Assembly (NCBI GenBank): GCA_002786785.1
Contig: PCUD01000096.1
Coordinates: forward strand, 416-38,902
DNA: 38,487 bases
Direction of reading: 5' to 3'
Origin: Ignavibacteriales bacterium CG18_big_fil_WC_8_21_14_2_50_31_20
GTDB taxonomy: Bacteria; Bacteroidota; Ignavibacteria; Ignavibacteriales; Melioribacteraceae
Shown: piece by piece, positions 1 through 38,487 of the stretch
Layout: each line of letters begins with the position of its first letter
Numbering within the stretch: the stretch's first letter is position 1
Made by a program: the position numbers and the translations under genes
The notes under the pieces: generated by a model
Database searches by the model: none
What the model was told of the DNA's origin: nothing
Seen by the model: only the letters and a program-made list of their open reading frames with translations

Positions 1-145
1 AAAATTTGAGTGGCAATATATGTTTTAAGTTAATAAAATGCAGTTTCTTCTTTCTTATTTATATTTTGAGATTTGAATGAAAATGGTAAAATTCAAAAAA
101 TCCACTAATCAGATTAAAACTTCTGATATTTGGCAATTTGTTTTT

Positions 146-153
146 TAACTTTG
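146..153 (+). promoter_or_regulatory. possible -7 promoter element upstream of the Rrf2 gene
   Basis: TAACTTTG matches the Bacteroidota -7 consensus TAnnTTTG and lies 30 bases before the Rrf2 start. No well-spaced -33 TTTG is evident, and the motif is common by chance in DNA this AT-rich, so this is weak. The rest of 1-183 shows no gene. Confidence 0.25.
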
Positions 154-183
154 GAAAGCAAATTAATATCTAAAGGAATATAA

Positions 184-615
184 ATGACAGTATTGTTTTC
201 AAAAAAATGTGAAATTGGATTACAGGCAGTTCTGTATTTATCCACTGAAGAAGATGGCGTGCTATTTAATGCTTTGCAAGTTTCCGAAAAGGTAAAACAA
301 CCAAAAGAATTTGTGTCAAAAGTGCTGCAAATACTAACTACTTCAGGAATTATTGGTTCAAAAAAGGGAAAGAATGGAGGCTTTTTTCTTGCAAAATCTG
401 CCACTGAAATTAGGTTAATTGAAATTGTTGAAGCAATTGATGGAATGGAAGTTTTTGAAAAATGTGTACTCGGATTTCCGGAATGTGGCGACACACATCC
501 TTGTCCAGTTCATATGCAGTGGGGCAAACTAAGAGATGATGCGTATAATATGTTAAAGGAAGAAACTTTGCATGATTTTAAAATGAAAACATTCGATAAA
601 CTAGCCACACTTTAA
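184..615 (+). CDS. Rrf2-family transcriptional regulator, probable Fe-S sensor
   Basis: A 143-residue winged-helix regulator of the Rrf2 family (NsrR/IscR/RsrR relatives), which bind DNA as dimers and sense NO, oxidants or Fe-S status through a [2Fe-2S] or [4Fe-4S] cluster. The helix-turn-helix and wing occupy about residues 8-75, including the family-typical GSKKGKNGGFFLAK wing. Three cysteines, C94, C101 and C107, sit in the family's cluster-binding loop with C-X6-C-X5-C spacing; C9 is an extra cysteine. The start is supported by AAAGGA at 172-177, six bases before the ATG. It lies 95 bases upstream of the polyferredoxin/HAO-type genes on the same strand, so control of that operon is a reasonable inference. 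The exact signal (NO or redox) cannot be read from the sequence. Family assignment is firm. Confidence 0.93.
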   Translation: MTVLFSKKCEIGLQAVLYLSTEEDGVLFNALQVSEKVKQPKEFVSKVLQILTTSGIIGSKKGKNGGFFLAKSATEIRLIEIVEAIDGMEVFEKCVLGFPECGDTHPCPVHMQWGKLRDDAYNMLKEETLHDFKMKTFDKLATL

Positions 616-663
616 AAATCATTTAATTATTATAAACTTTTCGCTTGCTAAAAGGTAATAATA

Positions 664-691
664 TTGCCATTTTTATAATCGGAATTATAAT
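664..691 (+). promoter_or_regulatory. possible sigma70-like promoter for the polyferredoxin-HAO operon
   Basis: TTGCCA at 664-669 and TATAAT at 686-691 are separated by 16 bases and lie 20 bases before the polyferredoxin start at 711. The -10 sits inside a perfect palindrome at 682-693. Plausible by motif and position, not proven. Confidence 0.4.
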
Positions 692-693
692 TC
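682..693. promoter_or_regulatory. 12-bp perfect palindrome, candidate Rrf2 operator
   Basis: GAATTATAATTC is its own reverse complement and overlaps the candidate -10 hexamer in the 95-base gap between the Rrf2 gene and the polyferredoxin gene. A dimeric repressor bound here would block the promoter. AT-rich palindromes also arise by chance, so the operator role is an inference. Confidence 0.35.
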
Positions 694-710
694 TTATTAA
701 AGACTGAAGT

Positions 711-1742
711 ATGAAAAAAAATAAATTAAATAGCACACAAAATTCTCGATTCTACATACAAACTTTTTTTACAGCCTTAACAATTTGGATTGGAGTTGAG
801 TTTTACTTTTTCATTGGTTGGCTTGAATCTGCAGGAGTTTCTGAGTTTTCTACCCGCCCACCTGGAGTTGAAGCATTTCTTCCAATTAGTTCGTTAATGA
901 GTCTTTTACTTTTTTTCAAGACTGGCGAAATTCACCCAGTTCATCCTGCCGGTTTATTTATTTTTATAGCAATTATAGCCGTTTCATTTATTTTTGGAAA
1001 ATCATTCTGCAGTTGGATTTGTCCTATTGGTTATATTTCAGAAATGATTGGAGATTTTGGTGAAAAAATTCAAAAAAAAATCTTTGGTAGAAAATTAGTT
1101 TTGCCCAAATATTTGGATTACCCACTTCGCTCGCTTAAATATTTGATTTTGCTGTTTTTTGTCTATGCAATTATGGGTATGACTGCAATTTCTCTTAGCG
1201 GTTTTTTGGATGCTCCATATAACATAATGTCAGATGTAAAAATGTACTATTTCTTTGCCAACATTAGTCAATTTGCCTTAATAGTTGTTGCTTCTCTTTT
1301 TATTTTATCAATTATAATTAGAAATTTTTGGTGCCGATATTTGTGCCCTTATGGTGCATTACTCGGATTGTTTTCACTTATTAGCTTTAATAAAATTAAA
1401 CGAAATAAAGATACTTGTACAGATTGTGGACATTGCTCAGTTGTTTGTCCATCAAATATTAAAGTTCATAAAGTAAAAACAGTAATTTCTGATGAATGTG
1501 TTTCCTGCTTAAAGTGCATCGATTCTTGTCCAATTCCAAATACTCTTGATTTAAGAACAAGTCTTGGAAAAAAGAAATTTGATAAAAAATACGTAGGGGT
1601 TGCAATACTTGTTATTTACTTTACAATTCTTGGAATTGGATTAGTTACTAACAATTGGCATAATAATATATCAAAAGAAAAATATTTGGAATTATATCCT
1701 AATATAAATTCGTTTGATCACTTAAAAGGAAGTGGGTTTTAA
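711..1742 (+). CDS. NapH-like membrane 4Fe-4S polyferredoxin
   Basis: A 343-residue membrane protein of the NapH/NosR/CcoG-like family, in which transmembrane helices carry CX3CP motifs and a cytoplasmic ferredoxin domain carries two [4Fe-4S] clusters. Helices are visible near 15-38, 80-98, 140-165, 185-205 and 295-313. The CX3CP motifs are C100-C104 and C208-C212. The ferredoxin cysteines are C236, C239, C242, C246P and C263, C266, C269, C273P. NapH-type proteins pass electrons from quinol to periplasmic reductases, and accessory forms accompany NapC-type cytochromes. Here it precedes an octaheme HAO-family cytochrome and a NapC-like cytochrome, so a role in the same electron path is likely. 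The C-terminal helix and the roughly 30-residue tail after it go beyond a minimal NapH. Exact partner and direction are unknown. Confidence 0.88.
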   Translation: MKKNKLNSTQNSRFYIQTFFTALTIWIGVEFYFFIGWLESAGVSEFSTRPPGVEAFLPISSLMSLLLFFKTGEIHPVHPAGLFIFIAIIAVSFIFGKSFCSWICPIGYISEMIGDFGEKIQKKIFGRKLVLPKYLDYPLRSLKYLILLFFVYAIMGMTAISLSGFLDAPYNIMSDVKMYYFFANISQFALIVVASLFILSIIIRNFWCRYLCPYGALLGLFSLISFNKIKRNKDTCTDCGHCSVVCPSNIKVHKVKTVISDECVSCLKCIDSCPIPNTLDLRTSLGKKKFDKKYVGVAILVIYFTILGIGLVTNNWHNNISKEKYLELYPNINSFDHLKGSGF

Positions 1743-1753
1743 TTTTTTAAAAT

Positions 1754-1785
1754 AAATATGTTTTTTTTAAGCGAAAAACATATTT
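1754..1785 (+). repeat. AT-rich hairpin after the polyferredoxin gene
   Basis: A 12-bp inverted repeat (1754-1765 with 1774-1785, 8-base loop) lies 12 bases past the polyferredoxin stop. It could be a weak terminator or an mRNA processing or stability element separating the polyferredoxin from the HAO gene. There is no clean T-run after it. Confidence 0.4.
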
Positions 1786-1792
1786 TACTAAT

Positions 1793-1817
1793 TGATAAGA
1801 AATTTTAAAATTTATCA
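1793..1817. repeat. imperfect palindrome upstream of the octaheme cytochrome gene
   Basis: TGATAA followed by AT-rich sequence and ending TTTATCA forms 11-base arms interrupted by a two-base GA insertion. It lies about 90 bases upstream of the HAO-family gene and could be a regulator site; nothing identifies the regulator. Confidence 0.25.
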
Positions 1818-1904
1818 TTAGTTTGTCTCTGATTAGAATTAAACATTTGAATATAAATAAATATTTAATACTGCTTTATTTAATAATAGTTTAGGAGACT
1901 CTAA

Positions 1905-3242
1905 ATGAAAAAAATCAATTTACTTTTGTTCATCTTTATTCTAATTGGAATGTTTGGAACATTCTCTGCAAAAAATTATGATGCTAAAGTCGCCGGCAAA
2001 TGTATGACGTGCCACAAGGAAAAAAGTCCAGGGATTTACAAGCAATGGCAAAAATCGAAGCATGCGGAACATAATGTTACTTGTTTAACTTGCCATGCTG
2101 CGGAAAGTGGTGATAAAGATGCTTTTGAACATGAAGGGGCTTTAATTGCAACATTGGTTACACCAAAAGATTGTGGAGCTTGTCACACTAGAGAAGCCGA
2201 TGAAGTTAACAATTCTTACCATGCAACTGCAGGTCATATACTGCAATCTCAAGATGCATATTTAGCTTACGTTGGCGGAGGTACGCCTGCAGTAGTTGCT
2301 GGCTGTGAAAGTTGTCATGGCGGAGTAATGTTAATTGATGAAAAATCTCCTAATAAACTTTCATCTTTAAGCTGGCCAAATAGTGGCATCGGAAGAATTA
2401 ATCCAGATGGTTCTTTGGGTTCATGTACCGCGTGCCATACACGACATGCATTTTCTAAAGCTCAAGCGAGAAAACCAGAGGCATGTTCAAAATGTCATTT
2501 AGGTCCAGACCATCCACAAAAAGAAATTTATGAAGAAAGCAAACATGGAAACGCATACTATACTCATCTAGATGAAATGAATATTAAATCAGATTCGTGG
2601 GTTGTAGGAGTTGATTATTACGAAGCACCAACATGTGCAACATGTCATATGTCAGCAACTTCAAAACAAAAATTGACTCATGATGTTGGCAATAGAATTT
2701 CATGGACCTTGCGACCACCAGTTTCAAAGTATAAAGATAATCACGAACAAAAACGAAAAAACATGAAAGATGTATGTGCAGCATGCCATACTGAACGGTT
2801 CATGGATGGACACTTTGTGCAATTTGATGCTTTAGTAAATTTATATAATGAGAAATTTGCGAAGCCAGCAACAGCAATTATGAAAATTATTAACGATAAG
2901 AAATTAGTACATAATAAAGCCAATTTTGCAAATGATATCGATTGGATTTACTGGGAGCTTTGGCATCACGAAGGAAGAAGAGCCCGCCATGGTGCAGCAA
3001 TGATGGGCCCAGATTATACATGGTGGCATGGTATTTATGATGTTATTCATAGTTTTTATTTCAAATTTATTCCAGCAGCTAAAGAATTTAACGATAAAGA
3101 TGTTAATACTGCTATTGATAAATTGTTGAAAAATGACCCAATGCATCAATGGTTTTTAACTAAATCAACTGCGGAATTAAAAGAATCAATAAAAAATGGT
3201 GAAATGGCAAAAATATATTCCAAACTATTTGACCAAAAGTAA
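1905..3242 (+). CDS. octaheme cytochrome c, hydroxylamine oxidoreductase (HAO) family
   Basis: A 445-residue exported cytochrome with an N-terminal signal peptide (about 1-22) and exactly eight CXXCH heme sites with first cysteines at 33, 60, 90, 134, 174, 194, 244 and 291. Eight sites followed by a long heme-free helical C-terminal region (about 296-445) is the HAO layout. HAO relatives oxidise hydroxylamine or hydrazine, or in the reverse, Campylobacter-type branch reduce nitrite or hydroxylamine to ammonium. It is shorter than nitrifier HAO (about 570) and lacks a C-terminal membrane anchor. A conserved-looking block GPDYTWWHG (Y371) might hold the cross-linking tyrosine of oxidative HAOs, but alignment is needed. 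The start is supported by AGGAGA at 1893-1898. The next gene, a NapC-like cytochrome, begins 10 bases later, as in haoA-haoC pairs, which favours a reductive role. Family sure, direction unsure. Confidence 0.88.
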   Translation: MKKINLLLFIFILIGMFGTFSAKNYDAKVAGKCMTCHKEKSPGIYKQWQKSKHAEHNVTCLTCHAAESGDKDAFEHEGALIATLVTPKDCGACHTREADEVNNSYHATAGHILQSQDAYLAYVGGGTPAVVAGCESCHGGVMLIDEKSPNKLSSLSWPNSGIGRINPDGSLGSCTACHTRHAFSKAQARKPEACSKCHLGPDHPQKEIYEESKHGNAYYTHLDEMNIKSDSWVVGVDYYEAPTCATCHMSATSKQKLTHDVGNRISWTLRPPVSKYKDNHEQKRKNMKDVCAACHTERFMDGHFVQFDALVNLYNEKFAKPATAIMKIINDKKLVHNKANFANDIDWIYWELWHHEGRRARHGAAMMGPDYTWWHGIYDVIHSFYFKFIPAAKEFNDKDVNTAIDKLLKNDPMHQWFLTKSTAELKESIKNGEMAKIYSKLFDQK

Positions 3243-3252
3243 GGATGAAGCA

Positions 3253-4746
3253 ATGAAGAAGAAATATCTTAATTTCATTCGTGGTGTTTCTATAAATAAA
3301 ATTGGATTTACTGGGGTGGTGCTTACTACATCATCCTTTGTTGCCATGATTTTTCTTGAACTATTGCGCATTGCCGGGGTTTTAACTAATGCTTACATTG
3401 GCTTAATAACTTATCTGTTGCTTCCTACCTTGTTTGTAATTGGACTAGTTTTCATTCCATTTGGATGGTTTAAATATAAAAAGGAAAGTGGCAAAACTGC
3501 AAAAGAATTGCTTGATAGACAGTTTACTGTTGAAGAATTAGAAAAGAATAAACTTGGCTCAACTCTAACCAGAACGGTTTTAATTTTTACATTGGTTAAC
3601 GTTCTATTTCTATCCATTGCAAGTATGCGTATGCTTCAATTCATGGATGAACCAGTTTTCTGTGGAACTGCTTGTCATTCAGTAATGGGCCCAGAATGGG
3701 CAACTTATCAGGTTTCACCACATTCACGAGTTGCGTGTGTAAGTTGTCACGTTGGCGAAGGAGTGGGTGCCTTAATAGATTCAAAACTTAATGGAACTTG
3801 GCAAATGATTTCAGTTACTTTTAATTTGCTCGAAAGACCAATTCCAACGCCAGTTCACCAATTACGACCTTCTCGCGAAACTTGTGAAAAATGTCATTGG
3901 CCTGAAAAATTTTATGGTTCAAAAATTAAATCAATTGTTCATTATAGTACAGATGAAATTTCAAGTCCTAAATATACAACTCTTGTTCTAAAAATTGATT
4001 CAGGAGAAGAGGTTGGAAAATCAGGTATTCATTGGCATATAGGTAAATCAAACCAAATTAGATATGCCTCAATTGAGGATGAACGTGAAGAGATGCTTTG
4101 GGTTGAAGTATTAAAAAATAATGGAACAGTTAAGCGTTTCATCAATAAAAAACATACTGATATTGAATACAATTATAAAGATGTAAGAATAATGGATTGT
4201 GTTGATTGCCATAATCGCGCGACACACATTTATGAAGATCCTATTGACGCTGTTGATAAACGAATTAGAAAAGGTTTAATTGATCACTCACTTCCATTCG
4301 TAAAACGAGAAGCTGTTGGAGCAATAATCAGTAGTTTTACTACTGCCGATTTAGCAAACCAAATAATTCAAAATCATATTCTAAGTTTCTACCGAGAAAA
4401 TTATCCCAATTTACTTGGCACAAAAGGTGAAAGTATTGATAAAGCAATTTCTACTTTACAAAATGTTTACAATACTAATATCCATTATGGAATGAATGTT
4501 GACTGGGGAGTTTATCCAAATTTTCTTGGTCATAAAAATGGAAGTGGTTGTTTCCGTTGTCATAATAAAGATTTGGTTGATGAAATTAGTACACCGATAA
4601 AAAGTGATTGCACCATGTGTCACTCAATACTTGCAAATGATTCGCCACAACCATTTACATATTTAAAAAATGCAACTAATGAAAATCGCGATTCAGCAAT
4701 GCATGTATATCTAAAAAATGAATTTCTTGAATACTCAATTAAATAA
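3253..4746 (+). CDS. membrane NapC/ImcH-like hexaheme cytochrome c
   Basis: A 497-residue inner-membrane cytochrome likely to oxidise menaquinol and feed the preceding HAO-family enzyme. About three hydrophobic segments (17-43, 47-72, 106-126) precede the heme domain. The first heme site is CX3CH (C137-GTA-C141-H142), followed by standard CXXCH at C162, C211, C316, C433 and C453. The CX3CH site followed by SVMGPE resembles ImcH of Geobacter and other long NapC/NirT-type quinol dehydrogenases. Ordinary NapC/NrfH have four hemes and about 200 residues, so this is a long form. I chose ATG 3253 because AAGGA lies at 3241-3245 with seven-base spacing; an upstream in-frame start at 3196 would overlap the HAO gene by 47 bases and add a poor N-terminus. 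Role in quinol oxidation is inferred from family and gene pair. Confidence 0.85.
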   Translation: MKKKYLNFIRGVSINKIGFTGVVLTTSSFVAMIFLELLRIAGVLTNAYIGLITYLLLPTLFVIGLVFIPFGWFKYKKESGKTAKELLDRQFTVEELEKNKLGSTLTRTVLIFTLVNVLFLSIASMRMLQFMDEPVFCGTACHSVMGPEWATYQVSPHSRVACVSCHVGEGVGALIDSKLNGTWQMISVTFNLLERPIPTPVHQLRPSRETCEKCHWPEKFYGSKIKSIVHYSTDEISSPKYTTLVLKIDSGEEVGKSGIHWHIGKSNQIRYASIEDEREEMLWVEVLKNNGTVKRFINKKHTDIEYNYKDVRIMDCVDCHNRATHIYEDPIDAVDKRIRKGLIDHSLPFVKREAVGAIISSFTTADLANQIIQNHILSFYRENYPNLLGTKGESIDKAISTLQNVYNTNIHYGMNVDWGVYPNFLGHKNGSGCFRCHNKDLVDEISTPIKSDCTMCHSILANDSPQPFTYLKNATNENRDSAMHVYLKNEFLEYSIK

Positions 4747-4751
4747 GTTTT

Positions 4752-4788
4752 AGAGGTCACTCAGTCTAAATAAAATAGAGTGACCTCT
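4752..4788. terminator. bidirectional terminator between converging cytochrome operons
   Basis: AGAGGTCACTC at 4752-4762 is perfectly complementary to GAGTGACCTCT at 4778-4788, giving an 11-bp stem with a 15-base loop in the 49-base gap between two converging genes. TTTTAG on the left and CTAAAA on the right extend partial symmetry outward. T-runs are short, but position and stem fit a shared terminator. Confidence 0.7.
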
Positions 4789-4795
4789 TCTAAAA

Positions 4796-5104
4796 TTAAA
4801 TCAAATTTACATACTCAAGAACTGGAACATCAAAACCTTCAAATTCAGGAACAACAACTTGTAAATCTATAAATTTATCAATTTGTTTTTGGTAATAGCC
4901 AGTTCGCTGATTGGCAACTGCTGCTTCCATATTTTCCCAAATTGTTGTTGAAATAAACTTACCAGCATTTTTATTTACAAAAAAGGATGCACCAATAAAT
5001 CCTTTTTGCTGTTTGGCTTCTGGAAGAATGCTGTTCTCATATATATCAATCGCTTCTTTACGTTTATCCAATTTTAGATGAAAGGTTGTAACTCGTGCGT
5101 ACAT
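4796..5104 (-). CDS. ABM-fold (antibiotic biosynthesis monooxygenase-like) small protein
   Basis: A 102-residue protein with the pattern of the dimeric alpha+beta ABM fold: an N-terminal strand (YARVTTFHLK), a helix with KRKEAIDIYENSILPEA, a GFIGASFFVN strand, an ISTTIWEN strand and a helix with GYYQKQIDKF. Members include monooxygenases, heme-degrading IsdG proteins and many proteins of unknown role. The catalytic His of IsdG is not evident here, so heme degradation is not supported. I chose the ATG at 5104 because GGAG lies at 5114-5111 on the minus strand with six-base spacing; an upstream TTG at 5116 would destroy that arrangement. It follows the 16-heme cytochrome gene by 60 bases on the same strand and may be cotranscribed. 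Specific function unknown. Confidence 0.7.
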   Translation of the reverse strand: MYARVTTFHLKLDKRKEAIDIYENSILPEAKQQKGFIGASFFVNKNAGKFISTTIWENMEAAVANQRTGYYQKQIDKFIDLQVVVPEFEGFDVPVLEYVNLI

Positions 5105-5164
5105 ATTTTTCTCCAAGTAAATAATTCAAAAATTTTGCATTAAATTTTAACATAAACCAAAAAG

Positions 5165-7567
5165 TTATTCATTATTTTTGGTTGAAGTCATTGAATCAAA
5201 CCAAACAAAAAGTTCAGGATCATTATTTAGTTCGTTTTGCAACACTTCGTCAGGATCAGAACCATTTTTTTCAACAGTATCTAAGAAAAGTTGCATAAAA
5301 TTACTAAGTTTTCTCCTTTCAATATTGTTAATTTTATAATTGTTCCATTCTAAAAGCAATTTTCTAAAATGATTTTCGTGATGCTCTCTGTAATGACCAA
5401 TTGACATTTTTCCATCAACCCAAGTAAAGCTCATTGGATATTCTTTTGGATGAATAATTACGAAAAACCAGTGCCAAACTAAAATTGCAAGGGTTGCTAA
5501 AATAGCTTCGTAAAAGTGAATAATTTCAGCTACTTTTATTAACCAAATTGGAGTCCAAGTATCAACAATTGTTGGAAACCAAAGAACTAATCCCGTTAAT
5601 CCCATTACAAAAGTACCCCAAATTAATGCCCAATATTCTGCTTTTTCTGCATAATCATATTGGTTAAAATGTGGATGTTTTTTCTTGAAATGTAAATAGT
5701 ATAAAATGTTGTCTATGGCATCACGTAAATCTCTAAAAGTAGGAATCATTTCAAATAATACGTTTCTACCACGCGCAGTAAAAATTAAATAAAACAAATG
5801 ATAAAAACTAAGAACTGTCATTATAACAGCCGCAACTCTATGAGTTATTGAGCGAACAGCTTCTGTCATCCCAAGAGTAAGTAAACCTTCTGACCAAAAA
5901 CTATTTGGATATTTTAAAGCAAATCCAGTAATTGCAAGTATGATAAACGAAGTTAATAAAAGAAAATGTTGAATAACTTCATTTTGAGTGAAACGAGGAA
6001 CTGTAATAACGTTTTTATCTTTCCGTCTTTTTCGTCGTATTTCAAACAAGAAAATTATAAGATTGTGAATAGCCATTCCACCAATCACGGTTATAATTAG
6101 CCAAAAATAAATTTCTTTTACAAGATCTTCAATTTGTTTTGCTTCCGCTGATTCAGTTTCGTGTGAATAGCTAATTGAAAAAACTTCTGTTGCATTTTCA
6201 TGACATTTACGACACGTTTGTGTAACATTTGCTTTATTGATAGTTGCATTTGGGTCGCTACTCTGCAAAATACTGTGAACTCCGTGACAATCAATACACA
6301 ATGCAGCATTACTTCCACCACGATATGCTGCAAGTCCGTGATAGCTATTTAAGTATTGTTCAACTTCTTTGCCTTCAGCACCAAATTTTTGATTCATTCG
6401 TGCATCATTATGACAGCTAATGCAAGTTTTATCTTGCATTTTTAAGCGATAAGCTTTTTTGTCTGAAACAGTAATATCTTCAATATTATGTTCACTATGG
6501 CAATCGTTACAAACTGGAGCATCTTTTATGCCTTTCTTTGCTCTAATCCAATGTATTGAATTTTTGTATTCCTCAACAATTTCACTATGGCATTTCCCAC
6601 ATGTAGTTGGAACGTTAATTGGTGAAATTTGAGAATTTTCTTGAACTCTATCTTTAATTGTATGAAAACCATGACAAGAAGTACAGTTAGCTGCTTCTTT
6701 ATTTCCACTCATAACTAATTTGCCATGTACAGATTGCGAATACATTTTGCCAGGTAATTTTAAACTCATATGAAATTTCTCTTCAAAGGCAGGGTCGTCA
6801 TGGCAAGTTCCGCAAGTGGTTCCAATATTTTTAGTATTAATCATACTCAATGAATCTGAAGAAGGTAAAATTTGATGCGAACCATGACAGTTCCAGCACA
6901 TAGCAGCATCTTCCTCGCCACCAGCTAATGCTAATCCATGAACACTTTCGGCATGCAATTTAGCTACATTATTATGGCAAGAATAACAGTTGGCTTTTTC
7001 TCTTTTATGCAAACCGTCTTGATGTTTTTCAATATTATTAGCAACATATCCGTGACAATCTACACACGCCAATCCATTATGTACAGAAGTACTAAGAATT
7101 GGTTTATAATCATCTATTTCATGGCATTCAGCACAAGTTGTTTCACCACTAGAATTTGAATGATAACTAGATGTTAAAACAACTCTTCCATTTGTGTGGC
7201 ATTTACCACAATATTCTTTTGTGGGGTTTTTGAATTTTGATGGAGCAATAATTGTATGATTTCCATGACAAGAAACGCAATTTGGATTTCCTTTTTTAAT
7301 TCCAATTTTACTATGAATATCATTTTTAACAGATGATTCATAATCTTCATGGCAATCCAGACAATTTACTTTTTTTACTCCTGTGTCGGCATGATTTTCA
7401 TCCTCAACATCCGAATGGCAGTCAGCACAACCGATTGCATCTAAATGAACGCCAACAATCTTGGTTTCGTGGCAATCAGAACAGTCAAAATCTTGAGCTT
7501 GGGTAAAATTAAAGGTTAATAAAAGAAAAAAAACAAATATTTTAGGACTGGTTAATATTTTTTGCAT
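5165..7567 (-). CDS. 16-heme cytochrome c fused to a diheme-type cytochrome b domain (CbcL-like)
   Basis: An 800-residue protein with a signal peptide (about 1-24, cleavage near AQ-D) and a periplasmic region containing sixteen CXXCH sites, first cysteines at 29, 47, 69, 97, 120, 145, 168, 194, 224, 252, 295, 323, 353, 382, 424 and 452. It continues into a membrane domain (about 487-710) with five probable helices near 487-509, 533-551, 573-597, 645-664 and 682-705. Candidate b-heme histidines include H534, H576, H590, H684 and H699. This is the FdnI/HydC-type cytochrome b fold, which takes electrons from menaquinol. The same c-then-b fusion is known in Geobacter CbcL, which has about nine c hemes and serves extracellular metal respiration; this one is much larger. 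A charged tail (711-800) is probably cytoplasmic. GAGG precedes the start. Domain content is sure; substrate unknown. Confidence 0.88.
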   Translation of the reverse strand: MQKILTSPKIFVFFLLLTFNFTQAQDFDCSDCHETKIVGVHLDAIGCADCHSDVEDENHADTGVKKVNCLDCHEDYESSVKNDIHSKIGIKKGNPNCVSCHGNHTIIAPSKFKNPTKEYCGKCHTNGRVVLTSSYHSNSSGETTCAECHEIDDYKPILSTSVHNGLACVDCHGYVANNIEKHQDGLHKREKANCYSCHNNVAKLHAESVHGLALAGGEEDAAMCWNCHGSHQILPSSDSLSMINTKNIGTTCGTCHDDPAFEEKFHMSLKLPGKMYSQSVHGKLVMSGNKEAANCTSCHGFHTIKDRVQENSQISPINVPTTCGKCHSEIVEEYKNSIHWIRAKKGIKDAPVCNDCHSEHNIEDITVSDKKAYRLKMQDKTCISCHNDARMNQKFGAEGKEVEQYLNSYHGLAAYRGGSNAALCIDCHGVHSILQSSDPNATINKANVTQTCRKCHENATEVFSISYSHETESAEAKQIEDLVKEIYFWLIITVIGGMAIHNLIIFLFEIRRKRRKDKNVITVPRFTQNEVIQHFLLLTSFIILAITGFALKYPNSFWSEGLLTLGMTEAVRSITHRVAAVIMTVLSFYHLFYLIFTARGRNVLFEMIPTFRDLRDAIDNILYYLHFKKKHPHFNQYDYAEKAEYWALIWGTFVMGLTGLVLWFPTIVDTWTPIWLIKVAEIIHFYEAILATLAILVWHWFFVIIHPKEYPMSFTWVDGKMSIGHYREHHENHFRKLLLEWNNYKINNIERRKLSNFMQLFLDTVEKNGSDPDEVLQNELNNDPELFVWFDSMTSTKNNE

Positions 7568-7684
7568 ATTTTTGAATTCCTCAGAACTATCAGTTAAATA
7601 AGTGAAAACTTTATGTTTTAGTAAAAAATACTTTTAGTTTATTAGATGAAAAAAAACAATAAATGGATTATAAAAACAATTACA

Positions 7685-8158
7685 TTAATTCCGTTTAGAA
7701 TTATCTGTCCAAGTTTTAAGTGCTTTAATGAGCTCTTCCATTGATTCTATAATAAACTCGCGTTTATCTTCAGGTAAATTATTTAAAATGTTTTCGTGAA
7801 GTTTTATATGGTTCTCGTTTACTTGTTTAAGAAAAGGAATACTACTATTAGTTAAATGAACAATAATATTTCTTTTGTCTTTTTGGTCAATTTTTCTTTC
7901 AATATATTTTTTGGCTTCAAGTGAAGTTAAAATATGTGTGATTCTACCAGGTGTTAAATTCATTTGAACAGCAATTCTTTTAATAGACATGCTTGATTTA
8001 TTCTTAAAAAGTCTTAAACATCTAAATTCTGCAGGCGTCAAATTATATTTTGCTGCAAAAAAATGCTCTTTATTTAAGCACGTTTTTCCAAGGTCACATG
8101 TCAGTCTTGACATTAATTCGGCTGATGAATCAATATCATCTTTTACACTATAGTTCAT
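7685..8158 (-). CDS. MarR-family transcriptional regulator
   Basis: A 157-residue winged-helix regulator. The helix-turn-helix and wing span about residues 38-105: SSMSIKRIAVQMNLTPGRIT is the recognition region, and ERKIDQKDKRNIIVHLT is the wing with the family's typical D-x-R-D/N-x-R-type basic tip. Flanking helices (8-35, 110-150) would form the dimer interface. MarR proteins usually repress neighbouring genes and respond to small phenolic or redox ligands; the cysteines C21, C27 and C47 could allow redox sensing, but that is a guess. It lies 117 bases upstream of the 16-heme cytochrome gene on the same strand, so it may head that operon, and 212 bases from the divergent rfbC. The ATG start has only a weak GAGAA upstream. 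Confidence 0.88.
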   Translation of the reverse strand: MNYSVKDDIDSSAELMSRLTCDLGKTCLNKEHFFAAKYNLTPAEFRCLRLFKNKSSMSIKRIAVQMNLTPGRITHILTSLEAKKYIERKIDQKDKRNIIVHLTNSSIPFLKQVNENHIKLHENILNNLPEDKREFIIESMEELIKALKTWTDNSKRN

Positions 8159-8370
8159 GGTTTTCTCATAATTGTTTTATACACAAAAATAAAATAAATT
8201 TAAAGAACAAGCAAGTATCTTTATAAACATAAAACAACCACTTGATGTCTTATTTAATTCCAAATTTTTTAAATAATTGATTTTAATTCTATAGCATTAT
8301 CCAGTTTAATTACAAATATTATTCATTATTTCTTATTAAATTTGAGGTATAAAAATAAATTAGTGGATTA
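8159..8370. other. divergent intergenic region between marR-like gene and rfbC
   Basis: The largest gene-free gap here (212 bases), very AT-rich. TAAATTTG at 8337-8344 matches the Bacteroidota -7 consensus on the plus strand, 26 bases before rfbC, without a clear -33 partner. No tRNA, hairpin terminator or convincing MarR operator is seen. Confidence 0.4.
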
Positions 8371-8919
8371 ATGAAAATTGAAAAAGTAAATATTGATGGT
8401 CTTTTGGTAATTGAACCCAAAATTTTTAATGACGATAGAGGTTATTTCTTTGAATCTTTTAATTCAGAAAAGTATGGTTTTATAACACAAAAACACACTT
8501 TTCTCCAAGATAATATATCTAAATCAAAATATGGAACAATAAGAGGTTTGCACTATCAAGTTGGTAATAGTGCACAGGGTAAATTAATTTCTGTTGTTCT
8601 AGGAAAAGTAATTGATGTGGCTGTAGATATTCGTTTTGGATCGCCAACTTTTGGGAAATATTATGAAATTGAACTTTCGGGTGAAAACAAAAAGCAATTC
8701 TGGATTCCTCCAGGTTTTGCTCATGGTTTTTCAGTTTTATCTGAAGAGGTAATTTTTTCATATAAATGTACAGCATTGTATAATAAAGAAAGTGAACGCT
8801 CAATTATTTATAATGATTCGAGTCTCAATATTGATTGGAAAGTTGACAAAGCAATAGTTTCAGAAAAAGATTTAGAAGCAAAAAGGTTTTCAGAAATAGA
8901 AAAAGATTTTGAATATTAA
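8371..8919 (+). CDS. rfbC: dTDP-4-dehydrorhamnose 3,5-epimerase
   Basis: A 182-residue cupin-fold enzyme matching the usual RmlC/RfbC length. It epimerises dTDP-4-keto-6-deoxyglucose at C3 and C5 in dTDP-L-rhamnose synthesis in the cytoplasm. Family signatures are DDRGYFFES (residues 21-29), the catalytic-histidine motif RGLHYQ (59-64, H62) and the barrel strand FWIPPGFAHGF. Its stop codon abuts the stop of the converging bshA with no bases between. rmlD lies about 2 kb downstream; rmlA and rmlB are not in the window. It could in principle make a related 6-deoxysugar. Identification is confident. Confidence 0.95.
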   Translation: MKIEKVNIDGLLVIEPKIFNDDRGYFFESFNSEKYGFITQKHTFLQDNISKSKYGTIRGLHYQVGNSAQGKLISVVLGKVIDVAVDIRFGSPTFGKYYEIELSGENKKQFWIPPGFAHGFSVLSEEVIFSYKCTALYNKESERSIIYNDSSLNIDWKVDKAIVSEKDLEAKRFSEIEKDFEY

Positions 8920-10050
8920 TTATTTCTCAGCTAATATCTTTTTATAATATTCTTCATATTGGGGAATAATTAAGTTTTTATCAAAGTTTTCTACCGCTCT
9001 TGAGCGTGCATTTTCTGAAAAAATATTATACTTTTTTTCATTACCTAGTAATGAAACTGCATAACTTGCCATGCGTTCAATATCACCAAATTCTGCAATA
9101 AAACCAGTTTTATTGTGCATATTTAATTCGGGCAAACCACCAACGCTTGAACTAATAACAGGCAATCCACAAGACATTGCTTCCAATGCTGCAAGTCCAA
9201 AACTTTCTGATTGTGATGGCATTAAAAAAAGATCGCCACAAGGAAGAATTTCTTCAAGTCCATCCTGCTTTCCTAGAAATATTACATCATTTTGCATGTT
9301 TAATTCTCTACTTAACCTTTCGCATTCCGATCTATCAGGACCATCTCCAACCAAAATAAGCTTTGCTGGAATTTCATTTTTAACTAATTTCAAAATTTTA
9401 ATTGTATCTGCTACGCGCTTAACTACTCTAAAATTTGAAGTATGCATTAAAATCTTTTCGCCATTTGGAGCAATTTTTTTTCTCATTTTATCGTGATTTG
9501 TAGGTTTAAACAGCGCAGTATCAATAAAATTATAAATTACTTTTATATCTTTTTCAATACTATAGTTGGTTAAAGTCGTTTCTTTTAAAAATTTTGAAAC
9601 TGCTGTTACCCCATCACTTTCTTCGATGCTAAATTTTACTAAAGGCAAAAATGATGGCTCTAAACCAACTAGTGTTATATCAGTTCCATGTAAAGTTGTT
9701 ATTACTTTTATGTTGGAATTTCTCTTTTTCACAATTTGTTTTGCAAGATATGCACTTGTTGCGTGTGGAATTGCATAGTGAACATGAAGTAAGTCTAATT
9801 CTTCAAATTCAATTACTTCCAACATTTTGCTTGCTAATGATAACGAATAAAGTGAGTGTTCAAAAAGTGGATAATTACTAATTTCTACTTCATGATAATA
9901 AATGTTATCAACAAAATGATGAAGCCTATGAGGGAATGCATAACTTATAAAATGAACCTCGTGCCCTTTTTCGGCAAGTGCCTTTCCTAACTCGGTTGCT
10001 ACAACTCCACTACCACCATAAGTTGGATAGCATGTTATTCCTATTTTCAT
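8920..10050 (-). CDS. bshA: N-acetyl-alpha-D-glucosaminyl L-malate synthase BshA
   Basis: A 376-residue GT4 glycosyltransferase that joins GlcNAc from UDP-GlcNAc to L-malate, the first step of bacillithiol synthesis. The N-terminal CYPTYGGSGVVATELG and the HVHYAIPHATSAYLA and TTLHGTDITLVG segments are characteristic of BshA. The GT4 EX7E donor-binding motif is in SESFGLAALEAMSCGLPV. Bacillithiol is the main low-molecular-weight thiol in many Firmicutes and Bacteroidota, so this suggests the organism uses it. Later bsh genes are not in the window. It converges on rfbC with no intergenic DNA and diverges from the PfkB gene upstream. The ATG start has little Shine-Dalgarno support. Confidence 0.93.
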   Translation of the reverse strand: MKIGITCYPTYGGSGVVATELGKALAEKGHEVHFISYAFPHRLHHFVDNIYYHEVEISNYPLFEHSLYSLSLASKMLEVIEFEELDLLHVHYAIPHATSAYLAKQIVKKRNSNIKVITTLHGTDITLVGLEPSFLPLVKFSIEESDGVTAVSKFLKETTLTNYSIEKDIKVIYNFIDTALFKPTNHDKMRKKIAPNGEKILMHTSNFRVVKRVADTIKILKLVKNEIPAKLILVGDGPDRSECERLSRELNMQNDVIFLGKQDGLEEILPCGDLFLMPSQSESFGLAALEAMSCGLPVISSSVGGLPELNMHNKTGFIAEFGDIERMASYAVSLLGNEKKYNIFSENARSRAVENFDKNLIIPQYEEYYKKILAEK

Positions 10051-10081
10051 CGGTAATTTTCTCTAATTGATTTATTTAGTA

Positions 10082-10089
10082 CAAACTTA
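10082..10089 (-). promoter_or_regulatory. possible -7 promoter element for bshA
   Basis: Read on the minus strand this is TAAGTTTG, a match to TAnnTTTG, 31 bases before the bshA start in the bshA/PfkB divergent gap. No clear -33 partner. Weak. Confidence 0.25.
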
Positions 10090-10121
10090 GCTATTTTAAT
10101 TATAAAAACATATTTTTGGAA

Positions 10122-11000
10122 ATGAGTAAAATATTAATATTAGGGCACTCTGTCCTTGATAAAATTTATTATAAAAAAAAGTTAACTGAAAAACCTGGTG
10201 GAATTTTTCATTCAGTTAATGTGCTGGCTAATCTTACAAATAATGACGATATTTTCCTTTTAACTCATATTTCCCAAAATTCTTATAAATATTTTGCGAC
10301 AATTTATGATAAAATAAACTTGAATTATTCCGAAAGAATAAATGAAATTCCAACAGTTACACTAAATTTATTTGATGATAAAGAACGCGATGAAAAATAT
10401 AGCATTTCAACAAAAAAAATATTGTTATCAAAAAAAATAGATTTTTCGCAGTTTGATATAATTTTAATCAATATGATTTCAGGGTTTGAGCTTTCACATA
10501 AAGATTTGTCAAAAATTAAGGAAAAATCTAATTGTGAAATTTATTTTGATATTCACACTCTTTCGCGAGGATTTGATGAAAATGGGAATAGAGTTTTTAC
10601 AAAAATTCCGGAAATTGAAAAATGGCTAACAAATATTGATATTTTACAAATGAACGAAAACGAAATGTTCACTTTGTGGAATGAAAAATCAGAAGAAAAA
10701 AATATAAAAAATCTACTTGATTTTGGAATTGAAAAAGTAATTATTACAAAAGGTAAAAGGGGAGTTACACTTTATCACAAAGGAGTTGAAAAATATTTCC
10801 CTCCAATAAAAGTAAATTCCAATAGTTTTGTTGGTTGTGGTGATAGTTTTGGAGCTGCATTTTGTTATAATTATTCAAAAAATAAAAATATATTTTCGGC
10901 TGTAGATTTTGCTAATTTAGTAGCTGGAATTATTACTTCTTATAATAAACAAAAGGATTTTGAAAACTTAAATTATGACATTGCAAAACGGAAAAAATAA
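10122..11000 (+). CDS. PfkB-family carbohydrate kinase
   Basis: A 292-residue ribokinase-fold sugar kinase. The substrate-side motif KPGGIFHSVNVLANL is near residues 24-38. The C-terminal ATP/anion-hole signature is NSFVGCGDSFGAAF (about 236-249), in which the catalytic Asp is the D of GCGDS; the usual DTTGAGD is changed to NSFVGCGD. The substrate is unknown: candidates range from ribose-like sugars to nucleosides or sugar phosphates. It overlaps rmlD by 26 bases, suggesting coupled translation and possibly a role in activated sugar metabolism. A TTG at 10116 would add two residues; I chose the ATG at 10122 because no Shine-Dalgarno favours the TTG. Family confident, substrate not. Confidence 0.82.
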   Translation: MSKILILGHSVLDKIYYKKKLTEKPGGIFHSVNVLANLTNNDDIFLLTHISQNSYKYFATIYDKINLNYSERINEIPTVTLNLFDDKERDEKYSISTKKILLSKKIDFSQFDIILINMISGFELSHKDLSKIKEKSNCEIYFDIHTLSRGFDENGNRVFTKIPEIEKWLTNIDILQMNENEMFTLWNEKSEEKNIKNLLDFGIEKVIITKGKRGVTLYHKGVEKYFPPIKVNSNSFVGCGDSFGAAFCYNYSKNKNIFSAVDFANLVAGIITSYNKQKDFENLNYDIAKRKK

Positions 11001-11895
11001 TAAGCGAATTCTAATTGTTGGCTCAAACGGAATGTTGGGGCAAAGTTTAACAACTCATTTTATGTTTAACAATGATGTATATTTAATGTGTGCATCTTTT
11101 GAAAATGAATCATTTTATGAAAATGTTAAGTATTCTAAAATAGATATTTCATCTCAATCAGAGGTTAAATTACTTATAAAGCAATTCTCACCAAATGTAA
11201 TTATTAATTGTGCAGCATATACAAATGTTGACGGATGTGAAACTGAAAAAGAACTTTCGTGGGCAATAAACGTTACTGGTGTTGAGAATCTTGCCAAGTA
11301 TGGAAGGATTTGTGATGCGCATTTAATCCATATTTCTACCGATTATATTTTTGATGGTGAAAATGGTCCATATTCAGAAGATGAATTACCAAGTCCTATT
11401 AGTCAATATGGAAAAGAAAAATTAGCTGCCGAAAACGCAATAAAAATTGCACGGATAAAACATACAATTATTAGAACAAATGTACTTTATGGAGCTACTC
11501 AATTTGGAAGACCAGATTTTGTTAAATGGGTTTATAATTCATTAACAGAGAAAAAAAATATTAGAATTGTAACCGACCAAATTAATAACCCAACTTATAT
11601 TGATGACATTTCCTATGCAATTGGAAAAATAATTGAATTTAATAAATTGGGGATTTTTAATATTGGCGGAGCAGAATTGCTTTCCAGAATTGATTTTACG
11701 TTTAAAATTGCCGATTATTTTAATCTTGATAAATCACTAATTACACCAATATTTACTTCAGAATTAAATCAACCAGCAAGAAGACCGCTTAAATCGGGGT
11801 TAATAATTTTGAAAGCGCAATCAGAAATTAATTATCACCCACTTTCCATTGAAAAGACACTATCTCTGATGAAACGGAACTTGGTTGAGCATTGA
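10975..11895 (+). CDS. rmlD: dTDP-4-dehydrorhamnose reductase (RmlD)
   Basis: A 306-residue short-chain dehydrogenase that reduces dTDP-4-keto-L-rhamnose with NAD(P)H, the last step of dTDP-L-rhamnose synthesis. The nucleotide-binding motif is GSNGMLG (16-22), followed by NCAAYTNVDGCE (78-89), STDYIFDG (121-128) with the catalytic Thr/Ser, and the Y145-GKE-K149 catalytic pair. The substrate-side PARRPLKSGL near the C-terminus is typical of RmlD. Length matches the family. It overlaps the PfkB gene upstream by 26 bases, and its stop overlaps the TTG start of the HAD gene, so the three form a coupled unit. Residue C40 and the N-terminal extension of about 10 residues are unremarkable. Confidence 0.92.
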   Translation: MTLQNGKNNKRILIVGSNGMLGQSLTTHFMFNNDVYLMCASFENESFYENVKYSKIDISSQSEVKLLIKQFSPNVIINCAAYTNVDGCETEKELSWAINVTGVENLAKYGRICDAHLIHISTDYIFDGENGPYSEDELPSPISQYGKEKLAAENAIKIARIKHTIIRTNVLYGATQFGRPDFVKWVYNSLTEKKNIRIVTDQINNPTYIDDISYAIGKIIEFNKLGIFNIGGAELLSRIDFTFKIADYFNLDKSLITPIFTSELNQPARRPLKSGLIILKAQSEINYHPLSIEKTLSLMKRNLVEH

Positions 11896-12677
11896 CCCAT
11901 TTTATTGATAAATATAATGGCTTTATTTTTGATATGGATGGCACAATTTATCTCGAAGATAAAATGATTGGGGGTTCAGTTAAAACCATAAATTATCTTA
12001 TTGAAAAAGAAAAACATATTCTTTTTATTACAAATAAAACCACACAAACAAAAGATGAATATGCCAAATTTTTGAATAATAATGGAATAAATATTTCTGC
12101 TTCTCAAATTTTAACGGCAGCAAATAATTGTATTAAATTCTTGAAAAAAGAAAGAGAAAAAGCAAAATTTTACGCTATTGCCGAAGATGTTTTTATAAAT
12201 CAAATTATTGAAGCAGGACTCATTTTTACTGAAAATCCAAACGAAATTGAAATTTTAATAGTCAGTTTAGATAGAAATTACTCTCCAAATAAATTCGAAA
12301 TTGCTAAAAATGCCCTCTTAAATGGAGCTGAATTTTTAGCAGCAAACATTGATAACACTTGTCCAGTAATTAATGGTGAAATAGTGGATGCTGGAACTGT
12401 AATTTACGAATTAGAAAAAGCTACAAACAAAAAATTAAAGCAACAATTTGGAAAACCTTCCAATTTTATGATTTCTGCAATTAAGGGAAAATTGAAATTT
12501 AACACAAAGGACTATGTTTTAATTGGCGACAGACTCGAAACTGATATTTTAATGGGAAATAAAATGGAAATAGATACAGTTTTGGTAAATAGTGGAGTTA
12601 TTAATAGTGCTAAAAACTCCAGTAACTTTGCAACCTATAACCTTGCATCTATCGAAAAAATATTTAACCTGGATTAA
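11892..12677 (+). CDS. HAD-superfamily class IIA sugar-phosphate phosphatase (NagD-like)
   Basis: A 261-residue haloacid dehalogenase-like hydrolase. Motif I is FDMDGTIY with nucleophile D14 and general acid D16. Motif II is FITNKT (about 45-50). Motif IV is LIGDRLETDI in the C-terminal third. The intervening cap with NGEIVDAGT and the K of GKPS give the class IIA arrangement seen in NagD, phosphoglycolate and p-nitrophenylphosphate phosphatases. Substrate not determined. The start is TTG at 11892 in the sequence TTGA, overlapping the rmlD stop; the next in-frame ATG falls inside motif I, so a non-ATG start is required. It converges on a small membrane-protein gene, with the two stop codons overlapping in TTAA. 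Confidence 0.87.
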   Translation: MTHFIDKYNGFIFDMDGTIYLEDKMIGGSVKTINYLIEKEKHILFITNKTTQTKDEYAKFLNNNGINISASQILTAANNCIKFLKKEREKAKFYAIAEDVFINQIIEAGLIFTENPNEIEILIVSLDRNYSPNKFEIAKNALLNGAEFLAANIDNTCPVINGEIVDAGTVIYELEKATNKKLKQQFGKPSNFMISAIKGKLKFNTKDYVLIGDRLETDILMGNKMEIDTVLVNSGVINSAKNSSNFATYNLASIEKIFNLD

Positions 12678-12877
12678 ATTGATAGAATAATTATTGACGC
12701 TATAAAAACTATTACAATAGAAATTGCTAAAGAAACTGCTATAATATTATGTTTCCTAATTCTATTTTTAAATTGTTCACTATCTTGTAATGAATTTTCT
12801 TTAATAAAATCGCCATTTTCAGGTCGCCAATCAGTGTGAAGCAAGCTACTAAAATTTTCGAAATTTGAACTTTTCAT
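12674..12877 (-). CDS. small C-terminally anchored membrane protein, unknown function
   Basis: A 67-residue open frame. Residues 1-42 are polar and charged, and residues 44-66 form one hydrophobic helix (IIAVSLAISIVIVFIASIII) ending two residues before the terminus, a tail-anchor layout. No known family is recognised. It overlaps the end of the HAD gene by four bases in convergent orientation and lies 100 bases downstream of the peptidase gene on the same strand. The clear amphipathic plus membrane pattern and ATG start favour a real gene, but the length is short and the ribosome site is poor. Confidence 0.5.
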   Translation of the reverse strand: MKSSNFENFSSLLHTDWRPENGDFIKENSLQDSEQFKNRIRKHNIIAVSLAISIVIVFIASIIILSI

Positions 12878-12921
12878 TTAGCCTAAAATTTTTATTTTTG
12901 AACACAAAATTACAATTATTC

Positions 12922-12970
12922 AAAATGTGAAACAATGTTAAAATTTGTAAATTGTTATAAGTCACATTTT
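12922..12970 (-). terminator. long imperfect hairpin after the C1 peptidase gene
   Basis: AAAATGTGA (12922-12930) pairs with TCACATTTT (12962-12970), and inside it AACAAT (12931-12936) pairs with ATTGTT (12951-12956) with a five-base bulge on one side. It begins 8 bases past the peptidase stop on the minus strand. Probably a transcript-end stem; no strong T-run follows. Confidence 0.45.
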
Positions 12971-12977
12971 ATTAAAA

Positions 12978-14186
12978 TTATTTCAAATAGTCTTTTACCA
13001 TATCTTTATGAACCATAAAACCTAACATTTTTAGCTTAATATAATCTTCATGGTAAAAATAATAACCTTTATTGTTTCCGGTTCTTGAGCCAGCACCAGA
13101 ATCTTTTATCAAATACCAATCTTTTCCATTTTTTTTCATAAAACCTACAATATGTATGCCATGGTCATCGGCAGTTATTCCGTTAGCAATTCTAAATTCA
13201 CGAGAAAACTCATCAATATATTCTGATGGAATATCGTAACTTGGAACAACAGCAGATTGCGAAGTGGAAGAGTAACCAGATTCTGAAACATCACCCCCAA
13301 TTGCAATTGAATAGCCATTTCTAACTGAGTTTTTCAATATTTCCATAAAATCGGTTAATGGAATATTGTAATAATTTTTGCTGTGCCACCAATTATCAGG
13401 AGCTTCAAATTCAATATATTCGTGAAAAGGGAATTTTATGGTTGAAAGTAATTCAATATAATCGTCCATTTTTAAATTAATAACTTCAGTAAAAAACTCT
13501 TTTGGAGTGTATGTTTTACCTTTATATTCAAATTTTTCTGGGGGTGTACCTAAATAGTGATTTAAAATTGATTTAATTGTACTTAAGTTTATTTCTTCAT
13601 TCCAAGAATTTGTTTCTTGAACTGATTTTAGATATGAATTCATCTCATCAAATAGTTTTCTGTGATCGTGATTTGGCTGTCCTGGCAATAAACCAGAATA
13701 AACTTCAATTGGCATTGCTCCGTGTCGTTGCCAATTAAGTTTTACGGCTTCAGATTCTGAACCTTCATCAAATTTAGAATCACCTCTTTTTTTAATAAAC
13801 CTTTTAGCTTTTTCAACATATTCCCAATAGGCTGTATAAATTTCGGAAATCTTTATTTTTTCACCACGTAATCTAAATATTTCAGATTCAAAAAATGAGG
13901 TAGTTGAAAAATCCCAGCAAGTTCCAGTAAAGCCTTGTGAAACTGGTTCGTTATGCCAAAAGACCTTAAATTCGCCAAGTGATTTTGGAACATCTATATT
14001 ACTAAAATCCATTTTGTAGGATTTTTGCTTTTCCTTCTCAATTTTGTTAAAAGCATCTAAATTTTTTTCCATTTGCTCAAAAAAATCACTTTTCTGTTCA
14101 ATGTAAGTAGCTTTATTTTTGTTCTGTGAAAAAGTAATTGTCGAAATAAATAAAAGCGAAAGTAGTAAAAACATAATTTGTTTCAT
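12978..14186 (-). CDS. secreted C1 (papain/bleomycin-hydrolase-like) cysteine peptidase
   Basis: A 402-residue exported protein with a signal peptide at 1-20 (cleavage near TFS-QN). Papain-family catalytic elements are visible: oxyanion Gln Q84 and nucleophile C90 in SQGFTGTCWDFSTTS, and the His motif DDHGIHIVGF with H342 matching the family pattern. The third element, normally N-S-W, reads K-D-S-G at 361-364, so the usual Asn is D362 and the Trp is missing. A large insert (about 120-290) between the Cys and His halves resembles bleomycin-hydrolase-type C1 enzymes. Likely periplasmic or extracellular proteolysis. GGAG precedes the ATG by a good distance. Family confident; activity slightly in doubt because of the Asn change. 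Confidence 0.85.
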   Translation of the reverse strand: MKQIMFLLLSLLFISTITFSQNKNKATYIEQKSDFFEQMEKNLDAFNKIEKEKQKSYKMDFSNIDVPKSLGEFKVFWHNEPVSQGFTGTCWDFSTTSFFESEIFRLRGEKIKISEIYTAYWEYVEKAKRFIKKRGDSKFDEGSESEAVKLNWQRHGAMPIEVYSGLLPGQPNHDHRKLFDEMNSYLKSVQETNSWNEEINLSTIKSILNHYLGTPPEKFEYKGKTYTPKEFFTEVINLKMDDYIELLSTIKFPFHEYIEFEAPDNWWHSKNYYNIPLTDFMEILKNSVRNGYSIAIGGDVSESGYSSTSQSAVVPSYDIPSEYIDEFSREFRIANGITADDHGIHIVGFMKKNGKDWYLIKDSGAGSRTGNNKGYYFYHEDYIKLKMLGFMVHKDMVKDYLK

Positions 14187-14310
14187 TAAATATCTCCAAA
14201 ATAAGTTATATTATTAATTGAAACTTAACAAAAAAGATTTATTTGTTCTATTCAAAAATAATTTTTTTTATTATATAAATTGATATTTTATATTATATAA
14301 TAATTTTAAA

Positions 14311-14316
14311 AAGGAG
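14311..14316 (+). promoter_or_regulatory. strong ribosome binding site of the aldo/keto reductase gene
   Basis: AAGGAG lies six bases before the ATG at 14323. It is among the few near-consensus sites in this window and fixes the start. The 136-base gap before it is otherwise AT-rich with no clear promoter. Confidence 0.7.
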
Positions 14317-14322
14317 CAGATA

Positions 14323-15282
14323 ATGGAATATAAAAATTTAGGAAGTCGTGGACCAAAAATATCTACTGTTGGATTTGGAGCTTGGGCAATTGGCGGGATG
14401 AATTGGGGCGAAACAGACGATTCAGTTTCAATGGCTGCACTAAACAAAGCAATTGATGAGGGTGTTACATTTATTGATACGGCAGATGTTTATGGATTTG
14501 GTCATTCGGAAGAATTGATTGCAAAATTAATTAAACAACACGGCAAAAAAAACATTATAATTGCCACAAAAGCTGGCAACGATTTTTATAATGCAAATTC
14601 TGAAGATGATGCAGGATACGGGGCAATTAAACAAACTTATTCCAAAGAATATATAATTTTTGCTGCAGAACAAAGTTTGAAAAGATTAAATGTGGATGCA
14701 TTGGATATACTTCAATTGCATAGTCCAGATATTGATAAACTTGAAAGAGACGAACCTTGGGAAGCTTTGGCACAGTTGAAAAAGGATGGAAAAATTTTAA
14801 GTGCTGGTTTTAGCATTCAGTCTTTCAAAGAAACTGAGCATGCTCATATTTTGGATGTTCATCACGATTTAATTGATTCAATTCAAGTTAGATATAATTT
14901 GTTGGAACGAGAAGCAGAAAAAGTGCTCTTCCCAAAAGCATTGAAATACGGAATTGGTGTTATTGTCAGAATTCCACTTTTATTTGGATTTTTGACAGGT
15001 AAATTCTCTAAAGATTCTACATTTAGCGCCGACGACCATAGAAGTATGAATTTATCACCAGAAAAAATCCAAAATTATTTATTGCAATTAGAGAAAATGA
15101 AACCATTATTTGATAGATATCCGGAACAAACTCTGGGACAAGTCAGTCTACGTTTTTGTATTTCGCATCATGCTTGCCAAACAGTTATTCCAGGTGCAAA
15201 AACGGAAAAACAAGTAATTGAAAATTGTGCTGCTTCTGATTTAGGAGTAATTCCAAAAGAATTTGTTCCATCATTAGATTGA
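14323..15282 (+). CDS. aldo/keto reductase
   Basis: A 319-residue NADPH-dependent oxidoreductase with a TIM-barrel fold. The AKR signatures are G-x-GAWAIGG near the N-terminus, the catalytic FIDTADVYGFGHSEELI (D53, Y57 region), IIATKAGN with the catalytic Lys, LDILQLHSPD with the catalytic His, and VIPGAKTEKQVIEN near the C-terminus, which is the cofactor-binding segment. It belongs to the bacterial YajO/Tas-like group rather than a sugar-specific class; the substrate is unknown. It diverges from the peptidase gene and appears to be a single-gene unit, with a weak hairpin after its stop. Confidence 0.93.
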   Translation: MEYKNLGSRGPKISTVGFGAWAIGGMNWGETDDSVSMAALNKAIDEGVTFIDTADVYGFGHSEELIAKLIKQHGKKNIIIATKAGNDFYNANSEDDAGYGAIKQTYSKEYIIFAAEQSLKRLNVDALDILQLHSPDIDKLERDEPWEALAQLKKDGKILSAGFSIQSFKETEHAHILDVHHDLIDSIQVRYNLLEREAEKVLFPKALKYGIGVIVRIPLLFGFLTGKFSKDSTFSADDHRSMNLSPEKIQNYLLQLEKMKPLFDRYPEQTLGQVSLRFCISHHACQTVIPGAKTEKQVIENCAASDLGVIPKEFVPSLD

Positions 15283-15283
15283 T

Positions 15284-15316
15284 AAAATATTTACAATCAA
15301 GTTATGTAAGTATTTT
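15284..15316 (+). terminator. weak AT-rich hairpin after the aldo/keto reductase gene
   Basis: AAAATATTTAC (15284-15294) pairs with GTAAGTATTTT (15306-15316) with one T-G pair and an 11-base loop, starting directly after the stop. The AT-rich stem and lack of a long T-run make it a weak terminator candidate. Confidence 0.4.
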
Positions 15317-15433
15317 AGTTTAAAACATATTAAACGCGAATGCACGAATAAATAAAGCTAAAAAATATTTACGCATTTTAAAAATTATTTTATTACCTTT
15401 TCTTTAGTATAAAATAATTCATTTGAGGGAATG

Positions 15434-17935
15434 ATGAAAAAGATATTTTCAATTATATTATTACTTCCATTTCTCGTTTCACTGCCACAATCTTCATTTA
15501 GCTTTGATGATTATAAAAAATTTATTCAATCAAATGCAAATTTATCAGCATCACAATTGTTGCAGACGAATAATCCAGGGGAATTTAAAGCTAATATAGT
15601 TTCTGATTGGAACACTGCGCTATTTGCCGATTCAATTGAAATAAAATTCAAATTAACGGAAGATGAAAAATTGCTAATTAACAAAAATGGATTTGTTGTA
15701 ACTGAAAGACTTGGCAAAGAAAGTTTTATTTCAACAATTGAAGATATTTATAGAAAAGATTTACCATTATTTATAACATCAGATATGGTTTTACATGCAT
15801 TTCATAAATCTTATGATTCTATTTTAAAAGATGTAGAACAAACATTTTTGCTTCCAAAATTGAAAGATTTTTTGCATAAACTTGTGTTAGAAATTCCAAA
15901 TTTGGAAGGTAAATATCAATCAGATTATATGAAAAAAAGATTGGTTGATGTTGATTTATATCTTGGGGTTGCGAGAAAAATATTAGATAAAAATGCACTT
16001 CCATATTATTCAGAAAATGAATTACGAGTAACTTCATTTATGCTAAAAATCCAACAGGAAGAATTTGAAACAATGCCATTTTTTTCTGAAACAGAACGAA
16101 AAATTGATTTTAGTCAATTTAAACCACGCGGGCATTATGACGATGAGTTTAGACCAGAATTAGCCGATTATTTTAGAGCAATGATTTGGCTTGGAAGAAT
16201 GGAACTTTATTTAATTGCTCCAAACGCACTTGTTAAACCTAAATTGGTTGAAGTACAGCGTCAAGCAATTATGTCGAACTTAATTTTGGAATTAGAAAAA
16301 AATGGGAATTTAGAACAAAACTATAAAGAGATTGAAAATGTAATTGAAATCTTTGTTGGTGAACAAGATAATGTTACTTTTTCAAATTTGGATGAGTTAA
16401 AAAGTAAAATGGGGTTTGCGCTTTCCATATCGTTATCTGATACAAATTATTTTAAAGCTTATCAGGATACTTTAGCTAATCAGACTTTTGCTGCACAAAA
16501 AATATTGTCGCAAGTTTTGATGCACAATCCCGAAAGTGAAGACGAAATTAAACCTGCGTCTGCTTTTTTAATGTTTGGTCAAAGATTTGTAATCGATTCC
16601 TATGTAGCAGGAAGCGTTGTTTATGATAAGGTGGAAAAGCTACGAATGCTTCCTTCAACACTTGATATTTTATTTGCGCTTGGAAATGATGCATCGGCTC
16701 AGCTTTTGGTTAGTGAATTGGAAAAATTTAATTATGCTCCAAACTTGGTTGGAGTTCGTTATTTAGTTGACTCTTATAACCCAGATTTTTGGAATAGCAC
16801 AGTTTATAACGGTTGGCTAAATTCAATCAGAAAATTAAATCCACCAAAAGATAGAACAATTTTCCCAAATTTTATGCAAACAGCAGCGTGGTGGCAGCAA
16901 AAAATGAATTCGCAATTAGGTTCTTGGACAGAATTGCGACACGATAATATTCTTTATGCAAAGCAATCTTATAGTGGCGGATATACATGCTTTTATCCTT
17001 ATGGTTATGTTGAACCTGTTCCCGAATTGTTTGCATCACTTAAACTATTAGCAAAAAATTTTAATGCTAAAATGTTAGAGCTTAATTTTAGTTCTGATTA
17101 TATGAGAGAATATTTTACAAATCTATATGATAAATGCGATACTCTCCAATCAATTGCACAAAAAGAATTGGATGGAATAGATCTTTTGGATTCTGAAATT
17201 AAGTTTATGAAGAGAACTTTAACTAATCCTCAAACCATGTGTGGTGATGTTAGTTATGAAGGGTGGTATCCAAAATTGTTTTATTCTGATATGGATGCAG
17301 ACTATTTAGTTGTTGATTATCATACCGCACCAACGGATGAAGTTGGCAATATGGTTGGTTGGGTTGCTCATTCGGGTACAGGGAAAATTGATTTAGCAAT
17401 TATGAATACTAAGCTTACAAGTGGCGAAAATGTTGCATTTGTTGGTCCAGTTTATAGTTATCACGAATATACAACAACTAATTTTTTCCGAATAACAGAT
17501 ACTGAATGGAGTGGAAATTATATAAATCGTTCAACTCGACCAGAATGGACAAAAATTTATTTAGCTAATATTGATGGAAATAAACAAGAAAGCACGGTTA
17601 GTCTTGTAACAAATGTTGATGACGAGAATAACAAAACAAATATTCCCAAAACACATATTATTGCTCAAAATTACCCAAATCCTTTTAATCCAAGTACTAC
17701 AATTAGCTTTGTAGTTCCAGCAAAATTATCCAATAATAAAACAAAGTTAACGGTTTTTAATATTCAAGGTGAAGAAGTTAAAGTATTAGTTAACCATGTA
17801 CTTCCAGTGGGAAATTATTTAGTAGAATGGAATGCTACCAACAACAAAAACAATGTTGTTACTTCTGGAATTTATTTTTATGAAATTAAAATTGCTGAGG
17901 ATAGATTTATAGGTAAAATGAATTTCATAAAATAG
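15434..17935 (+). CDS. secreted DUF3160 protein with type IX secretion sorting domain
   Basis: An 833-residue exported protein. A signal peptide (about 1-22) is followed by a long region matching the DUF3160 family, including FITSDMVLHAFHKSYDSIL, FMLFGQRFVIDSYV, SYSGGYTCFYPYGYVEP and the conserved MCGDVSYEGWYPKLFY and DYHTAPTDEVGNMVGWVAHSG segments. The family has no assigned function, although DYHTAP and nearby His and Asp residues could bind metal (a guess). The last 90 residues, starting NYPNPFNPSTTISF, are a type A T9SS C-terminal sorting domain, ending in GIYFYEI and KMNFIK. The protein is therefore expected on the cell surface or outside the cell. GAGGG lies closer to the ideal distance for the second of two tandem ATGs, so I start at 15434. 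It is bounded downstream by a GC-rich terminator. Confidence 0.87.
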   Translation: MKKIFSIILLLPFLVSLPQSSFSFDDYKKFIQSNANLSASQLLQTNNPGEFKANIVSDWNTALFADSIEIKFKLTEDEKLLINKNGFVVTERLGKESFISTIEDIYRKDLPLFITSDMVLHAFHKSYDSILKDVEQTFLLPKLKDFLHKLVLEIPNLEGKYQSDYMKKRLVDVDLYLGVARKILDKNALPYYSENELRVTSFMLKIQQEEFETMPFFSETERKIDFSQFKPRGHYDDEFRPELADYFRAMIWLGRMELYLIAPNALVKPKLVEVQRQAIMSNLILELEKNGNLEQNYKEIENVIEIFVGEQDNVTFSNLDELKSKMGFALSISLSDTNYFKAYQDTLANQTFAAQKILSQVLMHNPESEDEIKPASAFLMFGQRFVIDSYVAGSVVYDKVEKLRMLPSTLDILFALGNDASAQLLVSELEKFNYAPNLVGVRYLVDSYNPDFWNSTVYNGWLNSIRKLNPPKDRTIFPNFMQTAAWWQQKMNSQLGSWTELRHDNILYAKQSYSGGYTCFYPYGYVEPVPELFASLKLLAKNFNAKMLELNFSSDYMREYFTNLYDKCDTLQSIAQKELDGIDLLDSEIKFMKRTLTNPQTMCGDVSYEGWYPKLFYSDMDADYLVVDYHTAPTDEVGNMVGWVAHSGTGKIDLAIMNTKLTSGENVAFVGPVYSYHEYTTTNFFRITDTEWSGNYINRSTRPEWTKIYLANIDGNKQESTVSLVTNVDDENNKTNIPKTHIIAQNYPNPFNPSTTISFVVPAKLSNNKTKLTVFNIQGEEVKVLVNHVLPVGNYLVEWNATNNKNNVVTSGIYFYEIKIAEDRFIGKMNFIK

Positions 17936-18040
17936 CATATCTTATTTGAAATAAATAATTTATAGTGATTGGAAATGGTTTGGTACGTACTAAATAATTT
18001 GCTAATCATTTAAAATAATGGTAACTTTAACATTCTAATT

Positions 18041-18062
18041 CGCCCCATTGTGGGCGTTTTTT
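18041..18062 (+). terminator. rho-independent terminator before rimP
   Basis: CGCCC (18041-18045) pairs with GGGCG (18052-18056) and is followed by TTTTTT. The stem is among the most GC-rich segments in the gap. It ends the DUF3160 transcript and insulates the rimP operon, which starts 37 bases later. Confidence 0.8.
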
Positions 18063-18098
18063 GTTTCAATAATTAATAATGTAATTAAATAGACTGAA

Positions 18099-18548
18099 AT
18101 GAGTATAAATAAATCGGAAATAGCCGATAAAATTAAGAATGCAATTGAACAACTTGGTTACCTTTTAATAGAAATAAATTTTAGAGGAAACGAGAATGAC
18201 CTTGTACTTGAAATTTTTATTGATAACGAAGATGGTATTATTACCTCCGATTGCGTTGATATAAGTAGAGTTTGCGGTGATTTAATTGAAACAGAAAATT
18301 TGATTGAATCCAAATATAGGCTCGATGTTTCTTCTCCAGGTATTGATAGACCCTTAATGTACATTCAACAATATAAGAAGAATATTAATAGATTTTTTGA
18401 ATTGGAATTTGAAGGACAGGTGGCAGAAAAGTTTGAAGGCAAACTTTTAGATGTAAACGAAGATAAATTAAAATTTGAAATAGATAAAAAAATAGATGAA
18501 GTTAACTTTAATAATATTAAATCTGCAAAAGTTATTGTCAGATTTTAA
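18099..18548 (+). CDS. rimP: ribosome maturation factor RimP
   Basis: A 149-residue cytoplasmic factor that assists 30S subunit maturation. The family core is visible: GYLLIEINFRGNENDLVLEIFIDNEDGI followed by DCVDISR and the signature YRLDVSSPGIDRPL (about 78-91), then a C-terminal Sm-like domain with FFELEFEGQ and FEGKLLDVNEDKL. It is the first gene of the nusA operon, as in most bacteria, and ends 18 bases before nusA. Length is normal. Confidence 0.95.
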   Translation: MSINKSEIADKIKNAIEQLGYLLIEINFRGNENDLVLEIFIDNEDGIITSDCVDISRVCGDLIETENLIESKYRLDVSSPGIDRPLMYIQQYKKNINRFFELEFEGQVAEKFEGKLLDVNEDKLKFEIDKKIDEVNFNNIKSAKVIVRF

Positions 18549-18550
18549 GA

Positions 18551-18556
18551 CGGAGG
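18551..18556 (+). promoter_or_regulatory. ribosome binding site of nusA
   Basis: CGGAGG sits ten bases before the nusA ATG, just after the rimP stop. A near-consensus site in a genome where many genes lack one, consistent with high expression. Confidence 0.65.
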
Positions 18557-18566
18557 CTACCGCAAA

Positions 18567-19811
18567 ATGAATAATGCAATAGTTGAAGCATTTTCCCAAA
18601 TGGTTAGAGGAAAGAATGTTGATAGAGATGTTCTTGAAAATATTATAGAAGAAATATTTGGTGTTATGGTCAAAAAAAAATACGGACTTGAAGCCAATTT
18701 TGATGTTATCGCAAATATGGATAAAGGTGATATCGAAATATTTCTTGAACGTACAATTGTTGAAAAAGTTGAAGATCCTGAACGTGAAATTAGTATTGCT
18801 GAAGTAAACGAAAAAGGCAACGATGAAGAATTAGAAGTTGGTAATGATTATGTTGAAAAACTTGAACTTAGCTCATTTGGAAGACGCCTTATAAATCTTG
18901 CACGCCAAAGTCTTAATCAAAGGATTAGAGAAATTGAAAAAGAACTTGTTTATAACGAATATACTGAAATGATAGGCGAAATTATAGTTGGCGATATTTA
19001 TCAAGTAAGACGTAATGATATTCTTGTTAACCACAATAAAAACGAATTACTATTGCCAAGAATTGAACAAATTCCTCGTGAACGATATAGAAAAGGCGAT
19101 ACTCTTAGAGCTGTAGTTAAAGAAGTTAGAAAAACTGCTAATGGACCAGTAATTATTATTTCAAGAGCCGATAATTTATTTTTGAAAAAATTATTTGAAA
19201 TTGAAATTCCAGAAATTTATGATGGTATTATTGAAATTAAAAGAATTGCCCGCGAACCAAGCGAAAGAGCTAAAGTTGCTGTTGAATCACAAGACCCAAG
19301 AATTGATGCTGTTGGTGCTTGTGTTGGAATGAAAGGTGTTAGAATTCATGCAATTGTTCGTGAGTTAAATAACGAAAACATAGATGTAGTAAATTATTCA
19401 GATGATCCTGTTACCTTAATTCAAAGAACTTTGGCTCCAGCTAAATTAAAGCAAATTGAAATTGATGAGGAAGGGAAAAGATGCTCTGTTGCTGCAGATA
19501 ACGACCAAGTATCACTTATTGTTGGTAGAAATGGTGTTAATATTAGACTTGCGATGAAATTAACTGGATACGAAATTGATGTTATTCGTGAAGAAAAACC
19601 ATTTGAAGAATATGATGATGATATTGAACTTGTTGAATTAAGAGAAGAATTAGGAACAGAAATTGTTGATTTATTAATAAAAAACAGATACGATACTGCA
19701 GTTGAAATTTTAACAGCTGGTTTAGATAAACTTAAAGAGATTGAATCTTTAGATGATGAAAAAGCTAATGAAATTTTTGAGATTATTAAAAATCAATTTG
19801 AAGAAGAATAA
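18567..19811 (+). CDS. nusA: transcription termination/antitermination factor NusA
   Basis: A 414-residue RNA-polymerase-binding factor controlling pausing, termination and antitermination. The N-terminal polymerase-binding domain (about 1-125) is followed by an S1 domain (about 137-205, GEIIVGDIYQVRR to VVKEVRK), KH1 around DPRIDAVGACVGMKGVRIH (about 242-280) and KH2 around VSLIVGRNGVNIRLAMKLTG (about 315-335). The C-terminal tail (360-414) is acidic and helical with a helix-hairpin-helix-like repeat (ELGTEIVDLLIKNRYDTAVEIL), shorter than the two repeats of E. coli NusA. It sits between rimP and infB as expected. Confidence 0.97.
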   Translation: MNNAIVEAFSQMVRGKNVDRDVLENIIEEIFGVMVKKKYGLEANFDVIANMDKGDIEIFLERTIVEKVEDPEREISIAEVNEKGNDEELEVGNDYVEKLELSSFGRRLINLARQSLNQRIREIEKELVYNEYTEMIGEIIVGDIYQVRRNDILVNHNKNELLLPRIEQIPRERYRKGDTLRAVVKEVRKTANGPVIIISRADNLFLKKLFEIEIPEIYDGIIEIKRIAREPSERAKVAVESQDPRIDAVGACVGMKGVRIHAIVRELNNENIDVVNYSDDPVTLIQRTLAPAKLKQIEIDEEGKRCSVAADNDQVSLIVGRNGVNIRLAMKLTGYEIDVIREEKPFEEYDDDIELVELREELGTEIVDLLIKNRYDTAVEILTAGLDKLKEIESLDDEKANEIFEIIKNQFEEE

Positions 19812-19838
19812 AATTTAAAATTATGGGTAATTTCCAAT

Positions 19839-22610
19839 ATGGTTACAACTAATAAACAGAAGAAATATAGAGTTTACAAGTATGCTTCAGAGATTAATAT
19901 CTCTACTGATGCTATAATTGCTTTTTTGAATAGTAAAGGATATGAAGTAAAAAATCATACAGTCCTTATGTCCGATGAAATGCTCGAGGAAGTACAGTCA
20001 CATTTTAAAAAAGATATTGATAAAGCCGAAGAGCATAAAAGAAAAGTTGCTAAATTTATTGAAAAAAGAGCCGAGAGAGCTGGCACGGATGTTAACAAAG
20101 AATCCTTAGAAGAAAGTATTGAGATATCTGATGTAAGACAAGAAGTTGTGACAGAAACCATTATTGAAACTGTTGAAGAAAAAGCTGATGAAATAAATAT
20201 TCCAGAGCCGAATATTTTAACTGTAGAAGATCCAAAAGTTGAAGTTGATGCAAGTAATCAAGTTAAAGATGAAATTGTTGAACAGCCAGTTGACGAAAAA
20301 ACAAAAGAGACAAAAACTGAAATAAATGTTCAAGAAGTGGAAAAACCTGTAGAGGAAATTATTTCTTTTGAGGAAGATAACTCGGAAATTGAAACAGGTG
20401 TTTATCAAACTGATGCCGAAAAAGAGCTTAATGGAAGAAAAAAAGGGTTAACTATTATTGGCAAAATAGCTCTCCACGACAAAAGAAGAGATAAAAAGAA
20501 GAAAAAACCAGTCGTTTCTGAAATAGTAAAAGTTACACCAAAACCTCAAGTAGCAAAACCTCAAGTAGCAAAACCTATTGAAAAAAATGAAGATACAGAT
20601 GCTAAAGAAGGTGAGAAAAAGAAGAAATTTAGAAGAAAAAAGAAATCTGTAGAAGTTGAAGAAACCGTACAATCAAAAAAATTCAAAAAAGTTAAAAAAG
20701 CAGAAATAGATAAGCGCGAAGTTGATGCCGCTATTAAAAGAACAATGATTAGTATTGATGATATTGCTACTGCTGAACGGGCAAGTGCTAAAAAACGTCG
20801 TAAAAAAGAACAAATTGAAGAGCAAGAAAAAATTATTGAACAACAAGAATTAGACGAGAATAAAATTAAGGTAACAGAATATATAGCTGTTAACGAAATT
20901 GCCAATTTGATGAATGTTTCGGTTAGTGATGTTATCTCCAAATGTATGGGTCTTGGTCTAATGGTTTCAATAAATCAAAGATTAGATGCAGAAACAATTA
21001 CATTATTAGCAGATGAATTTGGTTTTGAAGTTGAATTTGAAGATGAATATATCGCGGATTCTTTAGCTGATAATGAAGACGAAGAAGATACACTTCAACC
21101 TCGTCCACCTGTTGTTACTATAATGGGTCACGTTGACCATGGTAAAACCTCATTGCTGGACTATATTAGGCGTGCAAATGTTGTGGCTGGTGAATCTGGT
21201 GGAATTACACAGCATATTGGTGCTTATCAAGTTGAAGTTCAAGATGCAAAAAAAATTACATTCCTCGATACTCCAGGTCACGAAGCATTTACTGCCATGC
21301 GTGCTCGTGGAGCAAAAGTTACCGATATTGTTGTTATTATTGTTGCTGCAGATGATGCGGTAATGCCCCAAACTGTTGAAGCAATAAATCATGCACAGGC
21401 TGCAACGGTGCCCATTATTATTGCAATTAATAAAATTGATAAACCCAATTCAAATATTGAAAAAATAAAACAGCAATTGTCTGAAAGAAATATTTTAATT
21501 GAAGAATGGGGTGGAAAATATCAAGCAGTTGAAATTTCGGCTAAGACAGGTCTTAATGTTGATTTGCTTTTAGAGAAAATTTTATTAGAAGCAGAATTAT
21601 TAGAGTTAAAAGCAAATCCAGATAGACTTGCTCGTGGAAGCGTTATCGAATCGCAAATGGAACCAGGACGCGGAATTACGGCGACTGTTTTAATTGATAA
21701 AGGAACTCTTAAAGTTGGTGATCCATTTGTTGCTGGTAATTTCCAAGGTAGAGTTCGTGCAATGTTTGATGAAAGGAATAAAAAAGTTAACGAGGTTTCA
21801 CCCGCTACACCAGTTCTAATTTTAGGTTTTGAAGGCTCGCCTCAGGCTGGTGATGTTTTTGCTGTTGTAGAATCTGAACGTGAAGCAAGAGAAATTGCTC
21901 TAAAAAGACAACAATTAAAGCGTGAACAAGATAACAGACAAGTACGTCATATTACATTGGACCAAATTGCTATGCAAATTAGCCAAGGTGCAGTAAAAGA
22001 ACTTCCAATTATTGTTAAAGGTGATGTAGATGGCTCGGTTGAAGCACTTGCAGATTCGTTAATGAAACTTTCAAATAAGGAAGTGGCTGTTAATGTAATT
22101 CACAAAGCTGTTGGTGGAATTACTGAAGGCGATGTTCTGCTTGCTGCTGCTTCTCAAGCAATTATTATAGGGTTTCATGTTAGAGCTAATAATAATGCTC
22201 GCAAATTGGCAGAAACGGAAAACGTTGACATTAGGTTATATAATGTTATTTATGATGCAATAAATGAAGTAAAATCTGCACTTGAAGGACTTTTATCTCC
22301 AATAGTTTCAGAAAAATTTGTTGCAACAGTTGAAATTCGTGATACATTTAAAGTTCCCAAAATTGGCACTGTTGCTGGATGTTATGTTACAGATGGTAAA
22401 ATTACACGATCAGATAAAATTAGATTATTCCGCAATGGAATTGTTATTTATGAAGGAAATCTAGCAACACTTAAACGCTTCAAAGACGATGTTAAAGAAG
22501 TTGTTGCTGGTTACGAATGTGGTTTAAACATTGCTAACTTTAATGATATTAAAGTAAATGATATAATTGAAGCATATCAATTTGTTGAAACAAAACAGAA
22601 GTTGAGTTAA
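19839..22610 (+). CDS. infB: translation initiation factor IF-2
   Basis: A 923-residue GTPase that places initiator tRNA on the 30S subunit. The N-terminal IF2_N-like domain (about 8-60) leads into a long acidic and lysine-rich linker (about 85-345), then a second IF2_N domain (about 345-400). The G domain carries GHVDHGKT (430-437), [12 protein letters not shown] and SAKTG. Domains II-IV follow, ending with the initiator-tRNA-binding C2 domain ([25 protein letters not shown] region). A 15-bp tandem duplication lies inside the linker (20540-20569). The long variable linker is normal for IF-2. rbfA starts only four bases after its stop. Confidence 0.97.
20540..20576 (+). repeat. in-frame 15-bp tandem repeat in the infB linker
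   Basis: AAAACCTCAAGTAGC occurs twice in direct tandem (20540-20554 and 20555-20569), followed by a partial third copy AAAACCT. It encodes a KPQVA-type pentapeptide repeat in the disordered IF-2 linker. Such repeats change length easily without breaking the frame. Confidence 0.85.
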
Positions 22611-22614
22611 AAAT

Positions 22615-22974
22615 TTGTCGACAAGATTACAAAAAATAGCAGAATTTATGAAGGAAGAACTTAGTTTAATATTTCTTCATAAAATTAATGACCCAGAGTT
22701 GGGAATGCTTACTATTACTTCGGTAAAAGTTACTCCCGATGCAAAAAATGCAAAAATATATATATCAATTTTTGATAAAGTGGGTAGAGATGTAAAAATA
22801 GCTAAATTAAATAGCATAAAAGGATATATAAAAGGACAGTTGTCAACAAAAATGAGTCATTTAAGAAAAATGCCAGATATTGATTTTTATCTTGATGATA
22901 CATTAGATTATGTTGAAAAGATGGAAAATCTTTTTAAAAAAATTCACGAAAATGATAACAAACAAAACGATTGA
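22615..22974 (+). CDS. rbfA: ribosome-binding factor A
   Basis: A 119-residue KH-like protein needed for 16S rRNA 5'-end maturation and cold adaptation. Family features are the N-terminal STRLQKIAEFMKEELSLIF, the strand DPELGMLTITSVKVTPDAKNAKIYIS and the terminal LRKMPDIDFYLDDTLDYVEKM. The start codon is TTG at 22615, four bases after the infB stop; no upstream ATG exists and the family's N-terminus begins here, so TTG is strongly supported. It overlaps truB by 23 bases. Confidence 0.95.
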   Translation: MSTRLQKIAEFMKEELSLIFLHKINDPELGMLTITSVKVTPDAKNAKIYISIFDKVGRDVKIAKLNSIKGYIKGQLSTKMSHLRKMPDIDFYLDDTLDYVEKMENLFKKIHENDNKQND

Positions 22975-23656
22975 TCTTTTAAATACTGATTATGCTTCTG
23001 GTGAAGTGATTTTAATTGATAAGGAAAAAGGTAAAAGTTCTTTTAACATTATTTATCGTATACGAAAAATTGTTAATGTTAAAAAAGTTGGTCATGCAGG
23101 AACTTTAGACCCAGCTGCAACTGGACTATTAATTGTATGCGTTGGAAAAAAAACTAAAGAAATTTACAAATATCAAGATTTAAATAAAATATATTCTGGA
23201 ACAATTGAGCTTGGTAAACAAACTCCTTCAATGGATGGAGAGACCGAGTTTATTGAAGAAAAAGATTTTTCTTATGTTTCGTATGAAATGATTGAAGAAG
23301 CAAGAAAGAGCTTTTTGGGAGAAATTAAACAAATTCCTCCAATGTATTCTGCCTTAAAGCAGAATGGAAAAAGGCTTTATAAATTAGCCCGAAAAGGTGT
23401 TGAGGTAGAAAGAAAACCTCGTGAAATTACAATTTATGATTTTGAAATTACAAGAATTGAACTACCAGAAATAGATTTCAAAATTAGGTGTTCTAAAGGA
23501 ACTTATATTAGAGTTATCGCAAATGATTTTGGTGAAAAATTAAATTGTGGTGGGTATCTAAAATTGCTTAGAAGAGAAGCAATTGGAGAGTTCAAAGTTG
23601 ATGACGCCATTACAGTTGATGAGTTGAGAGAAATGAATAAAATTTTGGAAAGTTGA
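22952..23656 (+). CDS. truB: tRNA pseudouridine-55 synthase TruB
   Basis: A 234-residue enzyme that makes pseudouridine 55 in the T-loop of tRNAs. The catalytic motif is VGHAGTLDPAATGLL with D53. Others are GKQTPSMDGE, the IPPMYSALKQNGKRLYKLARKG substrate loop and the CSKGTYIRVIANDFGEKL segment. The C-terminal PUA extension of E. coli TruB is short or absent. I start at ATG 22952, 23 bases inside rbfA, because an upstream ATG at 22910 would add 14 residues translated from rbfA-coding DNA with no family similarity. Confidence 0.94.
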   Translation: MITNKTIDLLNTDYASGEVILIDKEKGKSSFNIIYRIRKIVNVKKVGHAGTLDPAATGLLIVCVGKKTKEIYKYQDLNKIYSGTIELGKQTPSMDGETEFIEEKDFSYVSYEMIEEARKSFLGEIKQIPPMYSALKQNGKRLYKLARKGVEVERKPREITIYDFEITRIELPEIDFKIRCSKGTYIRVIANDFGEKLNCGGYLKLLRREAIGEFKVDDAITVDELREMNKILES

Positions 23657-23661
23657 TTGTA

Positions 23662-24597
23662 ATGAATATTTTTAAATCAATTGATGAAATTAATAAGGAT
23701 GAAAATACGGTTTTAACAATTGGAACTTTTGACGGAATTCATAAAGGTCATAAATATCTTTTTGATAAATTAAAACTATATTCAAATCAAAATAATTTGA
23801 GAAATGTGGTTATTACTTTTGAACCACATCCAAGAACAGTAGTTTCTGATTTTCAAATTCAATTATTGACAACTTTAGAGGAAAAAGCAGAACTTTTATC
23901 TCAACTTGGAATTGATAATCTTTTAGTTATTAATTTCTCAAAAGAATTTGCTGAGCAGACGTCGGAAGAATTTATTACAAATATTATTTGTAATAAAATT
24001 GGTGTTAAGCACATAATTATTGGTCACGATCATAAATTTGGTAAAAATAGAAATGGTGACGATATTGAGCTTATTGAACTTGGTGAAAAAAATAATTTTA
24101 CCGTTGAATGCTTAGATGCAATAAAAAATGATGAAAATATTATTAGCAGTACTAAAATTAGAAATGCACTTTTAGCTGGTGACGTTCAAAATGCAAACAT
24201 GTTGCTTGGTAGAAATTATTGTTTTCATGGAATTGTTGTAAAAGGAGTTTCACGAGGAAAAATTCTTGGTTTTCCTACTGCAAATATAAATGTAGCAGAT
24301 AAAAACAAATTAATTCCTAAAAATGGTGTTTATATTGTAAAGGCATATGTTGAAGATGAAATTGTTTATGGTGTTATGAATGTTGGGTTACGTCCAACAT
24401 TTGAAGATACAATAGATGTTGTTATTGAAGCTCATCTTTTTGAGTTTAATAAAAACGTGTATGACAAGGATATTAAAATTGAATTGCTAAATAGAATTAG
24501 AGATGAACAAAAATTTAATAGTAAGGAAGAATTGATCTATCAGATTGGTAAAGATAAAAAACAAGCCATCCAATTTGTTGGAAAGATAATTAACTAA
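23662..24597 (+). CDS. ribF: bifunctional riboflavin kinase/FAD synthetase RibF
   Basis: A 311-residue enzyme that phosphorylates riboflavin to FMN and adenylates it to FAD. The N-terminal nucleotidyltransferase domain has GTFDGIHKGH (21-30, HxGH-type), FEPHPR, the HIIIGHDHKFGKNRNGD loop and ISSTKIRNAL. The C-terminal kinase domain begins near SRGKILGFPTANI and includes NVGLRPTF and EAHLFEFNKNVYDKDI. ATG 23662 is preferred over a TTG at 23653 that overlaps the truB stop, since GGAAAG lies upstream at a workable distance. No FMN riboswitch is seen, as expected inside an operon. Confidence 0.94.
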   Translation: MNIFKSIDEINKDENTVLTIGTFDGIHKGHKYLFDKLKLYSNQNNLRNVVITFEPHPRTVVSDFQIQLLTTLEEKAELLSQLGIDNLLVINFSKEFAEQTSEEFITNIICNKIGVKHIIIGHDHKFGKNRNGDDIELIELGEKNNFTVECLDAIKNDENIISSTKIRNALLAGDVQNANMLLGRNYCFHGIVVKGVSRGKILGFPTANINVADKNKLIPKNGVYIVKAYVEDEIVYGVMNVGLRPTFEDTIDVVIEAHLFEFNKNVYDKDIKIELLNRIRDEQKFNSKEELIYQIGKDKKQAIQFVGKIIN

Positions 24598-24598
24598 T

Positions 24599-24623
24599 TA
24601 ACTTCGGAAAGGTTCTGAAGTTA
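24599..24623 (+). promoter_or_regulatory. hairpin in the rpsO leader with a G-U/G-C pair, candidate S15 autoregulatory site
   Basis: Bases 24599-24609 and 24613-24623 form an 11-bp stem closed by a three-base AGG loop. The only non-Watson-Crick pair is G24606-U24616, immediately followed by G24607-C24615. This is the same G-U/G-C step that S15 recognises in helix 22 of 16S rRNA. The hairpin begins just after the ribF stop (which ends at 24597) and lies 29 bases before rpsO, with no T-run, so it is not a normal terminator. Confidence 0.55.
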
Positions 24624-24638
24624 CATCGAATTAATAAT

Positions 24639-24644
24639 AGGAGA
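24639..24644 (+). promoter_or_regulatory. ribosome binding site of rpsO
   Basis: AGGAGA lies eight bases before the rpsO ATG and 15 bases after the leader hairpin, so a protein bound to the hairpin could hinder ribosome loading. Confidence 0.65.
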
Positions 24645-24652
24645 AATTCAAA

Positions 24653-24922
24653 ATGAATTTAACAAAAGAAGAAAAACAAGAAATTATTAGCAAATTTGGC
24701 GATAATGAAAAAGACAGCGGTAAAGCAGAAGTACAAGTTGCTCTTTTAACTGCTCGTATCAACAAACTTACTGCACATTTTTCTGAACACAAAAAAGACC
24801 ACCATTCAAGAAGAGGTTTATTAATGATGGTTGGTAAAAGAAGAAGATTGCTAAACTATGTTGCTCGTCAAGATATAGAACGATATAGAAGCATAATTAA
24901 AGAATTGAAATTAAGAAAATAA
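24653..24922 (+). CDS. rpsO: 30S ribosomal protein S15
   Basis: An 89-residue protein, exactly the usual length, that binds the three-way junction and helix 22 of 16S rRNA early in 30S assembly. Typical features are the [22 protein letters not shown] segment, [29 protein letters not shown] in the rRNA-binding helices and the terminal [13 protein letters not shown]. It is followed after 10 bases by pnp, the standard rpsO-pnp pairing. S15 represses its own mRNA in many bacteria, and a candidate site lies in the leader here. Confidence 0.98.
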
Positions 24923-24932
24923 GGCTTAAATA

Positions 24933-27059
24933 ATGATTATAACAAAAGAAGTTGAAATAGGCGGAAAGAAATTATCAATAGAAACTGGACGCTTTGCAAA
25001 ACAGTCTAACGGGGCTGTAATGGTAAGCTATGGCGATACTATGGTTTTAGTAACCGTAGTAGCCTCAAAAAAAACGAATACTACATTGGATTATTTCCCT
25101 TTATCAGTTGAATATAAAGAAAGATATTTTGCTGCTGGTAAATTTCCTGGTGGATTTATTAAACGCGAGGGTCGCCCTACAGAAAAAGAAATTTTAAGTG
25201 GACGTTTAATTGACAGACCAATTAGACCACTTTTCCCAAGTGAATATAATAACGACACGCAAATTGCTGCGTTTGTTTATTCATTTGATGGCGAAAATGA
25301 CCCTGACGTAATAGCTGCTGTTGGAGCTTCTGCTGCGTTAGCAATTTCAGATATTCCATTTCTTGAGCCAATTGGCGAAGTAAGAGTTGGAAGAATTAAT
25401 GGTGAATTTATTGTTAACCCAACAGTAAGTCAAATTAAAGAAAGTGATTTGGAATTAACCATTGCTGGAACTGAAACTTCAATTATGATGGTTGAAGGTG
25501 AATCACTAGAAGCAAGTGAAGATGATATTTTAAATGCACTTAAATTTGCTCATGTCGAAATTGTTAAAATAATTGATCTTCAAAAAGAATTAGTTGCAGC
25601 GTGCGGACTTCCCAAAATGGTAGTTGAAACTAAATTAATTAATCAAGAACTTGTTAATGAAGTTAATGCATTAGCTTATGATAAATACAAAGAAGTAGTT
25701 TATTCTGTTTTAACTAAAGAAGTTCGTTATGCAAAAAATGATGCAATAAATGCAGAAGCTCTTGAAGCATTAGCAGAAAAATATCCAGAAGATGAAACGG
25801 ACATTAAAAATATTTTGCACGATATCGAAAAAGATTTGATGCGTAAAAGAATATTAGAAGAAGGTGTGCGTCTTGATGGTAGAAATCTTACAGAAATTAG
25901 ACAAATTACATCCGAAGTTGGAATTATTCCTAGAACTCATGCCTCTGCACTTTTTACACGTGGAGAAACTCAATCACTTACTACCGTTACGCTTGGTACT
26001 GCTAAAGATGAACAAATTGTTGATGGTCTTGGAGAAGAAAACAAAAAAGCATTCTATCTTCACTATAACTTTCCACCATTTAGTGTTGGCGAAACAGGAC
26101 GCTATGGCGGACAGGGTAGAAGAGAGATTGGACACGGAAATCTTGCAGAAAGAGCTTTGAAATTTGTAGTTCCGTCAAAAGAAAATTTTCCGTACACAAT
26201 TCGTATAAATTCGGATATTCTTGAATCGAACGGCTCTTCTTCAATGGCAACGGTTTGTGCTGGCTCGTTAGCAATGATGGATGCTGGAATACCAGTAAAA
26301 AAAGCTATTTCTGGAATTGCAATGGGATTAGTAAAAGAAGGCGAAAAATTCGCTGTTCTTTCAGATATACTTGGAAACGAAGATCACCTTGGCGACATGG
26401 ATTTTAAAGTAGCTGGTTCAGTCGAAGGAATTACTGCCATTCAAATGGATATTAAAATTCAAGGAATATCTTTTGAAATTATGGAAAAAGCACTTGCTCA
26501 AGCTAAAGATGGAAGAATGCATATTTTAGGAAAAATGAATGAAACACTTGCAGCTGCCAGAGAATCCATTTCTCCTTATGCACCTTCACTTATTTTTATT
26601 CAAATAAATCCTGAAAAAATTGGTGCAGTTATTGGACAAGGCGGAAAAATTATTCAAGGAATTCAACGTGATTTTAATGTTGAAATAAATATTGAAGAAG
26701 ATGGAAAAGTTGCAATTGCTGGAGTTAATATTGATGACGCTCGTCGTGCAAAAGATTATATTAAAGGAATTGTTACTGACCCCGAAATAGGAATGGAATA
26801 TGTTGGTAAAGTAATTAAAATTGCCGATTTTGGTGCTTTTGTTGAATTTATTCCAGGTGTTCAAGGACTTTTGCACATTTCACAAATTGCACTTGAACGT
26901 GTTAATAAAGTTTCTGATTTTCTTAAAGAAGGTGATATTATACCCGTTAAATTGTTAAAAATGGAAAATGGGAAATATTCTTTATCTCGAAAAGCTTTAT
27001 TGGAAGATCAAAAAGCAACTGAGAAAAAAGAAAATATTTCGGAAATAAAAGAAATCTAA
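24933..27059 (+). CDS. pnp: polyribonucleotide nucleotidyltransferase (PNPase)
   Basis: A 708-residue phosphorolytic 3'-5' exoribonuclease that acts as a trimer in mRNA turnover. It contains two RNase PH domains (about 10-215 and 305-545) around a helical linker, with FPGGFIKREGRPTEKEIL and RLIDRPIRPLF in the first and GSSSMATVCAGSLAMMDAG and KVAGSVEGITAIQMDIKIQG in the second. A KH domain follows with IGAVIGQGGKIIQGI (about 563-577), then an S1 domain (about 618-690). Length and order are normal. A strong terminator follows, ending the nusA-type operon. Confidence 0.98.
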   Translation: MIITKEVEIGGKKLSIETGRFAKQSNGAVMVSYGDTMVLVTVVASKKTNTTLDYFPLSVEYKERYFAAGKFPGGFIKREGRPTEKEILSGRLIDRPIRPLFPSEYNNDTQIAAFVYSFDGENDPDVIAAVGASAALAISDIPFLEPIGEVRVGRINGEFIVNPTVSQIKESDLELTIAGTETSIMMVEGESLEASEDDILNALKFAHVEIVKIIDLQKELVAACGLPKMVVETKLINQELVNEVNALAYDKYKEVVYSVLTKEVRYAKNDAINAEALEALAEKYPEDETDIKNILHDIEKDLMRKRILEEGVRLDGRNLTEIRQITSEVGIIPRTHASALFTRGETQSLTTVTLGTAKDEQIVDGLGEENKKAFYLHYNFPPFSVGETGRYGGQGRREIGHGNLAERALKFVVPSKENFPYTIRINSDILESNGSSSMATVCAGSLAMMDAGIPVKKAISGIAMGLVKEGEKFAVLSDILGNEDHLGDMDFKVAGSVEGITAIQMDIKIQGISFEIMEKALAQAKDGRMHILGKMNETLAAARESISPYAPSLIFIQINPEKIGAVIGQGGKIIQGIQRDFNVEINIEEDGKVAIAGVNIDDARRAKDYIKGIVTDPEIGMEYVGKVIKIADFGAFVEFIPGVQGLLHISQIALERVNKVSDFLKEGDIIPVKLLKMENGKYSLSRKALLEDQKATEKKENISEIKEI

Positions 27060-27067
27060 ATTAAATT

Positions 27068-27097
27068 AAACCGGATAAATTATTTATCCGGTTTTTT
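27068..27097 (+). terminator. strong rho-independent terminator after pnp
   Basis: AAACCGGATAA (27068-27078) pairs perfectly with TTATCCGGTTT (27084-27094) over an ATTAT loop, and T27092-27097 forms the U-tract. It closes the long rimP-pnp operon. Confidence 0.92.
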
Positions 27098-27120
27098 ATT
27101 AATATTTAGAAAGGACAAAT

Positions 27121-27201
27121 TTGAAACAACAAAAATTGGCGTTTTATAAAAATGTTTTAGTATCTGTGTCCGTTTTATTTGATATAACTTTGAAATATTA
27201 A
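27121..27201 (+). CDS. possible 26-residue leader peptide upstream of dusB
   Basis: A TTG-started frame of 26 codons in the 146-base pnp-dusB gap. AAGGA at 27111-27115 lies five bases before the TTG, a better ribosome site than dusB itself has. The peptide begins MKQQKLAFYKNV and has a hydrophobic middle. No family is recognised, and there is no repeated-codon attenuator pattern. A possible promoter element overlaps its 3' end. It may simply be chance. Confidence 0.25.
   Translation: MKQQKLAFYKNVLVSVSVLFDITLKY
27185..27192 (+). promoter_or_regulatory. possible -7 promoter element for dusB
   Basis: TAACTTTG matches the TAnnTTTG consensus 13 bases before the dusB ATG, which would give a very short leader. 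The gap after the pnp terminator needs a promoter for the downstream genes, which adds weight, but no clear -33 element is seen. Confidence 0.3.
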
Positions 27202-27205
27202 TCAA

Positions 27206-28252
27206 ATGAAACTTAAAAATTTTGATTTAGGCAATAAATTAATTGTTGCTCCTATGGCCGATGTTTCAGATGCTCCTTTTAGAAAAATTTCAAAAGAGTA
27301 TGGTGCTGGCTTAACTTATACTCCAATGGTTAGTGCTAAAGGAATTGTTGAAAATGATTTTCACGCATTGCAACTATTTTCTTTTGGTCGTGACGAAAAA
27401 CCAATTGGAGTTCAATTATTGGGAAACAGCCCCGATTATTTAGCTGGTGCAGTTCAAGAATTAAAAAATTACAAACCAGATGTAATTGATATTAATTGCG
27501 GCTGCCCTGTTGATAAAGTAACTAAACATAATCTTGGTGCTCAATTGTTAGATGACCCAATTTATATGGGAAAACTAATAGAATCAATGGTTAAAGTTGC
27601 CGGAGATATTTCAATATCTGTAAAGTTACGTTTAGGAAAAAGTGATGGTAAAATTAATATTTTAGAAACATCAAAAATTGCTCAAGAAAGTGGTGCTTCA
27701 TTTATAATTGTTCATACAAGAACAAAAAATAAAAAATATAAAGAAGACCCGGATTGGGAATGGTTACGAAAGGTGAAAGACACAGTAAAAATTCCAGTTG
27801 TTGGAAATGGCTCACTTTTTACGCCACAAGATATTAAAAGAATGATTGCCGAGACAGGGATTGATTCTGTAATGATAGCACGTGGTGCTCTCGGAAATCC
27901 TTTTATTTTTAATAGATATAACAAATATTATGAAACAGGCGAAGATTCTGGTGAGCCTACAATAGAGGAAGTTGCTGAAGCTGCAATTAAGCATAGCAAA
28001 TTATTAGCTCGTGAATATTCTGATGTGATTGCTACAATTAAAGCAAGAAAGAATATTGTATGGTATTTTAAAAATTTGGATGGTGTAATGGTTTTTGCAT
28101 CCAAAATTATGCGAGCTAAAAACATTGAAGAACAAATTGAAATAATTCACGAACATATTGAAAACTTAAAACAAAATTTTTATTCTAAAGATGATCGTGA
28201 ATTAATTGACCAAAAGTTTAAAGAACGGGTTCTCTTTTGGTTAGATGAATAA
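27206..28252 (+). CDS. dusB: tRNA-dihydrouridine synthase (DusB-type)
   Basis: A 348-residue FMN-dependent enzyme that reduces uridine in the tRNA D-loop. The TIM-barrel N-terminus has LIVAPMADVSDAPFRKI; the catalytic Cys is C100 in DINCGCPVDKV; the VKLRLG strand, the HTRT motif and PVVGNGSLFTPQDI plus MIARGALGNPFIF bind FMN and phosphate. The C-terminal helical domain contacts tRNA. Subtype DusB is chosen from overall pattern and wide occurrence in Bacteroidota; a general Dus label is safer. It is the first gene after the pnp terminator. Confidence 0.92.
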   Translation: MKLKNFDLGNKLIVAPMADVSDAPFRKISKEYGAGLTYTPMVSAKGIVENDFHALQLFSFGRDEKPIGVQLLGNSPDYLAGAVQELKNYKPDVIDINCGCPVDKVTKHNLGAQLLDDPIYMGKLIESMVKVAGDISISVKLRLGKSDGKINILETSKIAQESGASFIIVHTRTKNKKYKEDPDWEWLRKVKDTVKIPVVGNGSLFTPQDIKRMIAETGIDSVMIARGALGNPFIFNRYNKYYETGEDSGEPTIEEVAEAAIKHSKLLAREYSDVIATIKARKNIVWYFKNLDGVMVFASKIMRAKNIEEQIEIIHEHIENLKQNFYSKDDRELIDQKFKERVLFWLDE

Positions 28253-28284
28253 TTTATGGTAATCCGTTAGATAGAGATGGGTAA

Positions 28285-29883
28285 ATGTTAAAAGAAATTA
28301 TTATTAGTGCAACCGAATCTCAGAATAGAATTGCTATTGCTGAAGATAGACAATTGGTTGATTTTTTTGTAGAGCATCCTGAAAAAGATAGGATGGTTGG
28401 AAATATTTATTTGGGCAAAGTAGCTCGTGTTCTTCCTGGAATTAGAGCCGTTTTTATTGATATTGGATTAAAACACGACGCCTTCCTTCACTTTTCGGAT
28501 ATTGGTGATACAGTTAAAGATAATCTCAATTTTGTTGATGTTGATTATGTTGATGAAACTGAAGAAGAGGGTGAAGTAAAAGTAACAAAACCTAATACAG
28601 AGTCACAAACAAATGATGATGATATTCCAAACGAAAATAATACAGAAATAAAAAGTAGAATTCCTCGTCTAAAAAAAGGACAAGAGATATTGGTTCAAAT
28701 TATTAAGGAACCAGTTAAAGGTAAAGGTGTTCGTGTATCAACTTCATTTTCAATTCCTGGCAGATTTTGTGTGCTAATTCCTTACGAAGGGAAAATTGGA
28801 ATTTCCAAAAAAATTGTTGATTTCAGAGAAAAGAGAAGATTAAAAAAATTAGCACGTGAAATAATTCCATCAAATTGTGGGTTAATTATTAGAACCGCTT
28901 CAAAAGACCAATCAGAAGAAACATTAAGTGCTGACTTAAATTATTTGAGCAAAACTTGGGTTCAAGTGCAAGATGAGGTTAAAAAGAATACTCCACCTTA
29001 TTTAGTTTATAAAGATTTAAGTACCACAATTAGTGTTATCCGAGATTTATTTACCGAAGATGTTTCCAATATTTTTATTGATTCTAAAAAATTATATAAA
29101 GAAATTAGAACTTATGTTCATACTCATCAACCAGAAATAGTGGAGAAGGTTAACTTTTATAAAAGTTCAATTCCAATTTTTGAAGAATTTAAAATAGAAG
29201 AACAAATAAAAGGCATGATGAATCGGAAGGTTACTTTGCCGAGTGGCGGATACCTTTTTATTGAACATACTGAAGCTATGACAGTTATTGATGTAAATAG
29301 TGGAAGATATGCTGCAAAAAAAGAACAAGAGCAAAATTCTCTTAAAACCGATTTAGAAGCTGCACGCGAAATTGCTCGTCAATTAAGACTTAGAGATATA
29401 GGTGGTTTGCTTGTTGTAGATTTTATTGATCTTGAGGAAGATAAAAATAGAAAGAAAATTTACGACGAACTTAAAAAAGAATTCAAAAGAGATAGAGCTA
29501 AAATTGCAATGTTACCAATGACTGATTTTGGAATCATGCAAATTACCCGCCAAAGAATTCGCGAAAACATTATGCAATCTACTCACGAATTATGCCATTG
29601 TTGCGATGGAACTGGTTTAATGCAAAAAAAATCTAATATTATCAATGAAATTGATCAATGGCTAAAGCGTTACAAAAACGAAGGGAATAGGCAATCACTT
29701 AGGTTAATTGTACATAATTCTTTAGGACTTAAACTTCGAATTGGAACTTTTTCTACGATGAAAAAATTACAGTTAAAATATTTTATTAGAATAAAACTTG
29801 AAGAGAAAAACGATGTTAATCCCCAATCATTTAGATTTATTAATTCTAAAACAGAAAAAGAAATTACAAATGATTATTTATAA
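28285..29883 (+). CDS. rng: RNase E/G-family endoribonuclease
   Basis: A 532-residue single-strand endoribonuclease close to RNase G in length, lacking the long RNase E scaffold tail. The N-terminal S1 domain (about 37-155) is interrupted by an acidic, disordered insert at about 86-127 rich in Asp, Glu and Asn. Catalytic metal-binding residues are D336 in [10 protein letters not shown] and D379 in LLVVDFIDL. The Zn-link motif is C437-HC-C440 followed by DGTG, matching CPxCxGTG with the usual Pro replaced. [17 protein letters not shown] precedes it. Probably acts in rRNA processing and mRNA decay. It follows dusB by 32 bases. Confidence 0.93.
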
Positions 29884-29927
29884 AGTTTTGTAACTTTACA
29901 TTAGTTATTAATAATTACGAGGTATAT

Positions 29928-30563
29928 ATGAAATTTTTTATTGATACAGCAAACATCAATCAAATTAAAGAAGCTGAAGAAATGGGCATTTTGGATGGCG
30001 TTACAACAAATCCATCTTTAATTGCTAAAGAAAAAGGTAATCGTGACCAAATTTTGGCAAAAATAGCAAAAATTGTAAATGGTCCTATTAGTGGTGAAGT
30101 TCTTGCACTTGATTATGAAGGGATGGTAAAAGAAGGTAAAGAATTAGCATCAATTCATGAAAACATTGTTGTAAAAATTCCTTTAATAAAAGAAGGTATT
30201 AAAGCTGTTAAAACATTAACTGAATTGGGAATTAAAACAAATGTAACTCTTTGTTTTTCTGCTTCACAAGCCATTTTAGCTGCAAAAGCCGGTGCAACAT
30301 TTATTTCACCTTTTGTTGGAAGACTTGATGATATTAGTTATGTTGGAATGGATTTAGTGGATCAAATTGCTCAAATTTATGCTAATTATGGATATGAAAC
30401 TCAAATAATTGTAGCAAGTGTGCGAAGTCCATTACATATTGTTGAAGCAGGTTTAATTGGTGCAGATATTGTTACAGTTCCTTTTAATGTTATAGAACAA
30501 TTATTTAAACATCCTCTTACAGATATAGGTATTGAAAAATTTTTAGCTGATTCCAAAAAATAA
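29928..30563 (+). CDS. tal: transaldolase (TalC/FSA-type)
   Basis: A 211-residue small-subfamily transaldolase, which forms decamers and transfers a dihydroxyacetone unit in the pentose phosphate pathway. Signatures are [35 protein letters not shown] at the N-terminus, the Schiff-base Lys in [48 protein letters not shown] and the terminal [20 protein letters not shown] lies six bases before the ATG. Fructose-6-phosphate aldolase activity, found in close relatives, cannot be excluded from sequence alone. Confidence 0.93.
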
Positions 30564-30575
30564 ATTAAAGAGATT

Positions 30576-31658
30576 ATGAAAAAGACAAATTTTTACAGTA
30601 AGCATGTTGAATTAGGTGCAAAAATAGTTGAATTTGCTGGTTATCAAATGCCAGTTCAATATTCATCTATTATTGATGAACACAAAGCTGTTCGAAACTC
30701 AGTGGGAATTTTTGATATTTCTCACATGGGTGAAGTTATTATTAAAGGCGATAAAGCCTTCGATTTTGTGCAACGTATAACTGTTAATGATGTTGCCAAA
30801 CTTACTATTGGCAGAATTCAATATACTGCAATGTGTTACGAAGATGGCGGAATTGTTGATGATTTATTAGTTTATAAACTTAATGAAAATGAATTTTTGC
30901 TTGTAATTAATGCTTCCAATATTGAAAAAGATATAGAATGGATGCACAAAAATAATTTATTTGGTGTCGAAATTATAAACGACAGTGAGGATTATTCACT
31001 AATTGCACTTCAAGGACCAAAATCTAAAAAAACTCTTCAAAAAATTTGCGATAATTCTTTAGAAATGGAATATTATCATTTTATTATTGCAAAATGTGGT
31101 GGAAAAGATGTAATTATTTCTCGCACTGGTTATACTGGTGAACTTGGTTATGAAATTTATATTAAAGGCTCTGAATCTGAATCACTTGAAATATGGGATG
31201 CCCTTTTTGAAGCTGGTGAAAAATATAAAATTAAACCAATTGGTCTTGGTGCAAGAGATACTTTACGTCTTGAAATGGGGTTTTGTCTTTATGGAAACGA
31301 CATTGATGCAACAACTAACCCAATTGAAGCTGGTCTTGATTGGATAACAAAAGTTAAAAAAGGTGAGTTTGTTGGAAGAGATGCTATTTTAGAAATTAAA
31401 TCAAATGGTGTTAAACGCAAATTAGTTGCAATTGCTTTCGAAGGAAAAATAATTCCGCGACATGGATATGAGATTTATAACAATAGCATTTTAATAGGTC
31501 ACGTAACAAGTGGTACAATGAGTCCTATTTTAGAAAAGCCAATTGCTATGGGTTATGTTGATGTGGAATACTCAGATTTTGATTCTGAAGTTTTTATTAA
31601 AATAAGAAATAAAGAAATAAGTGGCAAAATAGTGACATTGCCATTTATTAGCAGATAA
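30576..31658 (+). CDS. gcvT: glycine cleavage system aminomethyltransferase (T protein)
   Basis: A 360-residue tetrahydrofolate-dependent enzyme that releases ammonia and makes 5,10-methylene-THF from the lipoyl-bound aminomethyl group of the H protein. Visible motifs are KIVEFAGYQMPVQYSSI, VGIFDISHMGEV, YTAMCYEDGGIVDDLLVYKL, TGYTGELGYEIYI and GARDTLRLEMGFCLYGNDID. The C-terminal barrel has GHVTSGTMSPILEKPIAMGYV. Length is normal. Other gcv genes are not in the window. It starts 12 bases after the transaldolase gene. Confidence 0.95.
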   Translation: MKKTNFYSKHVELGAKIVEFAGYQMPVQYSSIIDEHKAVRNSVGIFDISHMGEVIIKGDKAFDFVQRITVNDVAKLTIGRIQYTAMCYEDGGIVDDLLVYKLNENEFLLVINASNIEKDIEWMHKNNLFGVEIINDSEDYSLIALQGPKSKKTLQKICDNSLEMEYYHFIIAKCGGKDVIISRTGYTGELGYEIYIKGSESESLEIWDALFEAGEKYKIKPIGLGARDTLRLEMGFCLYGNDIDATTNPIEAGLDWITKVKKGEFVGRDAILEIKSNGVKRKLVAIAFEGKIIPRHGYEIYNNSILIGHVTSGTMSPILEKPIAMGYVDVEYSDFDSEVFIKIRNKEISGKIVTLPFISR

Positions 31659-31662
31659 TTAT

Positions 31663-31678
31663 TTTATCAATTGATAAA
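31663..31678. repeat. 16-bp perfect palindrome between gcvT and the comB-like gene
   Basis: TTTATCAATTGATAAA lies four bases past the gcvT stop and 28 bases before the next start. It could be an operator for a dimeric regulator or a small transcript-end structure; with no loop it fits a DNA-binding site better than a hairpin. No regulator can be named. Confidence 0.45.
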
Positions 31679-31706
31679 TTCCATTAATAGTGAGTATTAA
31701 TAATAA

Positions 31707-32456
31707 ATGAAAGTGAATGTTATTTTATCACCAAACAATGTAGATGACCTGTATTTTACTGGTAAAACAACTGTTGTTATAGATGTTTTAAGAGCAACTT
31801 CAGTTATTCTTAAAGCGCTGGATTCAAAAGCGAAAGAAGTTATTCCAGTTGGGTCAATTGATTTTGCAATGAAAATTTCTGTTAATTCTCATGGCGGACA
31901 AACCTTATTATGTGGTGAAAGAAATACTCAAATGATAGAAGGTTTCGATTTAGGAAATTCACCATCTGAATATACAGAGGAAAGAGTTGGTGGTAAATCA
32001 ATAATTTTGTTTACTACTAATGGATCAAAAGCAATAGTTAAGGCAAAGTATTCTGATAAAGTATTTATTGCAAGTTTCAATAATTTATCTACAATAGCTG
32101 ATCATTTAATTAAGTTAAATAATGATGTCGAAATTATCTCATCTGGTGCGAGTGGAATATTTTGTCTTGAGGATACAATTTGTGCTGGTGCTTTGGTAAA
32201 GTTAATAATGGAAAAAAAACCAGATATTAAATTAACAGATGCTACAAACGCAAGTCTTACTCTTAATGAAAAATATGGTAAAGATATAAAGTTGATGTTA
32301 GAAAATTGTGAGCATGGAAAAATATTAAAGACAAATGATTTTGAATCTGATCTTGATTTTTGTTCCACTGTTGATAATATTCCCTTAATACCCTATTTCA
32401 CTGGTGGTGAAATAAAATTATTAAATAATGAAATAATTGATAGCCAAAGTAATTAG
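31707..32456 (+). CDS. ComB-like 2-phosphosulfolactate phosphatase
   Basis: A 249-residue protein of the ComB family. The archaeal enzyme hydrolyses 2-phosphosulfolactate to sulfolactate in coenzyme M synthesis. Family segments seen are TVVIDVLRATSVILKAL, LLCGERNTQMIEGFDLGNSP, IILFTTNGSKAIVKA and the Asp/Cys-rich GIFCLEDTICAGALV. Many bacteria without coenzyme M carry ComB homologs, some linked to sulfolactate, sulfonolipid or capnine metabolism, so the real substrate here is open. It lies between gcvT and ftsK with no other sulfonate gene visible nearby. Confidence 0.85.
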   Translation: MKVNVILSPNNVDDLYFTGKTTVVIDVLRATSVILKALDSKAKEVIPVGSIDFAMKISVNSHGGQTLLCGERNTQMIEGFDLGNSPSEYTEERVGGKSIILFTTNGSKAIVKAKYSDKVFIASFNNLSTIADHLIKLNNDVEIISSGASGIFCLEDTICAGALVKLIMEKKPDIKLTDATNASLTLNEKYGKDIKLMLENCEHGKILKTNDFESDLDFCSTVDNIPLIPYFTGGEIKLLNNEIIDSQSN

Positions 32457-32469
32457 TTAGGTTTTATTT

Positions 32470-34932
32470 ATGGCGGTAAAAACAACAACAAAAAAAAGTA
32501 ATAATAATATTACTGTTTCTAAAGAAAAGAAAAAAAAATTACTTGGTGTTGCTCTCATATTAATTGCAGTTTTGTCGCTTCTTAGCATACTTTCTTATTC
32601 AAGATACGATGTTGCTAATCTATATTTTGGTTTTACCGATTTATTCAAAATATTTTCTTCCGACCCAGAATTTGTTTCGCGTGCTTCAAGTGTACATAAT
32701 TGGCTTGGAATTTTAGGGGCTTACCTTTCAAACTTTTTTATCAATTCAACTATCGGATATTTTTCAATTGTTTTTCCTGTGTTGTTATTTATATGGGGTT
32801 TTGCAATTATTAAAGAGGATAATTATAAATTATCTTTACATCTTTCAAATTTCCTAATAGCTTTCGCGCTAATTCTTGCATCATTTTTTGGAATGCTTCG
32901 GGTTGAATTACATCTTCTTTCAGATTTTATTGAATTATCAGGAAATGTTGGTGATTTTTTTGGTGGTGCAATAGGGCGATTATTAGGCGGATTAGGAAGT
33001 ATAATAGTGTTAATTTCCATTTTAACTATATCAACAATAATTGCTTTTGATATTAAATTGGAAAGTATATTTGAATTTATAAAAGGAAATATTAGCGGTG
33101 CTTTTGAAGAAGATAGCGAAACCAAAATTAGGATAATTAAGGATAAAGAAAGTAGTAATTTAGAAAAAATAATTGAAATGAATAAAGAGGATGTAAAATC
33201 AAAATCCTCGTTGTTAAAAAGGAATAAAAATAAAATTGACGAATCAATAAATTCATTTCCAGATGAAATTCAACTTGATGAAACAAAAATTAGAATAGTT
33301 CACAAAGCAATAAATGAAGAGCCCGAAAAGCACGATCCTTCCTTGGAACCATTGGAACCACAAATCAGTAAAGAAATTATAATTAAAAAGAATGACATGT
33401 TAAGTCCAAAAGATGAAGAGGATTTACCTGAACCTTGGGAAGAAAAAATTAAATTTATTCCTCCAAGTTTAAATCTTTTAGACATGGTGCTTGATGAGGA
33501 TAACAAAGTTTCTGAAGCAGAATTAAAGCATAATGCAGAATTACTAAAAGAAAAACTTTTACTTTTTGATATAAAAATAGAAGACATTTCTGTTACTCCA
33601 GGTCCGGTTGTAACACAATATGAAATAGTGCCAGCAGCTGGAGTGAAAATTAGTCGTATTGTAAGTCTTGAGAATGACATTGCTCTAGCTCTTGCTGCTC
33701 GCGGAATTAGAATAATTGCCCCAATTCCAGGCAAAAGTGCCATTGGTGTTGAAATTCCAAACGAAAAATCAACCATCGTGAGAGCTCGTTCTGTACTTGC
33801 TGGATTAAAAAATTCAAAAGCTGCGTTACCAATTGCATTAGGTAAAACAATTATTGGTGATATTTATATAACTGATTTAGCATTAATGCCGCATTTATTA
33901 GTCGCTGGAGCTACAGGCTCGGGGAAAAGTGTTGGAATAAATATGCTAATAACTAGTTTATTGTATGCAAAACATCCATCGGATGTAAAGTTTGTAATTG
34001 TTGACCCAAAGAAAATAGAGCTTTCGTTTTATGGAAAATTGAATAAACACTTTTTGGCAATTTCACCAGATTTGGATGAAGAAATTATTACAATGCCTGC
34101 AAATGCCTTGTTAGCCCTTAAATCAGTTGAATTTGAAATGGAAAAAAGATATGACAAACTTGCTAAAGCTGGTGTAAGAAATATTATTGATTATAATATT
34201 AAAGTAAATAATCCTAAAACCCGTCCATCAGATACTGATAAAATTAAACATTATAAATTGCCATATATTGTTGTAGTTATTGATGAATTAGCCGATTTAA
34301 TGATTACTTCGGGTAAAGAGGTTGAAGAACCAATTGCTCGAATTGCACAACTTGCAAGAGCGGTAGGAATTCATCTTGTAGTTGCTACTCAGCGTCCTTC
34401 TGTAAATGTAATTACAGGTGTAATAAAAGCAAATTTTCCTGCACGTATTGCATATCAAGTGGCTACAAAAGTTGATTCACGCACAATTCTTGATATGAAT
34501 GGAGCAGAACAATTACTTGGTCGTGGCGACATGCTATTTCTTCCCGGTGGAATGCCAAAACCAATTCGTATTCAAAATGCATTTATTTCAACCGAAGAAG
34601 TTGAAAAAGTTACAAATGCAATCTATATTCAAGATGGATATAAAAAACGCTACTTCCTACCATCACTTATGGAAAAGAGAAACGATCCTGATGCTAATTT
34701 CTTATCCGATCTTGACCCAATGTTCGAAGAAGCAGCGCAAGTTATTATTAGACATCAACAAGGTTCGGTTTCATTACTCCAGAGAAAATTGAAACTTGGT
34801 TATTCGAGGGCTGCGAGAGTAATGGATCAACTTGAACAAGCTGGTATTGTTGGGCCACCAGATGGAAGTAAAGCTCGCGAAGTAATTTGCGAAAGCGAGG
34901 AACAGCTTCAAACAATTATTAGGTCAATATAA
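32470..34932 (+). CDS. ftsK: DNA translocase FtsK
   Basis: An 820-residue septum-associated DNA pump that clears and aligns chromosome ends at division. The N-terminal membrane domain has about four helices (24-42, 78-110, 124-141, 172-193), followed by a charged linker (about 205-330). The motor domain has alpha and beta parts with Walker A GATGSGKS (480-487) and Walker B VVVIDELADL (601-610). The C-terminal gamma winged-helix (about 755-815, SVSLLQRKLKLGYSRAARVMDQLEQAGIVGP) reads KOPS-type sequences. The linker is short compared with E. coli. Its stop shares one base with the lolA start (TAATG). Confidence 0.97.
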   Translation: MAVKTTTKKSNNNITVSKEKKKKLLGVALILIAVLSLLSILSYSRYDVANLYFGFTDLFKIFSSDPEFVSRASSVHNWLGILGAYLSNFFINSTIGYFSIVFPVLLFIWGFAIIKEDNYKLSLHLSNFLIAFALILASFFGMLRVELHLLSDFIELSGNVGDFFGGAIGRLLGGLGSIIVLISILTISTIIAFDIKLESIFEFIKGNISGAFEEDSETKIRIIKDKESSNLEKIIEMNKEDVKSKSSLLKRNKNKIDESINSFPDEIQLDETKIRIVHKAINEEPEKHDPSLEPLEPQISKEIIIKKNDMLSPKDEEDLPEPWEEKIKFIPPSLNLLDMVLDEDNKVSEAELKHNAELLKEKLLLFDIKIEDISVTPGPVVTQYEIVPAAGVKISRIVSLENDIALALAARGIRIIAPIPGKSAIGVEIPNEKSTIVRARSVLAGLKNSKAALPIALGKTIIGDIYITDLALMPHLLVAGATGSGKSVGINMLITSLLYAKHPSDVKFVIVDPKKIELSFYGKLNKHFLAISPDLDEEIITMPANALLALKSVEFEMEKRYDKLAKAGVRNIIDYNIKVNNPKTRPSDTDKIKHYKLPYIVVVIDELADLMITSGKEVEEPIARIAQLARAVGIHLVVATQRPSVNVITGVIKANFPARIAYQVATKVDSRTILDMNGAEQLLGRGDMLFLPGGMPKPIRIQNAFISTEEVEKVTNAIYIQDGYKKRYFLPSLMEKRNDPDANFLSDLDPMFEEAAQVIIRHQQGSVSLLQRKLKLGYSRAARVMDQLEQAGIVGPPDGSKAREVICESEEQLQTIIRSI

Positions 34933-35540
34933 TGAACTTAAAACTGCTCTTTTTTTTTGTAATTCCTATTCTTGTTTATTCGCAAAATGCTAATGAAGTA
35001 ATCAAAAATTTACAAGATAGATTTACCCAAACACAAACTTTGCAAGCCGAATTTAGCCAAACTATTTATTCAAATAACAACAATAAATTAAATTCCCTTT
35101 CTGGCAAATTTTACTTTAAAAAAGAAAATAATTTTGCCATTATTCTTCAAAATAGAGATATTGTTTCTGATGGAATTTCAGTTTGGAATTATGATAAAAC
35201 ACAAAAAAAAGTAGTGATTTCTCCTTTTGAGACAGGGAATACTGCATTTTCATTAAATGAAATAATTTATTCTTACCCAGAAAAATGTGAATTAACATTA
35301 ATTGATAATAATGATAATAATTTTACAATTAAGAGTATTCCAAACAATTCAGAGTATAGTTTCAAGGAAGCTTACATAACCATAAATAAAAATTATTTAT
35401 TAAATAAAATTGAAATAGTAGATTTTAATAATATTAAATACGCTTTTGAATTATTTTTTATAGAAATCAATCCCAAAATTGACGAGGAGAAATTTCAATT
35501 TAATCCCCCAAAAGAGATAGAAACAATTGACCTCCGATAA
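34932..35540 (+). CDS. lolA: LolA-like outer-membrane lipoprotein carrier
   Basis: A 202-residue periplasmic protein with a signal peptide (about 1-18, cleavage near YSQ-NA). Family features are NEVIKNLQDRFTQTQTLQAEFSQTIYS, the LSGKFYFKKENNFAIILQ beta sheet and SDGISVWNYDKTQKKVVISPF. LolA carries lipoproteins across the periplasm from LolCDE to the outer membrane. Sequence similarity in this family is low, so some bacterial relatives may bind other lipids. It overlaps ftsK by one base, and the next gene starts inside it by 14 bases, so translation is likely coupled. Confidence 0.88.
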   Translation: MNLKLLFFFVIPILVYSQNANEVIKNLQDRFTQTQTLQAEFSQTIYSNNNNKLNSLSGKFYFKKENNFAIILQNRDIVSDGISVWNYDKTQKKVVISPFETGNTAFSLNEIIYSYPEKCELTLIDNNDNNFTIKSIPNNSEYSFKEAYITINKNYLLNKIEIVDFNNIKYAFELFFIEINPKIDEEKFQFNPPKEIETIDLR

Positions 35541-36594
35541 TAAAAAAAATAATATAAAGAAATATTTAAGCTTTCTTATTTCAATTTTATTAATGTTTCT
35601 TTTCTTTTATCTTGCATTTAAAGATGTGGATTTTCAGTCTGTATTTCAAATTTTATCGCAACTATCTTTTAGCTGGGTTGCTGTATTTCTTTTTGCATTC
35701 TTTTTATCCCATTTTTTACGTGCTTTACGTTGGAAAAAAATGTTAGATTCAACAAATCCTAACACATCTATTCTAAATCTTTTTGGTGCAACAATGATTG
35801 GATATGGATTAAATAGTATTATTCCAAGACTTGGAGAACTGTATCGTGGTTTTTTTGCTGGTAAATGGGAAAATATTTCAAGATCGGCAGTATTGGGAAC
35901 TATTATTGTGGAAAGAGTTATTGATATTTTAGCACTTGGAATTTCAGTTTTAATTAGTGTATTAATTTATAATGGTGATTTATTCTCTGACATTGAATGG
36001 TTAAAATCAACTGTGGTTTTTGGATTTGCAACTATATTTTTGGTTATTTTAATTCTTGTTTTATTGGTAAAATTTAAGCAAAAATTCTATTCGCTTATTG
36101 TAAATGTTGTTGGAAAATTTTCAAAAAAACTTGCAACTAAAATTGCCTATATTTTTGAAATGCTTATTGATGGTTTTGCATCAATTAAAGGAACTTCAAA
36201 TTATATTTGGGTTATTTTATATTCAATTTTAATAATGCTTAATTATGGTCTTTCTGCTGAATTGGGATTTTATGTATTAAATCAACAAAATAGTTTTGAT
36301 GTTAATTATTCAATGGCTTGGATTGTAATGACAATTAGCGCTTTTGGTATCATTATTCCTACTCCAGGTGGAGCTGGCACATATCACTTTATTGGAATTT
36401 CAATTTTGGTTTCATTATTTGCTTTTACAAGCGAAGCCGCTTCTGCTTATGTGATATTAACTCATACTATTTCTATCTTTGTTTTCATAATATCTATGTT
36501 TTTATTTATGGGTTATATTAATAACAAAAGAGCAAAAATGGGACTTCCAGAAGAGAATTTTTATAGTGTAATAAAAGGGGATAAAACTGAATGA
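35527..36594 (+). CDS. flippase-like (lysylphosphatidylglycerol synthase TM-region) membrane protein
   Basis: A 355-residue protein with about eight hydrophobic helices, matching the LPG_synthase_TM (UPF0104/YbhN) family. Signatures are LRALRWKKML, GATMIGYGLNSIIPRLGELYRG (about 87-108), TIIVERVIDILALG and TPGGAGTYHFIG. Members include the MprF flippase domain and many proteins of unknown lipid or polymer transport. The catalytic LPG-synthase domain is absent, so synthesis is not expected. The start is TTG at 35527, 14 bases inside lolA; the first in-frame ATG lies within the first helix, so TTG is needed. Confidence 0.83.
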   Translation: MTSDNKKNNIKKYLSFLISILLMFLFFYLAFKDVDFQSVFQILSQLSFSWVAVFLFAFFLSHFLRALRWKKMLDSTNPNTSILNLFGATMIGYGLNSIIPRLGELYRGFFAGKWENISRSAVLGTIIVERVIDILALGISVLISVLIYNGDLFSDIEWLKSTVVFGFATIFLVILILVLLVKFKQKFYSLIVNVVGKFSKKLATKIAYIFEMLIDGFASIKGTSNYIWVILYSILIMLNYGLSAELGFYVLNQQNSFDVNYSMAWIVMTISAFGIIIPTPGGAGTYHFIGISILVSLFAFTSEAASAYVILTHTISIFVFIISMFLFMGYINNKRAKMGLPEENFYSVIKGDKTE

Positions 36595-37205
36595 AAAAAA
36601 ACAGTTTTCTGTTTATAATACTTTTAGCCTCAATTAATCCAAACTTTGCACAAGTTGATATTGCTGCTGGAATGGGAATTAGCTTTGTTTATGCACCATC
36701 GCTTAATTCGTACCTTGAAATGCGGGCTGATGATGGTGTAAATCCATTTTTATCAACTGCGGAATTTTTTGGTGAAATAGATTATGCAATCTCCGAAAAA
36801 TATCAAATTGGTTTTGAATATGTTTATACCCTTTTTGATTTTGCTTCATCCTATGCTGGTAATTATAGTTTAAGTTATAATCATCATAAACCTTCGGTTT
36901 TAGGGTATTATGTTATTTCTGGGAATGGCTATAAATTCAAATTTGGTTTTGGTACGGGTTTGAGAATAATTAATTTAACCGAGGATATTTCAATTAAAGA
37001 AAGCTATGATGTTATAGGCATTGGCTTTTTAATTAAAGCACAAGCTCACACTAAGCTTGGAGATAAATTCTATGCAAACATTGGAAGTTCTTTGCGAACT
37101 GATTTTACTGGGAATCCAACAAATAAATTTGGAAGTTTTCACGATAGTATCAATATTAACTCTATTTCCATAAGTGTAAATCTCGGAATTTCATATTTCT
37201 TTTAA
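36591..37205 (+). CDS. predicted outer-membrane beta-barrel protein, unknown function
   Basis: A 204-residue exported protein with a signal peptide (about 1-20, cleavage near NFA-QV). The mature part alternates hydrophobic and polar residues in strands such as FFGEIDYAISEKYQIGFEYVYTLF, YKFKFGFGTGLRIINL and FYANIGSSLRTDF, and ends with the aromatic SISVNLGISYFF, the usual C-terminal signal of outer-membrane barrels. It fits an eight-strand porin or OmpW/OprF-like fold. It overlaps the flippase-like gene in ATGA. No specific function is recognised. Confidence 0.7.
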   Translation: MKKNSFLFIILLASINPNFAQVDIAAGMGISFVYAPSLNSYLEMRADDGVNPFLSTAEFFGEIDYAISEKYQIGFEYVYTLFDFASSYAGNYSLSYNHHKPSVLGYYVISGNGYKFKFGFGTGLRIINLTEDISIKESYDVIGIGFLIKAQAHTKLGDKFYANIGSSLRTDFTGNPTNKFGSFHDSININSISISVNLGISYFF

Positions 37206-37224
37206 AAATAGTATAGGACAATAA

Positions 37225-38073
37225 ATGACTTTTATAGAAGCAATAATACTTGGCTTAATTCAAGGTTTAACAGAATTTTTACCAATTAGCAGTACTGGTC
37301 ACTTAACCATTGCTGGAAAATTAATGAACTTAATTTCAGATAAAAATCCAGAGCATTGGACTGCCTTTATTGCAGTTATCCAACTTGGCACTTTATTAGC
37401 AATTGTAATATATTTTTGGAAGGATTTGTGGAATATTTTTATTGATTTTATGAAAGAAAATTTAATAAAACCACAAAAAATTTCTTCACAAAATACTAAT
37501 TCAAAAATGGGTTGGATGATAATTCTTGGGTCAATTCCAGTAGCTATAATTGGACTTGGATTCAAAGATATTATTGAAGGTGCTTTAACAAAAAATTTAT
37601 ATTTAATTGCAATAAGTTTAATTGTTCTTGCAATTATTTTAGCAATTGCCGAAAAAGTTGGAAAATTTAAGCGTGAACTAAAAGATTTAACGTGGAAAGA
37701 TGCTTTAATTATTGGATTTGCGCAATCTTTAGCATTAATCCCGGGTTCATCGCGTTCTGGAACTACTATCACTGCTGGTCTTTTTATGGGATTAAAGCGT
37801 GAAACGGCTGCAAGATTTTCGTTTCTATTAAGTGTGCCTGCAATTTTAGGTAGCGGATTACTTGAATTTTATCACTCATTAGAATATCTTCAATTTGATG
37901 GAATGGTAAGTTTAATTACAGCAACAATTACTTCGGCAATTAGCGGTTATGTTACTATTGCTCTTTTACTTGCATTCCTAAAAAAGAATTCAACAATTAT
38001 ATTTGTTTATTGGAGAATTGCTGTGGGGATTCTTATTTTTATTTTAATAAGTGGTAATTTTATAAATCCATAA
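37225..38073 (+). CDS. uppP: undecaprenyl-diphosphatase UppP (BacA)
   Basis: A 282-residue membrane enzyme that removes a phosphate from undecaprenyl diphosphate, recycling the carrier for peptidoglycan and polysaccharide synthesis; it also gives bacitracin tolerance. The active-site motif 1 is GLTEFLPISSTGHL with E17 and H26, and motif 2 is PGSSRSGTT with R177 region. About eight helices are seen. AGGA lies nine bases before the ATG. Length and motifs are normal. Confidence 0.96.
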   Translation: MTFIEAIILGLIQGLTEFLPISSTGHLTIAGKLMNLISDKNPEHWTAFIAVIQLGTLLAIVIYFWKDLWNIFIDFMKENLIKPQKISSQNTNSKMGWMIILGSIPVAIIGLGFKDIIEGALTKNLYLIAISLIVLAIILAIAEKVGKFKRELKDLTWKDALIIGFAQSLALIPGSSRSGTTITAGLFMGLKRETAARFSFLLSVPAILGSGLLEFYHSLEYLQFDGMVSLITATITSAISGYVTIALLLAFLKKNSTIIFVYWRIAVGILIFILISGNFINP

Positions 38074-38106
38074 TTCTAATTTTTAATAATTAATTAAAAG
38101 GTATAT

Positions 38107-38487
38107 ATGAAACAGATAGTGTTTTTATTATTCTCAATTTTTATTCTAAATTGTAGTAGTGGTGAAAAAGCAAATGATATTCAAGATAAATCAATAACAA
38201 AAGAAAAGGATACAAAAGTGACAGAATTAATGAAAATTGCAGAAAATGAAAAACTTATAGCCACTATAAATACAAATGTGGGCTCTTTTGAAATAGAATT
38301 GTTTGCTGCAAAAGTTCCAAAAACAGTTGAAAATTTTGTTGGATTAGCTATTAACGGGAAATATAATGGTGTTATTTTTCATAGAGTAATTCCTAATTTT
38401 ATGATTCAAGGTGGCGACCCAACAGGAACCGGAAGAGGTGGCGAAAGTTATTGGGGTGGCAAATTTTCGGATGAATTTGATGCAACT
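38107..38487 (+). CDS. lipoprotein cyclophilin-type peptidyl-prolyl isomerase, 5' part only
   Basis: An open frame of 127 codons running off the window edge. The N-terminus [18 protein letters not shown] is a lipoprotein signal with Cys at about 16, so a membrane-anchored form is expected. After a short polar spacer the cyclophilin domain begins at [18 protein letters not shown], with the family signature [22 protein letters not shown], which contains the catalytic Arg (FHR) and the Gln of MIQGGD. It likely aids folding of exported proteins. AAAGG lies six bases before the ATG. The 3' part is outside the window. Confidence 0.9.

Follow-up and report, generated by a model that had tools for sequence, protein, structure and literature searches.

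HAO-family proteins have been counted in 65 phyla (PMC9213671). Two of them, HaoA with NapC/CycB in Nautilia profundicola and epsilon-Hao in Caldithrix abyssi, have been proposed as nitrite reducers in organisms without NrfA; C. abyssi is described in these reports as being without NapC (PMC3701875, PMC5317091). The left of the two converging gene arms analysed here resembles these reverse-HURM / epsilon-Hao systems in its HAO-family octaheme protein, the proposed nitrite reduction and an organism without NrfA, and the Nautilia module also in using a NapC/NrfH-superfamily cytochrome as feeder. It differs from them in that the partner is hexaheme with a CX3CH first motif instead of tetraheme, that a NapH-like gene without Nap and an Rrf2 palindrome are adjacent, and that NrfHA is found in the same slot of a same-genus genome. 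The NrfHA operon shares with the left arm this genomic slot, the NapH neighbour, the candidate operator and the combination of a membrane cytochrome with a periplasmic multiheme enzyme. However, the left-arm enzyme belongs to the HAO family, not to NrfA, and has no CXXCK heme, and its membrane partner is larger and scores below the NrfH cut-off. ImcH and CbcL of Geobacter are menaquinol oxidases of the NapC-superfamily and the multiheme c / cytochrome b type, respectively. The hexaheme protein of the left arm and the 16-heme protein of the right arm resemble them in general description; the hexaheme protein differs from ImcH in its link to the gene of an octaheme reductase, and the 16 c-hemes of the fusion exceed the number generally ascribed to CbcL.

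The window, i.e. the whole stretch of 38,487 nucleotides that was analysed, contains all seven genes of the two arms listed in the initial annotation, and the 30 c-type heme motifs counted there are exact (8 + 6 + 16 in the three multiheme proteins). The palindromes at 108-127 and 678-697 were absent from that description. The features are:

108-127, no strand: candidate Rrf2 operator 1 (ATCAGATTAAAACTTCTGAT), 12/12 arm positions
184-615, plus strand: Rrf2-family regulator (PF02082 95.1 bits, cut-off 30)
678-697, no strand: candidate Rrf2 operator 2 (ATCGGAATTATAATTCTTAT), 10/12 arm positions
711-1742, plus strand: NapH-like membrane [4Fe-4S] protein (Fer4_5 76.6 bits, cut-off 22)
1905-3242, plus strand: octaheme HAO-family reductase, 445 aa (8 CXXCH; PF13447 92.7 bits, cut-off 21.9)
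3253-4746 (ORF 3196-4746), plus strand: hexaheme NapC/NrfH-superfamily membrane cytochrome (TIGR03153 48.1 bits, below the 134.2 cut-off)
4752-4788, no strand: terminator-like hairpin between the convergent operons (inverted repeat and folding)
4796-5116, minus strand: small protein with ABM fold, encoded last in the right arm (PF03992 32.2 bits, cut-off 23.1)
5165-7567, minus strand: 16-heme c / cytochrome b561-type fusion (16 CXXCH; PF01292 60.9 bits, cut-off 30.1)
7685-8158, minus strand: MarR-family regulator of the right arm (PF01047 45.7 bits, cut-off 24.6)

At the meeting point of the arms, the perfect inverted repeat announced earlier is indeed present, with exact 11-base arms and a 15-base loop; none of 100 shuffles gave one. 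The RNA of 4743-4800 folds at z = -5.9 (plus strand) and -5.2 (minus strand). In the same-genus genomes G003 and G004, the convergence points form strong hairpins that differ from this one; folding covered one strand in the former and both in the latter. Because these convergence points also fold, the repeat is regarded as an ordinary terminator-like element and was rejected as a shared control point. The symmetric layout amounts to a convergent gene arrangement with such a hairpin. A search of the window for known RNA elements gave no Rfam family at or above its gathering score.

At this locus, all five genomes of the genus that were compared retain Rrf2 and NapH, and the reductase pair varies. 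The window genome (G000), G002 and G003 carry the octaheme/hexaheme pair. G001 encodes NrfH and NrfA at this position, after an Alginate_exp barrel gene and facing the ABM gene, with NrfA separated from ABM by two small genes that by eye resemble toxin-antitoxin genes; its NapH and Rrf2 are 77% and 83% identical to those of the window. G004 has no reductase pair, and the corresponding identities are 95% and 97%. The G001 NrfH passes TIGR03153 (162.4 bits, cut-off 134.2). Of two NrfA models, its NrfA passes NF008339 (620.1 bits, cut-off 595) and falls short of TIGR03152 (471 of the 692.5 bits required). It is only 38-43% identical to 19 other NrfA proteins, which are 59-86% identical among themselves (comparison excluding L169, whose gene was called in fragments, and L175, whose gene is truncated at the contig end); judged from its sequence, G001 NrfA is foreign. 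That one locus with one candidate operator carries different pairs, NrfHA included, counts as genetic evidence in favour of nitrogen oxides. From the pairs alone, nitrite cannot be distinguished from nitric oxide, hydroxylamine or sulfite. NrfHA in the slot of the octaheme/hexaheme pair suggests a function for this widespread enzyme family and agrees with the nitrogen-oxide reductase role originally assigned to the left arm. With a probability of about 0.62, the left arm is an Rrf2-controlled menaquinol:nitrite (N-oxide) reductase that stands in for NrfHA, and the right arm a separate unit.

The octaheme protein has the eight CXXCH motifs and the Multi-haem_cyto (PF13447) domain of the HAO family. 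Its best solved relative by sequence is 4qo5 (E = 1.2e-46), the octaheme cytochrome IhOCC of Ignicoccus hospitalis; this protein is, however, archaeal and 27% identical over the aligned part. With the structural model, all eight Foldseek matches at E <= 0.001 were HAO-family chains, with low query TM-scores of 0.34-0.37. With VIA-align 2, nine HAO-family entries have Z values between 8.1 and 12.0, and the next entry drops to 5.4; IhOCC is first (Z 12.0, 195 residues, rmsd 3.1), with N. europaea HAO tied within 1. The octaheme protein has, as modelled, the HAO fold and is a member of this family; the fold matches span model residues 200-402 only. Its relatives comprise 80 other loci from more than ten phylum-level groups by genome labels, Desulfobacterota included; 59 of them and the window were aligned. 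The counts are not independent, since G003 (L031), G002 (L032), G029 (L033), G017 (L045) and G032 (L054) appear to be among these loci and L065 seems to come from G192, where NrfA has the same position. The hao and hexaheme genes are both under purifying selection (dN/dS 0.03-0.05 and 0.08-0.11, respectively).

The hexaheme gene adjoins the octaheme gene in 61 of the 71 loci with room to see it; ten lack this partner. Its most likely start is the ATG at 3253, and the long ORF opens at 3196. Five CXXCH motifs are preceded by a CX3CH (residue 156 of the long ORF), whose two cysteines and histidine are invariant in all 43 aligned rows, i.e. 42 loci and the window (L049 with a stop in the gene, L082, L102 and L108 were left out). 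The structural model is poor (pLDDT 65, pTM 0.42), and only its three long N-terminal helices (16-40, 47-79, 104-131) were used; Foldseek with this model found no match at E <= 0.001. As for the NapC/NrfH-superfamily donor of the reverse-HURM module, an adjacent gene with an NrfH-like heme 1-2 region was found, and the hexaheme protein is a candidate electron donor of the octaheme protein. It is neither NrfH nor NapC by the available models (TIGR03153 as listed above; PF03264 21.7 bits, cut-off 24.1) and has six hemes, not four. The NapH-like protein, too, fails the curated NapH model (TIGR02163 92.9 bits, cut-off 213) and is NapH-like only; it is a candidate quinol-oxidising or electron-transfer subunit. 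A NapH homologue is located near NrfHA in 17 of 20 loci of relatives, either adjacent (15) or within two genes (2).

The Rrf2 protein carries the cysteines C94-x6-C101-x5-C107, presumably the three-cysteine pattern of Fe-S type Rrf2 proteins. The candidate operators share the consensus ATCAGA-N8-TCTGAT and lie 56 bases ahead of the rrf2 start codon (operator 1) and 13 bases ahead of that of napH (operator 2). Both genes are preceded by the palindrome in 5/5 same-genus genomes, with identical arms in operator 1 and scores of 10-11/12 in operator 2, which is weak alone (16 of 500 shuffles preserving base composition only reach 10/12); the napH ORF of G004 was called longer than that of the window, and its second site precedes the start that matches the window's. 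The pattern ATCRGAN7TTCTKAT occurs three times genome-wide, two of them at this locus; the third site (C3) lies inside an ORF and was set aside. Four window sites score at least 10/12 (108, 678, 1814, 13647). At NrfHA loci of other genera, the palindrome was found at >= 11/12 upstream of 17 of 24 napH/rrf2 genes vs 2 of 140 other genes. The control genes were those L161-L180 ORFs that had 120 residues or more and 250 bases of upstream sequence. Left out were nrfH, nrfA, barrel, ferredoxin, Crp/Fnr and octaheme genes; several of these reach 11-12 themselves, in most cases because napH has the same upstream region. Both control genes with a score of 11 are also situated there: one is divergent from napH (L169), the other located between a ferredoxin-like gene and napH (L162). 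At the tested starts, 14 of 20 NrfHA loci reach 11; L161, L168 and L171 reach 10, and L164, L167 and L180 at most 9. At the starts tested in the HAO operons of L036, L038, L047, L048 and L068, the palindrome is missing, and in G017, G024 and G032 no clear copy was seen. NsrR, the Rrf2-family NO/nitrite repressor, is similar in family, three cysteines and a link to nitrite-reduction genes. However, the window Rrf2 scores 39.8 bits with the NsrR model NF008240 (cut-off 182), and the published NsrR consensus gATGyAT-N5-ATrCATc (PMC1274295) differs from the palindrome found here.

In the family sample, NrfA (E <= 1e-50) occurs in 0/8 holders of an octaheme orthologue (E <= 1e-100) vs 18/26 non-holders, two partial matches (G015, G033) included (Fisher p = 7e-4). 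When the class sample is added, G192 holds both modules (1/9 vs 27/43, p = 0.008); within the class sample alone, no significant exclusion is seen (2/10 vs 126/284, p = 0.19). Related genomes are not independent in these tests, and the exclusion of NrfA is a tendency inside the family, with one exception, that does not reach significance across the class. NrfA is present in just 2 of the 80 genomes that carry the other octaheme loci; as a sign of replacement this scarcity was rejected, the background in one such phylum being 6/132. In L065, NapH, NrfH, NrfA and the octaheme and hexaheme proteins are encoded in one gene run. The nitrogen-oxide role of the left arm is further backed by the palindrome common to NrfHA operons and by neighbours elsewhere: Hcp beside the octaheme pair in L036, L038 and L106 (other phyla), an Hcp-like ORF adjoining the octaheme gene in L093, Crp/Fnr at 10/80 and cupin at 6/80 octaheme loci. 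The window genome (182 contigs, 99.4% complete) itself has no match to NapA (E <= 1e-100), NarG (E <= 1e-60) or Hcp (E <= 1e-3), and lacks in this respect the Nap and Hcp of the reverse-HURM / epsilon-Hao systems. Therefore, nitrite would have to come from outside.

Beyond the observed gene content, different pairs at the locus, shared palindrome, purifying selection and family membership, we infer the substrate and its product, the path of the electrons, the binding of the regulator and its signal, and the direction of exchange. Electrons would pass from menaquinol via the membrane NapC-like hexaheme protein to the octaheme protein, perhaps with the help of the NapH-like Fe-S protein. The octaheme protein would reduce nitrite in the periplasm, most likely to ammonium. 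Rrf2, probably an Fe-S repressor sensing nitric oxide or nitrite, may act through the palindrome to repress both rrf2 and the operon. The locus would thus be a fixed chassis (Rrf2, NapH and in some genomes an outer-membrane barrel) for an exchangeable catalytic pair: octaheme and hexaheme proteins, NrfA and NrfH, or none.

The same module might chiefly detoxify, or reduce its substrate only as far as NO or hydroxylamine, instead of serving respiratory nitrite ammonification. The Hcp and cupin neighbours at some other-phylum loci, hemerythrin- and ScdA/RIC-type genes (by eye) near Rrf2/NapH in relatives, the window genome without a nitrate reductase match and an anammox HAO-like enzyme which makes NO from nitrite without the tyrosine cross-link (PMC12758564) agree with this alternative, but the six-electron reductase NrfHA in the same slot and a dedicated quinol-dehydrogenase-like partner in most loci make it rather unlikely, at odds of somewhat better than one in five. 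Sulfur compounds are improbable substrates. Their reduction has been proposed for an HAO-family protein from one deep-branching clade of Desulfobacterota, a phylum also present among the octaheme relatives, and the survey describes clades I and II outside Campylobacterota as having no known function (PMC9213671); against this speak NrfHA in the same slot, the common candidate operator and the Hcp and Crp/Fnr context. An oxidative hydroxylamine oxidoreductase feeding the quinone pool is highly improbable despite HAO-family membership and IhOCC and HAO as nearest structures, given a profile score of 212.8 bits for IhOCC vs at most 99.5 for oxidative HAO / hydrazine dehydrogenase entries and the reductase in the G001 slot. 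Oxidative HAO (clade III) is marked by a tyrosine cross-linked to heme 4; the C-terminal part, with the region of this tyrosine, did not align to oxidative HAO entries in three profile/sequence searches.

Equally improbable is the initial proposal of a single respiratory system with the two arms as its co-evolved parts. The arms are adjacent in G000 and G003, but only there, so that two-arm synteny is not conserved. Homologues of the right-arm fusion (E <= 1e-30) were found in 46/58 genomes, own included, vs left-arm orthologues in 8/58; many relatives thus have the right arm without the octaheme pair. At the same locus, the right arm stays put opposite NrfHA (G001) or no reductase (G004), and G002 and G032 contain the octaheme gene without a fusion match. 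Co-evolution was rejected, the arms being separate across relatives and at the same locus. The neighbourhood comparison that had been suggested to decide the matter found independent arms, which is part of the outcome named in advance as speaking against the proposal; the role given to each arm is supported, their unity is not. The right arm would be a separate, MarR-headed, menaquinol-linked electron-export unit that happens to adjoin the left one. No palindrome site of at least 10/12 lies inside it, consistent with the separate switching assumed before. Its fusion protein combines an N-terminal multiheme c part (16 CXXCH) with a cytochrome b part (PF01292), the feature of CbcL-type c/b fusions, and is a candidate menaquinol-linked electron-export protein. 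In five relatives, the right arm adjoins a 14-heme protein and a barrel-like protein, the pattern expected for a porin-cytochrome conduit; its designation as a membrane cytochrome-b multiheme electron-export module is hence retained.

With the left arm, the 'reverse HAO' ammonification module already known gains a new variant. As far as the literature searches show, the large HAO branch to which it belongs is without a tested function. The chances are about even that this branch is a second respiratory nitrite ammonification system, swapped as a ready-made pair with NrfHA inside an Rrf2-controlled chassis with its own operator. The same-genus set with the octaheme pair, NrfHA or neither provides a natural comparison for testing the nitrite-reductase idea. 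Surveys of ammonification that count nrfA alone would miss these organisms.

The seven genes of the two arms were recovered by gene calls and domain matches where the initial annotation had placed them, and motif counts confirmed its 30 heme sites (8 + 6 + 16). For the left arm, the same position was compared in five genomes of one genus: that of the window (G000) and its relatives G001 to G004.

Gene order of the left arm in five same-genus genomes
G000: Rrf2, NapH, octaheme protein, hexaheme protein
G003: Rrf2, NapH, octaheme protein, hexaheme protein, the same as in G000
G002: as G000, with an Alginate_exp-type barrel gene inserted ahead of the octaheme gene
G001: Rrf2, NapH, barrel protein, NrfH, NrfA
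G004: Rrf2, NapH, then no further left-arm gene

In all five genomes abm faces the left arm; in G002 it is kept but shortened, and a match to the fusion is absent. G004 is rated 100% complete, and a genome search found neither an octaheme orthologue nor a full-length NrfA match. The barrel protein of G001 matches Alginate_exp, and that of G002 is 70% identical to it. The G001 NrfH scores above the TIGR03153 cut-off; its NrfA, with one CXXCK and four CXXCH motifs, lies above the cut-off of NF008339 and below that of TIGR03152. This NrfA looks foreign, because it shares only 38-43% identity with the 19 other NrfA proteins in hand, whereas those share 59-86% among themselves. Between it and ABM lie two small genes that appear toxin-antitoxin-like by eye (G001 locus L141, 9656-10407) and may be a trace of NrfHA insertion at this position.

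Between G000 and G004, dS is low for rrf2 (0.12), napH (0.22) and abm (0.30) and high for the fusion (1.19) and marR (1.05), so the left segment was probably exchanged recently through recombination. The identity profile, too, places window positions 1-1745 and 4790-5116 much closer to the G004 locus (L142) than the flanking fusion and marR. Strong purifying selection acts on the octaheme gene (dN/dS 0.03-0.05) and the hexaheme gene (0.08-0.11). Just beyond rrf2, in opposite orientation, a conserved protein of 336-337 residues is encoded in G004 (L142 11833-12843), G003 (L144 5648-6000, interrupted by the end of the stretch) and G002 (L151 9595-10608); the L142 copy yielded no Pfam or NCBIfam match.

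Both kinds of operon share a palindrome, a candidate Rrf2 operator with the arms ATCAGA/TCTGAT and an 8-base spacer, scored over 12 arm positions. It is common to the rrf2 upstream regions of all five same-genus genomes, with 12 of 12 positions in each, and a second site ahead of napH retains 10-11 positions in all five. The pattern ATCRGAN7TTCTKAT occurs three times in the whole genome of the window, at the rrf2 and napH sites and inside an ORF; the reversed control pattern occurs once. In other genera, 20 NrfHA loci were scored: 17 of 24 napH/rrf2 genes reach at least 11 within 250 bases upstream, versus 2 of 140 other genes (by locus, 14/20); the Fisher value of 1e-15 overstates independence, since the compared genes are related. 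The window Rrf2 contains three cysteines, two of them invariant among 13 aligned Rrf2 proteins. The NsrR consensus printed in PMC1274295 differs from the palindrome, which was not found in the literature searched on Rrf2/NsrR regulation of nrfA; this is no proof that it is unpublished. The palindrome regulon may hold another HAO-type protein, because at two NrfHA loci a second octaheme HAO-like protein of 407-413 residues (L173 9463-10686 and L177 8718-9959) is preceded by the palindrome within 250 bases. In L173, the palindrome-bearing upstream region is common to the octaheme gene and a divergent napH.

The octaheme protein matches the Multi-haem_cyto domain. Among solved structures IhOCC is its best match (E = 1.2e-46), followed by HAO enzymes near 1e-21; in profile scores IhOCC reaches 212.8 bits and the others at most 99.5. 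For its AlphaFold2 model (pLDDT 82), all matches at E <= 0.001 are HAO-family chains. In VIA-align 2, nine HAO-family entries have Z 8.1-12.0, rows within 1 counting as tied, and the next has 5.4. The hexaheme protein is NrfH-like near hemes 1 and 2, yet scores below the NrfH cut-off. One of its six heme motifs is CX3CH, with both cysteines and the histidine invariant in 43 aligned rows.

The hexaheme gene adjoins the octaheme gene in 61 of 71 loci with room to see it. Across 80 octaheme loci, neighbours above 70 bits comprise NapH (13), barrel (13), Crp/Fnr (10), an accompanying ferredoxin (10), Rrf2 (6), cupin (6) and Hcp (4: L036, L038, L093, L106). A single locus, L065, also carries NrfHA, with both modules in one gene run. 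Conversely, NapH adjoins NrfHA or lies within two genes of it at 17 of 20 relatives' NrfHA loci. In L065 (13425-16578) and L176 (10314-13468), a longer octaheme HAO-like protein of 538 residues is encoded behind two genes that are Rieske/cytochrome b-like by eye, possibly a different electron supply for an HAO-type protein. L034, labelled Calditrichaceae, encodes an octaheme protein 82% identical to that of the window, compared with 70% and 67% for the Melioribacteraceae loci L045 and L065; this can be read as mis-binning or as recent transfer.

In the family sample (34 genomes), none of eight octaheme holders versus 18 of 26 non-holders has an NrfA match (p = 7e-4). For the family and class samples together the figures are 1/9 versus 27/43 (p = 0.008), and in the class sample of 294 genomes 2/10 versus 126/284 (p = 0.19). 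Among the genomes of the 80 octaheme loci NrfA occurs in 2/80, against a background of only 6/132 in the phylum of G063. Given the class-wide p value and this low background, the lack of NrfA in octaheme holders is a tendency inside the family, to which G192 is an exception. The argument is carried by the shared palindrome and by the finding of different reductase pairs at a single locus.

The two arms are independent. Fusion homologues (E <= 1e-30) occur in 46 of 58 genomes, own genome included, versus octaheme orthologues (E <= 1e-100) in eight (G000, G002, G003, G017, G024, G029, G030, G032); side-by-side arms were seen only in G000 and G003, a view limited by short contigs in G024, G029 and G030. 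Above 100 bits, the fusion was detected in the 80 octaheme loci only at L031, apparently the G003 contig, and weakly at L079. In five other genomes (G020, G010, G005, G025, G026), the fusion neighbours tetraheme, 14-heme and further multiheme proteins and a barrel-like protein of 420-425 residues. A porin-cytochrome conduit would be expected to show such a layout, the barrel-like protein being a presumed barrel; a scan of the G020 protein, the sole example scanned, found no family match.

The inverted repeat between the arms (4752-4788) does have exact 11-base arms and folds strongly on both strands. As hairpins at the same convergence point in G003 and G004 differ from it, it was rejected as a shared control site and is regarded as a terminator-like element. 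Another exact inverted repeat (12-base arms, 8-base loop) lies at 1754-1785, directly past napH and ahead of the octaheme gene, and is possibly a processing or attenuation hairpin.

The closest described systems are found in Nautilia profundicola (reverse-HURM module) and Caldithrix abyssi (epsilon-Hao); in both, an HAO-type protein was proposed to stand in for NrfA (PMC3701875, PMC5317091). A similar substitution was proposed for Deferribacter (PMC6896113), so the idea itself is not new. In PMC9213671, clades I and II of the HAO family are said to have no known function outside Campylobacterota, and sulfur reduction is proposed for one such clade. Reductive HAO proteins lacking the cross-linking tyrosine have been described (PMC8940962, PMC12758564). 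An exchange of the pair at this gene set was not found in the titles, abstract openings and passages of the literature searched. As far as this literature extends, it is new that the octaheme protein has a hexaheme partner, that NrfHA can occupy the same position, and that a palindrome is common to both kinds of operon.
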